Origin: Letharia columbiana
Taxonomy: Eukaryota; Ascomycota; Lecanoromycetes; Lecanorales; Parmeliaceae
Direction of reading: 5' to 3'
Assembly (NCBI RefSeq): GCF_014066305.1
Contig: NW_023501049.1
Coordinates: forward strand, 1,077,001 to 1,141,000
DNA length: 64,000 nt
This document shows positions 1 to 64,000 of this stretch, in pieces. The position numbers were made by a program, and so were the translations under genes. Under the pieces are notes generated by a model that saw only the letters and a list, made by a program, of their open reading frames with translations, had not been told where the DNA came from and did not search any database. The first letter of the stretch is position 1. Every line of letters starts with the position of its first letter.

Positions 1-788
1 GGATCTTTGCTGAACTCAACAGTTGCCGAGCCCAGTGGCCCGCTAGACGAAAGCGTAAAATATGGCGCCGTAGGAGAAGAGACAATAGTCAGCCGTGTAG
101 GAGATGTAGACGAGAGCTCGTTAATAGCATCGTGCAGCCAGCCTGCCCGCATTATGATTTTCTGTGCTATGGCGTCTTTCTGTAACGGGATCTCCTCCTG
201 GAATTCGGGTTCGTATGTGACTAAGTTGCACGTTGTTGTCACTCCAGTTTCTTCCAAGATGATGCATAGAGGCTCGCCTGCAGCAGCATAGCTTAAGCGG
301 CAAATACCATTCATACCCAGGATGCGGTTGTCGAAAGCTCCGGTTGGTCCACCGCGTGAAGAGAAGCCGTTGATGCCATTGTAATTTGAGTCACGGTTGG
401 ACCAGCGATCCTTGCTTTCGTAGATGCCGAGTATTTGAAGGGTTTCGAGAAGAGATGAAAGAGATATTTGAAAGGGAGCTGGCTCAAAATCTTCAGTGTC
501 TTCGTGGGCGGGAGGAGAGTACGTATATGCCGTAAATAGTGCTTTGTCAAGGAAGGCGATACCTGGGGCCCAAGTTAGCAACCCTGGCAGAGACAAATAC
601 CGCATTGACAGACCTTGCATTACTTGGGACTCTTCCGTTGTGAAGCGTAGCCCTTCCTTTGTAATCTGAACATGACTTTTGGAGACGAAATTGATGCAGC
701 GAAGAAGCTGAAAGAGCTGTCGGGCAGAACCTGAGACTGCAGTAAAGAGAGGTGCTGCATTGTCTGCATTGTCATTTGCAGAGGCCAT
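1..788 (-). CDS. rad1: Rad1, DNA-damage checkpoint clamp subunit (partial, C-terminus beyond the window)
   Basis: Rad1 is the PCNA-like subunit of the Rad9-Rad1-Hus1 (9-1-1) clamp, loaded at damaged DNA in the nucleus to activate checkpoint signalling. Reading inward from ATG at 788, exon 1 (788-614) encodes MASANDNADNAAPLFTAVSG and the clamp strand ending FTTEESQVMQ. A 51-nt intron (613-563) joins to GIAFLDKALFTAYTYSP. The reading frame then stays open to base 1. About 245 residues are visible, including NRILGMNGICRLSYAAAGEP and LEETGVTTTCNLVTYEPEF, which fit the Rad1/REC1 family. The intron is 3n and stop-free, so an unspliced reading also stays open, but the family alignment requires its removal. 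The gene is head to head with gcn5. Identity is confident; the C-terminus is not visible. Confidence 0.9.
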   Translation of the reverse strand, partial: MASANDNADNAAPLFTAVSGSARQLFQLLRCINFVSKSHVQITKEGLRFTTEESQVMQGLSMRYLSLPGLLTWAPGIAFLDKALFTAYTYSPPAHEDTEDFEPAPFQISLSSLLETLQILGIYESKDRWSNRDSNYNGINGFSSRGGPTGAFDNRILGMNGICRLSYAAAGEPLCIILEETGVTTTCNLVTYEPEFQEEIPLQKDAIAQKIIMRAGWLHDAINELSSTSPTRLTIVSSPTAPYFTLSSSGPLGSATVEFSKD

Positions 789-1571
789 GCTGCCTTTTCT
801 TTCCGAAGCAAACACGCAGGAACTTGTAGAGATTGGCAGAAACGGAGGACCGTCAAGAGATCGATAATGAAGTAGTGTGGGTATCAAATCATAGTATTGT
901 ACAAAGCCGACATAGCTTCCTCAGATGTGGATTAACTGGGAGTTTCTTCTCAGACGTAAACGCCGACTGCACAGATCATGAACACTGATCCAAAACTGCC
1001 AGACGGTCAGATGCGTCCTTTGTTGTATGTCCCAGCAAACTTACCCAAAAGCCAACGATGCAGGCACACCGAGAAATGGAATGTTCTTGAATGAACGATC
1101 TTCTAAAGTTTAAGTCCTGTTCTCAACATTCTGCACGGCTTCACTTACTCAGTCCGAATAGGCCAGTCAGAACGAAGGCTTCGCAAATCAGCAAAAGCTT
1201 GAAATAAATTAAGGAAGCCACCCACCTGTGAGCAAGAGAGTAAAGCCAACTAGGAACTGCCTTTCTTTGGGAACGAGAGGATAAAACGGGCTGCTAGCTG
1301 CTTCCTCCCACACCTCATTCAACGACATTGAAAACCGCGAGCCTCCGGTCAGCTAAGAATTGGGAGTGTATCCGGCACAATGGTGCGCAAGTGAGTGCTT
1401 CTGCAATTAAGAGAGTCGTGAAGGATGGCTTTGCTGATGTTCTTCTAAGGACAACTTTACCTTCCACTGCTTCTGGTCGAGCAAGCGTGCCAAGGCGCAC
1501 TAGTCCCAGGACCAGTCCGCGCCCTTATCTCCGACGGCAACGTCTTCTCTGCTGACTGGAATAGGAACACC
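789..1571. promoter_or_regulatory. Shared upstream region of rad1 (-) and gcn5 (+)
   Basis: These 783 bases separate the start codons of two divergent genes. Only short open frames are present and none resembles a known protein. I see no tRNA, repeat or clear motif. The part near 1572 is probably the 5' leader of gcn5 and might hide a leader intron. Confidence 0.5.
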
Positions 1572-2981
1572 ATGCAAGATGGCGCCAATGATACTAGAGC
1601 GTGCGTAATCTGTCTGGGGAGTAAGCTACAGACTGACATGTATCCAGACACCAAGCGCAAAGCAATCGATCAGTTGGGAAGTGAAAGCCCGAGCAAGCGT
1701 GTCAAGAACTCCCATTCCGAGACAATCACACCAGAAGCCGAGGGGAAATCAAGAGTTGTCCCTTTTCCAGAGAAGGTCTGTATGATTAGTTCTATCTTGT
1801 TGGAATCGAGGGGATCTGACCAACAGCAACAGCCCGCCGTCGCGGAGGAGCGCAATGGCGAGATCGAGTTCCGGGTTGTCAACAACGATAATAGCAGGGA
1901 AAGTCTCATCATTTTGACCGGTCTGAAATGCATCTTCCAAAAGCAGCTACCCAAGATGCCAAAGGACTACATAGCTCGACTAGTCTACGACCGTACCCAT
2001 CTCTCCATAGCTATTGTCAAGAAACCGCTCGAAGTTGTTGGGTATACTCGGACATTTCCGGTTCCATTGTCGTCGCTGACTCTGTCCAGAGGCATTACAT
2101 ATCGACCATTTAACGCCCGCGAGTTCGCCGAAATAGTCTTCTGCGCCATTTCTTCAGATCAGCAGGTCAAGGGCTACGGCGCGCATCTCATGTCCCACCT
2201 GAAAGACTATGTCAAGGCCACCTCACCCATCAAACACTTCCTTACATATGCGGACAACTACGCAATAGGCTACTTCAAGAAGCAGGGCTTCACCAAAGAA
2301 ATTACCCTCGAGAAACCGATCTGGATGGGATACATCAAAGATTACGAAGGCGGCACCATAATGCAATGCACTATGGTCCCGCGTATTCGCTACCTCGAAG
2401 TTGGTCGAATGCTACTGAAGCAGAAAGAAGCAGTCGCTGCCAAAATCCGTGCGTTTTCGAAAAGCCATATAGTTCACTCCCCACCAAAGGAATGGAAGAA
2501 TGGCCCCTGCAAGATCGATCCTATGTCTATCCCGGCGATCAAAGCTTCTGGCTGGTCGCCTGACATGGACGAGCTCGCTCGCCAGCCACGCCACGGACCA
2601 AACTACAATCAACTATTGCATTTGCTCAATGATATGCAGAACCATGGCTCCTCTTGGCCCTTCTCGCAGCCTGTCAACAGAGATGAGGTCGCGGATTACT
2701 ACGATGTAATCAAGGAGCCTATGGATTTGAGCACGATGGAACAGAAGCACGAGAAGGACTTATACCCAACGCCAGAAGATTTTATCAAGGACGCGAAGCT
2801 CATCTTCGACAATTGTCGGAAGTACAACAACGAGACGACACCATACGCGAAAAGCGCGAATAAGCTGGAGAAATTTATGTGGAGCCAGATCAAGCTGGTA
2901 CCGGAATGGTCGGTCAGTATCCCCTCGCGATCCGCTGATGTGAAGAACAAGCTGACGGTCCTGAAGCATTTGGCCGAGTAA
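1572..2981 (+). CDS. gcn5: Histone acetyltransferase GCN5 (SAGA/ADA catalytic subunit)
   Basis: GCN5 acetylates histone H3 lysines as the catalytic subunit of the SAGA and ADA coactivators in the nucleus. The spliced protein is about 434 aa, the usual fungal length. The GNAT domain carries [11 protein letters not shown] with the catalytic Glu, and the acetyl-CoA loop [12 protein letters not shown]-terminal bromodomain shows [16 protein letters not shown] and [20 protein letters not shown]. Two introns are inferred from homology: 1776-1832 (57 nt) and 2042-2089 (48 nt; removal restores EVVGGITYRPF). Both are 3n and stop-free, so the raw frame runs through them and would add 19 and 16 residues. 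The start is uncertain: ATG 1572 has a good context (CACC before it), and an in-frame ATG at 1638 is the alternative. It converges on csn7. Confidence 0.95.
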
Positions 2982-3409
2982 CACGATTCTATGCATTTCT
3001 GGACAGGCGTTTGGGGAGTGGAACTGATGGTTACGAGATACCCAGGGATTGGAAGAAAGGGCAGGACGCCCACAAGCAGACATTTAAACGGCAAATGGAA
3101 GGCGTTACCTCGAGCCTCTAGAGACATTTTGGGTTTCATCGTCTCTACAATTGTTTTCCAGTTATGATACTTTCGTGCGCAATCATCGTTTCGGCTTCTA
3201 GGTCGGTAGTAACGAGTTGTAGCAATTAATCTCTCGCAATATTCTGACGGTGAAACGATCCTGCTTATCCTCTCACTCAAGCTTTCGCTAGGATGGATTC
3301 GTGAGAGCAGATTAGTCTAAGAACCAAAGTATCAGGCAAATCTTATAAATGTCCATCTAGTCCTTGACACTGGCGAATTCTCGTGCTGGCTATGATAGCT
3401 AAGGCAATC
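2982..3409. other. Intergenic region between convergent gcn5 and csn7
   Basis: These 428 bases lie between two stop codons and should hold both 3' ends. The minus-strand open frame across 2699-3280 is mostly antisense to the gcn5 bromodomain and has no recognisable domain. Nothing else is seen. Confidence 0.5.
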
Positions 3410-4282
3410 TCAATTACCACCGCCTAATCTTCTACCTAGCCCGCCTAAGAAATTGCCTCCCCCTCTTTTTGCCCTTGATTTTCGTCCGCTTTCGTCAATA
3501 TCCATCTCATCCGCTTCCTCTCCGCCTCCTCTCTTCCCAAGCTTGCCTTTCCCATCTTCATTCTCACCCATCTTTTTTGCCACAGCCTTCTCATGCTCCG
3601 TTTCTCGCTTTCTCTGTTGTAGAGCCTTCCTCCTGATCTCCCGAACCTGTCCTTCAATCTCGCCCAAGACGCTCACGCAACGAGTATCCCAATCCTCCAG
3701 CACAGAAACCATGCGGGGGACGGAGCCAGGTCTCAGATCTCGTAAAGGGGCGACGGACGAGACATCAACACGTTGGGACAGGGTGTCGAGTTTTGCTGTA
3801 AGCAGTCCGGCGTAAATAGAACTTATAACGAGGTCCTCCAGGGCGCGAGTGGTGGAAAGGGAGAGCTCCGAGAGCAGGTGCGCGTATGTGAGGGTGGTGG
3901 GGGACGTAGGGAGGGACAGTAAAGTGAGCTGGCGGAGCTTCTGTTCTTGTACATTTGAGAGCTTTGGGAGATTTGTTGTTTCTGGATCAAAAGAATTGGC
4001 GTATGAGCGCTGCGCAAGAGTGGTTTTGGACTGACCTGTGTAATCAGACCACGTTCCCCAGGCAAAGATGTGCAAGAGGGTGAGGTAAGGTGCATATTCC
4101 TTTGATGCTGTCTGTAGAGCCTGGATATTTGGTGTCTGAAGAAGCTCGGCGAAGACGAAGGTGTTTGGTGCGGATGTAGCTTGGGTAACAAGGTCGGCAG
4201 CTGCTCGTGGTGAGTTTGCGGATTTGGAGAGGAGGATGTAGGGTTCAAGGGCATTTAAAGCCTTCTGCTGTGTTTGGTCCAT
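3410..4282 (-). CDS. csn7: COP9 signalosome subunit 7 (PCI domain)
   Basis: Subunit of the COP9 signalosome, which removes NEDD8 from cullin-RING ubiquitin ligases and controls development in filamentous fungi. The protein is about 272 aa after removal of a 54-nt intron (4035-3982), which restores TWSDYTETTNLPKLSNVQEQ. The PCI domain covers the middle, with LRQLTLLSLPTSPTTLTYAH and ALEDLVISSIYAGLLTAKLD, followed by a basic coiled tail (EIRRKALQQRKRETEHEKAV) and a Gly/Arg-rich end. Order and length fit CSN7 rather than the longer eIF3 or proteasome PCI proteins. The intron is 3n and stop-free. Start ATG is at 4282. Head to head, over 1.2 kb, with the copper ATPase gene. Confidence 0.88.
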   Translation of the reverse strand: MDQTQQKALNALEPYILLSKSANSPRAAADLVTQATSAPNTFVFAELLQTPNIQALQTASKEYAPYLTLLHIFAWGTWSDYTGQSKTTLAQRSYANSFDPETTNLPKLSNVQEQKLRQLTLLSLPTSPTTLTYAHLLSELSLSTTRALEDLVISSIYAGLLTAKLDTLSQRVDVSSVAPLRDLRPGSVPRMVSVLEDWDTRCVSVLGEIEGQVREIRRKALQQRKRETEHEKAVAKKMGENEDGKGKLGKRGGGEEADEMDIDESGRKSRAKRGGGNFLGGLGRRLGGGN

Positions 4283-5506
4283 AGTTGATAGTCTTCGAAA
4301 GAGTAGAATTGAAGATCACATTGACTATGGATGTTTACTTTGGTGGTGACAGGCGAGATACAAGAAACAGGCACGCAGCTCACAATGAATGCCTGTCTCT
4401 ACCTTACCTTATTTGTAGGGCTGCACGGCTGGTGTTATCGATTAGGGTTGCGGGAGATCGCCACTGGTACCGAGGTGCACACTTGGTACCTTAGCACGCG
4501 GGTAAAAAAAAAAGCCTGCACACGCCAAGCAATCCTTCTACCTTTACTAACTAAAATAATACCTTCAATACCCTCTTCACAAGCTAATACTTGCCATAAG
4601 AATTGTTCTTTGTGCTAATATCTATATATTCCAGAGCAAAATCTTCTTGATAGGATCTTTCGTTGGCAAATTGTGTTAGATTTGCAGATTTTGAGGGTGT
4701 GCAGGCTTTTTTTTCACCCGCGTGCTTAGGTACATAGTGGAACTCAACGGTCTATTTCCACCGTAATCGCGAAGGCGCGGGATTACCATTATTGTATCAC
4801 TCTGTACGCGAGTGATACCTAGCTAAAGCCTCGAATCGCTTATGAACATGGTTCTAGACCAATGACCTCAACTAACCGCCCCATTGCGCAATAATATTAT
4901 TGATCGTTTGAGAAAGGAGAGGCCATTCGCTAAGCTGGTATCTGCCGTGTCTACTAAACAGCTTGGCGGCCCAGCATGGCGTAGTACCTAAGTAAAGTCA
5001 GCCTTGACTGATTTGACAGCTGGTCGTCGACGAGTGTAGACTTCTAAGGTGTAATTGAAAGTAATTAAAATGTAGCGTGATATCTCTTTGAGTATCAAGG
5101 CAGGGATAAGATACCTTCATTTGCTAGTGCTGCACAGCACAGAACAAATGTGTAATTCAAGAACTTGAATGACGTTGTCTTCGGTCAAAGTCATGGCACG
5201 GACTAGCGGGAATAGAGTAAGGAGTCCGGCGCTAGCTCGGTCATAGAACAATCAACAAGCGTGATCTGACAAAGACCGCATCGGTCTCCATTATTGATGC
5301 CCTGCTGTTCCTTTGTATATATCAGCCGTACCTCCATCATGTTTCTTCTCCTTTCTCCTGCTTCTTTTGCCCTTTCATTATGCCCTCTAAGTATTCCAGA
5401 CCGCCAACCCTCTCTAGATCGCCCTCGAGCCCTCGAGGCTGACAGTTAACCGCCGACCGTTGAGCCGATCTTTCATTTTGATACTCTAGCTACTTTGGTC
5501 TTCGCC
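4283..5506. promoter_or_regulatory. Upstream region between csn7 and the copper ATPase, carrying a MITE
   Basis: These 1224 bases between divergent genes contain a 242-bp inverted-repeat element (4489-4730) and a small hairpin near 4796-4820 with 9-bp arms (GTATCACTC/GAGTGATAC). From about 5320 the sequence is pyrimidine-rich up to the ATPase start, as in fungal 5' leaders. No gene is recognised. Confidence 0.5.
4489..4730. mobile_element. Short non-autonomous DNA transposon (MITE) with TA target duplication
   Basis: Near-perfect terminal inverted repeats of about 35 bp bound the element. The left end 4489-4523 reads CCTTAGCACGCGGGT, then A10, then GCCTGCACAC. The right end 4697-4730 is its inverted copy with one substitution near the tip and a slightly shorter homopolymer. 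The ends are flanked by TA on both sides (4487-4488 and 4731-4732), as expected for Tc1/mariner/pogo-type insertion. The interior is AT-rich with no transposase frame. The family is not identified. Confidence 0.8.
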
Positions 5507-8500
5507 ATGGCTTCGGCTATACACATGGCGACTACAACATTACGGGTGGAAGGAATGACGTGTGGCGCATGTACGTCCGCGGTGGAGAGCGCCTTCAAAA
5601 ACATTGATGGCGCCGGCAACGTCTCTGTAAGCTTGGTCATGGAAAGAGCGGTGGTTCAGCACAACCCGCAGGTACTGTCTCCAGAAAAGGTGCGAGAGAT
5701 GATCGAGGATCGAGGATTTGATGCCGAGGTGCTTGCCACCGACATTCCCAATTTCTCGGGAAAAGAGGAGGCACCTAGCGAGGGCAAGGTTGCTACGGGG
5801 CACAATACGGCTAGTCTATCCACTACGACGCTGGCAGTCGAGGGTATGACTTGTGGTGCCTGTACCTCAGCTGTTGACGGTGGTTTCAAGAATGTCCCAG
5901 GCATCAAATCAATGAGCATATCGCTTCTTTCGGAACGCGCCGTCGTCGAACACGATTCTTCCATTATTACACCCCAGGCGATCGCGGGAATAATCGAAGA
6001 TAGAGGTTTTGGCGCCGAGGTTCTGAAGACCCAGCTTTCACCATCACTGTCAATCCAAGAGACCCAATACCAAACATCGAACGAGTCGCAAGTCGATTTA
6101 ACCATAACCAAGTTAGCGATCGAGGGTATGACCTGCGGTGCATGCACTTCGGCTGTCGAAGGGGGCTTCAAGGACGTGGAAGGGCTGGTGCAATTCAACA
6201 TCAGTCTCTTAGCTGAACGGGCTGTAGTAGTTCACGATTCAGCGAAGCTTTCACCTAAGCAGATTACGGAGATTATTGAAGATCGAGGTTTCGATGCTAA
6301 GCTTTTATCCTCACAACGTGGCTCGGCAGAGCAATCGACAGCGACGCGGAACGTGCACTTAAGGGTTTATGGTCTTCCCACTTCGTCCTCTGCCACTGCT
6401 CTTGAAGATGCCTTACGTCTACTTCCTGGTGTCTCTTCCGCTGTGGTGCATCTTGCGACGTCCCGAGTCAATGTGACTCACAATCCTTCCTTGACCGGTC
6501 TTCGAGTACTGGTGGAGGCTATAGAGAAATTAGGATACAATGCCCTTCTAGCAGACGCTGATGACAACAATGCACAGCTTGAGTCATTAGCAAAGACCCG
6601 CGAAATACAAGAATGGCGGCGGGCTTTCTGGTACTCGCTTTCTTTCGCCATTCCGGTCTTCCTGATAAGTATGTTCATACCTATGATCATTCCGCGACTG
6701 GACTTTGGCTCAATACTGCTCTGGATACCCGGGCTATACCTTGGCGACGTCATTTGCCTTATTCTCACTATACCTGTTCAATTTGGGATTGGCAAACGCT
6801 TCTACATCTCTTCCTACAAATCTTTGAAGCACGGTTCGCCAACCATGGATGTACTTGTCACTTTAGGCACTTCCGCCGCTTTTTTTTTCAGCATCGCAGC
6901 AATGATTGTGTCTGTCTTGATTCCTCCACATACCCGTCCCAGCACAGTGTTTGAGACGAGTACCATGCTCATAACGTTCATCACTCTGGGCCGTTATCTA
7001 GAAAATCGAGCAAAGGGCCAAACTTCAAAAGCGCTTTCAAGATTGATGTCTTTAGCACCTTCAATGGCTACGATCTACGCGGATCCTATCGCTGCAGAGA
7101 AGGCGGCAGAAGACTGGGATGCTGCTGCACCCAGTGGTCTTGCAGAGAAGAAGGGTCCGATTCCTCACGATCAATCTAGCAATGCAGCTGAGGAAAAGAT
7201 CATTCCCACAGAGTTGATCGAAGTTGGGGACATCGTGGTCTTGCGTCCTGGCGGCCAAGTCCCAGCTGATGGCACAGTCACTCGGGGTCAAAGCTATCTC
7301 GATGAAAGCATGGTTACTGGTGAAGCCGTCGAGATCTTGAAAAGGCCGGGGAGCGATCTCATGGCAGGAACTGTCAATGGCGCGGGTCGGATTGACTTTC
7401 GAGTAACCCGAGCAGGCCGGGACACGCAGTTGAGTCAGATTGTCAAGCTAGTCCAGGAGGCCCAAACCAGTCGTGCGCCAATCCAGCGTATGGCTGATAT
7501 CGTTGCGGGCTACTTTGTACCCACAATCATCACTCTTGGATTATTGACCTTCATCTCCTGGATGGTCCTGAGTCATGTGCTGCCACCATCCGCATGTCCA
7601 GAAGTTTTCCTCAAACCTGAGAGCGGTGGCAAGTTCATGGTCTGTCTTAAGCTTTGTATCTCTGTGATCGTCTTTGCGTGTCCTTGTGCCCTTGGTCTTA
7701 GCACTCCGACGGCCGTCATGGTGGGTACAGGAATTGGGGCGGAGCAAGGAATTTTGGTCAAAGGAGGTGCTGCTCTCGAGATAGCTACCAAAGTCACCCA
7801 TGTCGTTTTCGATAAAACAGGAACTCTGACTATGGGGAAGATGAGCGTTCCAGAAGTCCAGCTTGAGCAGATCTGGGAGGCAAACGACTGGCGGCGAAAG
7901 CTGTGGTGGTCATTAGTTGGCTTGGCGGAAATGGGGAGCGAACATCCTATTGGCAGGGCCATCCTCGACACCGCGAAGCTGGAGTTGAACATAGGAAGCG
8001 AAGGCATGATTGATGGCAGTGTCGGAGATTTTGAAGCAACTGTTGGCAAAGGTATTTGCGCCGTCGTCGAACCGGCCACCTCCGCTATTCCAAAACGTTA
8101 TGGAGTACACGTGGGCAACTCGTCCTACCTCAGTTCTCGAGGCATCATCTTGCCTGCTGATCTTGTCGCCACCTCCCCAACAAACTCCGATCCTGGAACC
8201 TCCAAAGCACCACCGTCAGGTACCACCCAGATATATGTTGCCATCGACAATGCCTACGCAGGCGTTCTTTCCCTTTCCGACACGATCAAGCCGAGCGCAG
8301 CCGCCACGATAACAGCCCTGAATCGCATGAACATTACGAGTTCCCTTGTTACTGGAGACCAATACTCTACTGCTGCCGCTGTCGCTACTCGGGTTGGCAT
8401 TCCGAAGGTCAACATCCATGCTGGCGTCTCTCCCGATCAGAAGCAGAAGATCATCCAAAAAATTCAAGAGCAAGGTACAATTGTTGCCATGGTGGGTGAC

Positions 8501-9043
8501 GGGATCAATGACTCGCCTGCTCTTGCGACAGCCAACATTGGCATTGCTTTAAGCTCAGGCACGGACGTCGCTATGGAAGCGGCTGACATCGTGCTCATGC
8601 GCCCAGAAGACATGCTCAGTGTCACAGCTTCCTTGAGTCTTTCTCGTACGATATTCAACCGCATCAAGCTGAATCTGATGTGGGCGTGTCTGTACAACTT
8701 GATTGGACTACCCTTTGCAATGGGTGTCGGGCTGGTGCTGCCTGGTCATATCATGATGCCCCCTATGGCTGCGGGTGCCGCGATGGCCGCTAGCAGCGTC
8801 AGTGTAGTAGGCAGCAGTCTACTCCTGAAATTCTGGAAGAGGCCTGGATGGATGACCGTGGAGAAACTTGAGGCGGAAGGCCAGAAGAGCGAGTCGTTGA
8901 AGGGAATGAGCATGACGAATGACAGAGGATTGAAAGATCGATTTGGCATGAGGTGGGTTGAAGGCTTGACAACCCGCATTTTCGGAGTCCGGGGTAAGAT
9001 GGATGATGGGTACCTACCCTTGCAAGACATTGAGGCTGTATAA
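5507..9043 (+). CDS. ccc2: Copper-transporting P1B-type ATPase (CCC2/ATP7 family)
   Basis: Pumps Cu(I) across a late-secretory or plasma membrane to load cuproenzymes or to detoxify copper. The frame is uninterrupted (1178 aa) from ATG 5507. Three N-terminal metal-binding HMA domains carry GMTCGAC (Cys pairs near residues 19/22, 116/119 and 210/213). A fourth HMA-like fold (about 283-352, RNVHLRVYGLPTSSS onwards) has lost the CxxC. Then follow the membrane and cytoplasmic domains: phosphatase TGE (about 604), CPC in the transport helix (about 725-727), phosphorylation site DKTGT (Asp about 769), HP (about 813) and GDGIND (about 996). Late helices have YN and AAMAASSVSVVGSS, typical of Cu(I) pumps. 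Fungal Ccc2 often has two HMA domains, so three plus one decayed is on the long side. Whether this is the Golgi Ccc2 or a CrpA-like detoxifier cannot be decided from sequence alone. Confidence 0.95.
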   Translation: MASAIHMATTTLRVEGMTCGACTSAVESAFKNIDGAGNVSVSLVMERAVVQHNPQVLSPEKVREMIEDRGFDAEVLATDIPNFSGKEEAPSEGKVATGHNTASLSTTTLAVEGMTCGACTSAVDGGFKNVPGIKSMSISLLSERAVVEHDSSIITPQAIAGIIEDRGFGAEVLKTQLSPSLSIQETQYQTSNESQVDLTITKLAIEGMTCGACTSAVEGGFKDVEGLVQFNISLLAERAVVVHDSAKLSPKQITEIIEDRGFDAKLLSSQRGSAEQSTATRNVHLRVYGLPTSSSATALEDALRLLPGVSSAVVHLATSRVNVTHNPSLTGLRVLVEAIEKLGYNALLADADDNNAQLESLAKTREIQEWRRAFWYSLSFAIPVFLISMFIPMIIPRLDFGSILLWIPGLYLGDVICLILTIPVQFGIGKRFYISSYKSLKHGSPTMDVLVTLGTSAAFFFSIAAMIVSVLIPPHTRPSTVFETSTMLITFITLGRYLENRAKGQTSKALSRLMSLAPSMATIYADPIAAEKAAEDWDAAAPSGLAEKKGPIPHDQSSNAAEEKIIPTELIEVGDIVVLRPGGQVPADGTVTRGQSYLDESMVTGEAVEILKRPGSDLMAGTVNGAGRIDFRVTRAGRDTQLSQIVKLVQEAQTSRAPIQRMADIVAGYFVPTIITLGLLTFISWMVLSHVLPPSACPEVFLKPESGGKFMVCLKLCISVIVFACPCALGLSTPTAVMVGTGIGAEQGILVKGGAALEIATKVTHVVFDKTGTLTMGKMSVPEVQLEQIWEANDWRRKLWWSLVGLAEMGSEHPIGRAILDTAKLELNIGSEGMIDGSVGDFEATVGKGICAVVEPATSAIPKRYGVHVGNSSYLSSRGIILPADLVATSPTNSDPGTSKAPPSGTTQIYVAIDNAYAGVLSLSDTIKPSAAATITALNRMNITSSLVTGDQYSTAAAVATRVGIPKVNIHAGVSPDQKQKIIQKIQEQGTIVAMVGDGINDSPALATANIGIALSSGTDVAMEAADIVLMRPEDMLSVTASLSLSRTIFNRIKLNLMWACLYNLIGLPFAMGVGLVLPGHIMMPPMAAGAAMAASSVSVVGSSLLLKFWKRPGWMTVEKLEAEGQKSESLKGMSMTNDRGLKDRFGMRWVEGLTTRIFGVRGKMDDGYLPLQDIEAV

Positions 9044-10057
9044 CATCTCGATGCTGGACTTTACTCAACGATGTCATGAATGAATGCAGTGATGGTTTTT
9101 TGGCAACCTTGGATAGGATGTTTGCTGTTCGATGCAGATAACCACTGCCTGTTACTACTCAATTTGTATTCTATCTTAATATTTGAACTAAATACTTTGA
9201 ACTAAATACCGAAAGTTCTGCATACACTGATTTGTCAGTACCTAGAAGTAGAGCAGGCCACCAGCAACGGGGTGGTCCTTCTACGCAGTGCTGGTGACTA
9301 GTAACGGTATCGCTATAGTGGCGTAATGCAAATTTGGATCACCCCATGAAGTCCTGAGGTACGTTCGATAGCAGCTACGGCCAAGCGTCGCTTTGACATC
9401 ATAGATCGCTACAGCGATACGCACCCCCGTAAAAGTCCCAATGGAATACAGTAGAAGGTTAACAACAGTCTACTCTACAAGTACCGAAATGAAGATGGGG
9501 AAAAAAAGAAAGACCAAAAAGATAAGGTAGAGCAAAAAGTAAGGCCGAAATGCTAAGACAAGCAACGCTGGAGTAGGCGATCATCTGCCTCGTGACACAG
9601 GAATCGAAGCAGATCCTCCTTATCCGCCATTGGCAAGATAAGCTAATTGTTCTTCAATCGAAAACCTCGACCAATCTTTTTCATGCTTCGTGGCTCTATG
9701 CATGGAAGATGCATCTGGCGTTTTGGCATGCTTGAAGCTTCAGTATGCTCTTGCCTTTAGGAGGAAAGTTTCGGCCTCATTCTTATCTCGATGTCCAAGT
9801 CGAAGGAAGGGGTGAGTATGTACCGTAAGACGTAGACCAATCTTCATACAAATATTGCCTTTGCTCTCGTGCTCTTTTTTATTCTTCACTGCTGCCGTCC
9901 ACTTCTGTTGAAAGTCTTTTACCATCTCTTCATGTCGGTTGCAGAGCTCGACATCCGTCGGAAGCTTTTATATGCAGCGACTGGGTTTCCCAGTTGATTC
10001 CAATCTTTGCTCTAAACCTTGACACGTCGAATACCACACAGCTTTGTCCCGTTCATC
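9044..10057 (+). promoter_or_regulatory. Upstream region of the urea transporter with four GATA sites
   Basis: About 1 kb between the ATPase stop and the transporter start. GATAAG cores occur at 9521-9526 and 9637-9642 on this strand, and as CTTATC at 9619-9624 and 9782-9787. AreA-type GATA factors bind such sites and activate urea uptake genes in ascomycetes when good nitrogen is scarce. An inverted pair, GTATCGCTATAG (9307) and CTACAGCGATAC (9409), about 100 bp apart, may be an old element remnant. No gene is seen. Confidence 0.5.
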
Positions 10058-12794
10058 ATGCCAATAACGCCTCCTCTCAGTACAGGCTTCGGCTATGGCA
10101 TCGTACTGGGCCTGGGCTTTGCTTTTGCCCTCGGCATGATAACCACCACTTATGTCCTCAAGAGGTACCAGGCGGAGGTTCAGACCTCGGAGATGTTCAG
10201 CACGGCTGGAAGAACCGTTAAATCAGGTCTCGTTGCCAGTGCAGTTGTCTCTTCTTGGACCTGGGCTGCCACATTGCTCCAATCCTCTGGAGTGGCCTAC
10301 CGTTATGGAGTCTCTGGACCCTTCTGGTATGCATCCGGTGCTACTGTGCAGATCCTGTTGTTCGCGACTTTGGCAATCGAGTTGAAAAGGAAGGCACCTA
10401 ATGCTCATACCTTCCTTGAGGTTATTCGAGCTCGGTATGGAGTGTATGCTCACTTGGTCTTCACCGTCTTTGGTTTGATGACCAATGTTCTGGTTCGTCA
10501 AGACAGTTATGCCGACCTGAAGTCCAAGGCTAACGAGCGGCTGAAGGTGACCGCTATACTGCTAACAGGAGGCTCTGCTGTCGTAACCGCCCTTACAGGC
10601 ATGCCGACCGCAGCAGCCTGTTTTCTTTTACCGATTGGGGTTGTTCTGTACACGATTGCAGGAGGAATCAAAGCGACTTTTCTTACAGATTACGTTCATA
10701 CGGTCATGATTTTGATCATCATTTTTATCTTCGTGAGTCCTTGCACCCGGGAAATTCTGACTCAGTACAAGATTTACTGACCTCGATGTCTAGGCATTCA
10801 CAGGTAACTGTTGTTGCGGAACTAATTTTGTGAAGATCTGTTCACATTCATATAGCGTACACCACCGATGCCAATCTTGGAAGTCCCGCTAAAGTTTACG
10901 ACCTCTTGGTGACGGCTGCGAGGGACCACCCAGTTGCCGGCAACGCCCAGGGTAGCTACCTGACAATGCGGTCACAAGAAGGAGCCATTTTCTTCGTGAT
11001 AAATCTCGTGGGAAATTTTGGCACGGTATTCATGGACAACGGTACGTGCTTGGGATCCTTCCATGAATACAGGTCATCCCAAGGTACTTTCCTGACGATC
11101 CATAAAAGGCTACTACAACAAAGCCATCGCGGCGAGTCCTGTTCATGCCCTTCCCGGTTACGTGATGGGCGGCCTCAGTTGGTTCGCTATTCCATGGCTT
11201 GCGGCGACCACGATGGGCCTCTCGGCGCTTGCTCTGGAATCTAACCCAGTCTTCCCAACATTTCCTTCTCGAATGGCGGATGAAGATGTTACCGCGGGCT
11301 TGGTCCTCCCCTAGTAAGTGTTTTCTCCCCAGATGCGTACGGCCTTGCATGTCGTAAGACATATTCAGCGAGTACTAGTACTTCTCCATTATATTACATG
11401 CCTCAATTTCGTGCAAAGAACGACTGCTGATTCCGAACTTTGAAAGTGCTGCTGTTGCTCTTTTGGGAAAGGGTGGCGCGGCTGCAACGCTGCTCCTGAT
11501 CTTTATGGGCAAGTACATTCTCGGAGCGCTTTCTTCCTCTCACGGACTCCTTTGCGCGTTGCAAGATATTTTCTGAGAGCAAAAAAGCCCTTAATACCCT
11601 TTTGAATTGTCTCATCGCTCGGTGTTCTGCTCGGAAGGAAAGATGCTGACTCCAAAACCCTCATAGCTGTCACATCAGCCTCCTCTTCTGAATACATCGC
11701 TGTCAGCAGCATATTTACTTATGATATCTACCAGACATATTTTAACCCTAGGGCTTCTGGCAAGATGTTGATTAACATGGCTCATTCTTTTGTGATCGTG
11801 TATGCCATTCTACTGGCAGCATTTTCAACCGGGCTTTACTGTTAGTATCCATAGCAGTCTACCGGCAGATATCCACTAATTACTGTGCAGATATCGGCAT
11901 TTCCATGGGTTACCTATACCTGATGATGGTAGTTGATCATTTCGCGATAGTTGTGTCAAAGTCTCTAACGGCAAGACAGGGCGTTATTATATCGTCTGCT
12001 GTACTTCCAGCAGTTTTGACGTTGATGTGGAAAAAGCAGAATGTTTTCGCCGCGACTCTCTCCCCCATATTGGGCCTTGCTTGCTCCCTTATTGGTGCGT
12101 CCGATTGCCACATCTCGACTCCAGAAGACCAGTCAACTAACACAATACCGAAGCTTGGCTTGTGACTGCCAAAAAGGAGTTTGGCAACCTGTCTGTTACG
12201 AGCACCGGTAGCAATAATCCCATGCTGGCCGGAAACGTCGTCGCCCTGTTGTCGCCCCTTGTCTTCATCCCAATTTTGACCTATGCTTTCGGTCCCCAGA
12301 ACTACGATTACAAATCGATGGCTGCGATTCGTCTGGGCAATGACGAGGACATTGCAGCTGCGGCGCATACAGACCTGGAGGAGATTCCAGGTGTTACCGG
12401 CATGTCAGCGGCTGACTTTGAATCGGAACAAAAGAAGCTTCAACGGGCATCCCTCATTGCTAAGAGCATGACCGGGATCTTGACTCTTGCGCTACTCATC
12501 TTGTGGCCCATGCCCTTGTACGGTACTGGATATATCTTCAGCAAAAAGTTCTTCACCGGTTGGGTTTCCGTGGGTATATTGTGGCTATTCTGCAGCTCGT
12601 TCTGTGTAGGACTGTTCCCACTTTGGGAAGGAAGGCACAGCATGGCCAACACATTCAAGGGTATTGTACGAGACTTGAGCGGGAAGGGTGGGGCGAGTAT
12701 CAGAGGAAGGGCCATGGAAGGGAGCGACGGGTCGACATCGCCTAGGGAAGAGAGCGACAAGGTGGGCGAAGTCGCGATGGAGAAAAAAGAATGA
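10058..12794 (+). CDS. dur3: Urea active transporter DUR3 (sodium:solute symporter family), 10 exons
   Basis: Plasma-membrane urea/H+ symporter that scavenges urea and polyamines as nitrogen source. Start ATG 10058 gives [14 protein letters not shown]. Exons: 10058-10492, 10547-10732, 10794-10803, 10856-11041, 11109-11313, 11447-11508, 11667-11840, 11891-11928, 11980-12094 and 12154-12794, together 683 aa. Family signatures include [53 protein letters not shown] and [15 protein letters not shown], within about 14-15 hydrophobic helices and a hydrophilic tail. Exon 3 is only 10 nt (AFT plus one base). Intron 6 (11509-11666) uses a GC donor (ATGG|GCAAGT). Introns 5 and 6 (133 and 158 nt) belong to the introner-like family described separately; the other introns are 50-67 nt. 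Confidence 0.93.
11314..11446 (+). repeat. Introner-like intron copy (dur3 intron 5)
   Basis: 133-nt intron (GTAAGT...AAG) splitting a Tyr codon. Its 3' part GCTGATTCCGAA (11426-11437) matches the GCTGACTCCGAA block of the nucleoside-transporter introns beyond the branch-site core. The 5' half is diverged, so assignment is moderate. Confidence 0.5.
11509..11666 (+). repeat. Introner-like intron copy with GC-AG splice sites (dur3 intron 6)
   Basis: 158-nt intron. Its 5' end GCAAGTACATTCTCGG parallels the GTACGTACATTCCGG start of the MPP-beta copy. It shares CTTAATACCC (11590-11599) with the second nucleoside-transporter intron, and ends with GCTGACTCC (11645-11653) before the acceptor. The protein reads [12 protein letters not shown] only if the GC donor is used. 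Confidence 0.7.
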
Positions 12795-13018
12795 TCTTTC
12801 GGTGGGGAAGAAAAAAATTGATGGTTAAACAATGTCACGGTCTTGATAATTATACGCACTCTTCGTTCACGCCATGTATTTGCATTTTGTTATGCGCAGA
12901 TAGTAAGTCTCCATTGAGTCATATGCAGATTCCAAACTCCACGCAGTGACATCTTATTCAGCTCAGATCCCAGCTTTTCCGTAGTCGAGTGTCGCTTCTT
13001 GCCCACCAGCCTCCAAAA

Positions 13019-13560
13019 TCATTGAGTCTTGAAAAGCAGAATTGCGCAATGTCCAAGATAAAAGTAGATGAAGTGCTTCGTTTCTATGTCGCTGTCAGCG
13101 TACGGATCATCCGTATGCATTTTGCAGGAGCGTACCGTGTGTGACGAAGCTTCCAAAATTCCTTCCAACGATGCAATGCCATGTAGCCCCTGCGCGAGAG
13201 TCGAACTGATACACTTATTGTCAGGCTTCGTGCTCAAATACAGCTCCGGTATCTTCCAATGTAAAAGACGGCCTGTATGTCCACGTACCTCCTTCTTAAT
13301 GTATTGTGCAATGTCCTTTTCGACTTGAAATTTAGACATGGCCTCCTCGGCTACCTCCACGGCTTGTCGCTGCATTTCCTCGCTCTAGGAAGTCGTGAGT
13401 GTCGCTACCGCTTTCGAGGAATGGGGCTGTAATCACCATATCGGCAGATTTGACCTGCGCTGGAAGGATGTCAGTAGGTGCTACAAAGGTTTGGCAGACC
13501 TAGCAGAAGGAAGAGAAAAGGGTAGGTACCGTCAAGCTTCTCCTTCTTCTCAGTTGCCAT
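13019..13560 (-). CDS. dyn2: Dynein light chain LC8 (DYN2/DLC1), 5 exons
   Basis: LC8 is a small dimeric hub protein of the dynein motor and nuclear pore that binds short linear motifs. Five exons (13560-13530, 13459-13437, 13384-13289, 13205-13136, 13083-13019) give 94 aa: [93 protein letters not shown]. This matches the near-invariant LC8 family end to end. Introns are 70, 52, 83 and 52 nt, almost as much intron as coding sequence, so the gene is invisible as a single frame. Exon phases sum exactly (31+23+96+70+65). Head to head with mrd1. Confidence 0.95.
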
Positions 13561-13874
13561 CACGACTGTTGTCGAGCACTCTGTGAGTCCAAGCTTTCGA
13601 GCAGGCCTACAAGTGACTTCTATTCTTTGTAGAACGCAAACTTCGCGTTTGGACAGGGTAAATATGGTGCTTCGGCTAAGCGCTGTATGAAACGGAGAGA
13701 TGCTTTGTCGCCCAAAGTGCTAGATGCGTCCTGAGAACGATTCTGATAGGGCTGACTTCTGTTCGGGTAGTTCCGTTTCTTAGCTCCGCGTAAAATTACC
13801 GAGCCAAACCAGCGCGCTCAGAAAAGATGATGATCGGGACTCTAGAAGTGCGCAATCTTCAACATCTGCAAGCG
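13561..13874. promoter_or_regulatory. Shared upstream region of dyn2 (-) and mrd1 (+)
   Basis: 314 bases between divergent start codons. An in-frame ATG at 13827 would lengthen Mrd1 by 16 residues, but the RRM begins right after the 13875 ATG. No specific motif is recognised. Confidence 0.4.
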
Positions 13875-16655
13875 ATGGAGTCTTCGAGAATATTTGTCAA
13901 GGGTCTCCCCCCAAATCTGAGTGCTGATGACTTCAAGCGGCACTTCTCGAAGCAGTCTGCAATCACAGATGCAAAATTCATACCTCATAGGCGCATTGGA
14001 TATGTGGGTTATAAGACGCCTGAAGATGCTGCAAAAGCAGTCAAATATCACAACAAATCCTTCGTCCGTATGTCAAAGATTGGCGTCGAGCTCGCTCGTT
14101 CGGTCAAAGATCAGTATGCCCTGGGACCAGGCATCAATTCCGCCAACAGTAGCAAGAGAGAGCACGCAGAATCTCAGGAGCAGAGTCTAACGGATACTAA
14201 CAGCGTTGAGAAAAAGAAGCGAAAACGTCAAGGTCCAGCAGAAGATGGAGGCAAACCCAAGCTACGGGAATTCCTCGAAGTGATGCAACCGCCCTCCAGG
14301 TCAAAAATTTGGGAAAACCAAGATGCCGCAATGTCGCAAGTCTCTGCACGGCCTAGTTCAAAAGCTGAAAATACGGTGACACGAGAAGCTCAAAGCGATG
14401 AGGTTTACGACCACGTGCCAAAAAAAAGGAAGAAAAAAGGGAAAAGTGAGGACGAAAATGTGATGCCTGCTGAGCCTCCAGCATCAGTGGATTTGCCTAG
14501 CATGGATGCGAGGACAGTCCCAAGTGTTTGTGACCTCTCCCAAGAAGCTACACAGGAGCCATTGGCCAAATCGTTAGCAGCCTCAGACGCTGACTGGCTT
14601 CGATCACGGACTAGCAGATTGCTCGGGTTGGTGGACGACGATGACGTGCAACCTACAGTGCTGCCAGAGGACGCTCCAACAGAGAAGATAGGCCTATATG
14701 AGTTTCCAGAGCTGGTCAAAGAGGGAAGTGTATCCGGTGCAAGTTTCCAGACCGACGAGGGATTAGAGGTCGAAGGAGCCGCACTTGACGATAAAGCTGC
14801 TGGTAATGGAAGGCTATTTGTGCGGAACCTCACGTACACAACTACCGAGGAAGACCTACGGAAGCATTTTGAGAACGGAGGTCGCGGGACTATTGAAGAG
14901 GTAAGCCCAGGGCTATATGACTATGTTTTGTGTTTGATCGAGTTCTTGTGATGAACCTCCAGATAGGGACAGCTTATGCTATGCATGTGATGTTACCAGG
15001 AAGAGTATTTTAGTAGATACATCTTGATTCTGAAGAACGAACCGCATTTTCTCTTATTCCTCAGGCAGAGCTTGTTTGTTTTCGAGTGCTGATGATGTTT
15101 AGGTGCACCTTCCTATTGATTCACGGTCTGGCAAAAATAAGGGGTTTGCCCACGTTCAGTATACAGAACCGGTAGCAGCTACGAAGGCGCTTCACATCCT
15201 GGACCGAAAACCTTTCCAAGGCCGTTTACTGCATTTGATGCCAGGCAACCCAAAGAGAGAGACTGCTTTAGATGAATTTGCTATTTCAAAGCTGCCACTA
15301 AAGAAACAACAACAAATCAAGCGCAAAGCTGATGCGGCTTCTTCTACCTTCAATTGGAACTCAATGTATATGAATGTGAGTCTAGAATGGCGGAACAGCC
15401 TCTTTCGTAAAGCTTACGAGTGTTTTCCTAGTCTAATGCTATCATGTCATCGATCTCTGATCGACTTGGCGTAGCAAAATCCGAATTGTTGGATCCAACT
15501 TGCTCAGACACTGCAGTCAAGCAAGCACAGGCTGAAACCCATATTATACAAGAGACTAAATCTTACTTCACGAATCATGGTGTAGATCTAGAAGCCTTCA
15601 AGAAAAAAGAGCGTGGGGATACCGCAATCCTGGTCAAAAACTTTTCCTATGGTACAAAGTCAGAAGAGCTGAAGAAGCTTTTCGAAGCTCACGGCCAAAC
15701 AAAGAAATTACTAATGCCGCCATCTGGCACCATTGCTATTGTGGAGTATGACCAGTCTGATCATGCACGATCAGCATTCGCCAGTCTAGCTTATAGGAAG
15801 TTTAAGGATTCCGTATTATTTCTCGAGAAAGCGCCCAAAAATCTATTCCAAGATGTGCAGGGCCTACCAGACAGCCGGGTAGATGAATCTGCAAATTCTC
15901 AGGGTGCGAAGCCTTCCTCGACGGAATTGCTGGAAAGCAAGGATGCTCCTGGATCCGCCCATACGTCGACACTCTTCGTCCGTAATCTCAACTTTTCGAC
16001 TACTACAGAACGCTTGCGTGAGGTCTTTCAGCCTCTCGAGGGCTTCATGTCGGCTAAGGTGAAGACCAAGCCCGACCCGAAGAAGCCAGGGCAGCTTTTG
16101 AGCATGGGGTTTGGATTCCTCGAATTTCGTTCCAAGAGCAATGCCCAAGCAGCTCTCGCAGCTATGGACGGTTACAGGCTTGATAGTTACGAGCTCCTCA
16201 TTAGAGCGTCGCATAAGGCTATAGATGCGGCGGAAGAGCGTAGGAAGGAAGACCAGGCCAAGAAGATGGCGGCCAGAAACACCAAGATCATCATCAAAAA
16301 TCTGCCGTTTGAAGCTTCCAAAAAAGATGTCCGATCACTATTTGGATCTTACGGCCAGCTGCGATCTGTTCGAGTACCCAAGAAGTTTGATAGCTCTACG
16401 CGGGGCTTTGCTTTTGCAGATTTCGTCACGGCCAGAGAAGCTGAAAACGCAATTGACGCATTGAGAGATACGCACTTACTGGGTAGAAAATTGGTTTTAG
16501 ACTTTGCTGCTGAGGACGCTGTCGATCCTGAGCAAGAAATTGAGAGGATGCAGCAAAGAGTCGGTAAACAAGCCGATAAGGTTGCATTGCAGAGATTGAC
16601 AGGTTCGGGCCGAAAGAAGTTCCATGTCGAAGGAGGCGACGACGATCAAGATTGA
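13875..16655 (+). CDS. mrd1: Mrd1, multiple RNA-binding-domain protein for 18S rRNA processing
   Basis: Nucleolar protein of the small-subunit processome; it binds pre-35S rRNA and U3 to permit cleavage at A0-A2. Exons 13875-14900, 15103-15375 and 15432-16655 give 840 aa. Five RRMs are visible: residues about 2-75 (SRIFVKGLPPNLSADDFKRH), 312-390 (RLFVRNLTYTTTEEDLRKHF), 496-565 (AILVKNFSYGTKSEELKKLF), 612-690 (TLFVRNLNFSTTTERLREVF) and 717-795 (KIIIKNLPFEASKKDVRSLF). A basic linker (KKKRKRQG) and an acidic linker separate RRM1 and RRM2. Five RRMs in this order are diagnostic of Mrd1/RBM19. Intron 1 (14901-15102) is unusually long at 202 nt, intron 2 is 56 nt. The start at 13875 is chosen because the RRM follows directly. 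Confidence 0.95.
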
Positions 16656-17316
16656 TTTCAAGGAGCAGACGACCTGTGACTTGTACCTTGCGACTTTGCC
16701 CTCACGAAGATTGACGAACTATAGGTCCCCGCCCCTTGCATGGCTTGCTAGACATGACCTTCAAAGCATCGCAGCTTTATATCAATCTCACTGTCAGATG
16801 AGTATCAATTGCTTCGACTTGATCTCTTATTTGTTCATTTCATTCCACCGCCTTGGCCAATGTGAGAATTAAGGGTCCAATCTCTGTCCAGTCAACAACC
16901 GGCCATTCCTCGTCATGGACCCCAAGAATGGTCGTCGTCATGGTAGCGCTTCCATTCTCGTGCCTCATCTGGCAAGGCCAGCTCTATCCCTTGCTTGAAC
17001 CAGGTTGGATTCTGCAATTGGAGATTGCAAGTAAGGCTTCCAATACAAGATCTGCCGACTTAGAGCAAGCTCTTTGCGGTCTAGTGCGCTGATCGAGGGC
17101 ATCTCAGCACATCCACGACTCAGTCGTGTTTAATTGCCTCTCTACACCTTTGGCACTAATCTCGATTGTGTATTGAAAAGGAGCAGTTCTACTAAACACC
17201 ACCTCCGTCCTGATATAGTAGCCTGTGCATACTTAAAAAAGCATCATTCCTAATAGTGTCTGTTGCATACCTCCGATAAAGTCATCCTCCATTCCTTATC
17301 CTCACTGCTTACATTC
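16656..17316. other. Intergenic region upstream of the TEA-domain gene
   Basis: 661 bases with short open frames only. No domain, repeat or RNA gene is recognised. It should contain the mrd1 3' end and the promoter of the TEA-domain gene. Confidence 0.4.
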
Positions 17317-20081
17317 ATGGAGCTACATCCGAATGCACTCGTCCTGCTGTCCAATGCTCCTGCCCTCCCCGAAAATGCAGTTGGACTCCCTTCCACGCCG
17401 ACGAACCTTGCGGAAACCCAACCCCCTGAGATATGCAAGAGCTACAATCGTGGTGATGACTGTTCTGCTTGCAGTCTGCCCCATGTATGCTTGCGCTGCA
17501 AGCAGCGTGGTCACCCCGCAACTGATTGTAAATATGGCATACTTCGGCCGAGTTCGGGGAACGTGGGATCGAGTTTATATCAACCACGCATCATCGACTT
17601 GAAGACGGGGGATTCTCAGAAGTATGGGTTCAGACCCGTGTCTTCTCTTGTCAACCCTCCCCATCACTCAGCACAAGCTGCTATCAAAGCAGAACACCCA
17701 AGACGACAGCAACACTCACCGTGGTCGTCACCGAAGGGACTTCTGTACTGGCATGTCGAATATCAGACACCGAGATATCAAGCATATCGGGTGAAATGCA
17801 GGGAAAAGGGATCAAAGGCTGAAATTTGGCCAGACAGGGTAGAAGAGGCTTTTCAAATTGGTTTGTGCTAACGATGAAGAAGACCATTCCGATACTCACT
17901 GACGGGCATCTCATAGCTATACGCCTGTTTCAAAGACGAGGCCGAAAGAAGAAGGAGCTCCATGGCAAACTGCGCGGCGGCAACGAGTTCATTGCAGATT
18001 ATATCTATAAGAGAACCGGGGTAGAGCGTACTCGGAAGCAGGTGTCTAGTCACCTCCAAGTCTTAAAGGCTTTCTTGGGCGAGAACAAACTCTGTGGGTC
18101 TGATGGTCCAAAGTCCCAGCCTGAAGATGCTAATTGCTCAATTTCAGGGATGAGCCTCGTCGCTGACATAAAAGCGGAGAATTCGAACAAGAAAGCACAT
18201 AGTAGTACTGCCCATGAAGAGACCGCGGGTGATTACGGAGACTTGGAGTACGATGATGCATCCGAGTATCAACCTTCGCAAGCATCGTATCGTCGTGTTT
18301 CCAACCGTCCCCCAGCACCGATCGAGATCCTAACATCCAATATGTACCCGGGTCCTACGATACGACGCGTCTTGGAGTTTGCCATGACTCTAACAGAATG
18401 TGATAGCGACGCTCCTCTCCATTCTTACACGTCACTACAGAGCGAAATGGCTTCGGCCCCCAAAACGCTAGCGGATGTCAAAAATTGGCGTGAAATGTAT
18501 CCTCCGTTGGCTGCTGACTATGACAGAGGACAGATTGAGTGTCCAATTTTCCTCTTTGATACTCACTTGAGCTTGATGGACCACTATCACCCTTCAAGCC
18601 TTGATCACCCTTCAAGCCTTGCAATTAAGCTCTCCTTGCATTTCAGTCAGGGTGCGCATTTCACTGAATGGCGCTCATATCCAAGGTTCTACGAACAGAA
18701 TGGTCGTCCGGTAGATCTTACAGAATTCTCAGAGCCATCGGCCGACAACTTGGACAGCTCACAGGTCGAGGGAACGGACGATGCTAAGCTTGGTCAAATA
18801 GCCTTCAGAGGCAGATGGTGGGCCTGGGTCTTCTCCAGCATGATCATAAGGAAAAGCATGATGGATAACATTGGAGACCCTAAATTGATCAGAGAAGAAG
18901 GGGAACGCGCCATTGAAAGAATTCAAGGAATATCTGTGATGCAAGAGATCTGGGCTACGCATCGAGTCTACAATCACCGGCCGCAAAGAATGGCCATCCT
19001 CCTGTGGAAGTTCAGTACAGCAAAAAGCGGGCAGGCAGCCACAACAAGCTGGCGAAGACTTAATGCGCCATTGTCGGCGTACGAGATCCAGTCCCCACAT
19101 CCCACAGCTGAAAAACCTCCTATGACACTTGACACGACTCTTCAAGCGGCATCACCATACGATGCACACTACACTGCTCAGCCCAGCATCTTCTCTGGAT
19201 ATCCAACAGAGGACCTCAACCCTGCTCCTTTGTCAGAAGACAGCTCACCATCGACGACGCCGACTCCGGAAAGCCACTCGTTCCCATCTTCGACCTCCAC
19301 CTTGTTCCCCTCGTCGGTCTCGAATTCGATCTACCCATTGTACCCTTCTCAAGAGTCTTCCTTCCAATCACAAGACTCTGCTTACCCTACCTTGGGTTCT
19401 CTCGATTCTCAGAACTCTGAATACTCTCTCTACCAGCATCACGATATCGTTGAGGCTTCCCACGAATCTTACGGACCTCCCGAATTCGCAGACGGCTCGC
19501 AGGAATGCTACGGATCTCAGGAAGTCATGTATCACTCGCAAGAGTCCTTGTACCAAGAGGCCTCCGAGCTCTACGAGTATCCGTATCAAATGGTCGACGC
19601 TCCAGTCACAGCTTCAACATCCCAAGACTTCACCGGCGGCCAGATCCATTTGTCCTACGCCCAGACTGAGGACTCCCAGTCATCCTACGAGGCACCCCTG
19701 ATTGCACCTCAAGCTAACATGATACCTCAGCACCAGCTTATCCAGCATCCGGAGCAGTTCAATCAGCACGATTACCTTGACCAACATCCGGACGATCTCG
19801 GTGGCGGCCATCATGAACTCGATGAGCAAGCACAATCGCTACCACAACCCTACGAGTTGAATGAACTGACAATCGACTACAATGGGTGGGAGGAAACACT
19901 ACGGTTGAACCCGGACCTCGAACGCCATCTCAGCATCGACGCTGTGGATGAGGTACGCCACATTGGACAAGAGTACATGAGCCGGGTGGGCCAAGAGACC
20001 CTGGAATTGAAACAGGGAGAGGTGCTTGGGGAGGTTCAAGATGAGGAGGGTAGCCCTGGCAGGCAGTTGGAGTATCAGTAA
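17317..20081 (+). CDS. TEA/ATTS-domain transcription factor (AbaA-like) with an N-terminal zinc knuckle
   Basis: TEA/ATTS factors bind CATTCY-type sites; AbaA controls late conidiation in ascomycetes and Tec1 controls filamentation in yeast. Exons 17317-17860 and 17917-20081 encode 902 aa. The TEA domain (about 169-240) reads IWPDRVEEAFQ, then across the 56-nt intron RGRKKKELHGKLRGGNEFIA and GVERTRKQVSSHLQVLKAFL, including the recognition helix. Near the N-terminus, Cys40, Cys49, Cys52, His56 precede Cys58, Cys61, His66, Cys71. The last four have exact CX2CX4HX4C knuckle spacing. I do not know this module from AbaA. A central conserved-looking region (about 340-560) is followed by a Ser/Gln/Tyr/His-rich tail, plausibly an activation domain. 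ATG 17317 is the first in-frame ATG. Orthology to AbaA rather than to another TEA paralogue is not settled. Confidence 0.85.
18586..18621 (+). repeat. Perfect 18-nt tandem duplication inside the TEA-factor gene
   Basis: The 18-mer ATCACCCTTCAAGCCTTG occurs twice back to back (18586-18603 and 18604-18621). It keeps frame and duplicates the peptide HPSSLD/HPSSLA. This looks like a recent in-frame slippage event. Confidence 0.85.
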
Positions 20082-21060
20082 ACGAGCGGCATTGTTTACG
20101 AAAGTACGACGGAAATTCTCACGCCTTTTTGGATGAACTTATGATGTTAAAAGTCGAACAATTGTTAATGATGATCATCTACATTCTCCTGGTGTCCGCA
20201 TTCCTGCCAGAGATTGCGAATAACCACATTCTTCCGCCACGCTCTTGAACCAATTTCAGCGGCAGTTGCCGGGGTCCAGATTAGGTTCTGGATCTAAGCA
20301 TAAAAACCAGAGGATAAAGCCTGACAGCCAAAGATTCGTCTTGAGCAGCCTTTGTAGTCAGGCGATAGAGTACATACGCTCGTCGGAGGAAGCAGGGTGC
20401 AAAAAGGGCAGGTACGAATCAAGGGTGTGAGATGATTCATAAGCTCCCGTCTGAGCTTAGCTTTCCGAGCTTGGAGGCAACCGGGGTGGGGAGGCAGTGC
20501 TATAGAAGAAGCTGAAGCAAGCCGCTGGGACACGGCGGGATGTTTTTAATTGGAAGTTTGAGGCTGATGGAGGAAGGATGGGTGGTCACTGGTTGGGATG
20601 ATGCAGGTACCCAGAGGATGTGGCAAAGCAGGCAACTCGGACGTATGCCTTCAGTCTGCTGATATTAAAGGACCTTCCAAGTCGTCTGATGGAAAAAGAT
20701 ATATGGTGATGTGTTTGTCCTTCCTGTTACTTTGGGGTACCGAGCACTCGATCGAAAGAGGGAAAAGGGACAAGGGTTAAGCGGGATGTAAGTGTAGATA
20801 AGTGTGTGGGGATATGTAGGTGAAGTGAGAGAGAAATTGAGGGTGGAGAAGAGCAGGGCAGTGGAGCGGAAGGGCACCGGTAGTTTTTAGTCCAACTCTG
20901 ACATCCGCACCATTTTATTAGGGCTCCCGGAAAGGGCAAGAATTCGCCCCCTCCGGGCACCCCGCAAGCCAGTCGATAGCCGATATTCGATCCGATCATA
21001 TGAATACTTTATCTTCGCCTTGATATTTTGATATTTGCGAGCCCATCGCATCATTCAACG

Positions 21061-21092
21061 ACTGACTGACTGATTGATTGATTGATTGATTG
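21061..21092. repeat. Tetranucleotide microsatellite (GACT/GATT)n
   Basis: Three ACTG-phase units pass into about five GATT units. A second short GATT run lies at about 21322-21335. Confidence 0.85.
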
Positions 21093-22126
21093 CTGCTCCG
21101 AAGGACCCAAAGGAAGAAGGGCCGCTTGGACCTTGACAGACGGCAGTCAGACAGAGTATTAGCCGAGGCAAACATCAAGGGAGAAGGAGCAGGCGTCACC
21201 ACGTTTCGGATCATTATTGCTGCCTTATGCCTTATGCCTGATTACAACATGTACCTTATCCTAACAGTAATGGACTTTATTCCCTTATTATTTTGCTGGC
21301 AAGATTAAAGTACTACCTTATTGATTGATTGATTACATCATACTACCCTGAAGTCTTGCCTTGATGGCCGACTATGCGAGACGCGTAACTAATCTATCTA
21401 ACCGTTTTTGGACTAGCCGAAAGCTGAAAGGGGGTCCCCTACAAACGCAGAGCCCCTGACTCAAGTGCCGTATCCTTCTTTTGACCCGTAACCCTCATTG
21501 TGTGTGTGCTTGTAGACTGAATGAAGGACTCCACTGAGCCCGGGAGTCCCGTAGAAAACAATATCCAAATCCCAACTCTTTGTCAATCATTCTGCTCGGC
21601 GGGGTTGCTCTGACGGTTACTGAAGGTCACTACTCCTCAGCAATCCATTGCTCGGTGGACAAGGCCGAGGTTCAAGATCCGGTACCACCACGTCGGATAC
21701 GTTTCGATAGAGCGAGGTCGAACGATTTGTGCTGTGTATCTCAAGGCACCTCCAGAAGGCACGAAGAAAGGTGGAGATTCTTTCGCGTTGTAGGCTGATT
21801 GCTAGTCGATGAAGGGAAAAGAGACGTGTCTCTTGGGGTAGTGTGGTGTAACGGTGTGGTTTGGATTGGCGAATTAGTGTAAAGTGAAATGTAGTTGTTC
21901 AGTGTAAAGGCGTTGAAGCTAAATGACTGAAATGACACGTGGCGTCTGGTGCCGATGTCGAAGAGCAGAATTGGTATTGTTGTTGCTGATGATAATGATG
22001 ATGATGTTGCTTTTAGGAGGGGAAGGTCGGTGTGTGACAGTGATAATTGACTATTAAATCCAGTGAGAGGAGGGAATGCTGCCTCTCGAAAGGACGCGTT
22101 GCTTTGCGGTCTTCAGGGGTCATTTT

Positions 22127-22216
22127 GTCCTGAGGCCCAAGTCGTGTGATCGCTTCTTATTGGTACGGGCCCTATACCAATAATGAGCTGATCACCGTAC
22201 TGAAGGCCTCAGGTCC
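22127..22216. repeat. Imperfect 90-nt palindrome centred on GGGCCC
   Basis: Left arm blocks GTCCTGAGGCC, GTGATC and TTATTGGTA are mirrored on the right as TACCAATAATGAG, GATCAC and GGCCTCAGG around GGGCCC at 22167-22172. The RNA could form a long imperfect hairpin. It could be a MITE remnant, a hairpin RNA source or a structured leader. Confidence 0.7.
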
Positions 22217-22570
22217 GTAGGATGCGTGGTTGTGGTGTGATTTCATAATAAGGTGTGTTGTGCGAAGTTAAGTACTACCTTATGCTCGCCCATCTTTAGC
22301 TCTTTACCTGATTGGGTAAGCTGTTCCGGGCTGGGGGGTCTACCTTACCTTATTCCTTTCCTCTCTCTTACTTTGGAGCCAGTCACCGTCACACAACTTG
22401 AAGACGACGACAGAATGCTACAGTAAGAATGTTCATGTAGTATTACCTGAATATTATTGAGAAAGCTTTATCATTTATCCTTTATCATTTGACATCCCGC
22501 TGAACCCTCTGACAATAATCTTAACGCATCATCCCTTCATTCCATCCTTCAACAAAAGTCAGCTGGAACA

Positions 22571-22650
22571 ATAATCATCATCAATCACAATCATCACATC
22601 ATCACATCCTCACATCCTCACATCATCACATCATCACATCCTCACATCAT
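22571..22650. repeat. Interrupted (CATCA)/(CACATC) microsatellite
   Basis: Repeated CATCACATC and CTCACATC units over about 80 bases with no coding frame; low-complexity sequence upstream of ELL. Confidence 0.85.
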
Positions 22651-22766
22651 ACCGTAATAGTCCTATGTAGTAGAACCATGCCCTGTCAATACAGACAAGT
22701 AACGATTCATATTTTGACCATCTGATCGCAGATGAGTCGGCGAGTATCACCCAGTCAGTGATAAGC

Positions 22767-22852
22767 TCTTCTTCTTCTTCTTCTTCTTCTTCTCATTCTT
22801 CCTCTACTATTACTACTACTACTCCTACTACTCCTACTACTCCTACTACTAC
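22767..22852. repeat. (TTC)n and (TACTCC)n microsatellites
   Basis: A run of eight to nine TTC units (22767-22792) is followed by TAC/TCC trinucleotide repeats (22805-22852). Confidence 0.85.
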
Positions 22853-23526
22853 CGAGATGGATCACGTAGCAATGGATTTTAAAGTACTTTAGTCTGCATA
22901 ATATTTAGAGCACGAGCGCACCTAAAGCGGAACCTATCGGTCACCAGCATCCGTGGCTCGCCTTGCAGGCATTTGCGGAGGTAGGGCGGGCGGACTTGAT
23001 CCTTGCATACTCGTACCGTATCTATCACCGCTACCACTGCCACTGCCCACATCTGCTCTGAGCCTCTGAGCCTCTGATTCAACTCAATCCATAAATCTCC
23101 ATCTCCATGTCTCCATCCATCATCTTGCCCTAATACGCTTGGGACCTGAGGAAAGCCCAATTCTTCCACATTGTCCTCATTCCTTTCCACTTCAATTTCC
23201 ATTCACTACCACCTCAACACTCTTTCTCTCCATTCCATTCTCCATTTCTTTTCCTTCCATTTCCTTTCTTCCCATCGCCATCTACAACCTTTGCAATAAT
23301 ACACACCTACTCCTACCCATTGCAATCCGTTTGCTACTACTTCTTGTCTCCCGCCTCGTATCCCTGCTGCTTCCACTTTGTCCTTCCCGCTCTTACGCAT
23401 GGAGCAAATGGACCAGCGTGACCTCTACATTATGCCTTAACTGGCACACCAAACCCTTGCTGCCAGCCTACTCCAAGAGCTGTTGGAACACGCCCTTGTA
23501 TCTGAGGAGCCGTGAGGAAACACGCC

Positions 23527-26007
23527 ATGGCGCAGCTACTTGTTCCCAACAGCGGTCTTGCCCTCATCGACTTTACCCAGTCGAAACCCAAAGATGCTGC
23601 CTCCAAGCACAACACCGGACTTGCCCAAGTCATGCAGCTCGAGTTACCACCCAATGTTCTTGGGGATATGTTGAGGAGCGCCCGCCATGGTGGGAAGGGC
23701 GTGAATGTTCAGTTCGGAAAGACAATAGTAAGCGGTTTGCTCAATAGTTATTGACAACTGTCACGCACGCTAACATGTTTCAACAGACTCTTCACTATGG
23801 CAATAAATCCCAGCCTCTTGACGCATCGCCGTGTAATTCTTCCTCTACACAAATCTACGAGTCCTCTACAGAAGACGAGAATAAACTTGCATTGACTGGA
23901 CGATTAAGTCACCAACTCGCCATGCAGAAAGCTCAAGAAGATATTGCAGGTGCTGATGAAGCTCTCATGAAGTTACAAAGTCAACTAGCCTCCCACCAGA
24001 AAGACAAGCAGTCGAAGCAGTCAGTGCTCCCATGTCTCTCCTGGTACATTCACTTCCTACTGACAACGACGACTACTCAGAATCAAATACGTGCCTGATA
24101 ACTCCAAACTCCCACCTCCTACCAAACAGACGGCAGCTGCTCTCAAACACCAGTCTGTCAAGACCAACCCGCTCTCTTTCCTTAAGAAACAGCATAACCC
24201 CGCACATCTCAACCATACCACTCGCTCGATGCCTGTCAGTCCTTCTCTCGGCGCTGCTCGCACACCCCTCACTCAAAAGACACCACCAACCTCAGTGCCA
24301 TCGCTTCCCAATGAGAGGGCCGCGAAAATTAAGGCGTTACGAACACCTCTCATTCACTTCCTAGCCGCACGACCCGCATCAATCACATTACTTGTTGGAC
24401 ACCTGGGCTGCAAACAAGATGAGCTACTCGAGGTCTTGAACAAGGTCGGCAAAGAATTTCGCCCGATTCCAGACAAGTGGACCTTGAATGATAAGGCCTT
24501 CAAAGAGTTGGACGTATGGAATTTCGATTACCCAAACCAGGATGATCGTCAACTCGCAATCAATTGCGCCATCTCAGCGTTCGATAGGATGAGGATCTCT
24601 ACCAAGGAAAAGGTTTGGGATATGTTGCTCCCAAAGAATGAGCGCGGTAAAGGCAAGATTCTCTCGAACTTGGACTTGCACAAAGGCCCAATCAAGCAGA
24701 GCAACACCCCAAGGATCCATGTGCAAAACCCTCCACATGATTCTAATGCAAGTGATCATCTGACTGGTCACGAGAGCGATCAAAAAGACAGACTTGCGCC
24801 CAGCGACGCTGAACCCATGGCTCGCTCGCAGTCGCAGGACCAAATTAAGAAGAAGAAGGTCAGCGAGAAAGAAGCTCGATCCAAGCGCCTTCTAACGAGC
24901 GGACCAAAGAAAGCCACCCCAGCCCCGAAGGTCAAAGAGGATCATCCAGCGGTGAAGAAAGGGGCCAAGAAAGCCAATGTTCCGAAATCGAGTGAATTTG
25001 TCAATGACTCTGACGAGGAGGACGGGTTGGAAGACGCAGCAACGCTCCAGGCCCAATCTATGACACCAAAGCATGTCGACCAAACTCTACCATTCAAGGC
25101 CGCTGCGTCTCCTCCGTCTATTGCATCAACCCAAAAAACGGTTAGTATCAGCCCTAAGGCCCCAAAGCCAGCTTCATCGTCTCGAAACATTGAGTCTACT
25201 ACAGCTGGCAAGGGAAGTAAGTCAAAGCCCGTCACACCATCTCGCTCAGACGCGACCTCGAAGCCTAAGCCTGCTGCCGCCAATCACGAACACAGCAAAA
25301 TCGCCAAGAACAAAGATGTCAAGAGCGAAAAATCAGAAACCAAGAATGGAAAGACAACTTCTACGCCACCTGCGAAAGCCCATGAAAAGAAACCTTTGCC
25401 GTCTGGTTCGTCGAGCCCGGCAAGAAGACATCGAGTCTCAGATTCTAGTCAAGGCTCAACTGCGATGAAGAAAACGATATCCCGCCAACGGACCACCAGT
25501 TCGCCTCATAAACCATCCCCTCTCGGATCCTCACCGCCGACGAATGCTTCCGATCTCGAGAATGGTGCCTCTTCAGCTTCTTCGACTTCTCTTGTATCAC
25601 AGGCCCAAAAGACAACCATCAAGCCTAACGGTGCCCCCCCCCCAGTCAATGGGCATGCACACAACACATCAGAGCATTCTCTGAAGCGCAAGGCTGACGA
25701 TCTGGACGCCAACATCCATGTTCACAGTAATGGTCAAACCAATGGACAAGTGAACGGTGCAAAGCGCCATAAAGCGTCCGCCGCGTCTCCCTCTACTTCC
25801 GAAAGCAGCAACTCACCGCTCGCTACCAGCCATGCATTGAAGAGAGCACAAGATTTCAAGACCTACTATGCCAAATATGAGGTTCTGTATCGTGAGGTTT
25901 CGGAGTCCACGGATGTTCCACAGGAGAAGATCGACAATGTCAAACGGATGCACCAACGTTTGCTTGAACTTAAAGACGAGATCACGATGGGATTGGTCGG
26001 CATTTAG
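23527..26007 (+). CDS. ell1: RNA polymerase II elongation factor ELL
   Basis: ELL raises the catalytic rate of RNA polymerase II by suppressing pausing; fungi have it with partner Eaf1. Exons 23527-23727, 23787-24019 and 24081-26007 encode 786 aa. The N-terminal region (MAQLLVPNSGLALIDFTQSK; PNVLGDMLRSARHGGKGVNV; QFGKTITLHYG) is the ELL beta domain. A winged helix follows at about 225-310 (ALRTPLIHFLAARPASITLL; DELLEVLNKVGKEF). A long Lys/Ser/Pro-rich disordered middle leads to an occludin/ELL-type helical end (LKRAQDFKTYYAKYEVLYRE; NVKRMHQRLLELKDE). Introns are 59 and 61 nt. The C-terminal domain and domain order support ELL over other winged-helix proteins. Confidence 0.85.
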
Positions 26008-26615
26008 CGATACAAGAAGGCAGAAAGGTTCGAATGTGGCCCATGGGGTTTCGTTGCTGGATTTTCCACGGATTCCCAGCTTATGATTTATCCAGCAAAG
26101 CACTGGGGGTTTGGACATCCATAGATCTAGGAAGAGGCTGCAATTTCTTTGACTTCTAAGAGGCGCTCTTCAAAGAGATGGTTGGTGCCCGATGTCATGA
26201 ATCACGAGCCATAGCATATGAGGCAACTTGTGTGGTGATGAAGCAAGATTTGGATGCTGATACTCGAGAAAGGATCGAACAAGCATCCGTTGGGGCTAGA
26301 AAGGTGGTTGCGAAAGCTTCTTTTGCAGCAATGCCATTCTCTTCCTTGACATCTAGCATGCAGCAATGAGATTTCCAAATGGCAGTGGCAATGCTCCTGT
26401 GCAATATGTAAAAAGCCTACTGAAGCCCAGCAAAGTCGTATGTGTATCCAGCAATTAGCATCTCAGATTCAAGTCCCTCTGTTCCTGATCGCCGCCAGGA
26501 TGCTAAGTCCGGCACCACCGGTGTAAGTCCGTTTGAGTGCACGTCATCATCGACTCCATTTTTGCTCGAGTTGCGAATGACTTCAGTACACTCATCCGAC
26601 CCGAATTTCTAGTCA
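26008..26615. other. Intergenic region between ELL and the DUF2237 gene
   Basis: 608 bases, both neighbours on the plus strand. Only short frames on both strands. No known feature is recognised; it includes the ELL 3' end and the promoter of the next gene. Confidence 0.4.
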
Positions 26616-27447
26616 ATGCCACTACAGCGTGACTCTCTCACCACCTCCGTCATCTTCTTACTACCACTTCTCATACTCGCTCTCATCGCAGCCTTCAACA
26701 TGGCCACGAAACAAAGCAACCACAATCTCAATGGTGAGCACTGCCTGCCCTCAATGAGATGGCCCAATGCTACAGACGCAATCCTACGGGAAACGTCCTT
26801 TCGGTCCCAGCATCCTGTTGAACAAACGCTAACCACCTACCCTCCGCCCCCGAACAGTCCTCAAAAAGCCGCTCGCCCTCTTCTCCCAAAAACCCATGAC
26901 GGGCTTCTACCGTGACGGCTACTGTCGGGTGGGACCCGAAGATGGCGGAAACCACGCCGTTGCCGGTCCGTGTCCCCATCTCTGCCGTCCGATTCCTCAG
27001 CCGGCCAGCGTTACGGCTAATGCTTTTTTTTGTTGTTGTTGTACAGGCGTCCTCACCAAAGAATTCCTCGACTTCAGCGCCTCGCGCGGCAACAATCTGA
27101 GATCGATCGGGCTCGAACCGGGCTGCAAGTGGTGCTTGTGTACGGCGAGGTGGAAGGAGGCGATGGAAGCTGCCAAGGGGAAGGATGATCCCGTCGTGCC
27201 GAAGTGGGTTCTCCTGTCAATCCCTTTTCCCTTGGTATCGGTCCGCTTGAGCATGGATTGAGGATTTCTTTACTCTAGGGTCTTCCTCCACGCCACAGAC
27301 GAGTCCGCACTCCAGAACGGTATCACGATGGAAGCGTTGAAGAAACATGCCGCGGAGCCGGAAGCGGCGGGTGGAGGAGGCAGTTTGGAGAAGCAAGCTC
27401 CGGTTCAGCCTGGGACGACGGGTGGGATTGCGAGGGAGACACACTAG
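26616..27447 (+). CDS. DUF2237 family protein, 4 exons
   Basis: Small conserved protein of unknown biochemical function, found in bacteria and eukaryotes. Exons 26616-26733, 26858-26965, 27047-27203 and 27279-27447. Family signatures read PMTGFYRDGYCRVGPEDGGN, HAVAG, TKEFLDFSASRGNNL, GLEPGCKWCLCTARWKEAM and VFLHATDESAL, with the conserved Cys residues. The 183-aa model starts at ATG 26616, where a hydrophobic run (VIFLLPLLILALIAAF) could be a signal anchor. The in-frame ATG at 26700 gives a 155-aa cytosolic form closer to typical family length, and the hydrophobic run may only be a pyrimidine-rich leader. Introns are 124, 81 and 75 nt. Confidence 0.85.
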
Positions 27448-27950
27448 TAGGGATTGAAGAAGGAGTCCCTCGCCTTCTTGACCCGAAGCGGAATGCTGTG
27501 GTTTCGACACCGACCGAAAGTCTGGCCAAAAGGGCGTTTGAAGATGATGGATGTTCTGCAGCATCCAGTGACGGCTGGTAGATAGCATGGAGTCTGCCTC
27601 CGCGGTGTATATGGCCCATGGTCTTATAAGTACTCCAGAAAGCCTGTTGCCACGTTCTGCATTCGCGTTTCGAAATCAGTAGTTCGACTTGTTCAAATCT
27701 CAGTAGCATTCCCTAGACTTTATCAGGGGAGACAATGATTTCAGTTCGCTCTTCAAAAGTCACTGCTCGATATCGTCAATGCGGGCGTAACGAATGAAAC
27801 AACACCACTCGACTCCCCTTACGAAAGGATAGAATTAAGCCCCTGAACCGCTGGTCCTCCAACTCCTCACGCCCTTACGCACTCTGCTTGCTCTTCCCAG
27901 CCATACTTGCAGCACCACCATCCGCTTGCTCCCTCCCTCGCCGTCCCGTA
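27448..27950. other. Intergenic region between convergent genes
   Basis: 503 bases between the stop codons of the DUF2237 gene and the zinc-ribbon gene. Open frames here are antisense or chance. Nothing specific is seen. Confidence 0.4.
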
Positions 27951-28753
27951 TCATTTATACGGCATCCCTCCCTGCTCCTGCGGCGGCGGTCCTCCCTGCG
28001 GCGGCTGATAGCCCTGCTGCGGCGGCTGGTACCCTTGTGACGGCGGGACCTCTGATCCTTGCATCATGTTGCCAGCGCCAGGATGTTGCGATTGTACGTC
28101 TGGTCGATTACTGCGGCAAAGAAAACGAAGTTCGGTAAGCTACCGATCCGCCATTTCTGTCACACATACGGCCGGGGCAGAGAGGCGGGGGGAGAGAGAG
28201 AGAGGGGAAGGCGAAAAGAAAAGAGAAAGACTCTCACCCCAAGTCCTGCATGAAATTACAGATGGGACACGCGACCTCTTTGCGTTTGTGGAATGAGAGC
28301 GGGATGACGGGCTGGTCGTGCGTCAGCTTTTGCTTTTCGTCTTCGTTGCCCGGGGATCGTTCTCGCACATGGAACGGAGGATAGATGGGGCAGGGTGGGT
28401 TCGGATGCACGTACGATGAAACAAATCGTGATCCACGACCATGTCGAAATGCAATGAGCGGACCAGTTTCCACCTAAGTGTTTTTCCCCCAATCAGCCTC
28501 GGCTCTCTGTCTCTCCCCCCTTCTTCTCTCCTCCCCCATCCATCATGAGTACAGGGATCCCACAGTTGTGACACTGCGCCGTGACGCCCTCGTATCCTTC
28601 TAGCTGAGACGTGAACTCTGTTCCCAACCGTTAGCTTTTTGCTGGAGCCACTCGAGTGCTTGCTGGAAAGATGGAGCGAGAGAGAGCGCGCGAGAGAGAG
28701 AGAGGGGGGGGGGAGAACGTACGGTGCGTGCCAAAGGTGATGCAGAATGCCAT
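27951..28753 (-). CDS. Small LITAF-like zinc-ribbon protein with Pro/Gln-rich tail, 5 exons
   Basis: Exons 28753-28723, 28617-28564, 28473-28415, 28311-28238 and 28110-27951 encode 125 aa. The protein reads MAFCITFGTHQFTSQLEGYE, then GVTAQCHNCGNWSAHC, a hydrophobic stretch STWSWITICFIPVIPLSF, and HKRKEVACPICNFMQDLGNR. Two CxxC pairs (Cys26/29 and Cys63/66) flank the hydrophobic segment, as in LITAF-like membrane-associated zinc domains, so I infer a monotopic endosomal or plasma-membrane protein. The tail carries the repeat GYQPPQQGYQPPQ. I recognise it as a conserved but uncharacterised fungal type. Introns (105, 90, 103, 127 nt) are longer than average and intron 1 holds (CT)n and poly-C runs. 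Exon phases sum exactly (378 nt). Confidence 0.82.
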
Positions 28754-30058
28754 GGCGAAGTACTCTGTGCGTGTAATGATATCAATGTAGGTATGGATGC
28801 CTTTGCGCGACAGCTCCGAGGTTCTGTGCGGAGGAGTTGTAAATCAATACATTTTCCTAACAATTGGTTATTATGCTTTCTAGAACCTTGGCAGCCGGTG
28901 GCGAATTTGTGACGCGGCCCAATATGGACGCCAAGGCTGGCATAAAAATGTTTTGTGCAGAGAAGGGCCAAAGAGATTGTCTTTTGCGGCATCCCTCCCA
29001 TACCCATAGGAGCACTTTGGTAGACTTCTTCTAGAAAGATCGCTCTACTACTCCATAGCCTGAAACCCCGATACAGAGGCTTGCCACAAGACTGAGGAGA
29101 AGCGGTAAGTAAGGGGTACTCGCCAGCCAGATTGTGAAAAGCTTCACCAAGAATCATTGTCACAATCAGTAGCCAATCAAAGCATGGGAACCGCCAACTT
29201 TGTCTTACAACTGTTTTTGGTATTTTTGGTGTCTGAAAGCTAGCTAGGTCGGAATATTTCCAAACATTATTAAAAGCTTCGACACTTTTTTCAAGAAAGA
29301 AGTCGTATAGAAAATTCTTCATACTGAGTGGCATTGCAGACGCCAATGTATGCTACTCATTTGACACGTTCCACCCTCTCACAGCTTCCCGTGTAAACTT
29401 TCGCGCTGCCTTTTGGTGGGATGGAAAAGTGTCCCTCTCACAGACGTCCAGACCCCCCATAGACTGAAGCTGGCTCTGCAATGCCTTCGGTATGTGACAT
29501 GAAGCGGTCCCCATCCACAGTGAAAAAGTCCTGTCAAGATATGGTTTTCAACCCACTGGCAGAAGCTGCCGAAGAAACGAAGTAATAAATGTATTCAATT
29601 GCTGCTGGCTGGGGATATCATGAATTCGGCCGTTACAACGTTGCGGCCGAGACGTGTTTGACGTGAGATCCCCTCCGCCGGGCTATTCAGTTTGGCGTCG
29701 ACCCATGAACTGAAGTCGCCGAAGAAAATGATCCCATCGATGTGATATAATGCTGCTGGGAGTACCATTGATTCGGCCGTGAGGAGGTTGCCGTAGAGAC
29801 TGTGGTTTGACGTGGTGACTCAAGATGGAAGATATCGACGGATTAAGGATGCGTGGAATCACCGATGGAGACTGATTGCAAGGACTGTACAATGGAAATG
29901 TGGCCGTTAGAAGATTGTGGTAAAGACTGTGGCAAATCTTGATGGCTCAAGATTGTTTCAAAGGCATCGGTACGGTGTGTAGGTCTGTCGGTAGAGACTG
30001 TTGAAGAGGATCTCGAGATGCGACTTTGCTGAATGCTGTGGCTTTGTAAAGCATTTGG
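28754..30058. other. 1.3 kb intergenic region with an orphan frame and degenerate repeats
   Basis: A minus-strand frame (29331-28600, first ATG MPLSMKNFLYDFFLEKS) runs about 240 codons and overlaps the zinc-ribbon gene in another frame. It has no recognisable domain and is probably chance or an orphan. From about 29561 to 30045 there are degenerate tandem repeats, listed separately. Confidence 0.4.
29561..30000. repeat. Degenerate tandem repeats, about 150-bp period
   Basis: Two similar 108-bp blocks start at 29561 and 29711. Both hold GCCGAAGAAA, TGCTGCTGG, ATTCGGCCGT, GTTGC..G and TTTGACGTG in the same order. A weaker third copy near 29889-29955 keeps GGCCGTTAG, AAAGACTGTGG and GGCTCAAGATTG, and a fourth near 29980 keeps GGTAGAGACTG. 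The repeats lie just downstream of the stop of the 1314-aa gene. Confidence 0.7.
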
Positions 30059-33000
30059 CTAACCGGAGGCGGAAATGATGATCATGGCAATGATAATAGC
30101 TAGGATGCAAATAGCGCTCGAGCCGTAGCCCCAGCAAAGAGCTATGGTTTTCTCTGTGTTGCGAAAACCGTTGATTTCACCCGCTGTGTGGAATCTCGTG
30201 ATGCCGTCCATGTAGCCATGTCCGTAAACAAGGGCAATGGGGGGGATCACCATGGATGGTATGAGGTAAATGCGAGAAAGTAGTACGTGGCGCTCAAGGA
30301 GCTCTGGGGTAGGCGGATGTGGGATACGGTGAAGGTGAGGTGATTCAGCTCGAGCAACTGGTCGCTGAAAGAGTGGACGTCCCAGTGGGTCCGGGTGCGG
30401 TCTTGGACGGGGGAGGCCTGGTCTTATGCGATCCCAAGGACGGTCGCGACCATAGACAGGATGACGGAGGACTGGAGGAGCGGCATCAGTATGCACAACC
30501 CCGTCTCTGACGAAAGGTCGAGATTCAGTTGATGAGGGTGTAGTGGGATCGTTGATTGAGGCGTCATCCGCTTTTGGTTGGCGACCTTTTCGCTCCATGA
30601 AATTGTGCTGGTGGTGGCTATACCGAGAATCATTGTCGTCTGAACGCGAGAAAGGGTTTCTGAGGAGAAGTACAGAGCTAGTGGTCTGCTGAGCATAGCC
30701 ATCCGAGGATGACAAGTTCAGCGCCGAAGCTTTTTGGGCAGAAGGCGTTTCCATGAGCTTAGAATGACTCTCACTGGAAGACCTACGTCGACGTGGTGAT
30801 GATTCGCGGTGCTCCAGTCGTGGCCCAGATACTGAATGCGATCTAGAACGATCCTCTATATTAACTGTCGAGGTTGCTGGGTCTTCGCGGTTGAATGATC
30901 TTGCAAGTGATTTGTGGAAGTCGCCTAGTAGATTTAGGCTGCCATCGTCCAAATTGTGTCGGACAGCCTGCTCGTGAAGACCCTGACCTAATGATGATGG
31001 TGTGTCTGGAAAATAAATAGGTGAGCTGGCGAGCGGCGCTGGGCTACTTGAGAAGTTGGCGCCCGGGCTGCTTGCATCTGCCAGACTGCTCCCCACTTCT
31101 CGATTGCCTCCTCGCTCTGGAGTGCCATGCACATGTGCTTTTCCATCCCAGACTATCATCTCTGTGAAAGTACCTCCGTTCCTAGGTAGTGAGAGTTCGC
31201 TTGAGGCGACTTCGCTAACTGTACTCAACCAGGGAGACGAATGATGTGACTGCTCTCTAGAGTCTATAATAAGTTGATTCTGATCCACCGCAGGATCACG
31301 ATCACGGGACGCGTCTTGAGTTGTATTGTACAACGGAACTTGAGTCTGCTTTTCCTTTACTTCCTGAACACCCTCTGACAGCCCACAACTGGACGGCTTT
31401 GAACTCAGATGATTCTGCTGCATCATCACACAACTATCTTGAATGTTTATCGCTGATGGTTTATTCAAGCGAATGATAGATAGTGAGGAAGAAAAAGGAT
31501 GATTATGCTCGACCCGTAAAGGAGATGGGTGCTGATATGTACTGTCTGCACGTACGCTTGACACTAATTGAGCACTAGTGTTGTTGTTTGGCAAACGCCC
31601 TCCGGAAGCATACTCATATTCGGGCACTTGAACCAATTCCCCTGTCTGGCTATTCTTGAGGAGCACACAGGAATGATTGTGTCGTGGATGCGCCGGATGC
31701 TGCATCACTGGTTGAGTTCTGACACCGTAGAAAGGATAATGTGGCTCCTTTGACGGGGACAAATTACCAGAGTCAGAATTATCCGCCAGACTGCTACCGG
31801 TCTCAGTGTCGAAGGCGATGCCATTAAAAGCGTGCGTACCAGCTTCTGTTTCAGCAGAAACAGTCTCCCAGTCTTGTTCACCTAAGCTGCACAAGGCCGT
31901 GGGCAAGCGGCCGGTCTCCTTCAGTCTAATGGGTTCCGGGTTTTGATCGAAGCGACTCGTATTACCTCCAAGAGCTGGCCTTGATGTTGTACTAGTATTC
32001 TTGGGCTCACCAATAGCGTGTTTTCCGAAAAGCAGTGGCGGAGTGGGGCACCGTGTCCTAGAAGCCGGAAGACCATCATTCCCTAAACGCGCTTTGTGGC
32101 CGGACGGATCACCACCATAGCGGTCTGCGCTCGGTGATGACGAGGTCTGACTGCTTCCAGGTCCAGCATCTGCAGACGGACTGAGGACTCGATCAAGCGG
32201 AAACGCCTCGAGTAGAGCATTTGGCTTATGGTCTCCACGGATCTGTTCAGAATTGGTATGACGATCCGCTTGGCTACTTGAGTCCCTCGACCTCAGCATA
32301 CTCAATCCAGTCTTCGTTCGATCTCCCAGCGAATGTAGTACCTCTCCTTTGAGTTCGTTCTCAGACATGGGCCGCGAGGAGGCACCATCCGTGATTACGC
32401 CCGAGTAGCGTAACAGTATGCTCGAAAAATCTCTACTTCCCATGGTTGACGCATGTTGGGATGAGCCTAAGAAGTCTGAATGAGAATGAAGATCAATGTT
32501 TCCGGCTGGAATGAGAACATCGATATGTGGCAATGGGCTGTCTATGGTGCGTTGACTACCCGACGAGCCGGTCCGGGAACGAATGTGCTCGATGCCATAA
32601 GGCTTTAACGACCGTGAGAAGCCGCCGTACGAATCCGGTGAAAGTCCAGAAATAGGAGAGGCACGTAAGGCATCCGATGGCGCATGGCGTGGGACTGGCG
32701 TGTGCGGTGCCGATGGAGCTTCCTGGCCATCGTCACTTGGGGCAGGACTCCAGAGATATTCATCGATCTCCTCGAAAGTTGGACTCTGAGCGAAGGTGTG
32801 GGCAGAATGAGGGTGCTTTGGAATTAGGTTTCCAATGCGTCTTTGCTGTTCTTCTTCCCCTTTCGCTTCATAAGCAAACACGTCTTCAAACTGTTTACTG
32901 CCTTGAGTACCAAAGTCTCGCACAATGCTTCCGATTGTGTTGTTCTCAGGCATTTCTTTAGAGCTCAGATTCTTGGACGGAAGATCTGGCGAGGCATCGG

Positions 33001-34003
33001 GTTCCCCCACCAGTGATTTCGAAGATATTGCTTGACGTGGTTTAGGCGAAGCCTGGCTCCATTGCAGTGCTTGTTGGGTCACTTGATTTGAATTATCTGC
33101 TTCCGCATTTGGCAATGGAAAGACGAAGGATGGTGAAGCCTCTGTGAAACTCTGCCCAGCTTCGATTTTCGGCGGATCGGGCAAGTTGACAACTTTGGAA
33201 TAGTCTCCTTGGCGAAGCACTGCTGGTTGGTAAACGAAGTTGGAAAGATATTGGATTGGTGGTGGTGAAAGGTCGGCCCCCGAGTGCTGATCGACTGTTT
33301 CATATGGGTCTGCTGATTTCCGACTTTCTGGCTGCTGAGGAAGTGAGCCTTGGAGTCTGGCATCGTGGTGTTCTTCGAAAATTTCCCGGCCGATTTCGGA
33401 CCATGAGATAGACGTGCGGTTGATAGCATCACCTCCCTGTTGACCAGATGGGATGGTTTTTAGAGATCCGTGAGTTTCCAATCTCCGCAAAGCCTGGCCA
33501 TGTTTGCCAGGATCAAATGGAGATCTTGGAGAAGGAGACCTATGCGAGGCTGTGTTGGAGTTCGAGGTCGAACGACATTGAGGTCCAGTATTGGTCATGA
33601 AGTCTCTATTGCTGGCGTCTTCGGAAGGCTGAGACAGCATGATAAGCCCCGTCGGGCCGACAAGAGGTGAGGAACCGCTGCATATTGTTCGTGGAAGGTA
33701 TCCTACAACTCTCGAAGGTCCACTCGGCGTAAGTGGCACTTGCGCTGCCGAGCCATGTTGACCGTTGTGGTGTACGTAAGAAAAGTACTCGCGGCTTGGT
33801 GTTCGTGTTTGAGGTACCGTTGATGCACGGATACTCTGTGTTTCAGGCAGATACACCCTGCTTGGGGACGATTGATATCCACTTGCCGTCGTTGTTTGCG
33901 GGACCAATGATCCATGGCCACACTCAAGGTCTTCACTACCAGCTGGCTCAGCTGGAGAATCTCCGCCATTCCTTCGGAAGAACTGGTTGAACGGGGGTAG
34001 CAT
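30059..34003 (-). CDS. Large mostly disordered protein with C-terminal membrane segments, unidentified
   Basis: A single uninterrupted frame of 1314 aa from ATG 34003 (MLPPFNQFFRRNGGDSPAEP). I do not recognise it. About 1230 residues are Ser/Pro/Asn/Gln/His-rich and low in complexity. The end is ordered: a Pro/Arg/His-rich strip (RIRPGLPRPRPHPDPLGRP), then one hydrophobic segment RIYLIPSMVIPPIALVYGHG, a short loop with GITRFHTAGEINGF, and a last very hydrophobic helix ICILAIIIAMIIISASG at the terminus. This suggests a protein anchored by two C-terminal helices with a long cytoplasmic tail. No introns are needed. The length without stops and the two helices argue for a real gene. Confidence 0.75.
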   Translation of the reverse strand: MLPPFNQFFRRNGGDSPAEPAGSEDLECGHGSLVPQTTTASGYQSSPSRVYLPETQSIRASTVPQTRTPSREYFSYVHHNGQHGSAAQVPLTPSGPSRVVGYLPRTICSGSSPLVGPTGLIMLSQPSEDASNRDFMTNTGPQCRSTSNSNTASHRSPSPRSPFDPGKHGQALRRLETHGSLKTIPSGQQGGDAINRTSISWSEIGREIFEEHHDARLQGSLPQQPESRKSADPYETVDQHSGADLSPPPIQYLSNFVYQPAVLRQGDYSKVVNLPDPPKIEAGQSFTEASPSFVFPLPNAEADNSNQVTQQALQWSQASPKPRQAISSKSLVGEPDASPDLPSKNLSSKEMPENNTIGSIVRDFGTQGSKQFEDVFAYEAKGEEEQQRRIGNLIPKHPHSAHTFAQSPTFEEIDEYLWSPAPSDDGQEAPSAPHTPVPRHAPSDALRASPISGLSPDSYGGFSRSLKPYGIEHIRSRTGSSGSQRTIDSPLPHIDVLIPAGNIDLHSHSDFLGSSQHASTMGSRDFSSILLRYSGVITDGASSRPMSENELKGEVLHSLGDRTKTGLSMLRSRDSSSQADRHTNSEQIRGDHKPNALLEAFPLDRVLSPSADAGPGSSQTSSSPSADRYGGDPSGHKARLGNDGLPASRTRCPTPPLLFGKHAIGEPKNTSTTSRPALGGNTSRFDQNPEPIRLKETGRLPTALCSLGEQDWETVSAETEAGTHAFNGIAFDTETGSSLADNSDSGNLSPSKEPHYPFYGVRTQPVMQHPAHPRHNHSCVLLKNSQTGELVQVPEYEYASGGRLPNNNTSAQLVSSVRADSTYQHPSPLRVEHNHPFSSSLSIIRLNKPSAINIQDSCVMMQQNHLSSKPSSCGLSEGVQEVKEKQTQVPLYNTTQDASRDRDPAVDQNQLIIDSREQSHHSSPWLSTVSEVASSELSLPRNGGTFTEMIVWDGKAHVHGTPERGGNREVGSSLADASSPGANFSSSPAPLASSPIYFPDTPSSLGQGLHEQAVRHNLDDGSLNLLGDFHKSLARSFNREDPATSTVNIEDRSRSHSVSGPRLEHRESSPRRRRSSSESHSKLMETPSAQKASALNLSSSDGYAQQTTSSVLLLRNPFSRSDDNDSRYSHHQHNFMERKGRQPKADDASINDPTTPSSTESRPFVRDGVVHTDAAPPVLRHPVYGRDRPWDRIRPGLPRPRPHPDPLGRPLFQRPVARAESPHLHRIPHPPTPELLERHVLLSRIYLIPSMVIPPIALVYGHGYMDGITRFHTAGEINGFRNTEKTIALCWGYGSSAICILAIIIAMIIISASG

Positions 34004-36870
34004 CCTGACGCTTAACTCTTCGCCGGAAATTGTTTGCCTCAGTGGCCGATCCTCAAATAGTTTAGGAGCTGAAGATTTAGTCAAACAGGACCCGATTGAA
34101 GAGACACCTTCCTAGACCGACAAAATTAACTTAAGGGTACCAACCGCAAGGATTCCACTTGTAAGGTAAGTTGACAAGCTATGACTCAAAAACGCGAAAC
34201 CCTGGACGCGACGTGTGTTAACAATGAGGGTAAGCTGCAAAGCAAATTCAGACACAAGGACTCCAACAGGAAAGGATGTGAACTTACGGTCTTGGAAAGA
34301 CCCAGTTTAATACGTCCACAGCTGTGATCAGCAAGGCCCAATATAGTTGGTATACTGACTTTGAAATTCCGTTACAGTAAAGGAGGCTGATACAGGAACT
34401 CGCTGAACTCTGCGCCCAAGTAAGAGCTCCTGTGCAGCAATTCGGAATCAATATCGTTTAGGCAAGGTAGACTTTGGCAGAGTAGATTTAATGTTACTGT
34501 CAGGTTTCCGAAGTCAGGAGTGTGAGGAAGGGTATTGGTGGTATTGATGATGGAGGAGGCTGGTCGTTGGATTGTTTTGGATGATGAGAATCTGAAGCCC
34601 TTGGCTGCAGCCTCTTCTAGTAACTGCAACAACAGGCCGTTCGAAGGTTGTCTTGGCCTTGCAATAATCAAGCGATGGCAAGCTGGTAGCGATGAACCTG
34701 GTGAATTGGGGGAGTCGAGAAGTGGAAAAGGGGTGTCGAGGATGAACGATCTAGGCGAAGTGTTGATAGTTGATCAACAACTTGGCCTAATTTTGATTCA
34801 TCCATTTCGACTTGCCATCTCTTCCCTTCCTGCAGCCCTGACAACAACTATGAAGTCGATCTTCAGCTACCACTACTTCTCATAACCCTGCCTACAAGCA
34901 GGAGTCTTTAGTGTTCCCGCAGCCAGTGTTCCGTCCAACATAAACAGTCAACAACGCCAAGCTGTGTTCCTTTCTTCCAGTTTTTCGGAGCCTTAAGAGA
35001 CCTCACTTTTCGCGTGTTCGTCGGACGATCGTCTGGATAACCAGGCAAGCGGTCATGGCATCATCATGTTTGTCGAAGACCTATCCGTGTACTTGTGTAT
35101 CACTTCATCTTCCCTGTCACTGTTCATCTCCCCGTCATGACTTTGCGATAATGTCTTTGTTCCTGACCTAGCAAACGCAGGTTGATCACATAGCTCTCCA
35201 ATGGCGGAGGCAGGAGCACTCACCAGACAAGTTCTCCGTTGGTCACTGTATCAATCATTCAGCCATGGTTTCCTCAGATGTAACGGCTATTTTTCCTAAA
35301 GACGATTGGGAACGGAATCAGGGCCAGTCGTGTTGTCTACTTCAGCATTGACATTAACGAAGATGGGTTCTCGATCAGAGAAACAAGATATCATCCAAGA
35401 TTTACAGAGTCAGAGATCATGCAAGAAAATTGACAAGCAACATTATCAAAAGATCACTTGGAGAAAGCACTAAAGACCAAGAAAGCAAAGCAGAAGTGGT
35501 TGAGAAGAACAAGCGAAGGAAGAAGGAATTACGAGGGGAAGAGAACATTTGTGAAAGCAATAAGGGCAATACTCCATTTTCCGATCTCTCTTCAAGCCCT
35601 CCCAAACCGCCTAGCCGGGCCTGCTTTACATCAAAGGTAACACTAGACTCTGACGGGGAAAGAGGTTTTGCAAGACCGGAAGAGACCCTTGTTCTTGGAG
35701 CGGTCTGAGAAACTTATGCTGTCGCCAGGCTGTGGTGCATAGCACCTCGAACTAAAAGACCATATAAGGAATTGGGCCGTGGACAACAATGTCCACATCA
35801 TCTCATCTCATCTCAGACGATTGTCCACTGTGCAAAACCCTGCGGAAAGAGACAAAGCTGGCATTCAGCGATACTTCAAAGCGGTGTAGGAGCTTTGTCA
35901 GACCCGTGTGTGTAAGAGAGGCCTAAAGTTTCTGTTGATTGACGTTCGGCTTGTATATCTTTCCCCAGGATATGTTGATATCTTTGTCCCCTTCGGTGCT
36001 AGCAACAGCAGTGTTGGAGAAGGCTAAAGCTGAACGAGCTATGTGGGCGTGCAGCCTAGCACACTTCCCCCAGTGGAGTAGACGCAGTGGGGTAGACGTG
36101 TGGTACTCTGTTCCCTTTACCTCAAACGCTGGTGGGTTTTATGTCTGCAAATCTGATGAAAGGAGGCTGCCTCGAAGTTTCGTAGCTTTAGGCATTCCGA
36201 TTCAATAGCTTGAGGTACACGTTGTCTTAGAGGATGGGATGGCTGTGATGGGCTTGGCTCAAAGTGTTTCAGGCATCACTGTTTCGGATTTACAAATGAA
36301 GTCTTCTAATCATATCAATAGTTCTCCAGATCTTGAATAATCCTATGCAAAATTCTTGCGGGGCCATTTGAGCTGACTTGATCCAGGATCACATGCAGCA
36401 GGCATCAGTATTGAACCGCCGGCATGGGGTAAACGATATCATACTCTTTGGTCAAAAGGTGTGATTGCACAGTCTTCCATCTATTGTATAGGCTTATGGT
36501 TATGGAGCCATCCCTTGGGGTCTTATATGGGTTGAAGATGACACGAGATTTGAGGCTTCAGAGAGGAGAGAGAAATTTTAGCTTTACGGACGATCTCCGC
36601 TCTCAAGACTGCCACACTAAGTCGTATCTTATACAAAGACCTAAGGTAACTTTCATTATTTTTAGACCAAATTTTATATTTCGTTCTACACAAATTATGG
36701 CTCATGCTCCACAAGATCTCTCATTGAACTCGTCCAATCATGACTACGTGTAAAGAGTTACAAACATAAAAAGACATCGCTATGCAACCAGCAGTCCGCG
36801 ATGCCAAAGCCCGCAAAAGGTGCGCCGCTGACGCCTCTTGCATGCTGGCTTGCCATGAGCTCAGAGAATC
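34004..36870. other. 2.9 kb region without a recognisable gene
   Basis: Between the start of the 1314-aa gene and the stop of ATG2. Only short frames. A small direct repeat CAGTGGAGTAGACG/CAGTGGGGTAGACG lies near 36073, and a CATCT microsatellite near 35799. I see no tRNA, rRNA or transposon frame. It may be a long promoter or an unrecognised noncoding locus. Confidence 0.45.
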
Positions 36871-39800
36871 TCAATGCCTCTTGTATTTCTATCCGTGAAT
36901 CAGTATTTGCAAGCCAAAGGGAGGAGATGGACGTACATCCTCAATCCGCCTTCTGTTTCCAGGGTCCAAACTATTTGTCGCCCCCAGTAATGTCTGCCCC
37001 ACCGCATTGCTGACGCCCATTGCAGGCCTCAAAATTATTGTAGGAGCGCCTCTCAAAACTGCCCTCGCGGCGCCGCCTGCCGTGCCACTCTCCAAAATCT
37101 CCCCAGGCATTGCTATGATGGCATCTTTGGCGGTGAGTAGATCGCGCTCGAGGCTGGCATAGCCACCCCGAAGGCCTTGGACCACGCCTACTGGCTGATC
37201 GGCGTACGCACTGATCTGCGGCTTTTCGTCTTCCTCGAACTCGGCGTCTTCCCAACCAACACTCACATCTGATCTCTTCACCGGCTGAGTTAAAAGATCC
37301 TCGGCACCCTGAAGCACGGTTTGAGTACCGATCGCAAGCTTAGCTCCCAGTTTGACTAGTTCACTCGTCGTTGTCTTCGCGAAAGCAACCGCGCCTTTCT
37401 GCAAACTTCTAACCACCCTACCATCCTTTCGATACTCTCGGATAGGGATAGCGACTAGGTTGCGAAAACCGCCTCCAACATTCACGAGCGAGCGAATAGG
37501 TGCAAGTCCCGCAAGAACACCGGGCAGCTGGTTCCCTTTGACATCTGGCATCCAAATGTCATTGAGGGTTTTGCCGAGCTTGTCAAAACCAGAGACGCCA
37601 TAGATGATGACGTGTCGGAGAATCATGTCTGCTTGTTCAAGTATGAAAAAATTCATGAACTCGTTCGTATGTCCTGAACGAATACCTGCGTAATCGACTC
37701 TTTTTGGCTTAAAGTCGAACTTGACTCGTATGGAGTTCACTTCCACGCGCTGAAGGAACGGCGCTTCAGACTGCGAGGTTTGCATCGGCGCAGAGTTGTC
37801 CTTGAACTCGAAGAAACGGGTGATGAAATCAAGTGCATCCTGGTCGACATGAAGTCGTAGCGGAAGTATAGTGGCCTGAGCACGAATTAGCTTTCGTACT
37901 TTGTAAAACCTCCTTTCTCACCTTTAGAATGATCTCCGACGCTGCAAGACTGGGCACAGGCTTGACGTTCAATATCTCAAGGTGGATCATGTCTGTTCCA
38001 CTTTCGCGTTCTCCAACCTCATGCATGTAGGTAGCAAACTTCTTCCATGTGGAAGTTGGCACATGATCGAATATCTCGAGGTCCTGTACTCTGATGTCTA
38101 GAGAGCTTTGAGTATCGCCTGAGTCTGGCGACAAGACTATCACATCTGCAGAGACGCCCTTCAGCTCGAAGGTCATCTTGTGATACTTACTACGTTTCAA
38201 CCGCAGTTTCCTGCTGCCTCTCGAACGTGGTGCTTGACCTTTTCGGCTCGGCGAGCCTGAAGGTGTGGAAGTCGCATAGCTTTCTGTCTCACTGACAAGA
38301 TCGTCAAGATTGCGATTGACCTGATGAGCCAGCTCTCTTGGGTCACGATTCGCGGGAATACCAATGTAGATCGAATTGAAAAGAAAGTCACCAATCACGG
38401 ATTCCTCCTCTTCGTCGGGGTCCGCAGGTTTGCGTCTATCATTGCGAGCCAAACGTTCTGTGGCTTTGTTTTGAACGTCTTCGATGGCTTGGCTGATGGT
38501 GTCTCTGGTACTCTGCCAGTCGTAGCCATCATAGAGATTCCATATAAAGTGTACGTCCCGCACACGAACTCTCAAAGGACTGCCACGCACTCTGAACTCG
38601 TTGCTCAATCCGTAGGTGTTTTGCTGGATACTCCGCTGATGAGCAGTGCCTCCCACCACTGAGCTCGTTCCAAAGTGATCGTCGACGAAATCAAGAGAGG
38701 AGTTATCAGGAGCAATCTGTGTCTGCTCTTCGTAATTTTCCATGGTATTCTTGTTTCCCATTCCTTGGACGATCGAAGGGTTTGGTAGAGATTCTATATC
38801 ATCTTCAAGCATGCTGTCTGCGATGCCTTCGTATACTGATTCGAGGTTAGGATTATAGATACTGCTTACGAATTCGAGGTTCTGCGGGACGTCGTCGTCT
38901 ACTATATCGCCTTCGTCAAGTTCCAGTGATAATTCCTTATCGGTATTAGGACTGATCTGAGTTGCTGGGAAAGCATTGCCCGAGAGCGAAGCGAGCATGT
39001 CTTCGACGGGTATGACCTCTGTCCTGTACTTCAATTCTGTGCAGGGCGGCGTTGGCGGTATCAGTCCAGTTATGATATTCTGCAATGTCTGGGTGGAGTC
39101 CGCGCATGACTCTAGGACAAAAAGATCGTCCCGGATCTCTACATCGATTGCCCTGCTGGAATCATTCTCGAGCTTGACAATTTTAATCGTAGCTTTTGCT
39201 GCAGAGATCAAGCTGACAGATACATAACCTAGGTCGGACAGAATTTCAACCTGACCTCGTCGGTCGATAGAGCTTTGAGCTGTAGAAGGGGCATTTTCAC
39301 GGTCGCCGATCACCATGAGTGAAGCCTTTCTGATATCAAGCACTGCGTCGGCTTCTTCTCCTCTGGGCATGGCACCTACGAAGTGAGTATCAGTGAAAAC
39401 AACAAGGCCTTTGGCCGGCGATTTGCGTGGATTGAGCCCCAGGGTCGAGTCTCGCACAGCAACATCAAGTCTCAATTCTTTCGAACCTTGCGAACGATCA
39501 CTGCTTGCGGGTTCTTGAGCCGAAGGCTTTGGTGTAGATCCTCTGTCGGCAGCTCGGGCAGTAAGAGTAGCCACAGAGCTCACCATATCAGCAACAATTG
39601 ATTGGACGGATGTGGCATCCTTCATTCCCATAACTGCCATAAGAGTGGGGACATGATACTCAAAGCGTACATTGTAAAGCTTTATTTTTGCTGTAGGTTC
39701 CATTTCGTTGCCGACAAAGCGAGCCATGACCATGGGTGAATACGTCTCGCCAACGATCTGCATGGGCAGAGCGTGTCCGACCAACTCTTCTGTACCGTTT

Positions 39801-42800
39801 CGATGAAGGTTCAATGTAGTAATTCCAAGAGCGACCAAGCTGGGGAATGCGACATATGCTGCCTCCAAGTCCTTCGAAGCCAAAATAGCTGCACCAAAGC
39901 TGTCGTTGACTTGGATCTTGAGTCTGAGGTCGCGAACCAACATCAGCGTTAGGATACCTGGACGATCATCCTCAGGCAGATATTTTGTCACAGTCGAGAG
40001 CTTTTTGAGGTCTTCCGATAACGCTGCAATACGTTGTAGATCGTCTAGATCCGACAGGATGCCTTCAAGGCTTTCGACTGTAGCGCGGACTACGCCTCCT
40101 TGTCGTCGTTGACGCAAGAGAGTATCCAGCAGTATATCATCATCCCTTTCATACTCGTCTTTGGAAGGAGACAAGAGGGCAAGTAGCCGATCTAAATCCT
40201 TCTCTTTGGGTGTTGACAAGTACTCTATTCTAAGATTCGAAAGCTTCACCGCTGTAGATGGCTCAGAAGAGGCATGCCGCAGATACGGGTCACTGATGTT
40301 CAGTCGGTCGACTTGTAAGCCGAGACCTTCCGTTCGGCTGACAAGCTTCATGGCCGTGCTCTCAAGACGTAAAGAAGAGCGTGTACCCCGAAGATCAAGG
40401 ACAATGCCCCCAATCCTTGCCGTGACTTTGTTCTGCGTCTGAATTGGAGGAGATAGTCTTGGACTGTTCTGCGTTTGGCCTTCGAAGTGTACACCGCGAA
40501 CTGGCCTGCTGTGATGGGAAGTTTTAGCCGCCATGTCTACCACAGTCATAGTGGACATCATCGAGCTTCCGAGACCAAGCATACTGCTGAATCCGCCGAA
40601 CCAGGTAAAAGTCTCGTCGAGTCGGCGTGAGTCTAGAGCGATATGCAACGGAAGTGTTGTCAACTCAACCTTCGTGGCGCTAATTGTCTTCGTTACCGTT
40701 AACTTCATGTCATTGTCGATAGGTGCAAGTATGTCTCGGGTAGATTCTCTCATCTTCAAGCCGGAATCAAAGGAGAGGATGTCTTCCGAGACGTATCCAA
40801 ATGAAAATTTTCTTGTCGATAGTTCCAATACAGACGATGCTTCACTTTTGCGGTACATAGCACAGAATTCTTTCATCTCCGCTCTCAATAAAACTTCTGA
40901 GTCTCCACGCAGATCGTTTTGTTCCACGGGGTTCTGGGAACGTATACCTCTCACAGGCACTCCTTTGACGACGTCGAGAAACTTCCAGCACATCCGCTTC
41001 ACCTTCAATCTTACCTGGCTCACCTCTCTTGGAGCTGGTTGCGGGACAGCTGTTCTGCTCTTCTCGGAGGAAGAGGATGAACGCATGGCATTAATTTTTT
41101 CAATAACCAGAATCATCAATTTGGCGAGACCCATATCACCCAAGACTTGAATATTACCTACATCTATAGATGGCCGTCGGCCAGACTGCTGGGAGTCTGA
41201 GCTGTAATCCGAGGATAAGATTCCGTGAGCAGCGGCGTGGGTGGTCTGCGAGGTTAACCTTGAGCTTCCAGAGAGTGTCTGGCTCAAAGCAGCAGACGGT
41301 TGATGCTTGATCCCAATTGGGCTGTCTGCTGTATTGGCATTACCTTGGGGAATCTCCAGGGCAATGAAGTCAACGGATAGTATGCGCTTCATGATGGTGA
41401 AGGGGCTTTTGAGATTTGCCGAAGAGGCCTCAGAACCTTGGGATGAACCATCTCGCTGGCTGGGAAGTCTAGGGGGTGACACTGGCTCATGCCTTACATT
41501 GGTGGGCAATGTCGAAGATGGAAACATGTGTTCAGTCGATTCTGGATTGGAAATCCGGGGGATCCGAGGACCATGGTCATCATAATGGCTTGCAAGTCTA
41601 TCTCCATTCGCCGGTGTTTCATGCTGGCGTAAGATGCTGGTCGGTTTGTCCTGCAGAACTGAAAGATTACCTGGAACAAGCGAATCACTACCCTCGTCGC
41701 CGCTGTCCGAGCTCGAGGCGTTCCACTGACCAGGTATTGATGTGCTCTTATCTGTTTGCGGAGCAGAAACATGACTGATGGCACTCATGTACATGCTTTC
41801 TGCCTCCTCGTGACTAAAGATTTTTGATTGTGCAAGGTCTTCAGAAATTGGAGAAACTGTATGACTGCTGGGACTTGAGGACTTCGAAGGCAGAGCTTCT
41901 GTACTGATACCCATTGGCCGGCCAGGATCCTGGGGCTTGGCTCGTGGTTCAGATGGGCGCATGGAACCTTGACTTCGCATGTCGAACCCAAGCTCCGTTT
42001 GTGAGTTCCCAGCAGGGAGTGATGTTGGAGGAAATGCATCGAATTTTGCTGGAGGTGTCCGACCGCCTTCAAGCGACGCTGCATCAACGGAGTTGTGAGA
42101 CATTCTCGACAATGGGGCAGAAGATCCATAGTTGGCTGCCCCCTCGTGTAGAAACGACCTAAGATCTTTAGGATCTTTTCCTTCCTCGGGTGATTGTGGG
42201 GTGTCTCCGGAGGCGGAGTAGAAGGAGCCAGTGACCGCGCTATCATGATACTGACTATCGCCAGCATTGGACAGACCCAATGAAGCGGTAGATTCATGAT
42301 CCGTATCAGAACCCTCGGAATCCGTAGGCTCTTGACTGAAGTCATATATCATTGGTGCTTCGGAATCCTGAGAATCTTGTCTGTCTAGGCTCGCAGGGAG
42401 AGGACTGCTTATCGTTTTGGGTTCGCCAATGGTACTTGAAGCAGGAGAGTCTATAGGCTTGCTGCCAGATCTCGCTATAATGCTCGCGTGGGTAGTCTCC
42501 GGAGACGACGGTCCGGTAGATCGAGCAACGTTGGCGAACAACGAGGCATCAGAGATGAGCATAGCGTGAAAATTGGCCAATGTCACGCGACGGGTCTCTT
42601 GAAAGACAGAGTTAGAAGCTTCTTGGACGCTCCCTTGATCCGTTACGCTTGGTGTTGCTAGGCGGGTGATAGCGTTGACGATTATGTCCTCTATGTAAAA
42701 CCGAATGGTCAAGACATTCGACCTTTCTGATGTATCGCTGTTGGCAGAGCTTTCCGAAGCAATATCTAGCTTAATGTCCAGGTCCAATTCCACATCCTTG

Positions 42801-43590
42801 ACTTTCAACTGGACACGGTCCCCAACACCTTTCAGAAAGTCTGCCAAAAACCCTGGAAGGGGAAGTGTGTTGGCAACACCAAGATCGGACGTTTCGTCAC
42901 CATCATCGCTAGTCACTAGAGACTGATCCAGGTATTGGGACTTTGCAACAGCATCTTGCAGTTCGGCCTTTTCTTCCTTTGATTCGTCATGTAAGAATGA
43001 CTTAGCTAGGTCAACGGTAGTTGGCAAGTACTCTGAGACTCCTGCACGGCTGTCACCACCTGTTTGCAGTACAGGGCTGGGAAAACCGCCACCGGGGTCG
43101 TGAACGTGAGACTGTGTATTTCTTGGGTTGTCCGCTTTGACGCCCTTTGACGGTTTTCCCGACCGATTTCTTTTGGGTGGTGTCGATTTGGGTCTTCCCC
43201 CTCCGCATTGATCTTCGAGGTTTGCGTTCACGCGCACCTGCACTCCTTGCACTTCAACTGATATTCCACTTATGTAGAGGTCCGCAGGGATCGTAAGCCG
43301 AAGATACTGAATCTGAGCAGAAAAGATGGCCAAATTCCTTGGCAGTTGTAGTAAATCGGCAAGTTTCTGAAAGCATTTGCTCAGCCGTTGCACGACGGGA
43401 AGTAGAATGACCTGCATGGTATGCCCACCTTCGTATGCACGGCCACATCCCTCAGCTCAACTGTGCTCCTCTTACCCCATACTATATCCAACTTCTCGAG
43501 ATCTAAAGCATCGGTGTCCAGCAGCTCTAGTCGTGAAAGAGCATATCGTAAGATCCGCTTCTGGAAATAGGACGGAAGGAAGAAAGTCAT
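36871..43590 (-). CDS. atg2: Autophagy-related protein 2 (ATG2)
   Basis: ATG2 is a rod-like bridge that moves lipids from the ER to the growing autophagosome, working with Atg9 and Atg18. Exons 43590-43429, 43366-37922, 37875-36937 and 36888-36871 give 2187 aa. The N-terminal chorein region is [37 protein letters not shown], then [15 protein letters not shown]. The middle holds long Ser-rich disordered stretches. The conserved C-terminal domain has [53 protein letters not shown] and [20 protein letters not shown]. Introns are 62, 46 and 48 nt. The last coding exon is only 18 nt (KYKRH and stop), which restores the usual family end. Start ATG 43590 matches the conserved [12 protein letters not shown]. 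Confidence 0.96.
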
Positions 43591-44222
43591 TGTCACTGGT
43601 GCAAACCACAAAAGACGGTTATCGGCTTATCATCGCAACGACCTTTCGATGCTGGACGCGGAGTCGCACCTGGTGAGGAGTGATCGAGGGTAGAGACCAT
43701 CCTAAGTTCTTTTTCGGTGGAGGCCTGTACTGATAACTCATGTTGGGGGAGACACCTGTCGTCGTCAAACAGTAGATTTCTTTTGCCACAGACGTGTGTA
43801 AATTTTAAGAGAATCTGGCAGTCAACACATGATTCATTGCCCGTTCTTCTACTGAATGTGACCATCCCCCACGTCAATACCTAGTAGTCTGGTGGGGCTT
43901 GGAGAAACTCGAATCCTCTAAGGTATGATTACCGTATTGATATTTTTGAATACGGAAAGTAATTGTTACCTCTTCCTCATCTCGAATGCCTTGCGTCTTC
44001 AAGCCGTCCTTCTTATCAAAATACGGCCATTGCAATGTACTCATCATTGACATATAAGAAGAGCCCCCTCTGAGAGGATTGTCTTTCAGGGTCAATTTCC
44101 CGAACTGACATGAATATGTTGACATTGTTTTTCCACGCCAAAAAGGCGGAGAACGGTATCATATGTAGGTTGTACTGTGCTGTGCTCAGTCCTTGCATTT
44201 CAAAGTCTTTGTGTGCGTCTAT
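43591..44222. other. Intergenic region between the adenosine deaminase gene and ATG2
   Basis: 632 bases, both neighbours on the minus strand. Short frames only, none recognised. It should hold the deaminase 3' end and the ATG2 promoter. Confidence 0.4.
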
Positions 44223-46138
44223 CTAGTCTTCATCGCCTCCGTAGTCAAGAGCAAATTCTAACAAGATCCACTCGCAAAATCTGTTGAATTCCATATGCCA
44301 TTCCCTTAGCCTCGAAGCCCGTATCCCTTCGCCATAAACTCCTTTCTTGATGTCTTCAGTCCATTCCTTCGTTGTTTGATCCTCATGTGCTGCCCAGCGT
44401 ACACTGTTCTCCGCAAGAGAACCAAGCCCAGCCAGGCCAAGATTCTCCCACCCCTGCAATGCCTGCCAAAAGTCGTCCGTCACACCGTTTTCCCTTTGCC
44501 CTAAGACAGCTGGGTCGTCATTCGAGAGAGCGCAGGGGACGCCTCGAGCCAAAAGGGCTGGTAAAGGATGTGATTTGATGGAGCTTGTGAGGCGCAATAC
44601 TTCGTTTGAGATTGGGCACGATTCTATGAGTATCTTTTTTGTCTTGACCATCTCCAGCAAGAGAGGATGCTTGTATAGCGAAAATCCATGGCCAATCCTT
44701 CGGGTCCCAAGGAGTATGGCATCAAAGAGGTTTTGGTCCGTTTCATCGCCGTCTCCCAGACATTCGCCTCCGTGAAAGAAATACGGACTATTACAGATCT
44801 CCATATCAGTGCTTCTTCTCAAAATATAAATTGGAGTAAATAGACGATGTTGAAGAATGACAAGCTGTCTTTGCTATCAAGACGGTAACGGTCTATGAGT
44901 TCAAGTGTGGTACTTTGATTTTCAGCTGGGAAGACGCCCAAGAATACGTACATATCAACCCCGTTCTCGAAGCAGCGCTTCTTGAACCAGAATAGTTCGG
45001 GTGTAAGATCTGCCAGTGATCTCCCCATATCTTCTTGTCCGACAACATCATAGCCAGCGATGAGCTCAGGATAGGCCTTCTTCATGAGGATGCATTGCTT
45101 CATGTGATCCACAATTTTCTTTTTGCTCCAGGATCGTAAACTTGTCCATATGAATCGATATCCCCAGAAATTTCTTCCGTCCTCGGTAGCCTTGAATTTC
45201 TTCAGCTCTTCGCTGAAGATGCGAACAAGATCATCGGGACCTTTAGACGGTTCTTCACAACCCTCTAATCTGAAATCGGCTGCGAATGTGCATCGAAAAT
45301 CTACCCAACTCAAGCCATCACCCACGATTTGTCGTAGAAGACGTTGCATAGACGCCCGCAGTATAGGTTCATAATACTCCATTGAGTCTAGTAGTGGAAA
45401 GCAGCTTGTGAATTTCTTCCAGACGGCATCAAGTCCGTGATGATGCTTGATGGATTCTTCCGGGGTGATGGTGCACCTGGCTTTTAGCCAGGCCTTAAAA
45501 CCATCTGTAGCACCATCAGGAAAGCTCCCAGCAGCCTCTTTCATGGAAACAGGATGAGATGGTTGGTATTCTTCGCTCCAAATCGATGAAGCGGTCGCTA
45601 GTGATCCTTTTGAGTAACGGAAAACCACCTTTCCGTGCGCCCTCGCTGTTGGACCACACAACGCCTCTTCTGCCAGCATAGCCATTCCTTCTGTCCCAAG
45701 CAATTCATCAATGAGCCAGTCCACATCGATCATAGCGTCCTGATGCGCATGCAACAAGGCTCCTTTTGGCATTTTTTTCACTATTCGCCAAGATTTCGTT
45801 TTCTCCATTGTGTCCCGGGCAAGCGCAAACATCATTCCTGGATGTAAGTTGACGCCTTCCTGCCGAGCAAGGTCATCTTGAAACTCGCCGGTCCAAATAG
45901 TCCGATGTTCCTCGACCAATATCCGCGATACTATTGCACACGCTTCGGTGGCTAGTGGTGTGAGAGATTGGCGGAAAGCTGCATCACTCCGCTGAGATTT
46001 CTCTTGATCTATAAGGGCTTCGCGGCCTTGGAAATACTTTTGTATGAATTGGTCTTCAAATTGCGGGAGACCTTCTTCGATCTCCCAGTCTGAAATATCT
46101 GACCCGAGCTCAGGCTGATTATCAGGGCCGGACGCCAT
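44223..46138 (-). CDS. Adenosine deaminase, ADGF/CECR1 type
   Basis: Metal-dependent amidohydrolase converting adenosine (or deoxyadenosine) to inosine. Exons 46138-44952 and 44787-44223 give 583 aa. Signatures: MPKGALLHAHQDAMIDVDWL (first metal histidines, HxH), IVGDGLSWVDFRCTF, AGYDVVGQEDMG, IPYFFHGGECLGDGDETDQN (HGGE), LGTRRIGHGFSLYKHP, CPISNEVLRLTSSI and SNDDPAVLG. Only removal of a 164-nt intron (44951-44788) restores ENGVDIPYFFHGGE. The N-terminal extension before the barrel places it with ADGF/CECR1 rather than the short ADA type. No signal peptide is visible, so it may act inside the cell. Head to head with a nucleoside transporter, which suggests a purine-salvage pair. AMP or another purine nucleoside as substrate cannot be excluded. 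Confidence 0.88.
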
Positions 46139-46815
46139 ATCTTAGGCTTAGGAACAGTGCTGTGCAGCGGAATTTCAGGCAAGAGATGATACTCGGTAAG
46201 CAGAACAATCCTACCTCACACTTAGCCTTGTTGCAGACGTAGAAGATGTCCTGATAGAGGGAACGCTCGTAGGAACGTCGAAACGTTCGGCTATCTGTGA
46301 TCGGTGCAAGATGTTGACACCCTTTACATCTCTGGCAAGTACTTGCGTAAGGTTAAGCCCTAAGCGAAAAGGGGGTAGAAGCCTGTATGAAGAGGGTACT
46401 GCGAACGTGGTGAAGTCTAACCCCAGGCAAGCTCGTTACCGAAGGGGCCCTAGGTGCCAAGATTTCTATACCTTTGCACACGCCTGCCGAGGGTGCCGCT
46501 CCGTAGCGTATTTAATTCCCCAGAATTTCTGCACTACTGCACGAGCTGCAGTTTGACCATCGATGAATTCACTCACAAGGTATGCACATTGGCGTTGCGA
46601 TAAGACTAGGTATGCACAGGTCTACTTGGCAGCATCAACAGCCAATTGGGTCTTCTGCGCTCCCTCCAACGTAGATCCTCGAAAATGTCTCTCAACGCCG
46701 AGGCATTGGCGATTATCTTACACATGGATAAACGTATCTTAATAGGACCCTTGTCCCAGCGAGCTCCCATATTTGAATTGTATCTTTTCCCTGACATCTG
46801 CGCCAAGTGGGAACA
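46139..46815. promoter_or_regulatory. Divergent promoter of adenosine deaminase (-) and nucleoside transporter (+)
   Basis: 677 bases between the two start codons. One or two GATA-like cores occur (CTATCT near 46291, TTATCT near 46714). A small dyad GAACGTCGAAACGTTC lies near 46270. Co-regulation is inferred from the arrangement only. Confidence 0.45.
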
Positions 46816-49755
46816 ATGTCAACCACACCGGGCTACATTGATGTCAGAGATCATAACTTTTCTCCTCAGCAGAATGTGATACAGAATGACGACCCAGCCC
46901 TTCAAAACTCCTATGAGCATCATCATGATCACGTGCACCATGATGCCCAGGCAGAGAAAGGTCGGGAAGACGAGCTCATCTACTCCTATGGTACAACTTT
47001 TGAGGGGCGGACTATCCCGCACCAGGATCCGCAGGACCATGATCTTCACAGAAAGCGGCATGCAGATATGGCAAAAGAGCCAGCGGCAGCCGTTGATCCT
47101 GAGCAAGGTACCATGAGCCCCAGTCGCTCTGAAGAGGATCCTCAAACCCACACCTTCTCGAACTTTTACAAAAGATACCGCATATTCTTTCATCTACTTG
47201 TTTGGATTGTCTTTACCGGATGGTGGATCGCCGGGTTGCTACTCCATGGCATCCATGACTCGTTAAGCTCGAATACTGGGTGGCTCAAACCATTCCTCTT
47301 CTGGCTTGCAGTTACCTTACGAATTGTTTTCTTCCACGTTCCCATTACTGTTGTCACGAAGCCCATACACTGGACGTGGGAGAAAACCGGCGTGCGTTTT
47401 GCAGAGCTGTTGCCGGAACGGTTCAAAATTCCACTGGCCGCTCTCCTAACCATATCCGTCTTTTTGATCGGCGGATTTGTCAGTCCCGAAAGTGAAGACA
47501 ATACTCGCGATAATCGAGCGGTGTCTCTATTCGGGCTGGCTGTCTTCATATTCGTCCTCTATGTGACATCACGCAATCGAAAGGCTGTGAATTGGCACAC
47601 TGTGATAGTAGGAATGCTAGTATGTATTTTCTGGAGAATGATCTTTCCTCTTTGGTACCAGGGTTTTATTTATGAACACTGCACCAGGAGCAAAGACTGA
47701 TCCAATAGCCCAGGTTCTTCCCATGAGGAATGTGTGCTGACTCAGGATTCTGTGTAGGTCCAATTTATTGTAGCCCTCTTTGTCCTGAGATCAAGCGTAG
47801 GATATGATATCTTCAGTTTTATTTCGGAACTTGCTCGAGATCTACTTGGGTTTGCGAACCAGGGAACGATATTCCTCACAGCGGAAAGTGTCCCATCAAC
47901 CCATTGGTTCATTGTTTCCACTTTACCGGTACGTTCATTTTCGTAGGACCTATGACGGACCGTTGTTCGAGTTGAGAGACATGTTTTTTTGAGATCAAAA
48001 GGCTCTTAATACCCATCCAGACTGTCCCACGGCTTAGGTCTTCGCTCTAGGAAGATTGCTGACTTCATACCATTTAGGCAGTTATATTTTTCGTGGCCCT
48101 TGTCCAACTCTGCTTTTACAATGGGATATTCCAATGGTTCATCGGCAAATTCGCTGTCTTCTTTTTCTGGTCTATGGTACGTACAGTTCGGGGCTGATTT
48201 TTCCTGATCGGTAGTACAAGACCTGTCTCGGGAGCAAAGGACCATGCTACTCTCGGAACCTGTCTTGCAACTCCAATCTCTGCCTCGAATAGACTTTGCT
48301 GACTCCGAAAAGAGAGTATCCGGTGCAGAAGCGGTGGTTGCTGCGGCCTCGCCATTTATTGGGCAAGGCGAGTCTGCAATGCTCATCAAACCGTTCGTCG
48401 AACATCTTACTCAAGCCGAGCTTCACCAAGTCATGTAGGATTTTCCCAGTCTGTTCCTTCATAGTAAATCCCTGATTCCCCAAGGTGCCTTGCAACTCAA
48501 ATTCCGACCTTGGAGACTCGATGCTAATTGCTGGTCAAATACTGCAGGTGCTGTGGCTTCGCTACCATTGCTGGCTCCGTGCTCGTCGCATACATTTCCT
48601 TGGGTGTCAACGCTCAAGCTCTCGTCAGCTCCTGTAAGTGCCTCATTAGAGATATTTCCTTTCATTCACATAGTTTTGAGTCGCAAGACGTTTCTCAAGG
48701 GGTTTCGACTCCCCAGACTTGAATAACCTTCGGACAAACGCTGACACCTAGACTGAATAGGTGTCATGTCAATTCCCGCCTCTCTTGCCATCTCGAAGTT
48801 ACGCTACCCTGAGACAGAGGAGACGCTAACCACTGGTCGAGTTGTTATACCCGACGAGGATGAGCATAAGGCTGCCAATTCTCTCCATGCCTTCGCCAAC
48901 GGCGCCTGGCTTGGTCTCAAAATCGCGGGCATGATCCTATCAACCCTTCTCTGTATTATAGCCCTGCTTGGACTAGCAAACGGACTTCTCACTTGGTGGG
49001 GAAGATATCTCAATATCAACGATCCACCCCTCACCGTCGAACTTATCGTGGGTTACATCTGTTATCCAATTGCGTTCCTCCTCGGCGTTCCGCGCAACGG
49101 AGGTAGGCACCTTTTCACATCATGCTTTCTTGTCCAGTATTGGTTCATGAGCTGGAGGGCATGTTGCTGGATAGGAACATGCTTTCCGAATCACCTCTGC
49201 CCTATAAGGCTTTCTGAATTTACAAATACTTCCAAAGAGAAGCTGACTCTGAGATCATGTAGACCTTCTGAAAGTTGCCCAACTCATCGGCACAAAGCTC
49301 GTTGCTAACGAGTTTGTTGCTTACACGGCCCTGCAGACAGACCCTGCCTATTCGGATATTAGCTCTCGCAGCAGGTTGATAGTGACGTACGCGCTGTGTG
49401 GGTTCGCAAACATCGGGAGCTTGGGAACCCAGGTCCGTACATTTCTCACCTAGGCTTTCCTATATGGTATTGGTATTTGGTCAAAGGATGTGTTTCGGGA
49501 GCAAGAGGACCTTTCTATTCCCGTGGCCGGTCTTGCGATTCCATATTCTGCCTCGAATAAGCAGTGCTGACTCCGAAATCCACGTAGATAGGGGTCTTGA
49601 GCCAGATTGCGCCTGGAAGGGGAGGAGATGTCTCAAGACTGGCACTTTCCGCGCTTATCTCAGGGGCTCTGAGCACATTCACAAGTGCGAGCATTGCAGG
49701 TATGCTAGTTACCGATCAGGCAGCTTACTTCACGCCGAGCGCTGCAAGTTCATGA
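46816..49755 (+). CDS. Concentrative nucleoside transporter (CNT/SLC28 family), 8 exons
   Basis: Imports nucleosides with H+ or Na+. Exons 46816-47619, 47758-47928, 48078-48176, 48313-48434, 48548-48633, 48761-49102, 49263-49432 and 49588-49755. CNT hallmarks: [20 protein letters not shown] (substrate/cation site with GQGE), [55 protein letters not shown] and [21 protein letters not shown] His/Asp-rich hydrophilic N-terminus of about 120 residues precedes the helices. All seven introns are long (138, 149, 136, 113, 127, 160, 155 nt), unlike neighbouring genes, and most share blocks with each other. Start ATG 46816 follows GGAACA. Pairing with the deaminase suggests uptake and breakdown of adenosine. 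Confidence 0.93.
47620..47757 (+). repeat. Introner-like intron copy (CNT intron 1)
   Basis: 138 nt. Holds GGAGCAAAGAC (47687-47697) and GCTGACTCAGGA (47736-47747) followed by GTGTAG, matching the middle and 3' blocks of introns 3 and 7. Confidence 0.7.
47929..48077 (+). repeat. Introner-like intron copy (CNT intron 2)
   Basis: 149 nt. Starts GTACGTTCATTTT. Shares CTTAATACCC (48005-48014) with dur3 intron 6 and ends GCTGACTTCATA (48058-48069) before TTTAG. Confidence 0.7.
48177..48312 (+). repeat. Introner-like intron copy (CNT intron 3)
   Basis: 136 nt. Starts GTACGTACAGTTCGG. Middle block GGAGCAAAGGACC (48231-48243). A 29-nt stretch at 48263-48291 is identical at 24 positions to 49531-49559, and the 3' block GCTGACTCCGAAA (48298-48310) is identical to 49566-49578. 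Confidence 0.82.
48435..48547 (+). repeat. Probable introner-like intron copy (CNT intron 4)
   Basis: 113 nt. The stretch 48488-48510 (core CTTGCAACTC) matches 48263-48285 of intron 3 at about 17 of 23 positions. Its 3' end differs from the other copies, so it may be shortened or older. Confidence 0.5.
49103..49262 (+). repeat. Introner-like intron copy (CNT intron 6)
   Basis: 160 nt. Its first 45-50 bases align with those of intron 7 (shared GCTTTC and GTATTGGT in order). The end GCTGACTCTGA (49242-49252) plus ATCATGTAG parallels GCTGACTCCGA plus AATCCACGTAG of intron 7. Confidence 0.68.
49433..49587 (+). repeat. Introner-like intron copy (CNT intron 7)
   Basis: 155 nt. Starts GTCCGTACATTTCTC. 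Contains GGAGCAAGAGGACC (49498-49511), CTGCCTCGAATA (49548-49559) and GCTGACTCCGAAA (49566-49578). It is the closest match to intron 3. Confidence 0.82.
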
Positions 49756-50257
49756 GACGCGGGTTTTCGAATGCTGGGCTGTAAGATCCAAGACGACTTT
49801 GATCGATGGATACTGGGAAACCGATTGAAAATTTACTCTCATTATGTATAATCTTTTTCGATGATATATGCGGCTGATCTAGAAAGGAATAGTGCAACTA
49901 TTCTTTGTTTTCGACTGGGGTTCAAAGGTAGGCTTTCAGAAGGCCTTAATATGCCACAGGATGACCGTTTTTGTATGAGTGGATGCTTATACGTTCAGTA
50001 GTCAGAGTGTGGTGATGATATCACAAGTTGCTCATCGAGGTCAGTTGCAAGACTTTGACATAAAATCAATTTTTGATTCTCCAGTGATGTCTGCATCAAT
50101 CATACCCAGAGGTTTTCAATTGAATTGCGCTCCTCGCCATAAACCTATCGTACTCCAACCACGCAATGCAATTAGGGACCTTTCTTCTCCGCACTCGTCG
50201 AGCCTGCATCGAAAGGACTCGCTGACAGACAACATGTCGCACTGAAGTAATCGATCA
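49756..50257. other. Intergenic region between the nucleoside transporter and ubc11
   Basis: 502 bases between convergent stops. No gene, RNA or repeat is recognised. Confidence 0.4.
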
Positions 50258-50951
50258 CTACTCCTCGTCCAGGTCCTGGTGACGCGCTAAAACTAGTCGC
50301 TTGAACTCAGTGGGGTCTGAGTCCCACAGCTCCGCCGCCTGACCGTTGAGAGGACTTGCACTGCAGAAGAAGAGGAATCAGCATCACAACCCAGAACATT
50401 TCGAAGAGGCAGAGGAGCATACTTATTTGGCTCCCCCAACAAACTCTGCAGGCTCAGAAGCACGCTTTGGACATTGTAGACGGCACTCCACTTGTCCTTC
50501 AGGATATCCAAGCATATCCTCCCGCTGAAATCGACGTTTGGATGGAAGATGGGTGTCTTGAATAGGACTGTCGGTGGGGCGTATGGATAGGAGGACGGAA
50601 ATTGGAAGGAAAGCTTGAAGGTGAGGGAAGCGTAGGGCGTTTCAGAAGGGCCGGCGATGGTGGCAGTCCAGTTGAGGAGATTTTCTGGAGAAGAGGGAAA
50701 TGCTGAGATACCAGGAGTGCTGGAAAGCATCAACTGCATCAACTCTGTTTGGAGACTAGAAACAAGTTAGTATCAAGTTGCAGGATGTGACCAAGGCTTT
50801 GCTGGAATGATCATGAAATTCAAAGACCATACCGTTTTGTCACGCTTTGTGTGTCCTGACGACGAGAAGTGGAGGAGAGTTTCGAGACTTCATGTACAGA
50901 TGGCTGACCTGGAGCGGAATTCTGTGTGTCTTCCATGGTGAAGTCAGCCAT
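50258..50951 (-). CDS. ubc11: Ubiquitin-conjugating enzyme E2-C (UBC11/UBE2C), 3 exons
   Basis: E2 enzyme that works with the anaphase-promoting complex to mark mitotic cyclins and securin. Exons 50951-50833, 50755-50423 and 50360-50258 give 184 aa. The UBC fold shows [40 protein letters not shown] and [20 protein letters not shown] with the catalytic Cys in ICLDILK, then [20 protein letters not shown] and AAELW. A 40-residue N-terminal extension before [12 protein letters not shown] is typical of the UBE2C class. The HPNVD...ICLDILK...[12 protein letters not shown] combination separates it from UBC4 and UBC1. Introns are 77 and 62 nt. Head to head with chk1. Confidence 0.92.
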
Positions 50952-51399
50952 AGTTGTCAAGGCTTAATGGAGGACACTGTTGCGTCGAATAACGTATGGG
51001 TATTGGAGACTTGTGGTGTGGGCTAAGCAGTGATGGAAGAGTTTTATTGTGTATCAATGCTTTCGAAAACTGTGAGGCTGGTGTGGAGTGTGAAGGTGTG
51101 GATGAGGTGTGGATAATAGGTATTTATGAAGAAAGTGCAGGGCATTGTTTACTGTTCTCGCCGTTGTCATGCAACCAATTGCGCTAAAGATCTGCCGGAA
51201 CAGGGATTCTTTGGTGGGGTACGCGGGCACTTCCGCTGCCATATGAAACACCCATCACGTCGAGCACGCGACTTGTTAAATAACATCTATACTTTGAGAG
51301 CTGGGGACTGGAGCAGAGACGTCCATGTTGACGCTCACCAACTACCATCAGAGCTCCAATAGATACGCGTAGCATGTGTGGAAAACGCCTTTGCCAATC
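50952..51399. promoter_or_regulatory. Shared upstream region of ubc11 (-) and chk1 (+)
   Basis: 448 bases between divergent starts of two cell-cycle genes. No clear motif; two copies of ACGCGT-like sequence lie near 51223 and 51365, the latter being ACGCGT, an MCB-like core. One such core is weak evidence. Confidence 0.4.
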
Positions 51400-53110
51400 A
51401 TGATAGCCCATTCGCAGCTCGCCCCGTTGCCCAGCGAGCTGCCCTTTCGAATCGTCTCAAAGACGATCGGGCAAGGTGCATATGCTTGGTTGGTTGGGCT
51501 TCTCATCTCCTGTATCCATGCAAAAGCTGACGTTTGGGTGTTTAAGCATCAAGAAAGCAGCACCACTCCATACTCCGAAGCCCATCTTCGCAGTCAAATT
51601 CATTCACAAGGAATTTGCTGTCCGACATGGTCGTCTCACTAAGAAGCAGCTCGATCTGGAGATAAATCTTCATCAATTCCTTGGCCAACACAGAAACATT
51701 GTGCAATTCTTTCAAGCAGGCGAGGACTTCACCTGGCGATGGATAGCCATGGAGTTGGCTGAGGGCGGCGACCTCTTCGACAAGATTGAGTCTGACGTCG
51801 GAGTCGGCGAGGACGTTGCGCATCTGTACTTCACGCAGCTCGTTAGTGCTGTGACCTACATGCACTCCAAAGGTGTAGGCCATCGGGATCTCAAGCCAGA
51901 AAACATCCTTTTATCTGCAGAAGGTAATTTGAAGATCGCCGATTTCGGTCTGGCAACTCTTTTCGAATACAAAGGGGAGAAAAAGTTGTGTAAAACGTGT
52001 TGTGGTAGTCCACCATACACTGCGCCAGAGGTCGTGAACTGCGACAATAGACTTGCGAAGAAGCTCGATCATGGTTACCAAGGCGATTACGTCGACATCT
52101 GGTCTTGCGGCGTTGTTCTCTTCGTTCTACTAGTCGGTAATACGCCCTGGGACGAGCCATTGGATAGAAGCTATGAATTTGATCAATATGTCAAGACGAA
52201 TGGCCGACCTGACGACGAATTATGGCACAATCTGCCTGTAGAAACTCTCTCACTTCTACGAGGCATGATGCGGGTCAATCCGAAGGAGCGTTTCTCGTTG
52301 GCGGAAATCCGTCGCCATCCTTGGTTCACAAGGGAGAACAAATTTCTCAGCTCGGACGGCAAGATCGCGAATCCACTAGCCTTAGCAACGCAGATGTTCG
52401 AAAGCATGAAGATAGACTTTTCTCAAGATCCGTTGGCTTCACAGACCCAGCGCAGCCAAAGCTTTGAAGATGCAATGGATGTCGACAGCCAGGATGTGAC
52501 GATAAAGCTCTCTTCAACGCAGCCGGAGACTCCAACCAACGACATCATGTTCGATTGGGAGCGGCCTCCACGTGTTACTGCTAGTAACAGTGTATCAGCT
52601 AGTCAACCAAGCATCGTCAACGGTGTTTCCATGAGTGAAAGCATTTGGGACGACCGATTAGCAGAGGAACCATCCTTCTCTCAATTCTCAGCTAGTCCTC
52701 AGGTACCGCTAAGCAAGACGCAGTTCGCTCGTCAATTCCGAGACATCGTACCCTCACACTCCCTCACACGTTTCTTTTCCCTTTGGCCACTTGCCCGTCT
52801 TCATGCAGCTATTGCAGATGCTCTGCACAGCCTCGGCGTCCCGACTCCGGCTTCACCGCTTGCCGCATCCTCAGCAACGATTTCATCAGTATGGATCAAG
52901 ATCAGGGCAACAGATACGAGGCATTGCCCACTGACTGGCGACGTGGCGATTGAGAAAATGGCGGGCATTGATGCTCATTTGATAGAGATCAATTTTGTGA
53001 AAGCCAAAGGAGATCCAGTGGAATGGAGAAGGTTCTTCAAAAAGGTCGTTGTGCTCTGCAAGGATGCCGTGTACAAGCCAGATGAGCAGAGGGTAATGCT
53101 CTCACAATAA
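51400..53110 (+). CDS. chk1: Checkpoint kinase CHK1
   Basis: Ser/Thr kinase activated by ATR/Rad3 after DNA damage or replication stress; it restrains Cdc25 and mitosis. Exons 51400-51488 and 51547-53110 give 550 aa. The 58-nt intron falls inside the glycine loop; splicing gives TIGQGAYACIKKAAPLHTP. Kinase motifs: FAVKFIHKEFA (Lys), GHRDLKPENILLSAEG (near 141), DFGLATLFEYKGEKKL, CGSPPYTAPEVV and VDIWSCGVVLFVLLVGNTPW. A Ser/Gln-rich linker with SQ/TQ dipeptides (DPLASQTQRSQSFED) offers Rad3 sites. The C-terminal KA1-like region (SLTRFFSLWPLARLHAAIAD; EINFVKAKGDPVEWRRFFKK) is the Chk1 regulatory end. Identity is confident. Confidence 0.94.
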
Positions 53111-53378
53111 GGACAAGAAAGGGATGGCTATTCATTGCATAGCGTATGGTGGCATGGCGCAGGGCATACCCACTGCATTTTACTTAAGATACAAATGATC
53201 ACCACTGGTTTTAAAACATGTTTTTTCATACCGACGCATCATCCACCACATGTGATTTTGCGATTGCCATGATGTCTTTCAATATCTGATTTCGCATGCT
53301 TTTGGCACCTGTGGGCTTGGCCACCGAGTTTGCGGTACGCGTGCCCCGTGGAAAATGCAGCACCTAGCTCTGACGACC

Positions 53379-53952
53379 TCAAGCATCTTCCACCACAACA
53401 GTAGTCAATCCCTTCGGGTTCTTCACGTTCACCGCCTGCACGTAGCTGTACAGCTTCTCTTTCGCACCCTCTTCGTCATTTCGCTTTCTCGATATCCTCA
53501 CGCGCAGTCTGTATGGCACACCTTTGATGCCAGCCTCCCAGACTTTCTTGTTGAGTTGAGGGTCAAGGCGAACGTCTTTGGTTCCCTGACGTTAGGCAAG
53601 CATGTTAGTAATGGGGGTGTTGGATTGGAGGGGTTATGGAGATATGGAAATGTTCCACGTACCATCGCATTTATCGCAAAACCCCGAATCTCTTTGATAG
53701 CCCTTGGTGCTCTCTTCTTGAAAGCTACACCGTGTACCTGCACAAAAACCCAATTGATTAGTCTTCCGTCCTGAATACCCACGAAGGGGCCATAGAGTGG
53801 ACTTCACAAAACTAATCTGGTGTTTATGTAGAGGAGAAACATACTCGCTTGTGTAGATGGATGGTGTATTCGCGGGCGACAACATCGGCGATGGCGGATC
53901 GTGTGGTAGTGGGCTTCTTGGTCGTCTTGGGCGCGGTCTTAGGAGTAGGCAT
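53379..53952 (-). CDS. rpl31: 60S ribosomal protein eL31 (RPL31), 3 coding exons
   Basis: Ribosomal protein at the exit-tunnel side of the large subunit. Exons 53952-53845, 53737-53663 and 53585-53379 give 129 aa: [80 protein letters not shown] and [14 protein letters not shown]. This is the eL31 family along its whole length, with a short Lys/Thr-rich N-terminal extension. Coding introns are 107 and 77 nt. A further intron probably sits in the 5' leader just upstream of the ATG. Head to head with utp11. Confidence 0.96.
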
Positions 53953-54210
53953 TGTGACTGGGAAGGGCGACAGCAGATTAGTGGATGGCAGGACACATGA
54001 TGACTGGAAGTCATAATTTCTTAACTTACCTATTTGCCTTCCACGAAGGGATTTAAGGACCGAAGGGTTCCGTGGTGTAAATGATGTCGATAAAATTGGT
54101 TGAGAATGTGGATTTGTTGTGTCTCGCTTGTACGAGTAGGGCTGAAAGATGCCTTGGCGCCGGACATCCCATGCTCTGAAACAATCTTCTATTTGAACAG
54201 CCCGGCAACC
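53953..54210. promoter_or_regulatory. 258-bp divergent promoter of eL31 (-) and utp11 (+), with a leader intron
   Basis: On the minus strand a strong donor G|GTAAGT (54029) and an acceptor CTTCCCAG (53958), with CTAAT between them, define a likely 72-nt intron in the eL31 leader ending 5 nt before its ATG. That leaves under 200 bp for both promoters. Joint control of a ribosomal protein and a ribosome-assembly factor is inferred. Confidence 0.55.
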
Positions 54211-55099
54211 ATGTCTTCAATGCGAAATGCAACACAGCGCCGCAATCATCGAGAACGAGGACAGCCATTAGAACGAGAAGCGAGGCTGGGAATCCTTGAG
54301 AAGCACAAGGTCCGCTGATCGATGTGTCTTGCAGTTTGTGCTCGCTTGCTAACGCAGGATACAGGATTACTCGCTAAGAAGCAAAAATCATAATGAAAAT
54401 AAGAAGAGACTCAAGATTCTTAGGCAAAAGGCTGCCGAGCGAAACCCGGACGAGTTCTCCTATGGAATGCTGAGCAGGCAGTCGAGAAAAGGGCAGAAGT
54501 TAGCAGACCGGCAAAACCCGGTACTCGGCCAAGACGTGGTCAAATTATCGAAGACTCAGGACGCAGCATATGTCACTACTATGCTTCAAAAGACGAAGCG
54601 GGCACGGGCAAGATTAGAGCAGGAGTTTGTTCTAAGTGAGGACCAGGGTGCTGAAGTGCTGGGTGCGTCATCGAGTCAGGAAACGGGAAGCCATACGGTC
54701 TTCGTGGACAGTAGGGAGGAACAGACGCAGTACAAAGCGGCTGGAGAATTTGCTTTTCCGCCAGGTTCTGCAACGAGAAAGCCGGGATATTCTTCTATGA
54801 ACGAGGAAGAGGACGACTCAGATGGGATGCCACTCATGCATTCGCCTAAAGAAGCTCCCAAGTCACGTCGTGCGGCCGAACGTCAAGAGCTTGCCTTGAA
54901 GCAAGGTAAGCTCCTGCGCAAGCAGCACAGAAAAGAGCAGAATGCACGAAGATCAAAGCTGGCGGCGCTAACCGCTCGGGAAAGGGACCTCTTTAAAGCG
55001 GAGAATGAGCTGGATCTCCAGCGAGCAAAGATGAGCAATAGCGTGGGCGGAACCACCAAGGCTGGGGTGAAATGGAAGGTGAGGGAAAGGAAAAAATAA
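54211..55099 (+). CDS. utp11: Utp11, U3 snoRNP/SSU processome protein
   Basis: Nucleolar factor needed for early 18S rRNA maturation as part of the U3 processome. Exons 54211-54309 and 54365-55099 give 277 aa: MSSMRNATQRRNHRERGQPL, GILEKHKDYSLRSKNHNENK, LRQKAAERNPDEFSYGML, and a basic end (LLRKQHRKEQNARRSKLAAL; GVKWKVRERKK). The RRNHRERGQP motif and KDYSLR...RNPDEF are diagnostic. The 55-nt intron uses acceptor ATACAG (54364); the nearer CAG at 54356 would break the frame. Confidence 0.95.
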
Positions 55100-55424
55100 A
55101 GGTAGAACCAGAACGTATATAAATGAGCGCTGAATATACCCCCCAAACGGTCATGCTTTCGAGTCCAGCCTCGATTTCGATTATCAAGCCATGAATATGC
55201 CGTGTGGAGACACAGCTACCCTCATCTCAGCAATGTGTCTAGACTCTAAAGCCATGAGATACCTTACCTCTCTTCTTGATGGGGTTCAAGAAATGAAGGC
55301 TTAGGGCAGAGAAGTAGGGCATGAGCAAAATGAACCTCGGCATCACCCACAAATGGTTCCCGCAGAAGTTTTGAGCACCAGCGTGCAACATTAGTACACA
55401 GCATTCAGACAAATCGGGTTGAAA
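55100..55424. other. Intergenic region between utp11 and the dehydrogenase gene
   Basis: 325 bases, both neighbours on the plus strand. Nothing recognised. Confidence 0.4.
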
Positions 55425-56330
55425 ATGAAGATTGAAGGGAGGACGTTTGTGGTTTCTGGGGGGTGAGTCGGTCGATTCCAACATTTTTGGTACAAATCTT
55501 TTAACCAACCGTTCAAAGTGCGTCAGGCCTGGGAAGAGCTACGGTACGACAACTTGTAGATAGAGACGGTTACGTTGCGATCCTTGATATGAACGAAGAG
55601 AGCGGTAAAGCCTTAGTCCAAGAGCTCGGCTCTAGTTCCACCAGGTTCTTCCAAGCAGATGTATCAGATACAGAAAGCATAGCAGCAGCTGTCAAGGGCA
55701 CGAAGTCGTGGGTCCAGCAGACCGGCAAAGAGATAGGAGGCATCATAGCGGCTGCAGGAGTATCCACACCCGCGAAGATCATTGATCGTCATGGGGATCC
55801 TTTCGATATTAAAAGCTTTGATTTTGTTGTGAATATCAATGTGAGGGGGTCTATAGATCTAGTGAGGCAGCTATTGCCACATATGATCAAGGTGGAACCC
55901 GAGGCCCTAGATGGTGAAAGAGGTGTGGTGCTGCTCGTTAGTTCATCTGCGGCGTGAGTAAAGTATCCAATACGCCAAGCTTCATTTTAAGAATTCTAAA
56001 AATCCATATAGGTTCGATGGGCAGCCGGGTCAGGTCTCTTATGCAGCGTCAAAAGGAGCATTGGCATCACTGACCCTACCGTTGACAAGAGATCTCGCAA
56101 AATACGGAATCAGAGTCGTTACCATTGCACCAAGTCTTTTCGACTCTGGTATGACTGCTCTGATGAGCGACAAAGTAAGGGCAAGTTTGACCCGGGTCAT
56201 GGAATTTCCGCTCAGACCAGGAAAACCCGATGAATTTGCAAGAATTGTAAGAGAGGGCATAGAAAACTCTATGCTGAACGGCGTGGTTATTCGGCTTGAT
56301 GGTGGAATGAGAATGCCGAGCAAAATGTAG
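55425..56330 (+). CDS. Short-chain dehydrogenase/reductase, type-2 3-hydroxyacyl-CoA dehydrogenase-like
   Basis: NAD(P)-dependent oxidoreductase with classical SDR features. Exons 55425-55462, 55519-55953 and 56012-56330 give 263 aa. The start MKIEGRTFVVSGGGASGLGR holds the cofactor loop; DMN (about residue 37) suggests NAD preference; NVRG, then VVLLVSSSAAFDGQPGQVSY and the catalytic YAASK follow. GIRVVTIAPSLFDSGMTALM and the end GVVIRLDGGMRMPSKM are close to the HSD10 (type-2 hydroxyacyl-CoA dehydrogenase) pattern, so a fatty- or branched-acyl-CoA substrate is likely but not proven. Introns are 56 and 58 nt. The stop lies only 87 bp from the convergent SDH4 stop. Confidence 0.88.
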
Positions 56331-56417
56331 CAACGAAAGGACATTTGGAAAAACGCTCGTTTCAGTCCCTAATGCACCCCAAAAGATCATATACATGAAG
56401 ATTCGGCTTTGAGTTCC

Positions 56418-57258
56418 CTAAGCGATCCATATCCTCTTAACCGCCTCAGTCAAGCCTACGTCATTCGTCTCGAACTCGTACAGTCCCACAGCCACGGTCA
56501 GAGTTGCCGCACGCAGACCCCACCAAAACAAGGCTCTGGTTTTCGGCAGTCGTTTCGATGGTATATAGTCAATGATTACGGACCTAGCAGTGTCAGCAAG
56601 GCTTCTCTCTAGACCGTAATGTTCCACATACTGAAAACCAATATGAGAGTGAATGAGGATGGTGGCGCAGAGGATTGCATCCGTGACAGGGTTAAGGGTC
56701 CCAGCAGCGAATGGAGCTACTGTCAAAGGTACTAGAGCAGCGGATATGAGTCTGTAGTCGTCTCGTCAGCTGGGATGTGATGGCTGTAGAATGATGCTCG
56801 TGCCTCTCAAAAGCCCAGTGGTAGCTCCCATGGGTGGGCGAAGGTTGGGGTATAGGTGCTGGATCATTTGCTGACTTTCTTCAGTATATGCAGCCATTTT
56901 GGGCTTATAGCCTATCTTGTAATATTTACCAGTCCCATCAATGATCTCTGCCAAGGAACATTAGCTTCCATACAGGTGCTTTGGTCCATGATCAATTGTA
57001 CTCACGAGGGCCGGCAGGGAGGATGGGTCTTCGTCCACTGGCGTGAAAGCCTGCAACTCTGAGCATACTCGGCGGAATGCCCCTCAGTACATCGGATCTC
57101 AGAGGCAAGATGCGGCTCGCAATGGACTGGGTGCGAAAGCTAGAGCTATTGAGCTTGGAAAGAGCGTATGGCTGCGGGGCTCGTTTCCGGAGATCTCGAC
57201 CTGCCGCCGGCGCAACACCCGATTGCCGAAGCAGCGAAGGCCGCACAATAGACGCCAT
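56418..57258 (-). CDS. sdh4: Succinate dehydrogenase membrane anchor subunit SDH4 (CybS), 5 exons
   Basis: Small membrane subunit of complex II in the mitochondrial inner membrane; with SDH3 it binds heme and ubiquinone. Exons 57258-57006, 56947-56930, 56870-56804, 56751-56632 and 56583-56418 give 207 aa. An Arg/Ser-rich presequence (MASIVRPSLLRQSGVAPAAG) is followed by THGSYHWAFERLISAALVPL, CATILIHSHIGFQSVIIDYI and GLYEFETNDVGLTEAVKRIW, all typical of CybS. Exon 2 is only 18 nt. Intron 3 (56803-56752) must use a GC donor (GAGAG|GCACGA) to read FERLISAAL. Other introns are 58, 59 and 48 nt. Phases sum exactly. Confidence 0.93.
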
Positions 57259-57503
57259 TGTGCAGCTAATTGGGCTTGGAAGAGTGAGGAGAAATGTCTT
57301 TCAGCATTCCACCGCGGACTTGGGAGCGAAGTGAACGCTTGTCGGTTGGTGACGCCTTTGTTAGCGTAAAGCTTGGCGGTTGTGTTTGATTGGCCGAAAG
57401 AGTCCGCAGGAAGAATAAGGCAGTAGGCAATCTCAACTTCTGCTGGACTTGGAAGCTTGCAAGCTCGAGGCATCTTGTCCTTTCTTTATTTATTCCACAA
57501 GCC
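57259..57503. promoter_or_regulatory. 245-bp divergent promoter of SDH4 (-) and MPP-beta (+)
   Basis: Both genes encode mitochondrial proteins and start within 245 bp of each other. No clear binding motif was identified. Confidence 0.5.
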
Positions 57504-59276
57504 ATGGCCTCTAGGCGACTGGCGCTCAACCTGAATCAGGCTTTGCGTAGTCGCGCGGCCCTCAAATCAATTCAGCCCATAAGAGGTTTCGCAACTCCAA
57601 TCCACCAGGGCATCAATACCGAAAGCACAACTCTATCCAACGGACTGACCGTATGACTTACTCCAAATCAATTGCTGTTGGAAGCTTACGTATCCCTTAG
57701 ATTGCTACTGAGCATTCTCCATGGGCACAAACCTCTACTGTTGGTGTCTGGATCGACGCAGGATCAAGGGCAGAGACAGACAAGACCAATGGCACAGCTC
57801 ACTTCTTGGAGCACCTGGCATTCAAGGTAAATGGAAGTTTGCCTCTTCGCAAGTGTCTGCGAGCTCAACGTTGTGCATAGGGTACCAAGAATCGAACACA
57901 GCAGCAATTGGAGCTTGAGATTGAAAACATGGGAGGCCACTTGAATGCGTACACTTCTGTAAGGGTTACTTTTCACCATGTGTCGGAGCTGCACTAACAC
58001 TCCAATATAGCGTGAAAATACCGTCTACTATGCCAAGTCCTTCAACTCCGATGTCTCTGCTACAGTCAACATACTCTCGGATATTTTGCAAAACTCCAAA
58101 CTCGAGCCCCAAGCCATAGAGCGAGAACGTGATGTGATTTTACGAGAACAAGAGGAGGTCGACAAGCAGCTCGAGGAAGTCGTCTTTGATCATTTGCATG
58201 CCACCGCCTTCCAAGGTCAACCTTTAGGGCGGACCATTCTGGGACCAAAGGAGAACATTGCGAGCATCCAGCGGGATGACTTGGTCGGTTATATCACGAA
58301 GAATTATACTGCCGATCGTATGGTCCTGGTCGGCGCTGGTGGTGTCCCTCACAAGCAGTTGGTGGAGCTTGCGGAGAAGTACTTCTCCAATATACCAATG
58401 GAACCACCAACTAGAGCAGCTGCCTCAAGTGCTGCCGCTCAAAAGCAAATACCTGACTTCATTGGCTCTGAAGTCCGAGTGAGAGACGACACTATCCCAA
58501 CAGCAAACATCGCCATTGCAGTTGAAGGTGTGAGCTGGAAAGACGATGATTATTTTACCGCGCTGGTCACGCAAGCAATCGTCGGCAATTGGGATAGGGC
58601 AATGGGTAATTCTCCCTACCTTGGCAGCAAGCTCAGTACCTTCATCCACGAGAACAAGTTGGCAAATAGCTTCATGAGCTTTTCTACCAGTTACAGTGAT
58701 ACAGGGTAAACCATGAAACTACTCAGCCCTCCCTCCACCGGGCTTTGCTGACCCAAATCTTTAGGTTGTGGGGCATATACCTTGTTACGGAGAACAAAAC
58801 TCAAATCGACGACCTTGTCCATTTCACCCTTCGAGAGTGGTCCCGTCTTTCCTACAACGTTACTGAAGCCGAAACCGAACGAGCAAAGGCTCAGCTCAAA
58901 GCTTCCATCTTGCTCTCCCTTGACGGCACTACAGCCGTCGCGGAAGATATTGGCCGCCAGATCGTCACCACAGGCCGCCGCATGGACCCAGAGGAGGTAG
59001 AGAGGGTAGTCGGTAGTATAAGCGAGAAGGATGTCATGTCTTTTGCGAGGAGGAAACTTTGGGATCAAGATGTGGCAATCAGCGCTGTGGGGAGTATCGA
59101 GGGTTTGTTGGACTACAACCGGTACGTACATTCCGGACTGATTTTCCGTCTCCTTCCATCCAGTCTCTCTGCCTGACTCGCGAGACACTTCTGGGGAGCA
59201 AAGGTCAGTCGCCGCTAAGTTTTCTAATGCTGACTCCATACGCAGAATTAGGAACGACATGAGCCGCAATGCCTAA
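57504..59276 (+). CDS. mas1: Mitochondrial processing peptidase beta subunit (MAS1), 6 exons
   Basis: Zn-metalloprotease subunit that cuts presequences from imported proteins in the matrix. Exons 57504-57650, 57701-57826, 57881-57958, 58011-58705, 58765-59121 and 59246-59276 give 477 aa. A presequence ([20 protein letters not shown]) precedes [20 protein letters not shown]. The zinc site HFLEH is intact ([20 protein letters not shown]), as is the distal Glu region [14 protein letters not shown], so this is the catalytic beta subunit and not core protein 1 or alpha. The end [18 protein letters not shown] and [12 protein letters not shown] is typical. Introns are 50, 54, 52, 59 and 124 nt; the last is an introner-like copy. 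Confidence 0.95.
59122..59245 (+). repeat. Introner-like intron copy (MPP-beta intron 5)
   Basis: 124 nt, twice the size of the other introns in this gene. Starts GTACGTACATTCCGG then CTGATTTT, as in CNT intron 3. Holds GGAGCAAAGGTCA (59195-59207) and GCTGACTCCATA (59229-59240) before CGCAG. Confidence 0.75.
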
Positions 59277-59758
59277 AGGCTGCGTTGCTCTAGTAGACCA
59301 TGTTTCGAGAGTCCTGCACGCAGCCATTGTACAGATATCAGTACGAAATCCCTCGTACTTGTGACGTAAAACCCATCAGATGAAGCTACCTGTTGCCAAA
59401 TTGTCCAACATTAGAGCAACCTATGCGCTAACACGAAGGCACGAACTCGCTCACAGTGTTGCGTAGATGGTGCTATTGACCGGAAGGGAAAAGGTGCCGT
59501 AAGGACACAGACCTCAAGCTGTTCAGCTATGTATAGAGGGTCAATAAGCATTTCTACCTCCTACTCTGAAATGATTGGGATGCATTGCTACCAGCTTTTC
59601 AAGTTTCGAATCCTCCATGGCTACTTCCTTGAAAGTCTCGAAAATTTATCCACGACCGCTCTGGATCGATGCCAAGTAATATCCGAGACACCACTGATGC
59701 TCTGCAAGATCCCTAATGCTTCCCGTTTGGCTATTTCTTTCAACTGTCCCAACGTATC
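59277..59758. other. Intergenic region between convergent MPP-beta and HIS4
   Basis: 482 bases between two stops. Nothing recognised beyond expected 3' ends. Confidence 0.4.
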
Positions 59759-62572
59759 TCACTCCTTGATCTCGTCCATTTCTTGCAGCCGTATACTGAC
59801 TGCTCTCCGATGAGCCTCTAATTCTTCGACCTTGGCCAACTGCATGACAGCACTACTGACATTCTTCAATCCTTCTTGAGTCAAATTGGAGCTGGTTATA
59901 TGCTTCGTGAATGATGAAAGGTTTACTCCTGAGTACTGTTTGGCGTAGCCATAAGTTGCTTGTGATTGAGTTAGCGGAGTGACTGGCAATGGGCTTGTAG
60001 CTGGGATTCATACGCAAAGAATGATTGGTGCCTGCAGAGTAATCTCCTACACTTTCAGGAGCCCAGGGTCCCACAAAAACACTTCCCGCATGATCAACTG
60101 AAGAAATTACGGACTCGGCATTTTCGACCTGCAGGATCAGGTGTTCTGGCGCGTAATCATTGCTGTATTCCATTGCCTCTGTGATGTCCTTGACCACCAG
60201 TGTCACCGAATGCTCGATGGCTCCTCGCACGATGTCCTTTCTTGGTAAGGCTATAGCTTGGGCGTGCAATTCATCTTCAAGGGCAGCTAGTTGCTCTTCC
60301 GATAGATCCACGGCAATCAATACGACCTGCGAATCAATACCATGTTCTGCTTGACTGAGGAGGTCCGAAGCCACAAACTTAGGATTTGCCGACTTGTCTG
60401 CAATGACTAACACCTCGCTCGGCCCAGCAGGCATATCGATACTGACGCCGGCCGTGGTATCATTGGAGACAACCATCTTTCCAGCGGTCACGAATTGATT
60501 ACCAGGTCCAAGGATCTTGTCAACTTTGGAAATGGTCTCTGTCCCGTAAGCGAGGGCTGCAATAGCTTGTGCTCCTCCTGCAAGAACAATGCTCTCAGCG
60601 CCAATCTTGTGAGCGATATAGACAATCTCAGGTGTGATCGTGCCATCCCTGCGCGGGGGAGAGGCCAGAATGATCTTCTTGCAACCTGCGGCCATGGCAG
60701 GAACACCGAGCATCAACGCCGTCGAGGGCAAAATTGCTGTTCCGCCGGGCACATAGAGGCCAACCCTTTCTATTGGACGAGAGAATCGCGAGCAGACAAC
60801 GCCGGGCATGGTCTCCACACGCAATGGCTTCTCCTCCATTTGTGCCACATGGAAACGGCGAATGTTCTCGTAGCTGACATTGATAGCGTCGATGGTCTCT
60901 TGGGGCAGTTGCATCAGATTTTGCGGAAACGGCGCACGAAGAATCGGTGAAGTCAGAGAAGTAGCTTTTTCGAATTTGTGCGTGTACCTCAAGACGGCGG
61001 TATCTCCGCCCTCACGAACCTCCTTGATGATAGGCTTGACAATATCCATAATATCATCAGTAGATCTTTGGGATGGACGCTGGAGTGCGTCCTTAATGAT
61101 TCTGGCGTCAGTGTCTCTAGTCTTATATTGTTTCATCCGTATCCTTCTGTTTTGGAGGCCTGCAGCATCATCCTTTTCTTTCGGGACGGACGCTGCCTCT
61201 TTGAGAATCTCCTGTTCCGAATTTCCATGCAAGGCCCCTGCAGAGCCGTTGCTTGTATCTAGATGGCCAACCTTTTTGGCCCATTGAGGCTTAGCATCCC
61301 CTTTTCTTCTAGTAATCTTTGTACTCTTCAGATCGAGGTTATGTTCAATGTCTTCCATACTGACGCCTGCAGCAACGCACTTGGTCAGAGCAAAATAGAG
61401 TAGATCTCCAGCTTCAGCTGCAATATCCTTCTTGTCGGTTGCCTCACATAGCTCGCTTGCTTCTTCCATGATCTTAGCTTCGAGAAGCTTAGGTTCACTG
61501 AATAGTCTAGAAGTATAAGAGCCCGCAGGTGCTGATTCTTTGCGATTTTTTAGCGTTTGTTCGAGACGTGAGGCACCAGAATAAGGGCCGAAACAGGTTG
61601 AGGTCTTCAAGTGGCAGAAGCCTATCTCGTGTGAGTGACATAGGAGATGATTGAGAGCTAAATTACTATACCTTCTCCACGTTGTCTTACGTTGAACTGC
61701 AGAGCATCTGCATCACAGTCCATGAAGATATTGATCAGCTCCTGGGTATCTCCGCTCTCTTCACCCTTGATCCATATGCCATGACGGCGGCTGTGGTATA
61801 CACCACGTCCTGTTCGCAACGCTACTTCTATACTTTTCTCATTGCTATATACCAGTCCCAGACAAATCCCATTCTCGTCAGTAACAACCGTGGGAAACAA
61901 TCCGTCTGGTCGATCGCTACGGATTGCGGATGTGATCAAAACGTGAGCTGGCACAAGATCTGGGTACTTCTTGGGATCTGTTGTAAGCCCACTCGCAGGA
62001 ATGATAGCCACATGACCATCCTTAACTGCCCTGATATAATCACTTTGGATGTTGTGGGTCAAAGTCACGTATCGACCAGGGTAATACCCGGTCTTGGACA
62101 TCCGGTTCATCGTATCTAGCAGCTTCCAATCATGGACTCCTTGGATCTGGATGCCAATGGGTGTGTCTGGAATAGAAGCCTCGACTTTGCTAAGGATGTT
62201 CTTGGCGGTTTCTTCCGGTTCACCATCAGATTCCGAACGGTCAAAAGAAATGACAAGACGACCGAGATCCTGGCCTACAAGGAGACGATCTTCGACTATT
62301 GCTTTCATCTGCAAGGACGTTACGAAAACCTTAGCGCCGCCATTGTTCAGTAAGGATAGAATGTCTTCTAAAGACTCTAAGGCTGTACAATCGCAATAGA
62401 TGGTGTAAAGATTGAAATTCTTGTGAAGGAAAGTGATTGCATCTTGCTGCGTTTCCGGCGTAGCGGTAATATGAACTCGGTGCAGGTAAGAGATTGTATT
62501 CAAAGCAAGGCCATTGTCTTCAGAAGAAGGAAGATTCTTGATGTCAATAGACACCAGATAATGTTCTGCCAT
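59759..62572 (-). CDS. his4: HIS4 trifunctional histidine biosynthesis protein
   Basis: One protein performs three steps of histidine synthesis: phosphoribosyl-AMP cyclohydrolase, phosphoribosyl-ATP pyrophosphohydrolase and histidinol dehydrogenase. Exons 62572-61672, 61621-60014 and 59958-59759 give 902 aa. The cyclohydrolase part reads RGVYHSRRHGIWIKGEESGD, FMDCDADALQF and GEGFCHLKTSTCFGP across the 50-nt intron. The pyrophosphohydrolase part has SRLEQTLKNRKESAPAGSYT and EEASELCEA...AEAGDLLYF. The dehydrogenase has GLYVPGGTAILPSTALMLGV, KILGPGNQFVTAGKMVVS, DYAPEHLIL and GPWAPESVGDYSAGTNHSL, then PTYGYAKQYSGVNLSSFTKH after a 55-nt intron. The first in-frame ATG is 62572. Head to head with CMC1. 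Confidence 0.95.
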
Positions 62573-62874
62573 GGATATCTCTTCCTCCACAAAAACCAAA
62601 CCAGAAGATGAAGCTCCTATACAAACGACAGCGTTCGTTTGTTTGTTGGATAAAAAAATGGTTCGGTACTAAACTAGCTGGGAGATAAAATGATAAAATA
62701 CACAGCTAGCGTAATATTCATGATAGGTATGTGAAAGCATGAACAGGAGCGCTTCCCAACTCATTTGCTTTCTACGTCACGCTCAACATGAAGTATATAC
62801 TCATAACTCGCGTGCAACAGCAATACTACTCGGTTGATCATACCCAACACGCTCGGCTTCCGTGACCTGCAATC
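62573..62874. promoter_or_regulatory. 302-bp divergent promoter of HIS4 (-) and CMC1 (+)
   Basis: No perfect Gcn4/CpcA site (TGACTCA) was found, although HIS4 is a classic target in other fungi. A small dyad AAACGA/TCGTTT lies near 62626-62640. Confidence 0.45.
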
Positions 62875-63348
62875 ATGATGGCCAGACCCAAACCCGAATC
62901 TCTCCAATCAAGTCCTGTCCCCTCCCGAAATCCTCTCCCACTTTCTGCAGCCCAGGAATCTCAGGTAAGAGATCTCTATTATAAGAAAGTCCGAGGTCAT
63001 TGTGCCAATGAGATACGGGGTACGTAAGATATCTATTCCTTCTACTTTGTGGCCGTTTTTCTAATCCAACGCCTAGACTTCGCATCATGTGCTACCAACC
63101 GCACTATTTCTGCAACCTGGGCATGTCGGAAACAGCGTCTGGCGATGAATTCGTGCATGATTCAATATGCATCACAAAAGGAGCAGGATGCGGCAAGAGA
63201 GGAGTGGTTCGCCAACATGGACTTGCGGCGACTTGAAATGGAAGAAAAAAGGCGTCAAAAGGTGGAGGCTGAGAAGTTCTTCAAGGAATGGTGGGATATC
63301 CCGAAGTCTTCAGGTCAAAACCAGGAAGATAAGGCCGAGAAGGACTGA
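62875..63348 (+). CDS. cmc1: CMC1-family twin CX9C mitochondrial protein
   Basis: Intermembrane-space protein that helps mature cytochrome oxidase subunit 1. Exons 62875-63019 and 63077-63348 give 138 aa. Two exact CX9C motifs are seen: HCANEIRDFASC, split by the 57-nt intron, and CRKQRLAMNSC. RTISATWACRKQRLAMN is the Cmc1 signature. The tail is charged and coiled (LRRLEMEEKRRQKVEAEKFF). A second ATG at 62878 is equally possible as start. Confidence 0.9.
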
Positions 63349-63612
63349 GTAGGCATCGCTGGCATCTATTAGAATATGTGTATCAACAAATTGGGTGCAG
63401 GCATTTACGAATTTTGAGCAACGGACGTGGGAGGCAGGACATTGGTTGGCAATGACACTGTTACTGTTACTTAGTTAAGAAGGCATTTCTCTGCCTTTGG
63501 GTCCATCTGCTGTCTGCAAATCCCTAATCCTTACCAAGCCTCGAGCCTCAAGAACGCCTTCCAATGCACCGCTAAACCGCTTGCGCAAAGGAGACAAATT
63601 CACTGTTGAGCT

Positions 63613-64000
63613 TTATGGCTCCATGTCTCCGCCCGCTTCTGCATTGTTGCCGTCTCCGAAGATGTCCTCCATCCTGCCACCGCCTTCCTCATCTCCGCCA
63701 TCATCGCCCTCGGCGCCTTCACCGTCGACGTCTTCCATTCTTTCCTCTTTTATTGCATCTTCCATCTCATCGTCCTCCTCATCCCATTCTTCGCGCAAAT
63801 TCCAAGCAGCACCCGTTAGGCAATATTGCTCTGGCGGCAGCCTCATGCCCCAGTCTTTAGAAACTGGCGGTAACGCCACGCGGTTTTTTTCTTGCGCAAT
63901 CTCATTGTAGAACTCCTTTGGCAATGTAGGGTTGAGTTGATAGTGTGTTCGACTGGCTATGCTCAATCGGAGTGCTGACAATGTGACGGAGCTCAACTCA
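63613..64000 (-). CDS. Unidentified protein with acidic C-terminus (partial, N-terminus beyond the window)
   Basis: The frame enters from the right edge and ends with TAA at 63615-63613, giving about 129 residues. An ordered-looking part (HYQLNPTLPKEFYNEIAQEK; RVALPPVSKDWGMRLPPEQY; CLTGAAWNLREEWDEEDDEM) is followed by a Glu/Asp/Gly-rich tail ending EAGGDMEP. I do not recognise the family. The ordered motif rich in Pro/Tyr/Trp and the clean stop suggest a real gene. It may belong to a nuclear complex subunit, but that is a guess from composition. Confidence 0.6.
   Translation of the reverse strand, partial: ELSSVTLSALRLSIASRTHYQLNPTLPKEFYNEIAQEKNRVALPPVSKDWGMRLPPEQYCLTGAAWNLREEWDEEDDEMEDAIKEERMEDVDGEGAEGDDGGDEEGGGRMEDIFGDGNNAEAGGDMEP

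What the first reader, a model, noticed from the sequence alone, without database searches (positions are those of the whole stretch)
47620..49587. Family of introner-like introns filling the nucleoside transporter gene
All seven introns of the CNT gene are 113-160 nt, while most other introns in the window are 46-80 nt. Introns 3 and 7 share GGAGCAA.AGGACC, a 29-nt stretch with 24 identities and an identical 13-mer GCTGACTCCGAAA. Introns 1, 2, 4 and 6 share subsets of these blocks. GCTGAC is the branch-site core and expected, but the flanking matches are not. Introner-like elements, mobile near-identical spliceosomal introns, are known from several Dothideomycetes. Here one gene seems to have been invaded repeatedly, possibly by an undescribed family.
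Basis: partly seen in the sequence, partly recalled or inferred. Interest (0 to 1): 0.8.

Follow-up and report, generated by a model that had tools for sequence, protein, structure and literature searches.

The report
Jumping introns that remember insertion sites
A lichen fungus carries a large family of introns that have copied themselves into many genes, and closely related copies tend to sit between the same two exon letters, which suggests that the copying machinery uses or recognises the letters next to the intron.

Summary
Confirmed and extended. The genome matches the Letharia columbiana assembly (lichen fungus, Lecanoromycetes; not a Dothideomycete). CNT introns 3 and 7 belong to a family of about 155-nt introners: 138 genome sites match the 22-nt 3' end (control 0), 87 the 5' end (control 1). 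A profile built without these two introns hits all seven CNT introns in sense, with falling strength; intron 4 is marginal and intron 6 rests on splice signals only. Full-length copies run GT to AG, fit coding frames seamlessly, show no target-site duplication, are co-oriented with neighbouring copies (24 of 24), and 73 of 84 pair their two ends in a hairpin.

Unexpected: the exon bases at -1 and +1 are inherited along the element tree (28 dinucleotide changes against 57.6 shuffled, 96 copies); other flanking positions are not, apart from a weak signal at -2. Lineages differ (C^A, G^G, T^G, A^T, G^C). At 3 of 3 checkable C^A sites the CA-coded residues are conserved in solved homologues, so the dinucleotide probably predates the intron. 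Random insertion of an excised intron would not predict this. The mechanism is inferred; no RNA data and no relatives' DNA were available.

The parts
46816..49755 (+). CNT (SLC28/NupC-type) nucleoside transporter gene, 8 exons, 653 aa
   Evidence: frame; PF01773, PF07670, PF07662; Letharia lupina HO133_009316, 653 aa, 99%
47620..47757 (+). CNT intron 1 (138 nt, phase 0): decayed family member
   Evidence: profile E 2.2e-6; interior 8.8 bits, 0 of 1000 shuffles as high
47929..48077 (+). CNT intron 2 (149 nt, phase 0): decayed family member
   Evidence: profile E 2e-6; interior 14.8 bits, 0 of 1000 shuffles
48177..48312 (+). CNT intron 3 (136 nt, phase 0, flank G|A): clear family member
   Evidence: best other genome match 79%, E 2.6e-30; profile E 2.2e-29
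48435..48547 (+). CNT intron 4 (113 nt, phase 2): probable remnant, marginal
   Evidence: profile E 0.0016; interior 5.4 bits against shuffle maximum 4.9
48634..48760 (+). CNT intron 5 (127 nt, phase 1): decayed family member
   Evidence: profile E 9.5e-5; interior 20.2 bits, 0 of 1000 shuffles
49103..49262 (+). CNT intron 6 (160 nt, phase 1): membership not shown beyond splice signals
   Evidence: profile E 0.012; no interior match
49433..49587 (+). CNT intron 7 (155 nt, phase 0, flank G|A): full-length family member whose hairpin has decayed
   Evidence: best other genome match 80% over 1-155, E 2.9e-33; profile E 1.3e-33; fold z 0.86
11509..11666 (+). Further family-derived intron with a GC donor (158 nt, flank G|C) in a transporter-like gene
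   Evidence: profile E 2.3e-15; borders and restored frame ...LLLIFMAVTSA...
11314..11446 (+). Possible decayed member in the same gene (133 nt)
   Evidence: profile E 0.038 only; borders and restored frame ...LVLPYAAVALL...
59122..59245 (+). Family-derived intron (124 nt, flank G|A) near the end of a gene that looks like a mitochondrial processing peptidase beta subunit (gene name recalled from the protein motif, not searched)
   Evidence: profile E 4.5e-5; borders and restored frame ...[15 protein letters not shown]

Best explanation
This is a large introner (introner-like element) family in a lichen fungus that matches Letharia columbiana. The unit is a canonical spliceosomal intron, typically about 155 nt, that is an imperfect palindrome from its second to its second-last base, so that its RNA (or single-stranded DNA) can fold into one long hairpin with the two terminal Gs side by side. 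Copies sit seamlessly in exons in sense orientation and decay into ordinary-looking introns, as in CNT. Shown: copies, boundaries, frames, co-orientation, pairing of the ends in most copies, and inheritance of the -1 and +1 exon bases along the element tree. Inferred: insertion needs a target dinucleotide that matches the bases next to the donor copy. The most likely form is a hairpin intermediate that keeps about one exon base at each end and joins by single-base matches, or a machinery whose target choice differs between element lineages. The data do not separate these two.
For: Copies: 138 sites for the 3' 22-mer at up to 3 mismatches, control 0; 87 for the 5' 21-mer, control 1; 106 for a 3' variant, control 0 (overlaps). 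The sense opening through the spliced junction is longer than the antisense one in 36 of 43 loci (one duplicated locus, and CNT twice, among the 43). 24 of 24 further profile hits, in 15 loci of about 3 kb, are co-oriented with the first copy (7 CNT re-hits, also co-oriented, left out). Of ten joined-exon peptides, seven have a Pfam domain running across the junction, in one (malic enzyme) the domain begins at it, two have none. Consensus and its own reverse complement align over bases 2-154; L022 folds with z -5.97; 73 of 84 copies pair the first 20 with the last 20 nt by 8 or more pairs, 58 of 84 have fold z of -2 or below. Flank memory: 83 copies, -1 z -7.1, +1 z -9.5; 96 copies, dinucleotide 28 changes against 57.6, 0 of 300 shuffles as low; nearest neighbours share both bases in 53 of 96, expected 18.8, while -2 is 34 (26.6) and +2 is 27 (24.7). 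Second sample of 12: both shared in 6, random partners 1.9, P 0.0065. CA pre-existing: malic enzyme Q, Rab11 Q, phosphomannose isomerase D|K, no gap at these junctions.
Against: No RNA evidence of splicing; no relative's DNA, so no proven gain; no empty allele for the 24 most consensus-like of 96 copies. The memory is imperfect: of 96 nearest-neighbour pairs 28 differ on one side and 15 on both; the closest pair in the tree, L025/L031, differs at +1. In the second sample -1 alone was not above chance (7 of 12, P 0.25). A weak signal at -2 (3 of 300 shuffles) blurs the 'only +-1' statement. G at -1 is half of all copies (49 of 96) and is favoured by splicing anyway. No element position could be tied to the flank (no power). 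Covariation exceeds shuffles only slightly, and two of the five pairing measures do not exceed them. Transition patterns gave no sign that RNA rather than DNA pairing is under constraint (P 0.34). Copies were collected by end patterns and BLAST, not at random.
Confidence: 0.7

Rival explanations
1. Reverse splicing of the excised lariat into DNA or RNA at random or weakly preferred sites, the usual model for ascomycete introner-like elements.
For: Seamless insertion, GT..AG ends, sense orientation, no target-site duplication. Gozashti 2022 (PMC9860276, passages and section 8 seen) and the discussion of Fekete 2021 (PMC8469720) describe this model.
Against: An excised lariat carries no exon base, so lineage-specific -1/+1 bases are not predicted. 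The C^A context of the most consensus-like lineage is not a good splice-site context (inference).
Confidence: 0.15
2. Non-autonomous DNA transposon (MITE-like introner) with terminal inverted repeats.
For: Terminal and full-length inverted repeats. In Gozashti 2022 59.2% of the 130 families that could be judged have TSDs, TIRs or both.
Against: No target-site duplication seen among 84 and then 96 copies; 24 of 24 neighbouring hits co-oriented. No longer element with these ends was noticed, but I looked only through end patterns and not for intergenic copies as such.
Confidence: 0.12
3. Intron RNA joined as filler into random double-strand breaks (the model proposed by Fekete 2021 and 2025).
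For: Seamless insertion and paired ends; model read.
Against: Break sites would be random, whereas -1/+1 are inherited. It survives only if the filler carries end bases that must match the break, which is a form of the best explanation.
Confidence: 0.08
4. Selection after insertion: every lineage inserts at random but splices well, and so survives, only in its own -1/+1 context.
For: Exon bases next to splice sites affect splicing (established knowledge); G at -1 is commonest (49 of 96).
Against: C|A makes up 31 of 96 copies, while CA is 7.6% of dinucleotides in three window coding sequences, and C at -1 is not a favourable donor context (inference).
Confidence: 0.14
5. Unrelated introns that look alike through shared splice signals and chance.
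For: Possible for intron 6 and partly for intron 4.
Against: 138 against 0 and 87 against 1 control matches; E 1.2e-57 between two copies in different contigs.
Confidence: 0.01

Closest known systems
Introner-like elements of Dothideomycetes (van der Burgt 2012 not seen, only as cited; Collemare 2015 PMC4457414, abstract and introduction read)
   Same: Many similar canonical introns in unrelated genes; decay into ordinary introns; inverted repeats or stable structure and seamless insertion as described in PMC8469720
   Different: Other class of fungi (Lecanoromycetes). An AG/GY site preference is reported there (as cited in PMC8469720), against lineage-specific inherited dinucleotides here. 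Pairs of 98-99% identity are reported there for two species; here the best match of L022 is 92% and the closest pair in the tree is about 2.5% apart
Internally symmetrical sister introns and [D1,2] stwintrons of Hypoxylaceae/Xylariaceae (Fekete 2021 PMC8469720; 2025 PMC12403724; abstracts and named sections read)
   Same: Terminal inverted repeats bringing the terminal Gs together, seamless, no target-site duplication, sense only, symmetry decays with age
   Different: Ours are single introns, not twin introns. Fekete reports no pattern in the 15 bordering exon bases (2021) and no nucleotide bias at the borders (2025); here -1/+1 are non-random and inherited
TIR/TSD introners of algae and other eukaryotes (Gozashti 2022 PMC9860276, passages and section 8 read)
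   Same: Inverted repeats, genome-wide similar introns
   Different: No target-site duplication; both splice sites lie inside the unit. That paper states that ascomycete introner families have no TIRs or TSDs, whereas this one has inverted repeats
Helitrons (recalled)
   Same: No target-site duplication, fixed target dinucleotide, hairpin
   Different: Ends are GT..GTAG, not TC..CTRR; the dinucleotide varies between lineages; no autonomous partner noticed

Membership tests
Introner-like elements (introners) | Similar copies over the full intron length in unrelated genes | tested here: met
   84, then 96 full-length copies with different flanks; unrelated host domains in 8 of 10 peptides
Introner-like elements (introners) | Ends coincide with canonical splice sites and the host frame is restored on removal | tested here: met
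   GT and AG were a condition for entering the 84 and 96; frame: (36 of 43)
Introner-like elements (introners) | Copies are spliced in vivo | not testable with these tools
   no RNA data; only indirect support from the L. lupina CNT protein model of equal length
Introner-like elements (introners) | Recently gained: absent at the orthologous site in relatives or alleles | tested here: inconclusive
   no relative's DNA; 24 joined flanks found no empty allele in the own assembly
Introner-like elements (introners) | Stable secondary structure or inverted repeats (fungal members) | tested here: met
   73 of 84; 58 of 84 with z of -2 or below; lost in CNT intron 7
DNA-transposon introner (MITE-like) | Terminal inverted repeats | tested here: met
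   terminal helix paired in 88.9% of cells (57 copies)
DNA-transposon introner (MITE-like) | Target-site duplication | tested here: not met
   C|A copies (31 of 96) cannot carry one at the intron ends; only a 1-nt G ambiguity exists where -1 or +1 is G; judged by eye and by base counts, no dedicated program
[D1,2] stwintron | Internal intron splitting the donor of an external one | tested here: not met
   single GT..AG units; two adjacent pairs AG|GT (L027; L170/L144) are neighbours; nesting was not searched for systematically
Helitron | 5' TC, 3' CTRR ends, insertion between A and T | tested here: not met
   ends GT..GTAG; A|T in 3 of 96 copies; defining features recalled

The most novel reading that the evidence does not exclude
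The mobile unit is not the excised intron but a hairpin that keeps one exon base at each end, or otherwise encodes its target dinucleotide; insertion requires those bases to match the target. Fungal introners would then spread by a flank-matching mechanism rather than by reverse splicing of lariats, with target specificity that evolves from lineage to lineage.
Probability: 0.48. Interest if true: 0.92.

Novelty: new variant of a known kind. Interest (0 to 1): 0.78.

Why it matters
How new spliceosomal introns arise, and how fungal introners move without target-site duplications, is an open question with competing models (reverse splicing, DNA transposition, break filling). A heritable -1/+1 exon signature is a measurable memory of the insertion step. 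It can be checked in published introner families without new data, and it separates models in which the donor's flanks matter from those in which they cannot. A lichen fungus with at least 138 such sites, and decayed ones beside them, would also show introners as a source of ordinary introns in another class of fungi.

Tried and rejected
Target-site duplications: looked for by eye and by base counts between the flanks of 84 and then 96 copies; none seen beyond the 1-nt ambiguity when -1 or +1 is G. A TA duplication around the palindrome was considered and rejected, because it would leave a frameshift on splicing (reasoning). Tags that add or replace exon bases: disfavoured because CA-coded residues are conserved in homologues at 3 of 3 sites that could be checked; two further queries, L036 and L032, had no PDB match, and the other C|A sites were not checked this way.

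Element positions that might act as a guide to the target dinucleotide: mutual information and independent pairs gave no usable power. RNA-specific constraint through G-U pairs: not supported. Consensus folding of 57 copies returned no structure; the single-copy fold of L022 was then counted on the alignment: cells paired far exceed slid versions (82.4 against 36-46%), the covariation score exceeds all but 2 of 500 shuffles, but pairs with changes on both sides (385 of 500) and further pair types (145 of 500) do not stand out. The first profile mixed both strands because the element is palindromic; it was replaced by a strand-specific one. Shuffles ignored splice signals, so I rely. Intron 3 was first ended one base too far and corrected.

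Rows dropped: of 118 first sites 34 were left out of the flank counts (not full length, no GT or AG at the aligned ends, too near a locus end, or duplicate flanks: L033, L087, L090, L132); of 26 later sites 14; of 23 in the second sample 11. The tree held 83 of the 84. The pairing alignment held 57 of the 84. The 3' pattern listed 100 of its 138 matches and the 3' variant 100 of 106. Seven CNT re-hits through L009 and L038 were not counted among the 24 neighbours; two of the three L027 hits may be one intron.

Papers: 'introner-like elements' with 'fungi' gives 22, 'introners' with TIR and TSD 3; no paper holds 'introner' with 'Lecanoromycetes'; two hold it with 'lichen', neither on lichen introners by title; 'Letharia' with spliceosomal introns gave 8 listings, none on introners by title; three of the four terms introner, target site, dinucleotide, fungal gave 423, of which 20 were listed and two of these hold 'introner'; 'Parmeliaceae' with 'intron gain' gave five, by title on mitochondrial, ribosomal or other topics. 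The library is open-access only, supplements were not read, and Gozashti's species list was not seen, so 'unreported' means not found there.
Full report
WHAT WAS CLAIMED AND CHECKED. The CNT gene has seven introns of 113-160 nt. I rebuilt the gene from the frame: 46816-49755, 653 aa, introns at 47620-47757, 47929-48077, 48177-48312, 48435-48547, 48634-48760, 49103-49262 and 49433-49587. The protein has the three CNT Pfam domains, aligns to solved CNTs, and equals in length the annotated Letharia lupina protein HO133_009316 at 99% identity. The assembly has 161 contigs and 52.24 Mb, and contig C1 has 2,188,364 bases. These are the figures given for Letharia columbiana (Lecol_v1.0) in tables of PMC9146135 (passages seen). 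Letharia is a Lecanoromycete, family Parmeliaceae, so the Dothideomycete guess is wrong.

THE FAMILY IS GENOME-WIDE. Introns 7 and 3 each return 40 scored matches in the own genome, self included. The copy in L022 finds others at up to 92% identity over 155 nt. The 22-nt 3' end with up to 3 mismatches occurs 138 times, 69 on each strand, and its reversed control 0 times; the 21-nt 5' end 87 times against 1; a 3' variant 106 times against 0 (overlapping). I read 118 sites, then 26, then 23.

CNT INTRONS. A strand-specific profile of 83 copies, with neither intron 7 nor intron 3 in it, hits all seven CNT introns on the plus strand of the window, E from 1.3e-33 (I7) to 0.012 (I6). With splice signals cut away, I1, I2, I3, I5 and I7 beat all 1000 shuffles, I4 only barely, and I6 has no match. 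The gene thus holds copies of graded decay. Two other window genes hold members: 11509-11666, with a GC donor, and 59122-59245.

ANATOMY. The consensus starts GTACGTACATTTCGGAG and ends GCTGACTCCGAAATCTGCGTAG, with the branch-site motif (recalled) inside the terminal repeat. It aligns with its own reverse complement over bases 2-154. L022 folds at -51.6 kcal/mol, z -5.97, no shuffle of 200 as stable. In 73 of 84 copies the first and last 20 nt pair by 8 or more pairs; 58 of 84 have a fold z of -2 or below; stability rises weakly with similarity to the consensus (Spearman -0.33 between similarity and z, P 0.002). Intron 7 has lost the hairpin (z 0.86). On the 57-copy alignment 82.4% of pair cells hold, against 36-46% when slid; covariation is only slightly above shuffles, and a test for RNA-specific constraint was negative. 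A longer subfamily, by eye about 205 nt, exists (L070, L077; sequences).

INSERTION. Removal of the element gives a longer open frame in sense than in antisense in 36 of 43 loci. Ten joined-exon peptides were scanned: in seven a Pfam domain runs across the junction (Ras, Usp, FMO-like, CLN3, phosphomannose isomerase, amino-acid permease, P450), in the malic enzyme the domain begins at the junction, and two have none. Solved homologues align without gap across the junction in malic enzyme, Rab11 and phosphomannose isomerase; two more queries found none. Further profile hits within 1.5 kb of a copy are co-oriented in 24 of 24 cases, 15 loci. No target-site duplication was seen.

FLANK MEMORY. 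In 84 copies C at -1 is followed by A at +1 in 25 of 26. In 12 further copies it is 6 of 6. The table for 96 copies is C|A 31, G|A 21, G|G 16, G|C 9, T|G 6, A|T 3, G|T 3, A|G 2, T|A 2, and one each of A|A, C|G and A|C (chi-square P 2e-8; 0 of 5000 permutations). On a maximum-likelihood tree built from intron columns only, the -1 base needs 18 changes against 39.9 in shuffles, the +1 base 15 against 37.0, and the dinucleotide 28 against 57.6. Position -2 is weakly below (44 against 50.5, 3 of 300); the other positions tested, -6 to -3 and +2 to +6, show nothing clear (out to 12 bases with 83 copies). Pairs under 12% divergence share the dinucleotide in 65% (49 pairs), pairs of 30-40% divergence in 10% (1573 pairs). 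A second sample chosen with another pattern gives 6 of 12 nearest partners with both bases equal against 1.9 for random partners (P 0.0065), although -1 alone is not significant there. Because CA-coded residues at three C^A sites are conserved in homologues, the dinucleotide was probably there before insertion. CA makes up 7.6% of dinucleotides in three window coding sequences, against 32% C|A in the copies.

HOW IT MOST LIKELY WORKS. Shown: a seamless, sense-only, hairpin-forming intron family with lineage-specific -1/+1 bases. Inferred: the insertion step tests the bases next to the donor copy against the target. Either the intermediate keeps about one exon base at each end of a protected hairpin and joins by single-base matches, or the machinery reads a target dinucleotide that differs between lineages. 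A lariat that has left its exons cannot carry this memory, and random break filling does not predict it. Selection for splicing in a given context stays possible, but the favoured C^A is not a good splice context (inference).

AGAINST. No RNA data, no relatives' DNA, no empty alleles (24 of 96 sites tried). The memory is imperfect (28 nearest pairs differ on one side, 15 on both), and the copies were collected by end patterns and BLAST, so the set is not a random sample.

COMPARISON. Fungal introner-like elements and the symmetrical sister introns of Hypoxylaceae share the hairpin, the seamless insertion and the decay (PMC4457414 abstract and introduction; PMC8469720 abstract and sections; PMC12403724 abstract, results part 1 of 3 and discussion). 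Fekete and co-workers report random sites with no bordering pattern. Gozashti and co-workers state that ascomycete families have neither TIRs nor TSDs (PMC9860276). This family has inverted repeats and an inherited border, hence 'new variant of a known kind'.

CHANGES ON CHECKING.

Noticed in passing
L027 (about 1220-1596); L170 with L144 (C29:218748 to about 219047): Two places where one introner ends in AG directly before the GT of the next, with no exon between; in L027 the first also looks internally duplicated.
   Followed up: partly
window 11509-11666 and 11314-11446: A family-derived intron with a GC-AG border, next to another possible decayed member, in a transporter-like gene.
   Followed up: partly
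L068, L070, L077, L127, L168: A longer, more diverged subfamily, about 205 nt by eye, sharing the terminal sequences.
   Followed up: no
L032/L033, L086/L087, L088/L090, L072/L132, L119/L130: Same or nearly same introner and flanks on two contigs: possibly haplotigs, in line with the triploid-like thalli reported for Letharia (PMC10512270 passages), or duplications.
   Followed up: no
P0018, P0030, P0013 (Alectoria sarmentosa, A. fallacina and Usnea florida CNT models): Breaks in these protein models lie at the protein positions of CNT introns 2, 3 and 4, hinting that these introns also exist in other Parmeliaceae (by eye).
   Followed up: partly
copies with a readable frame (43 loci): Intron phase 1 is commoner (20 phase 1, 11 phase 2, 10 phase 0 among 41 loci with a stretch of 200 nt or more); CA itself is not commoner in that phase in three window coding sequences (113 of 373).
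   Followed up: no
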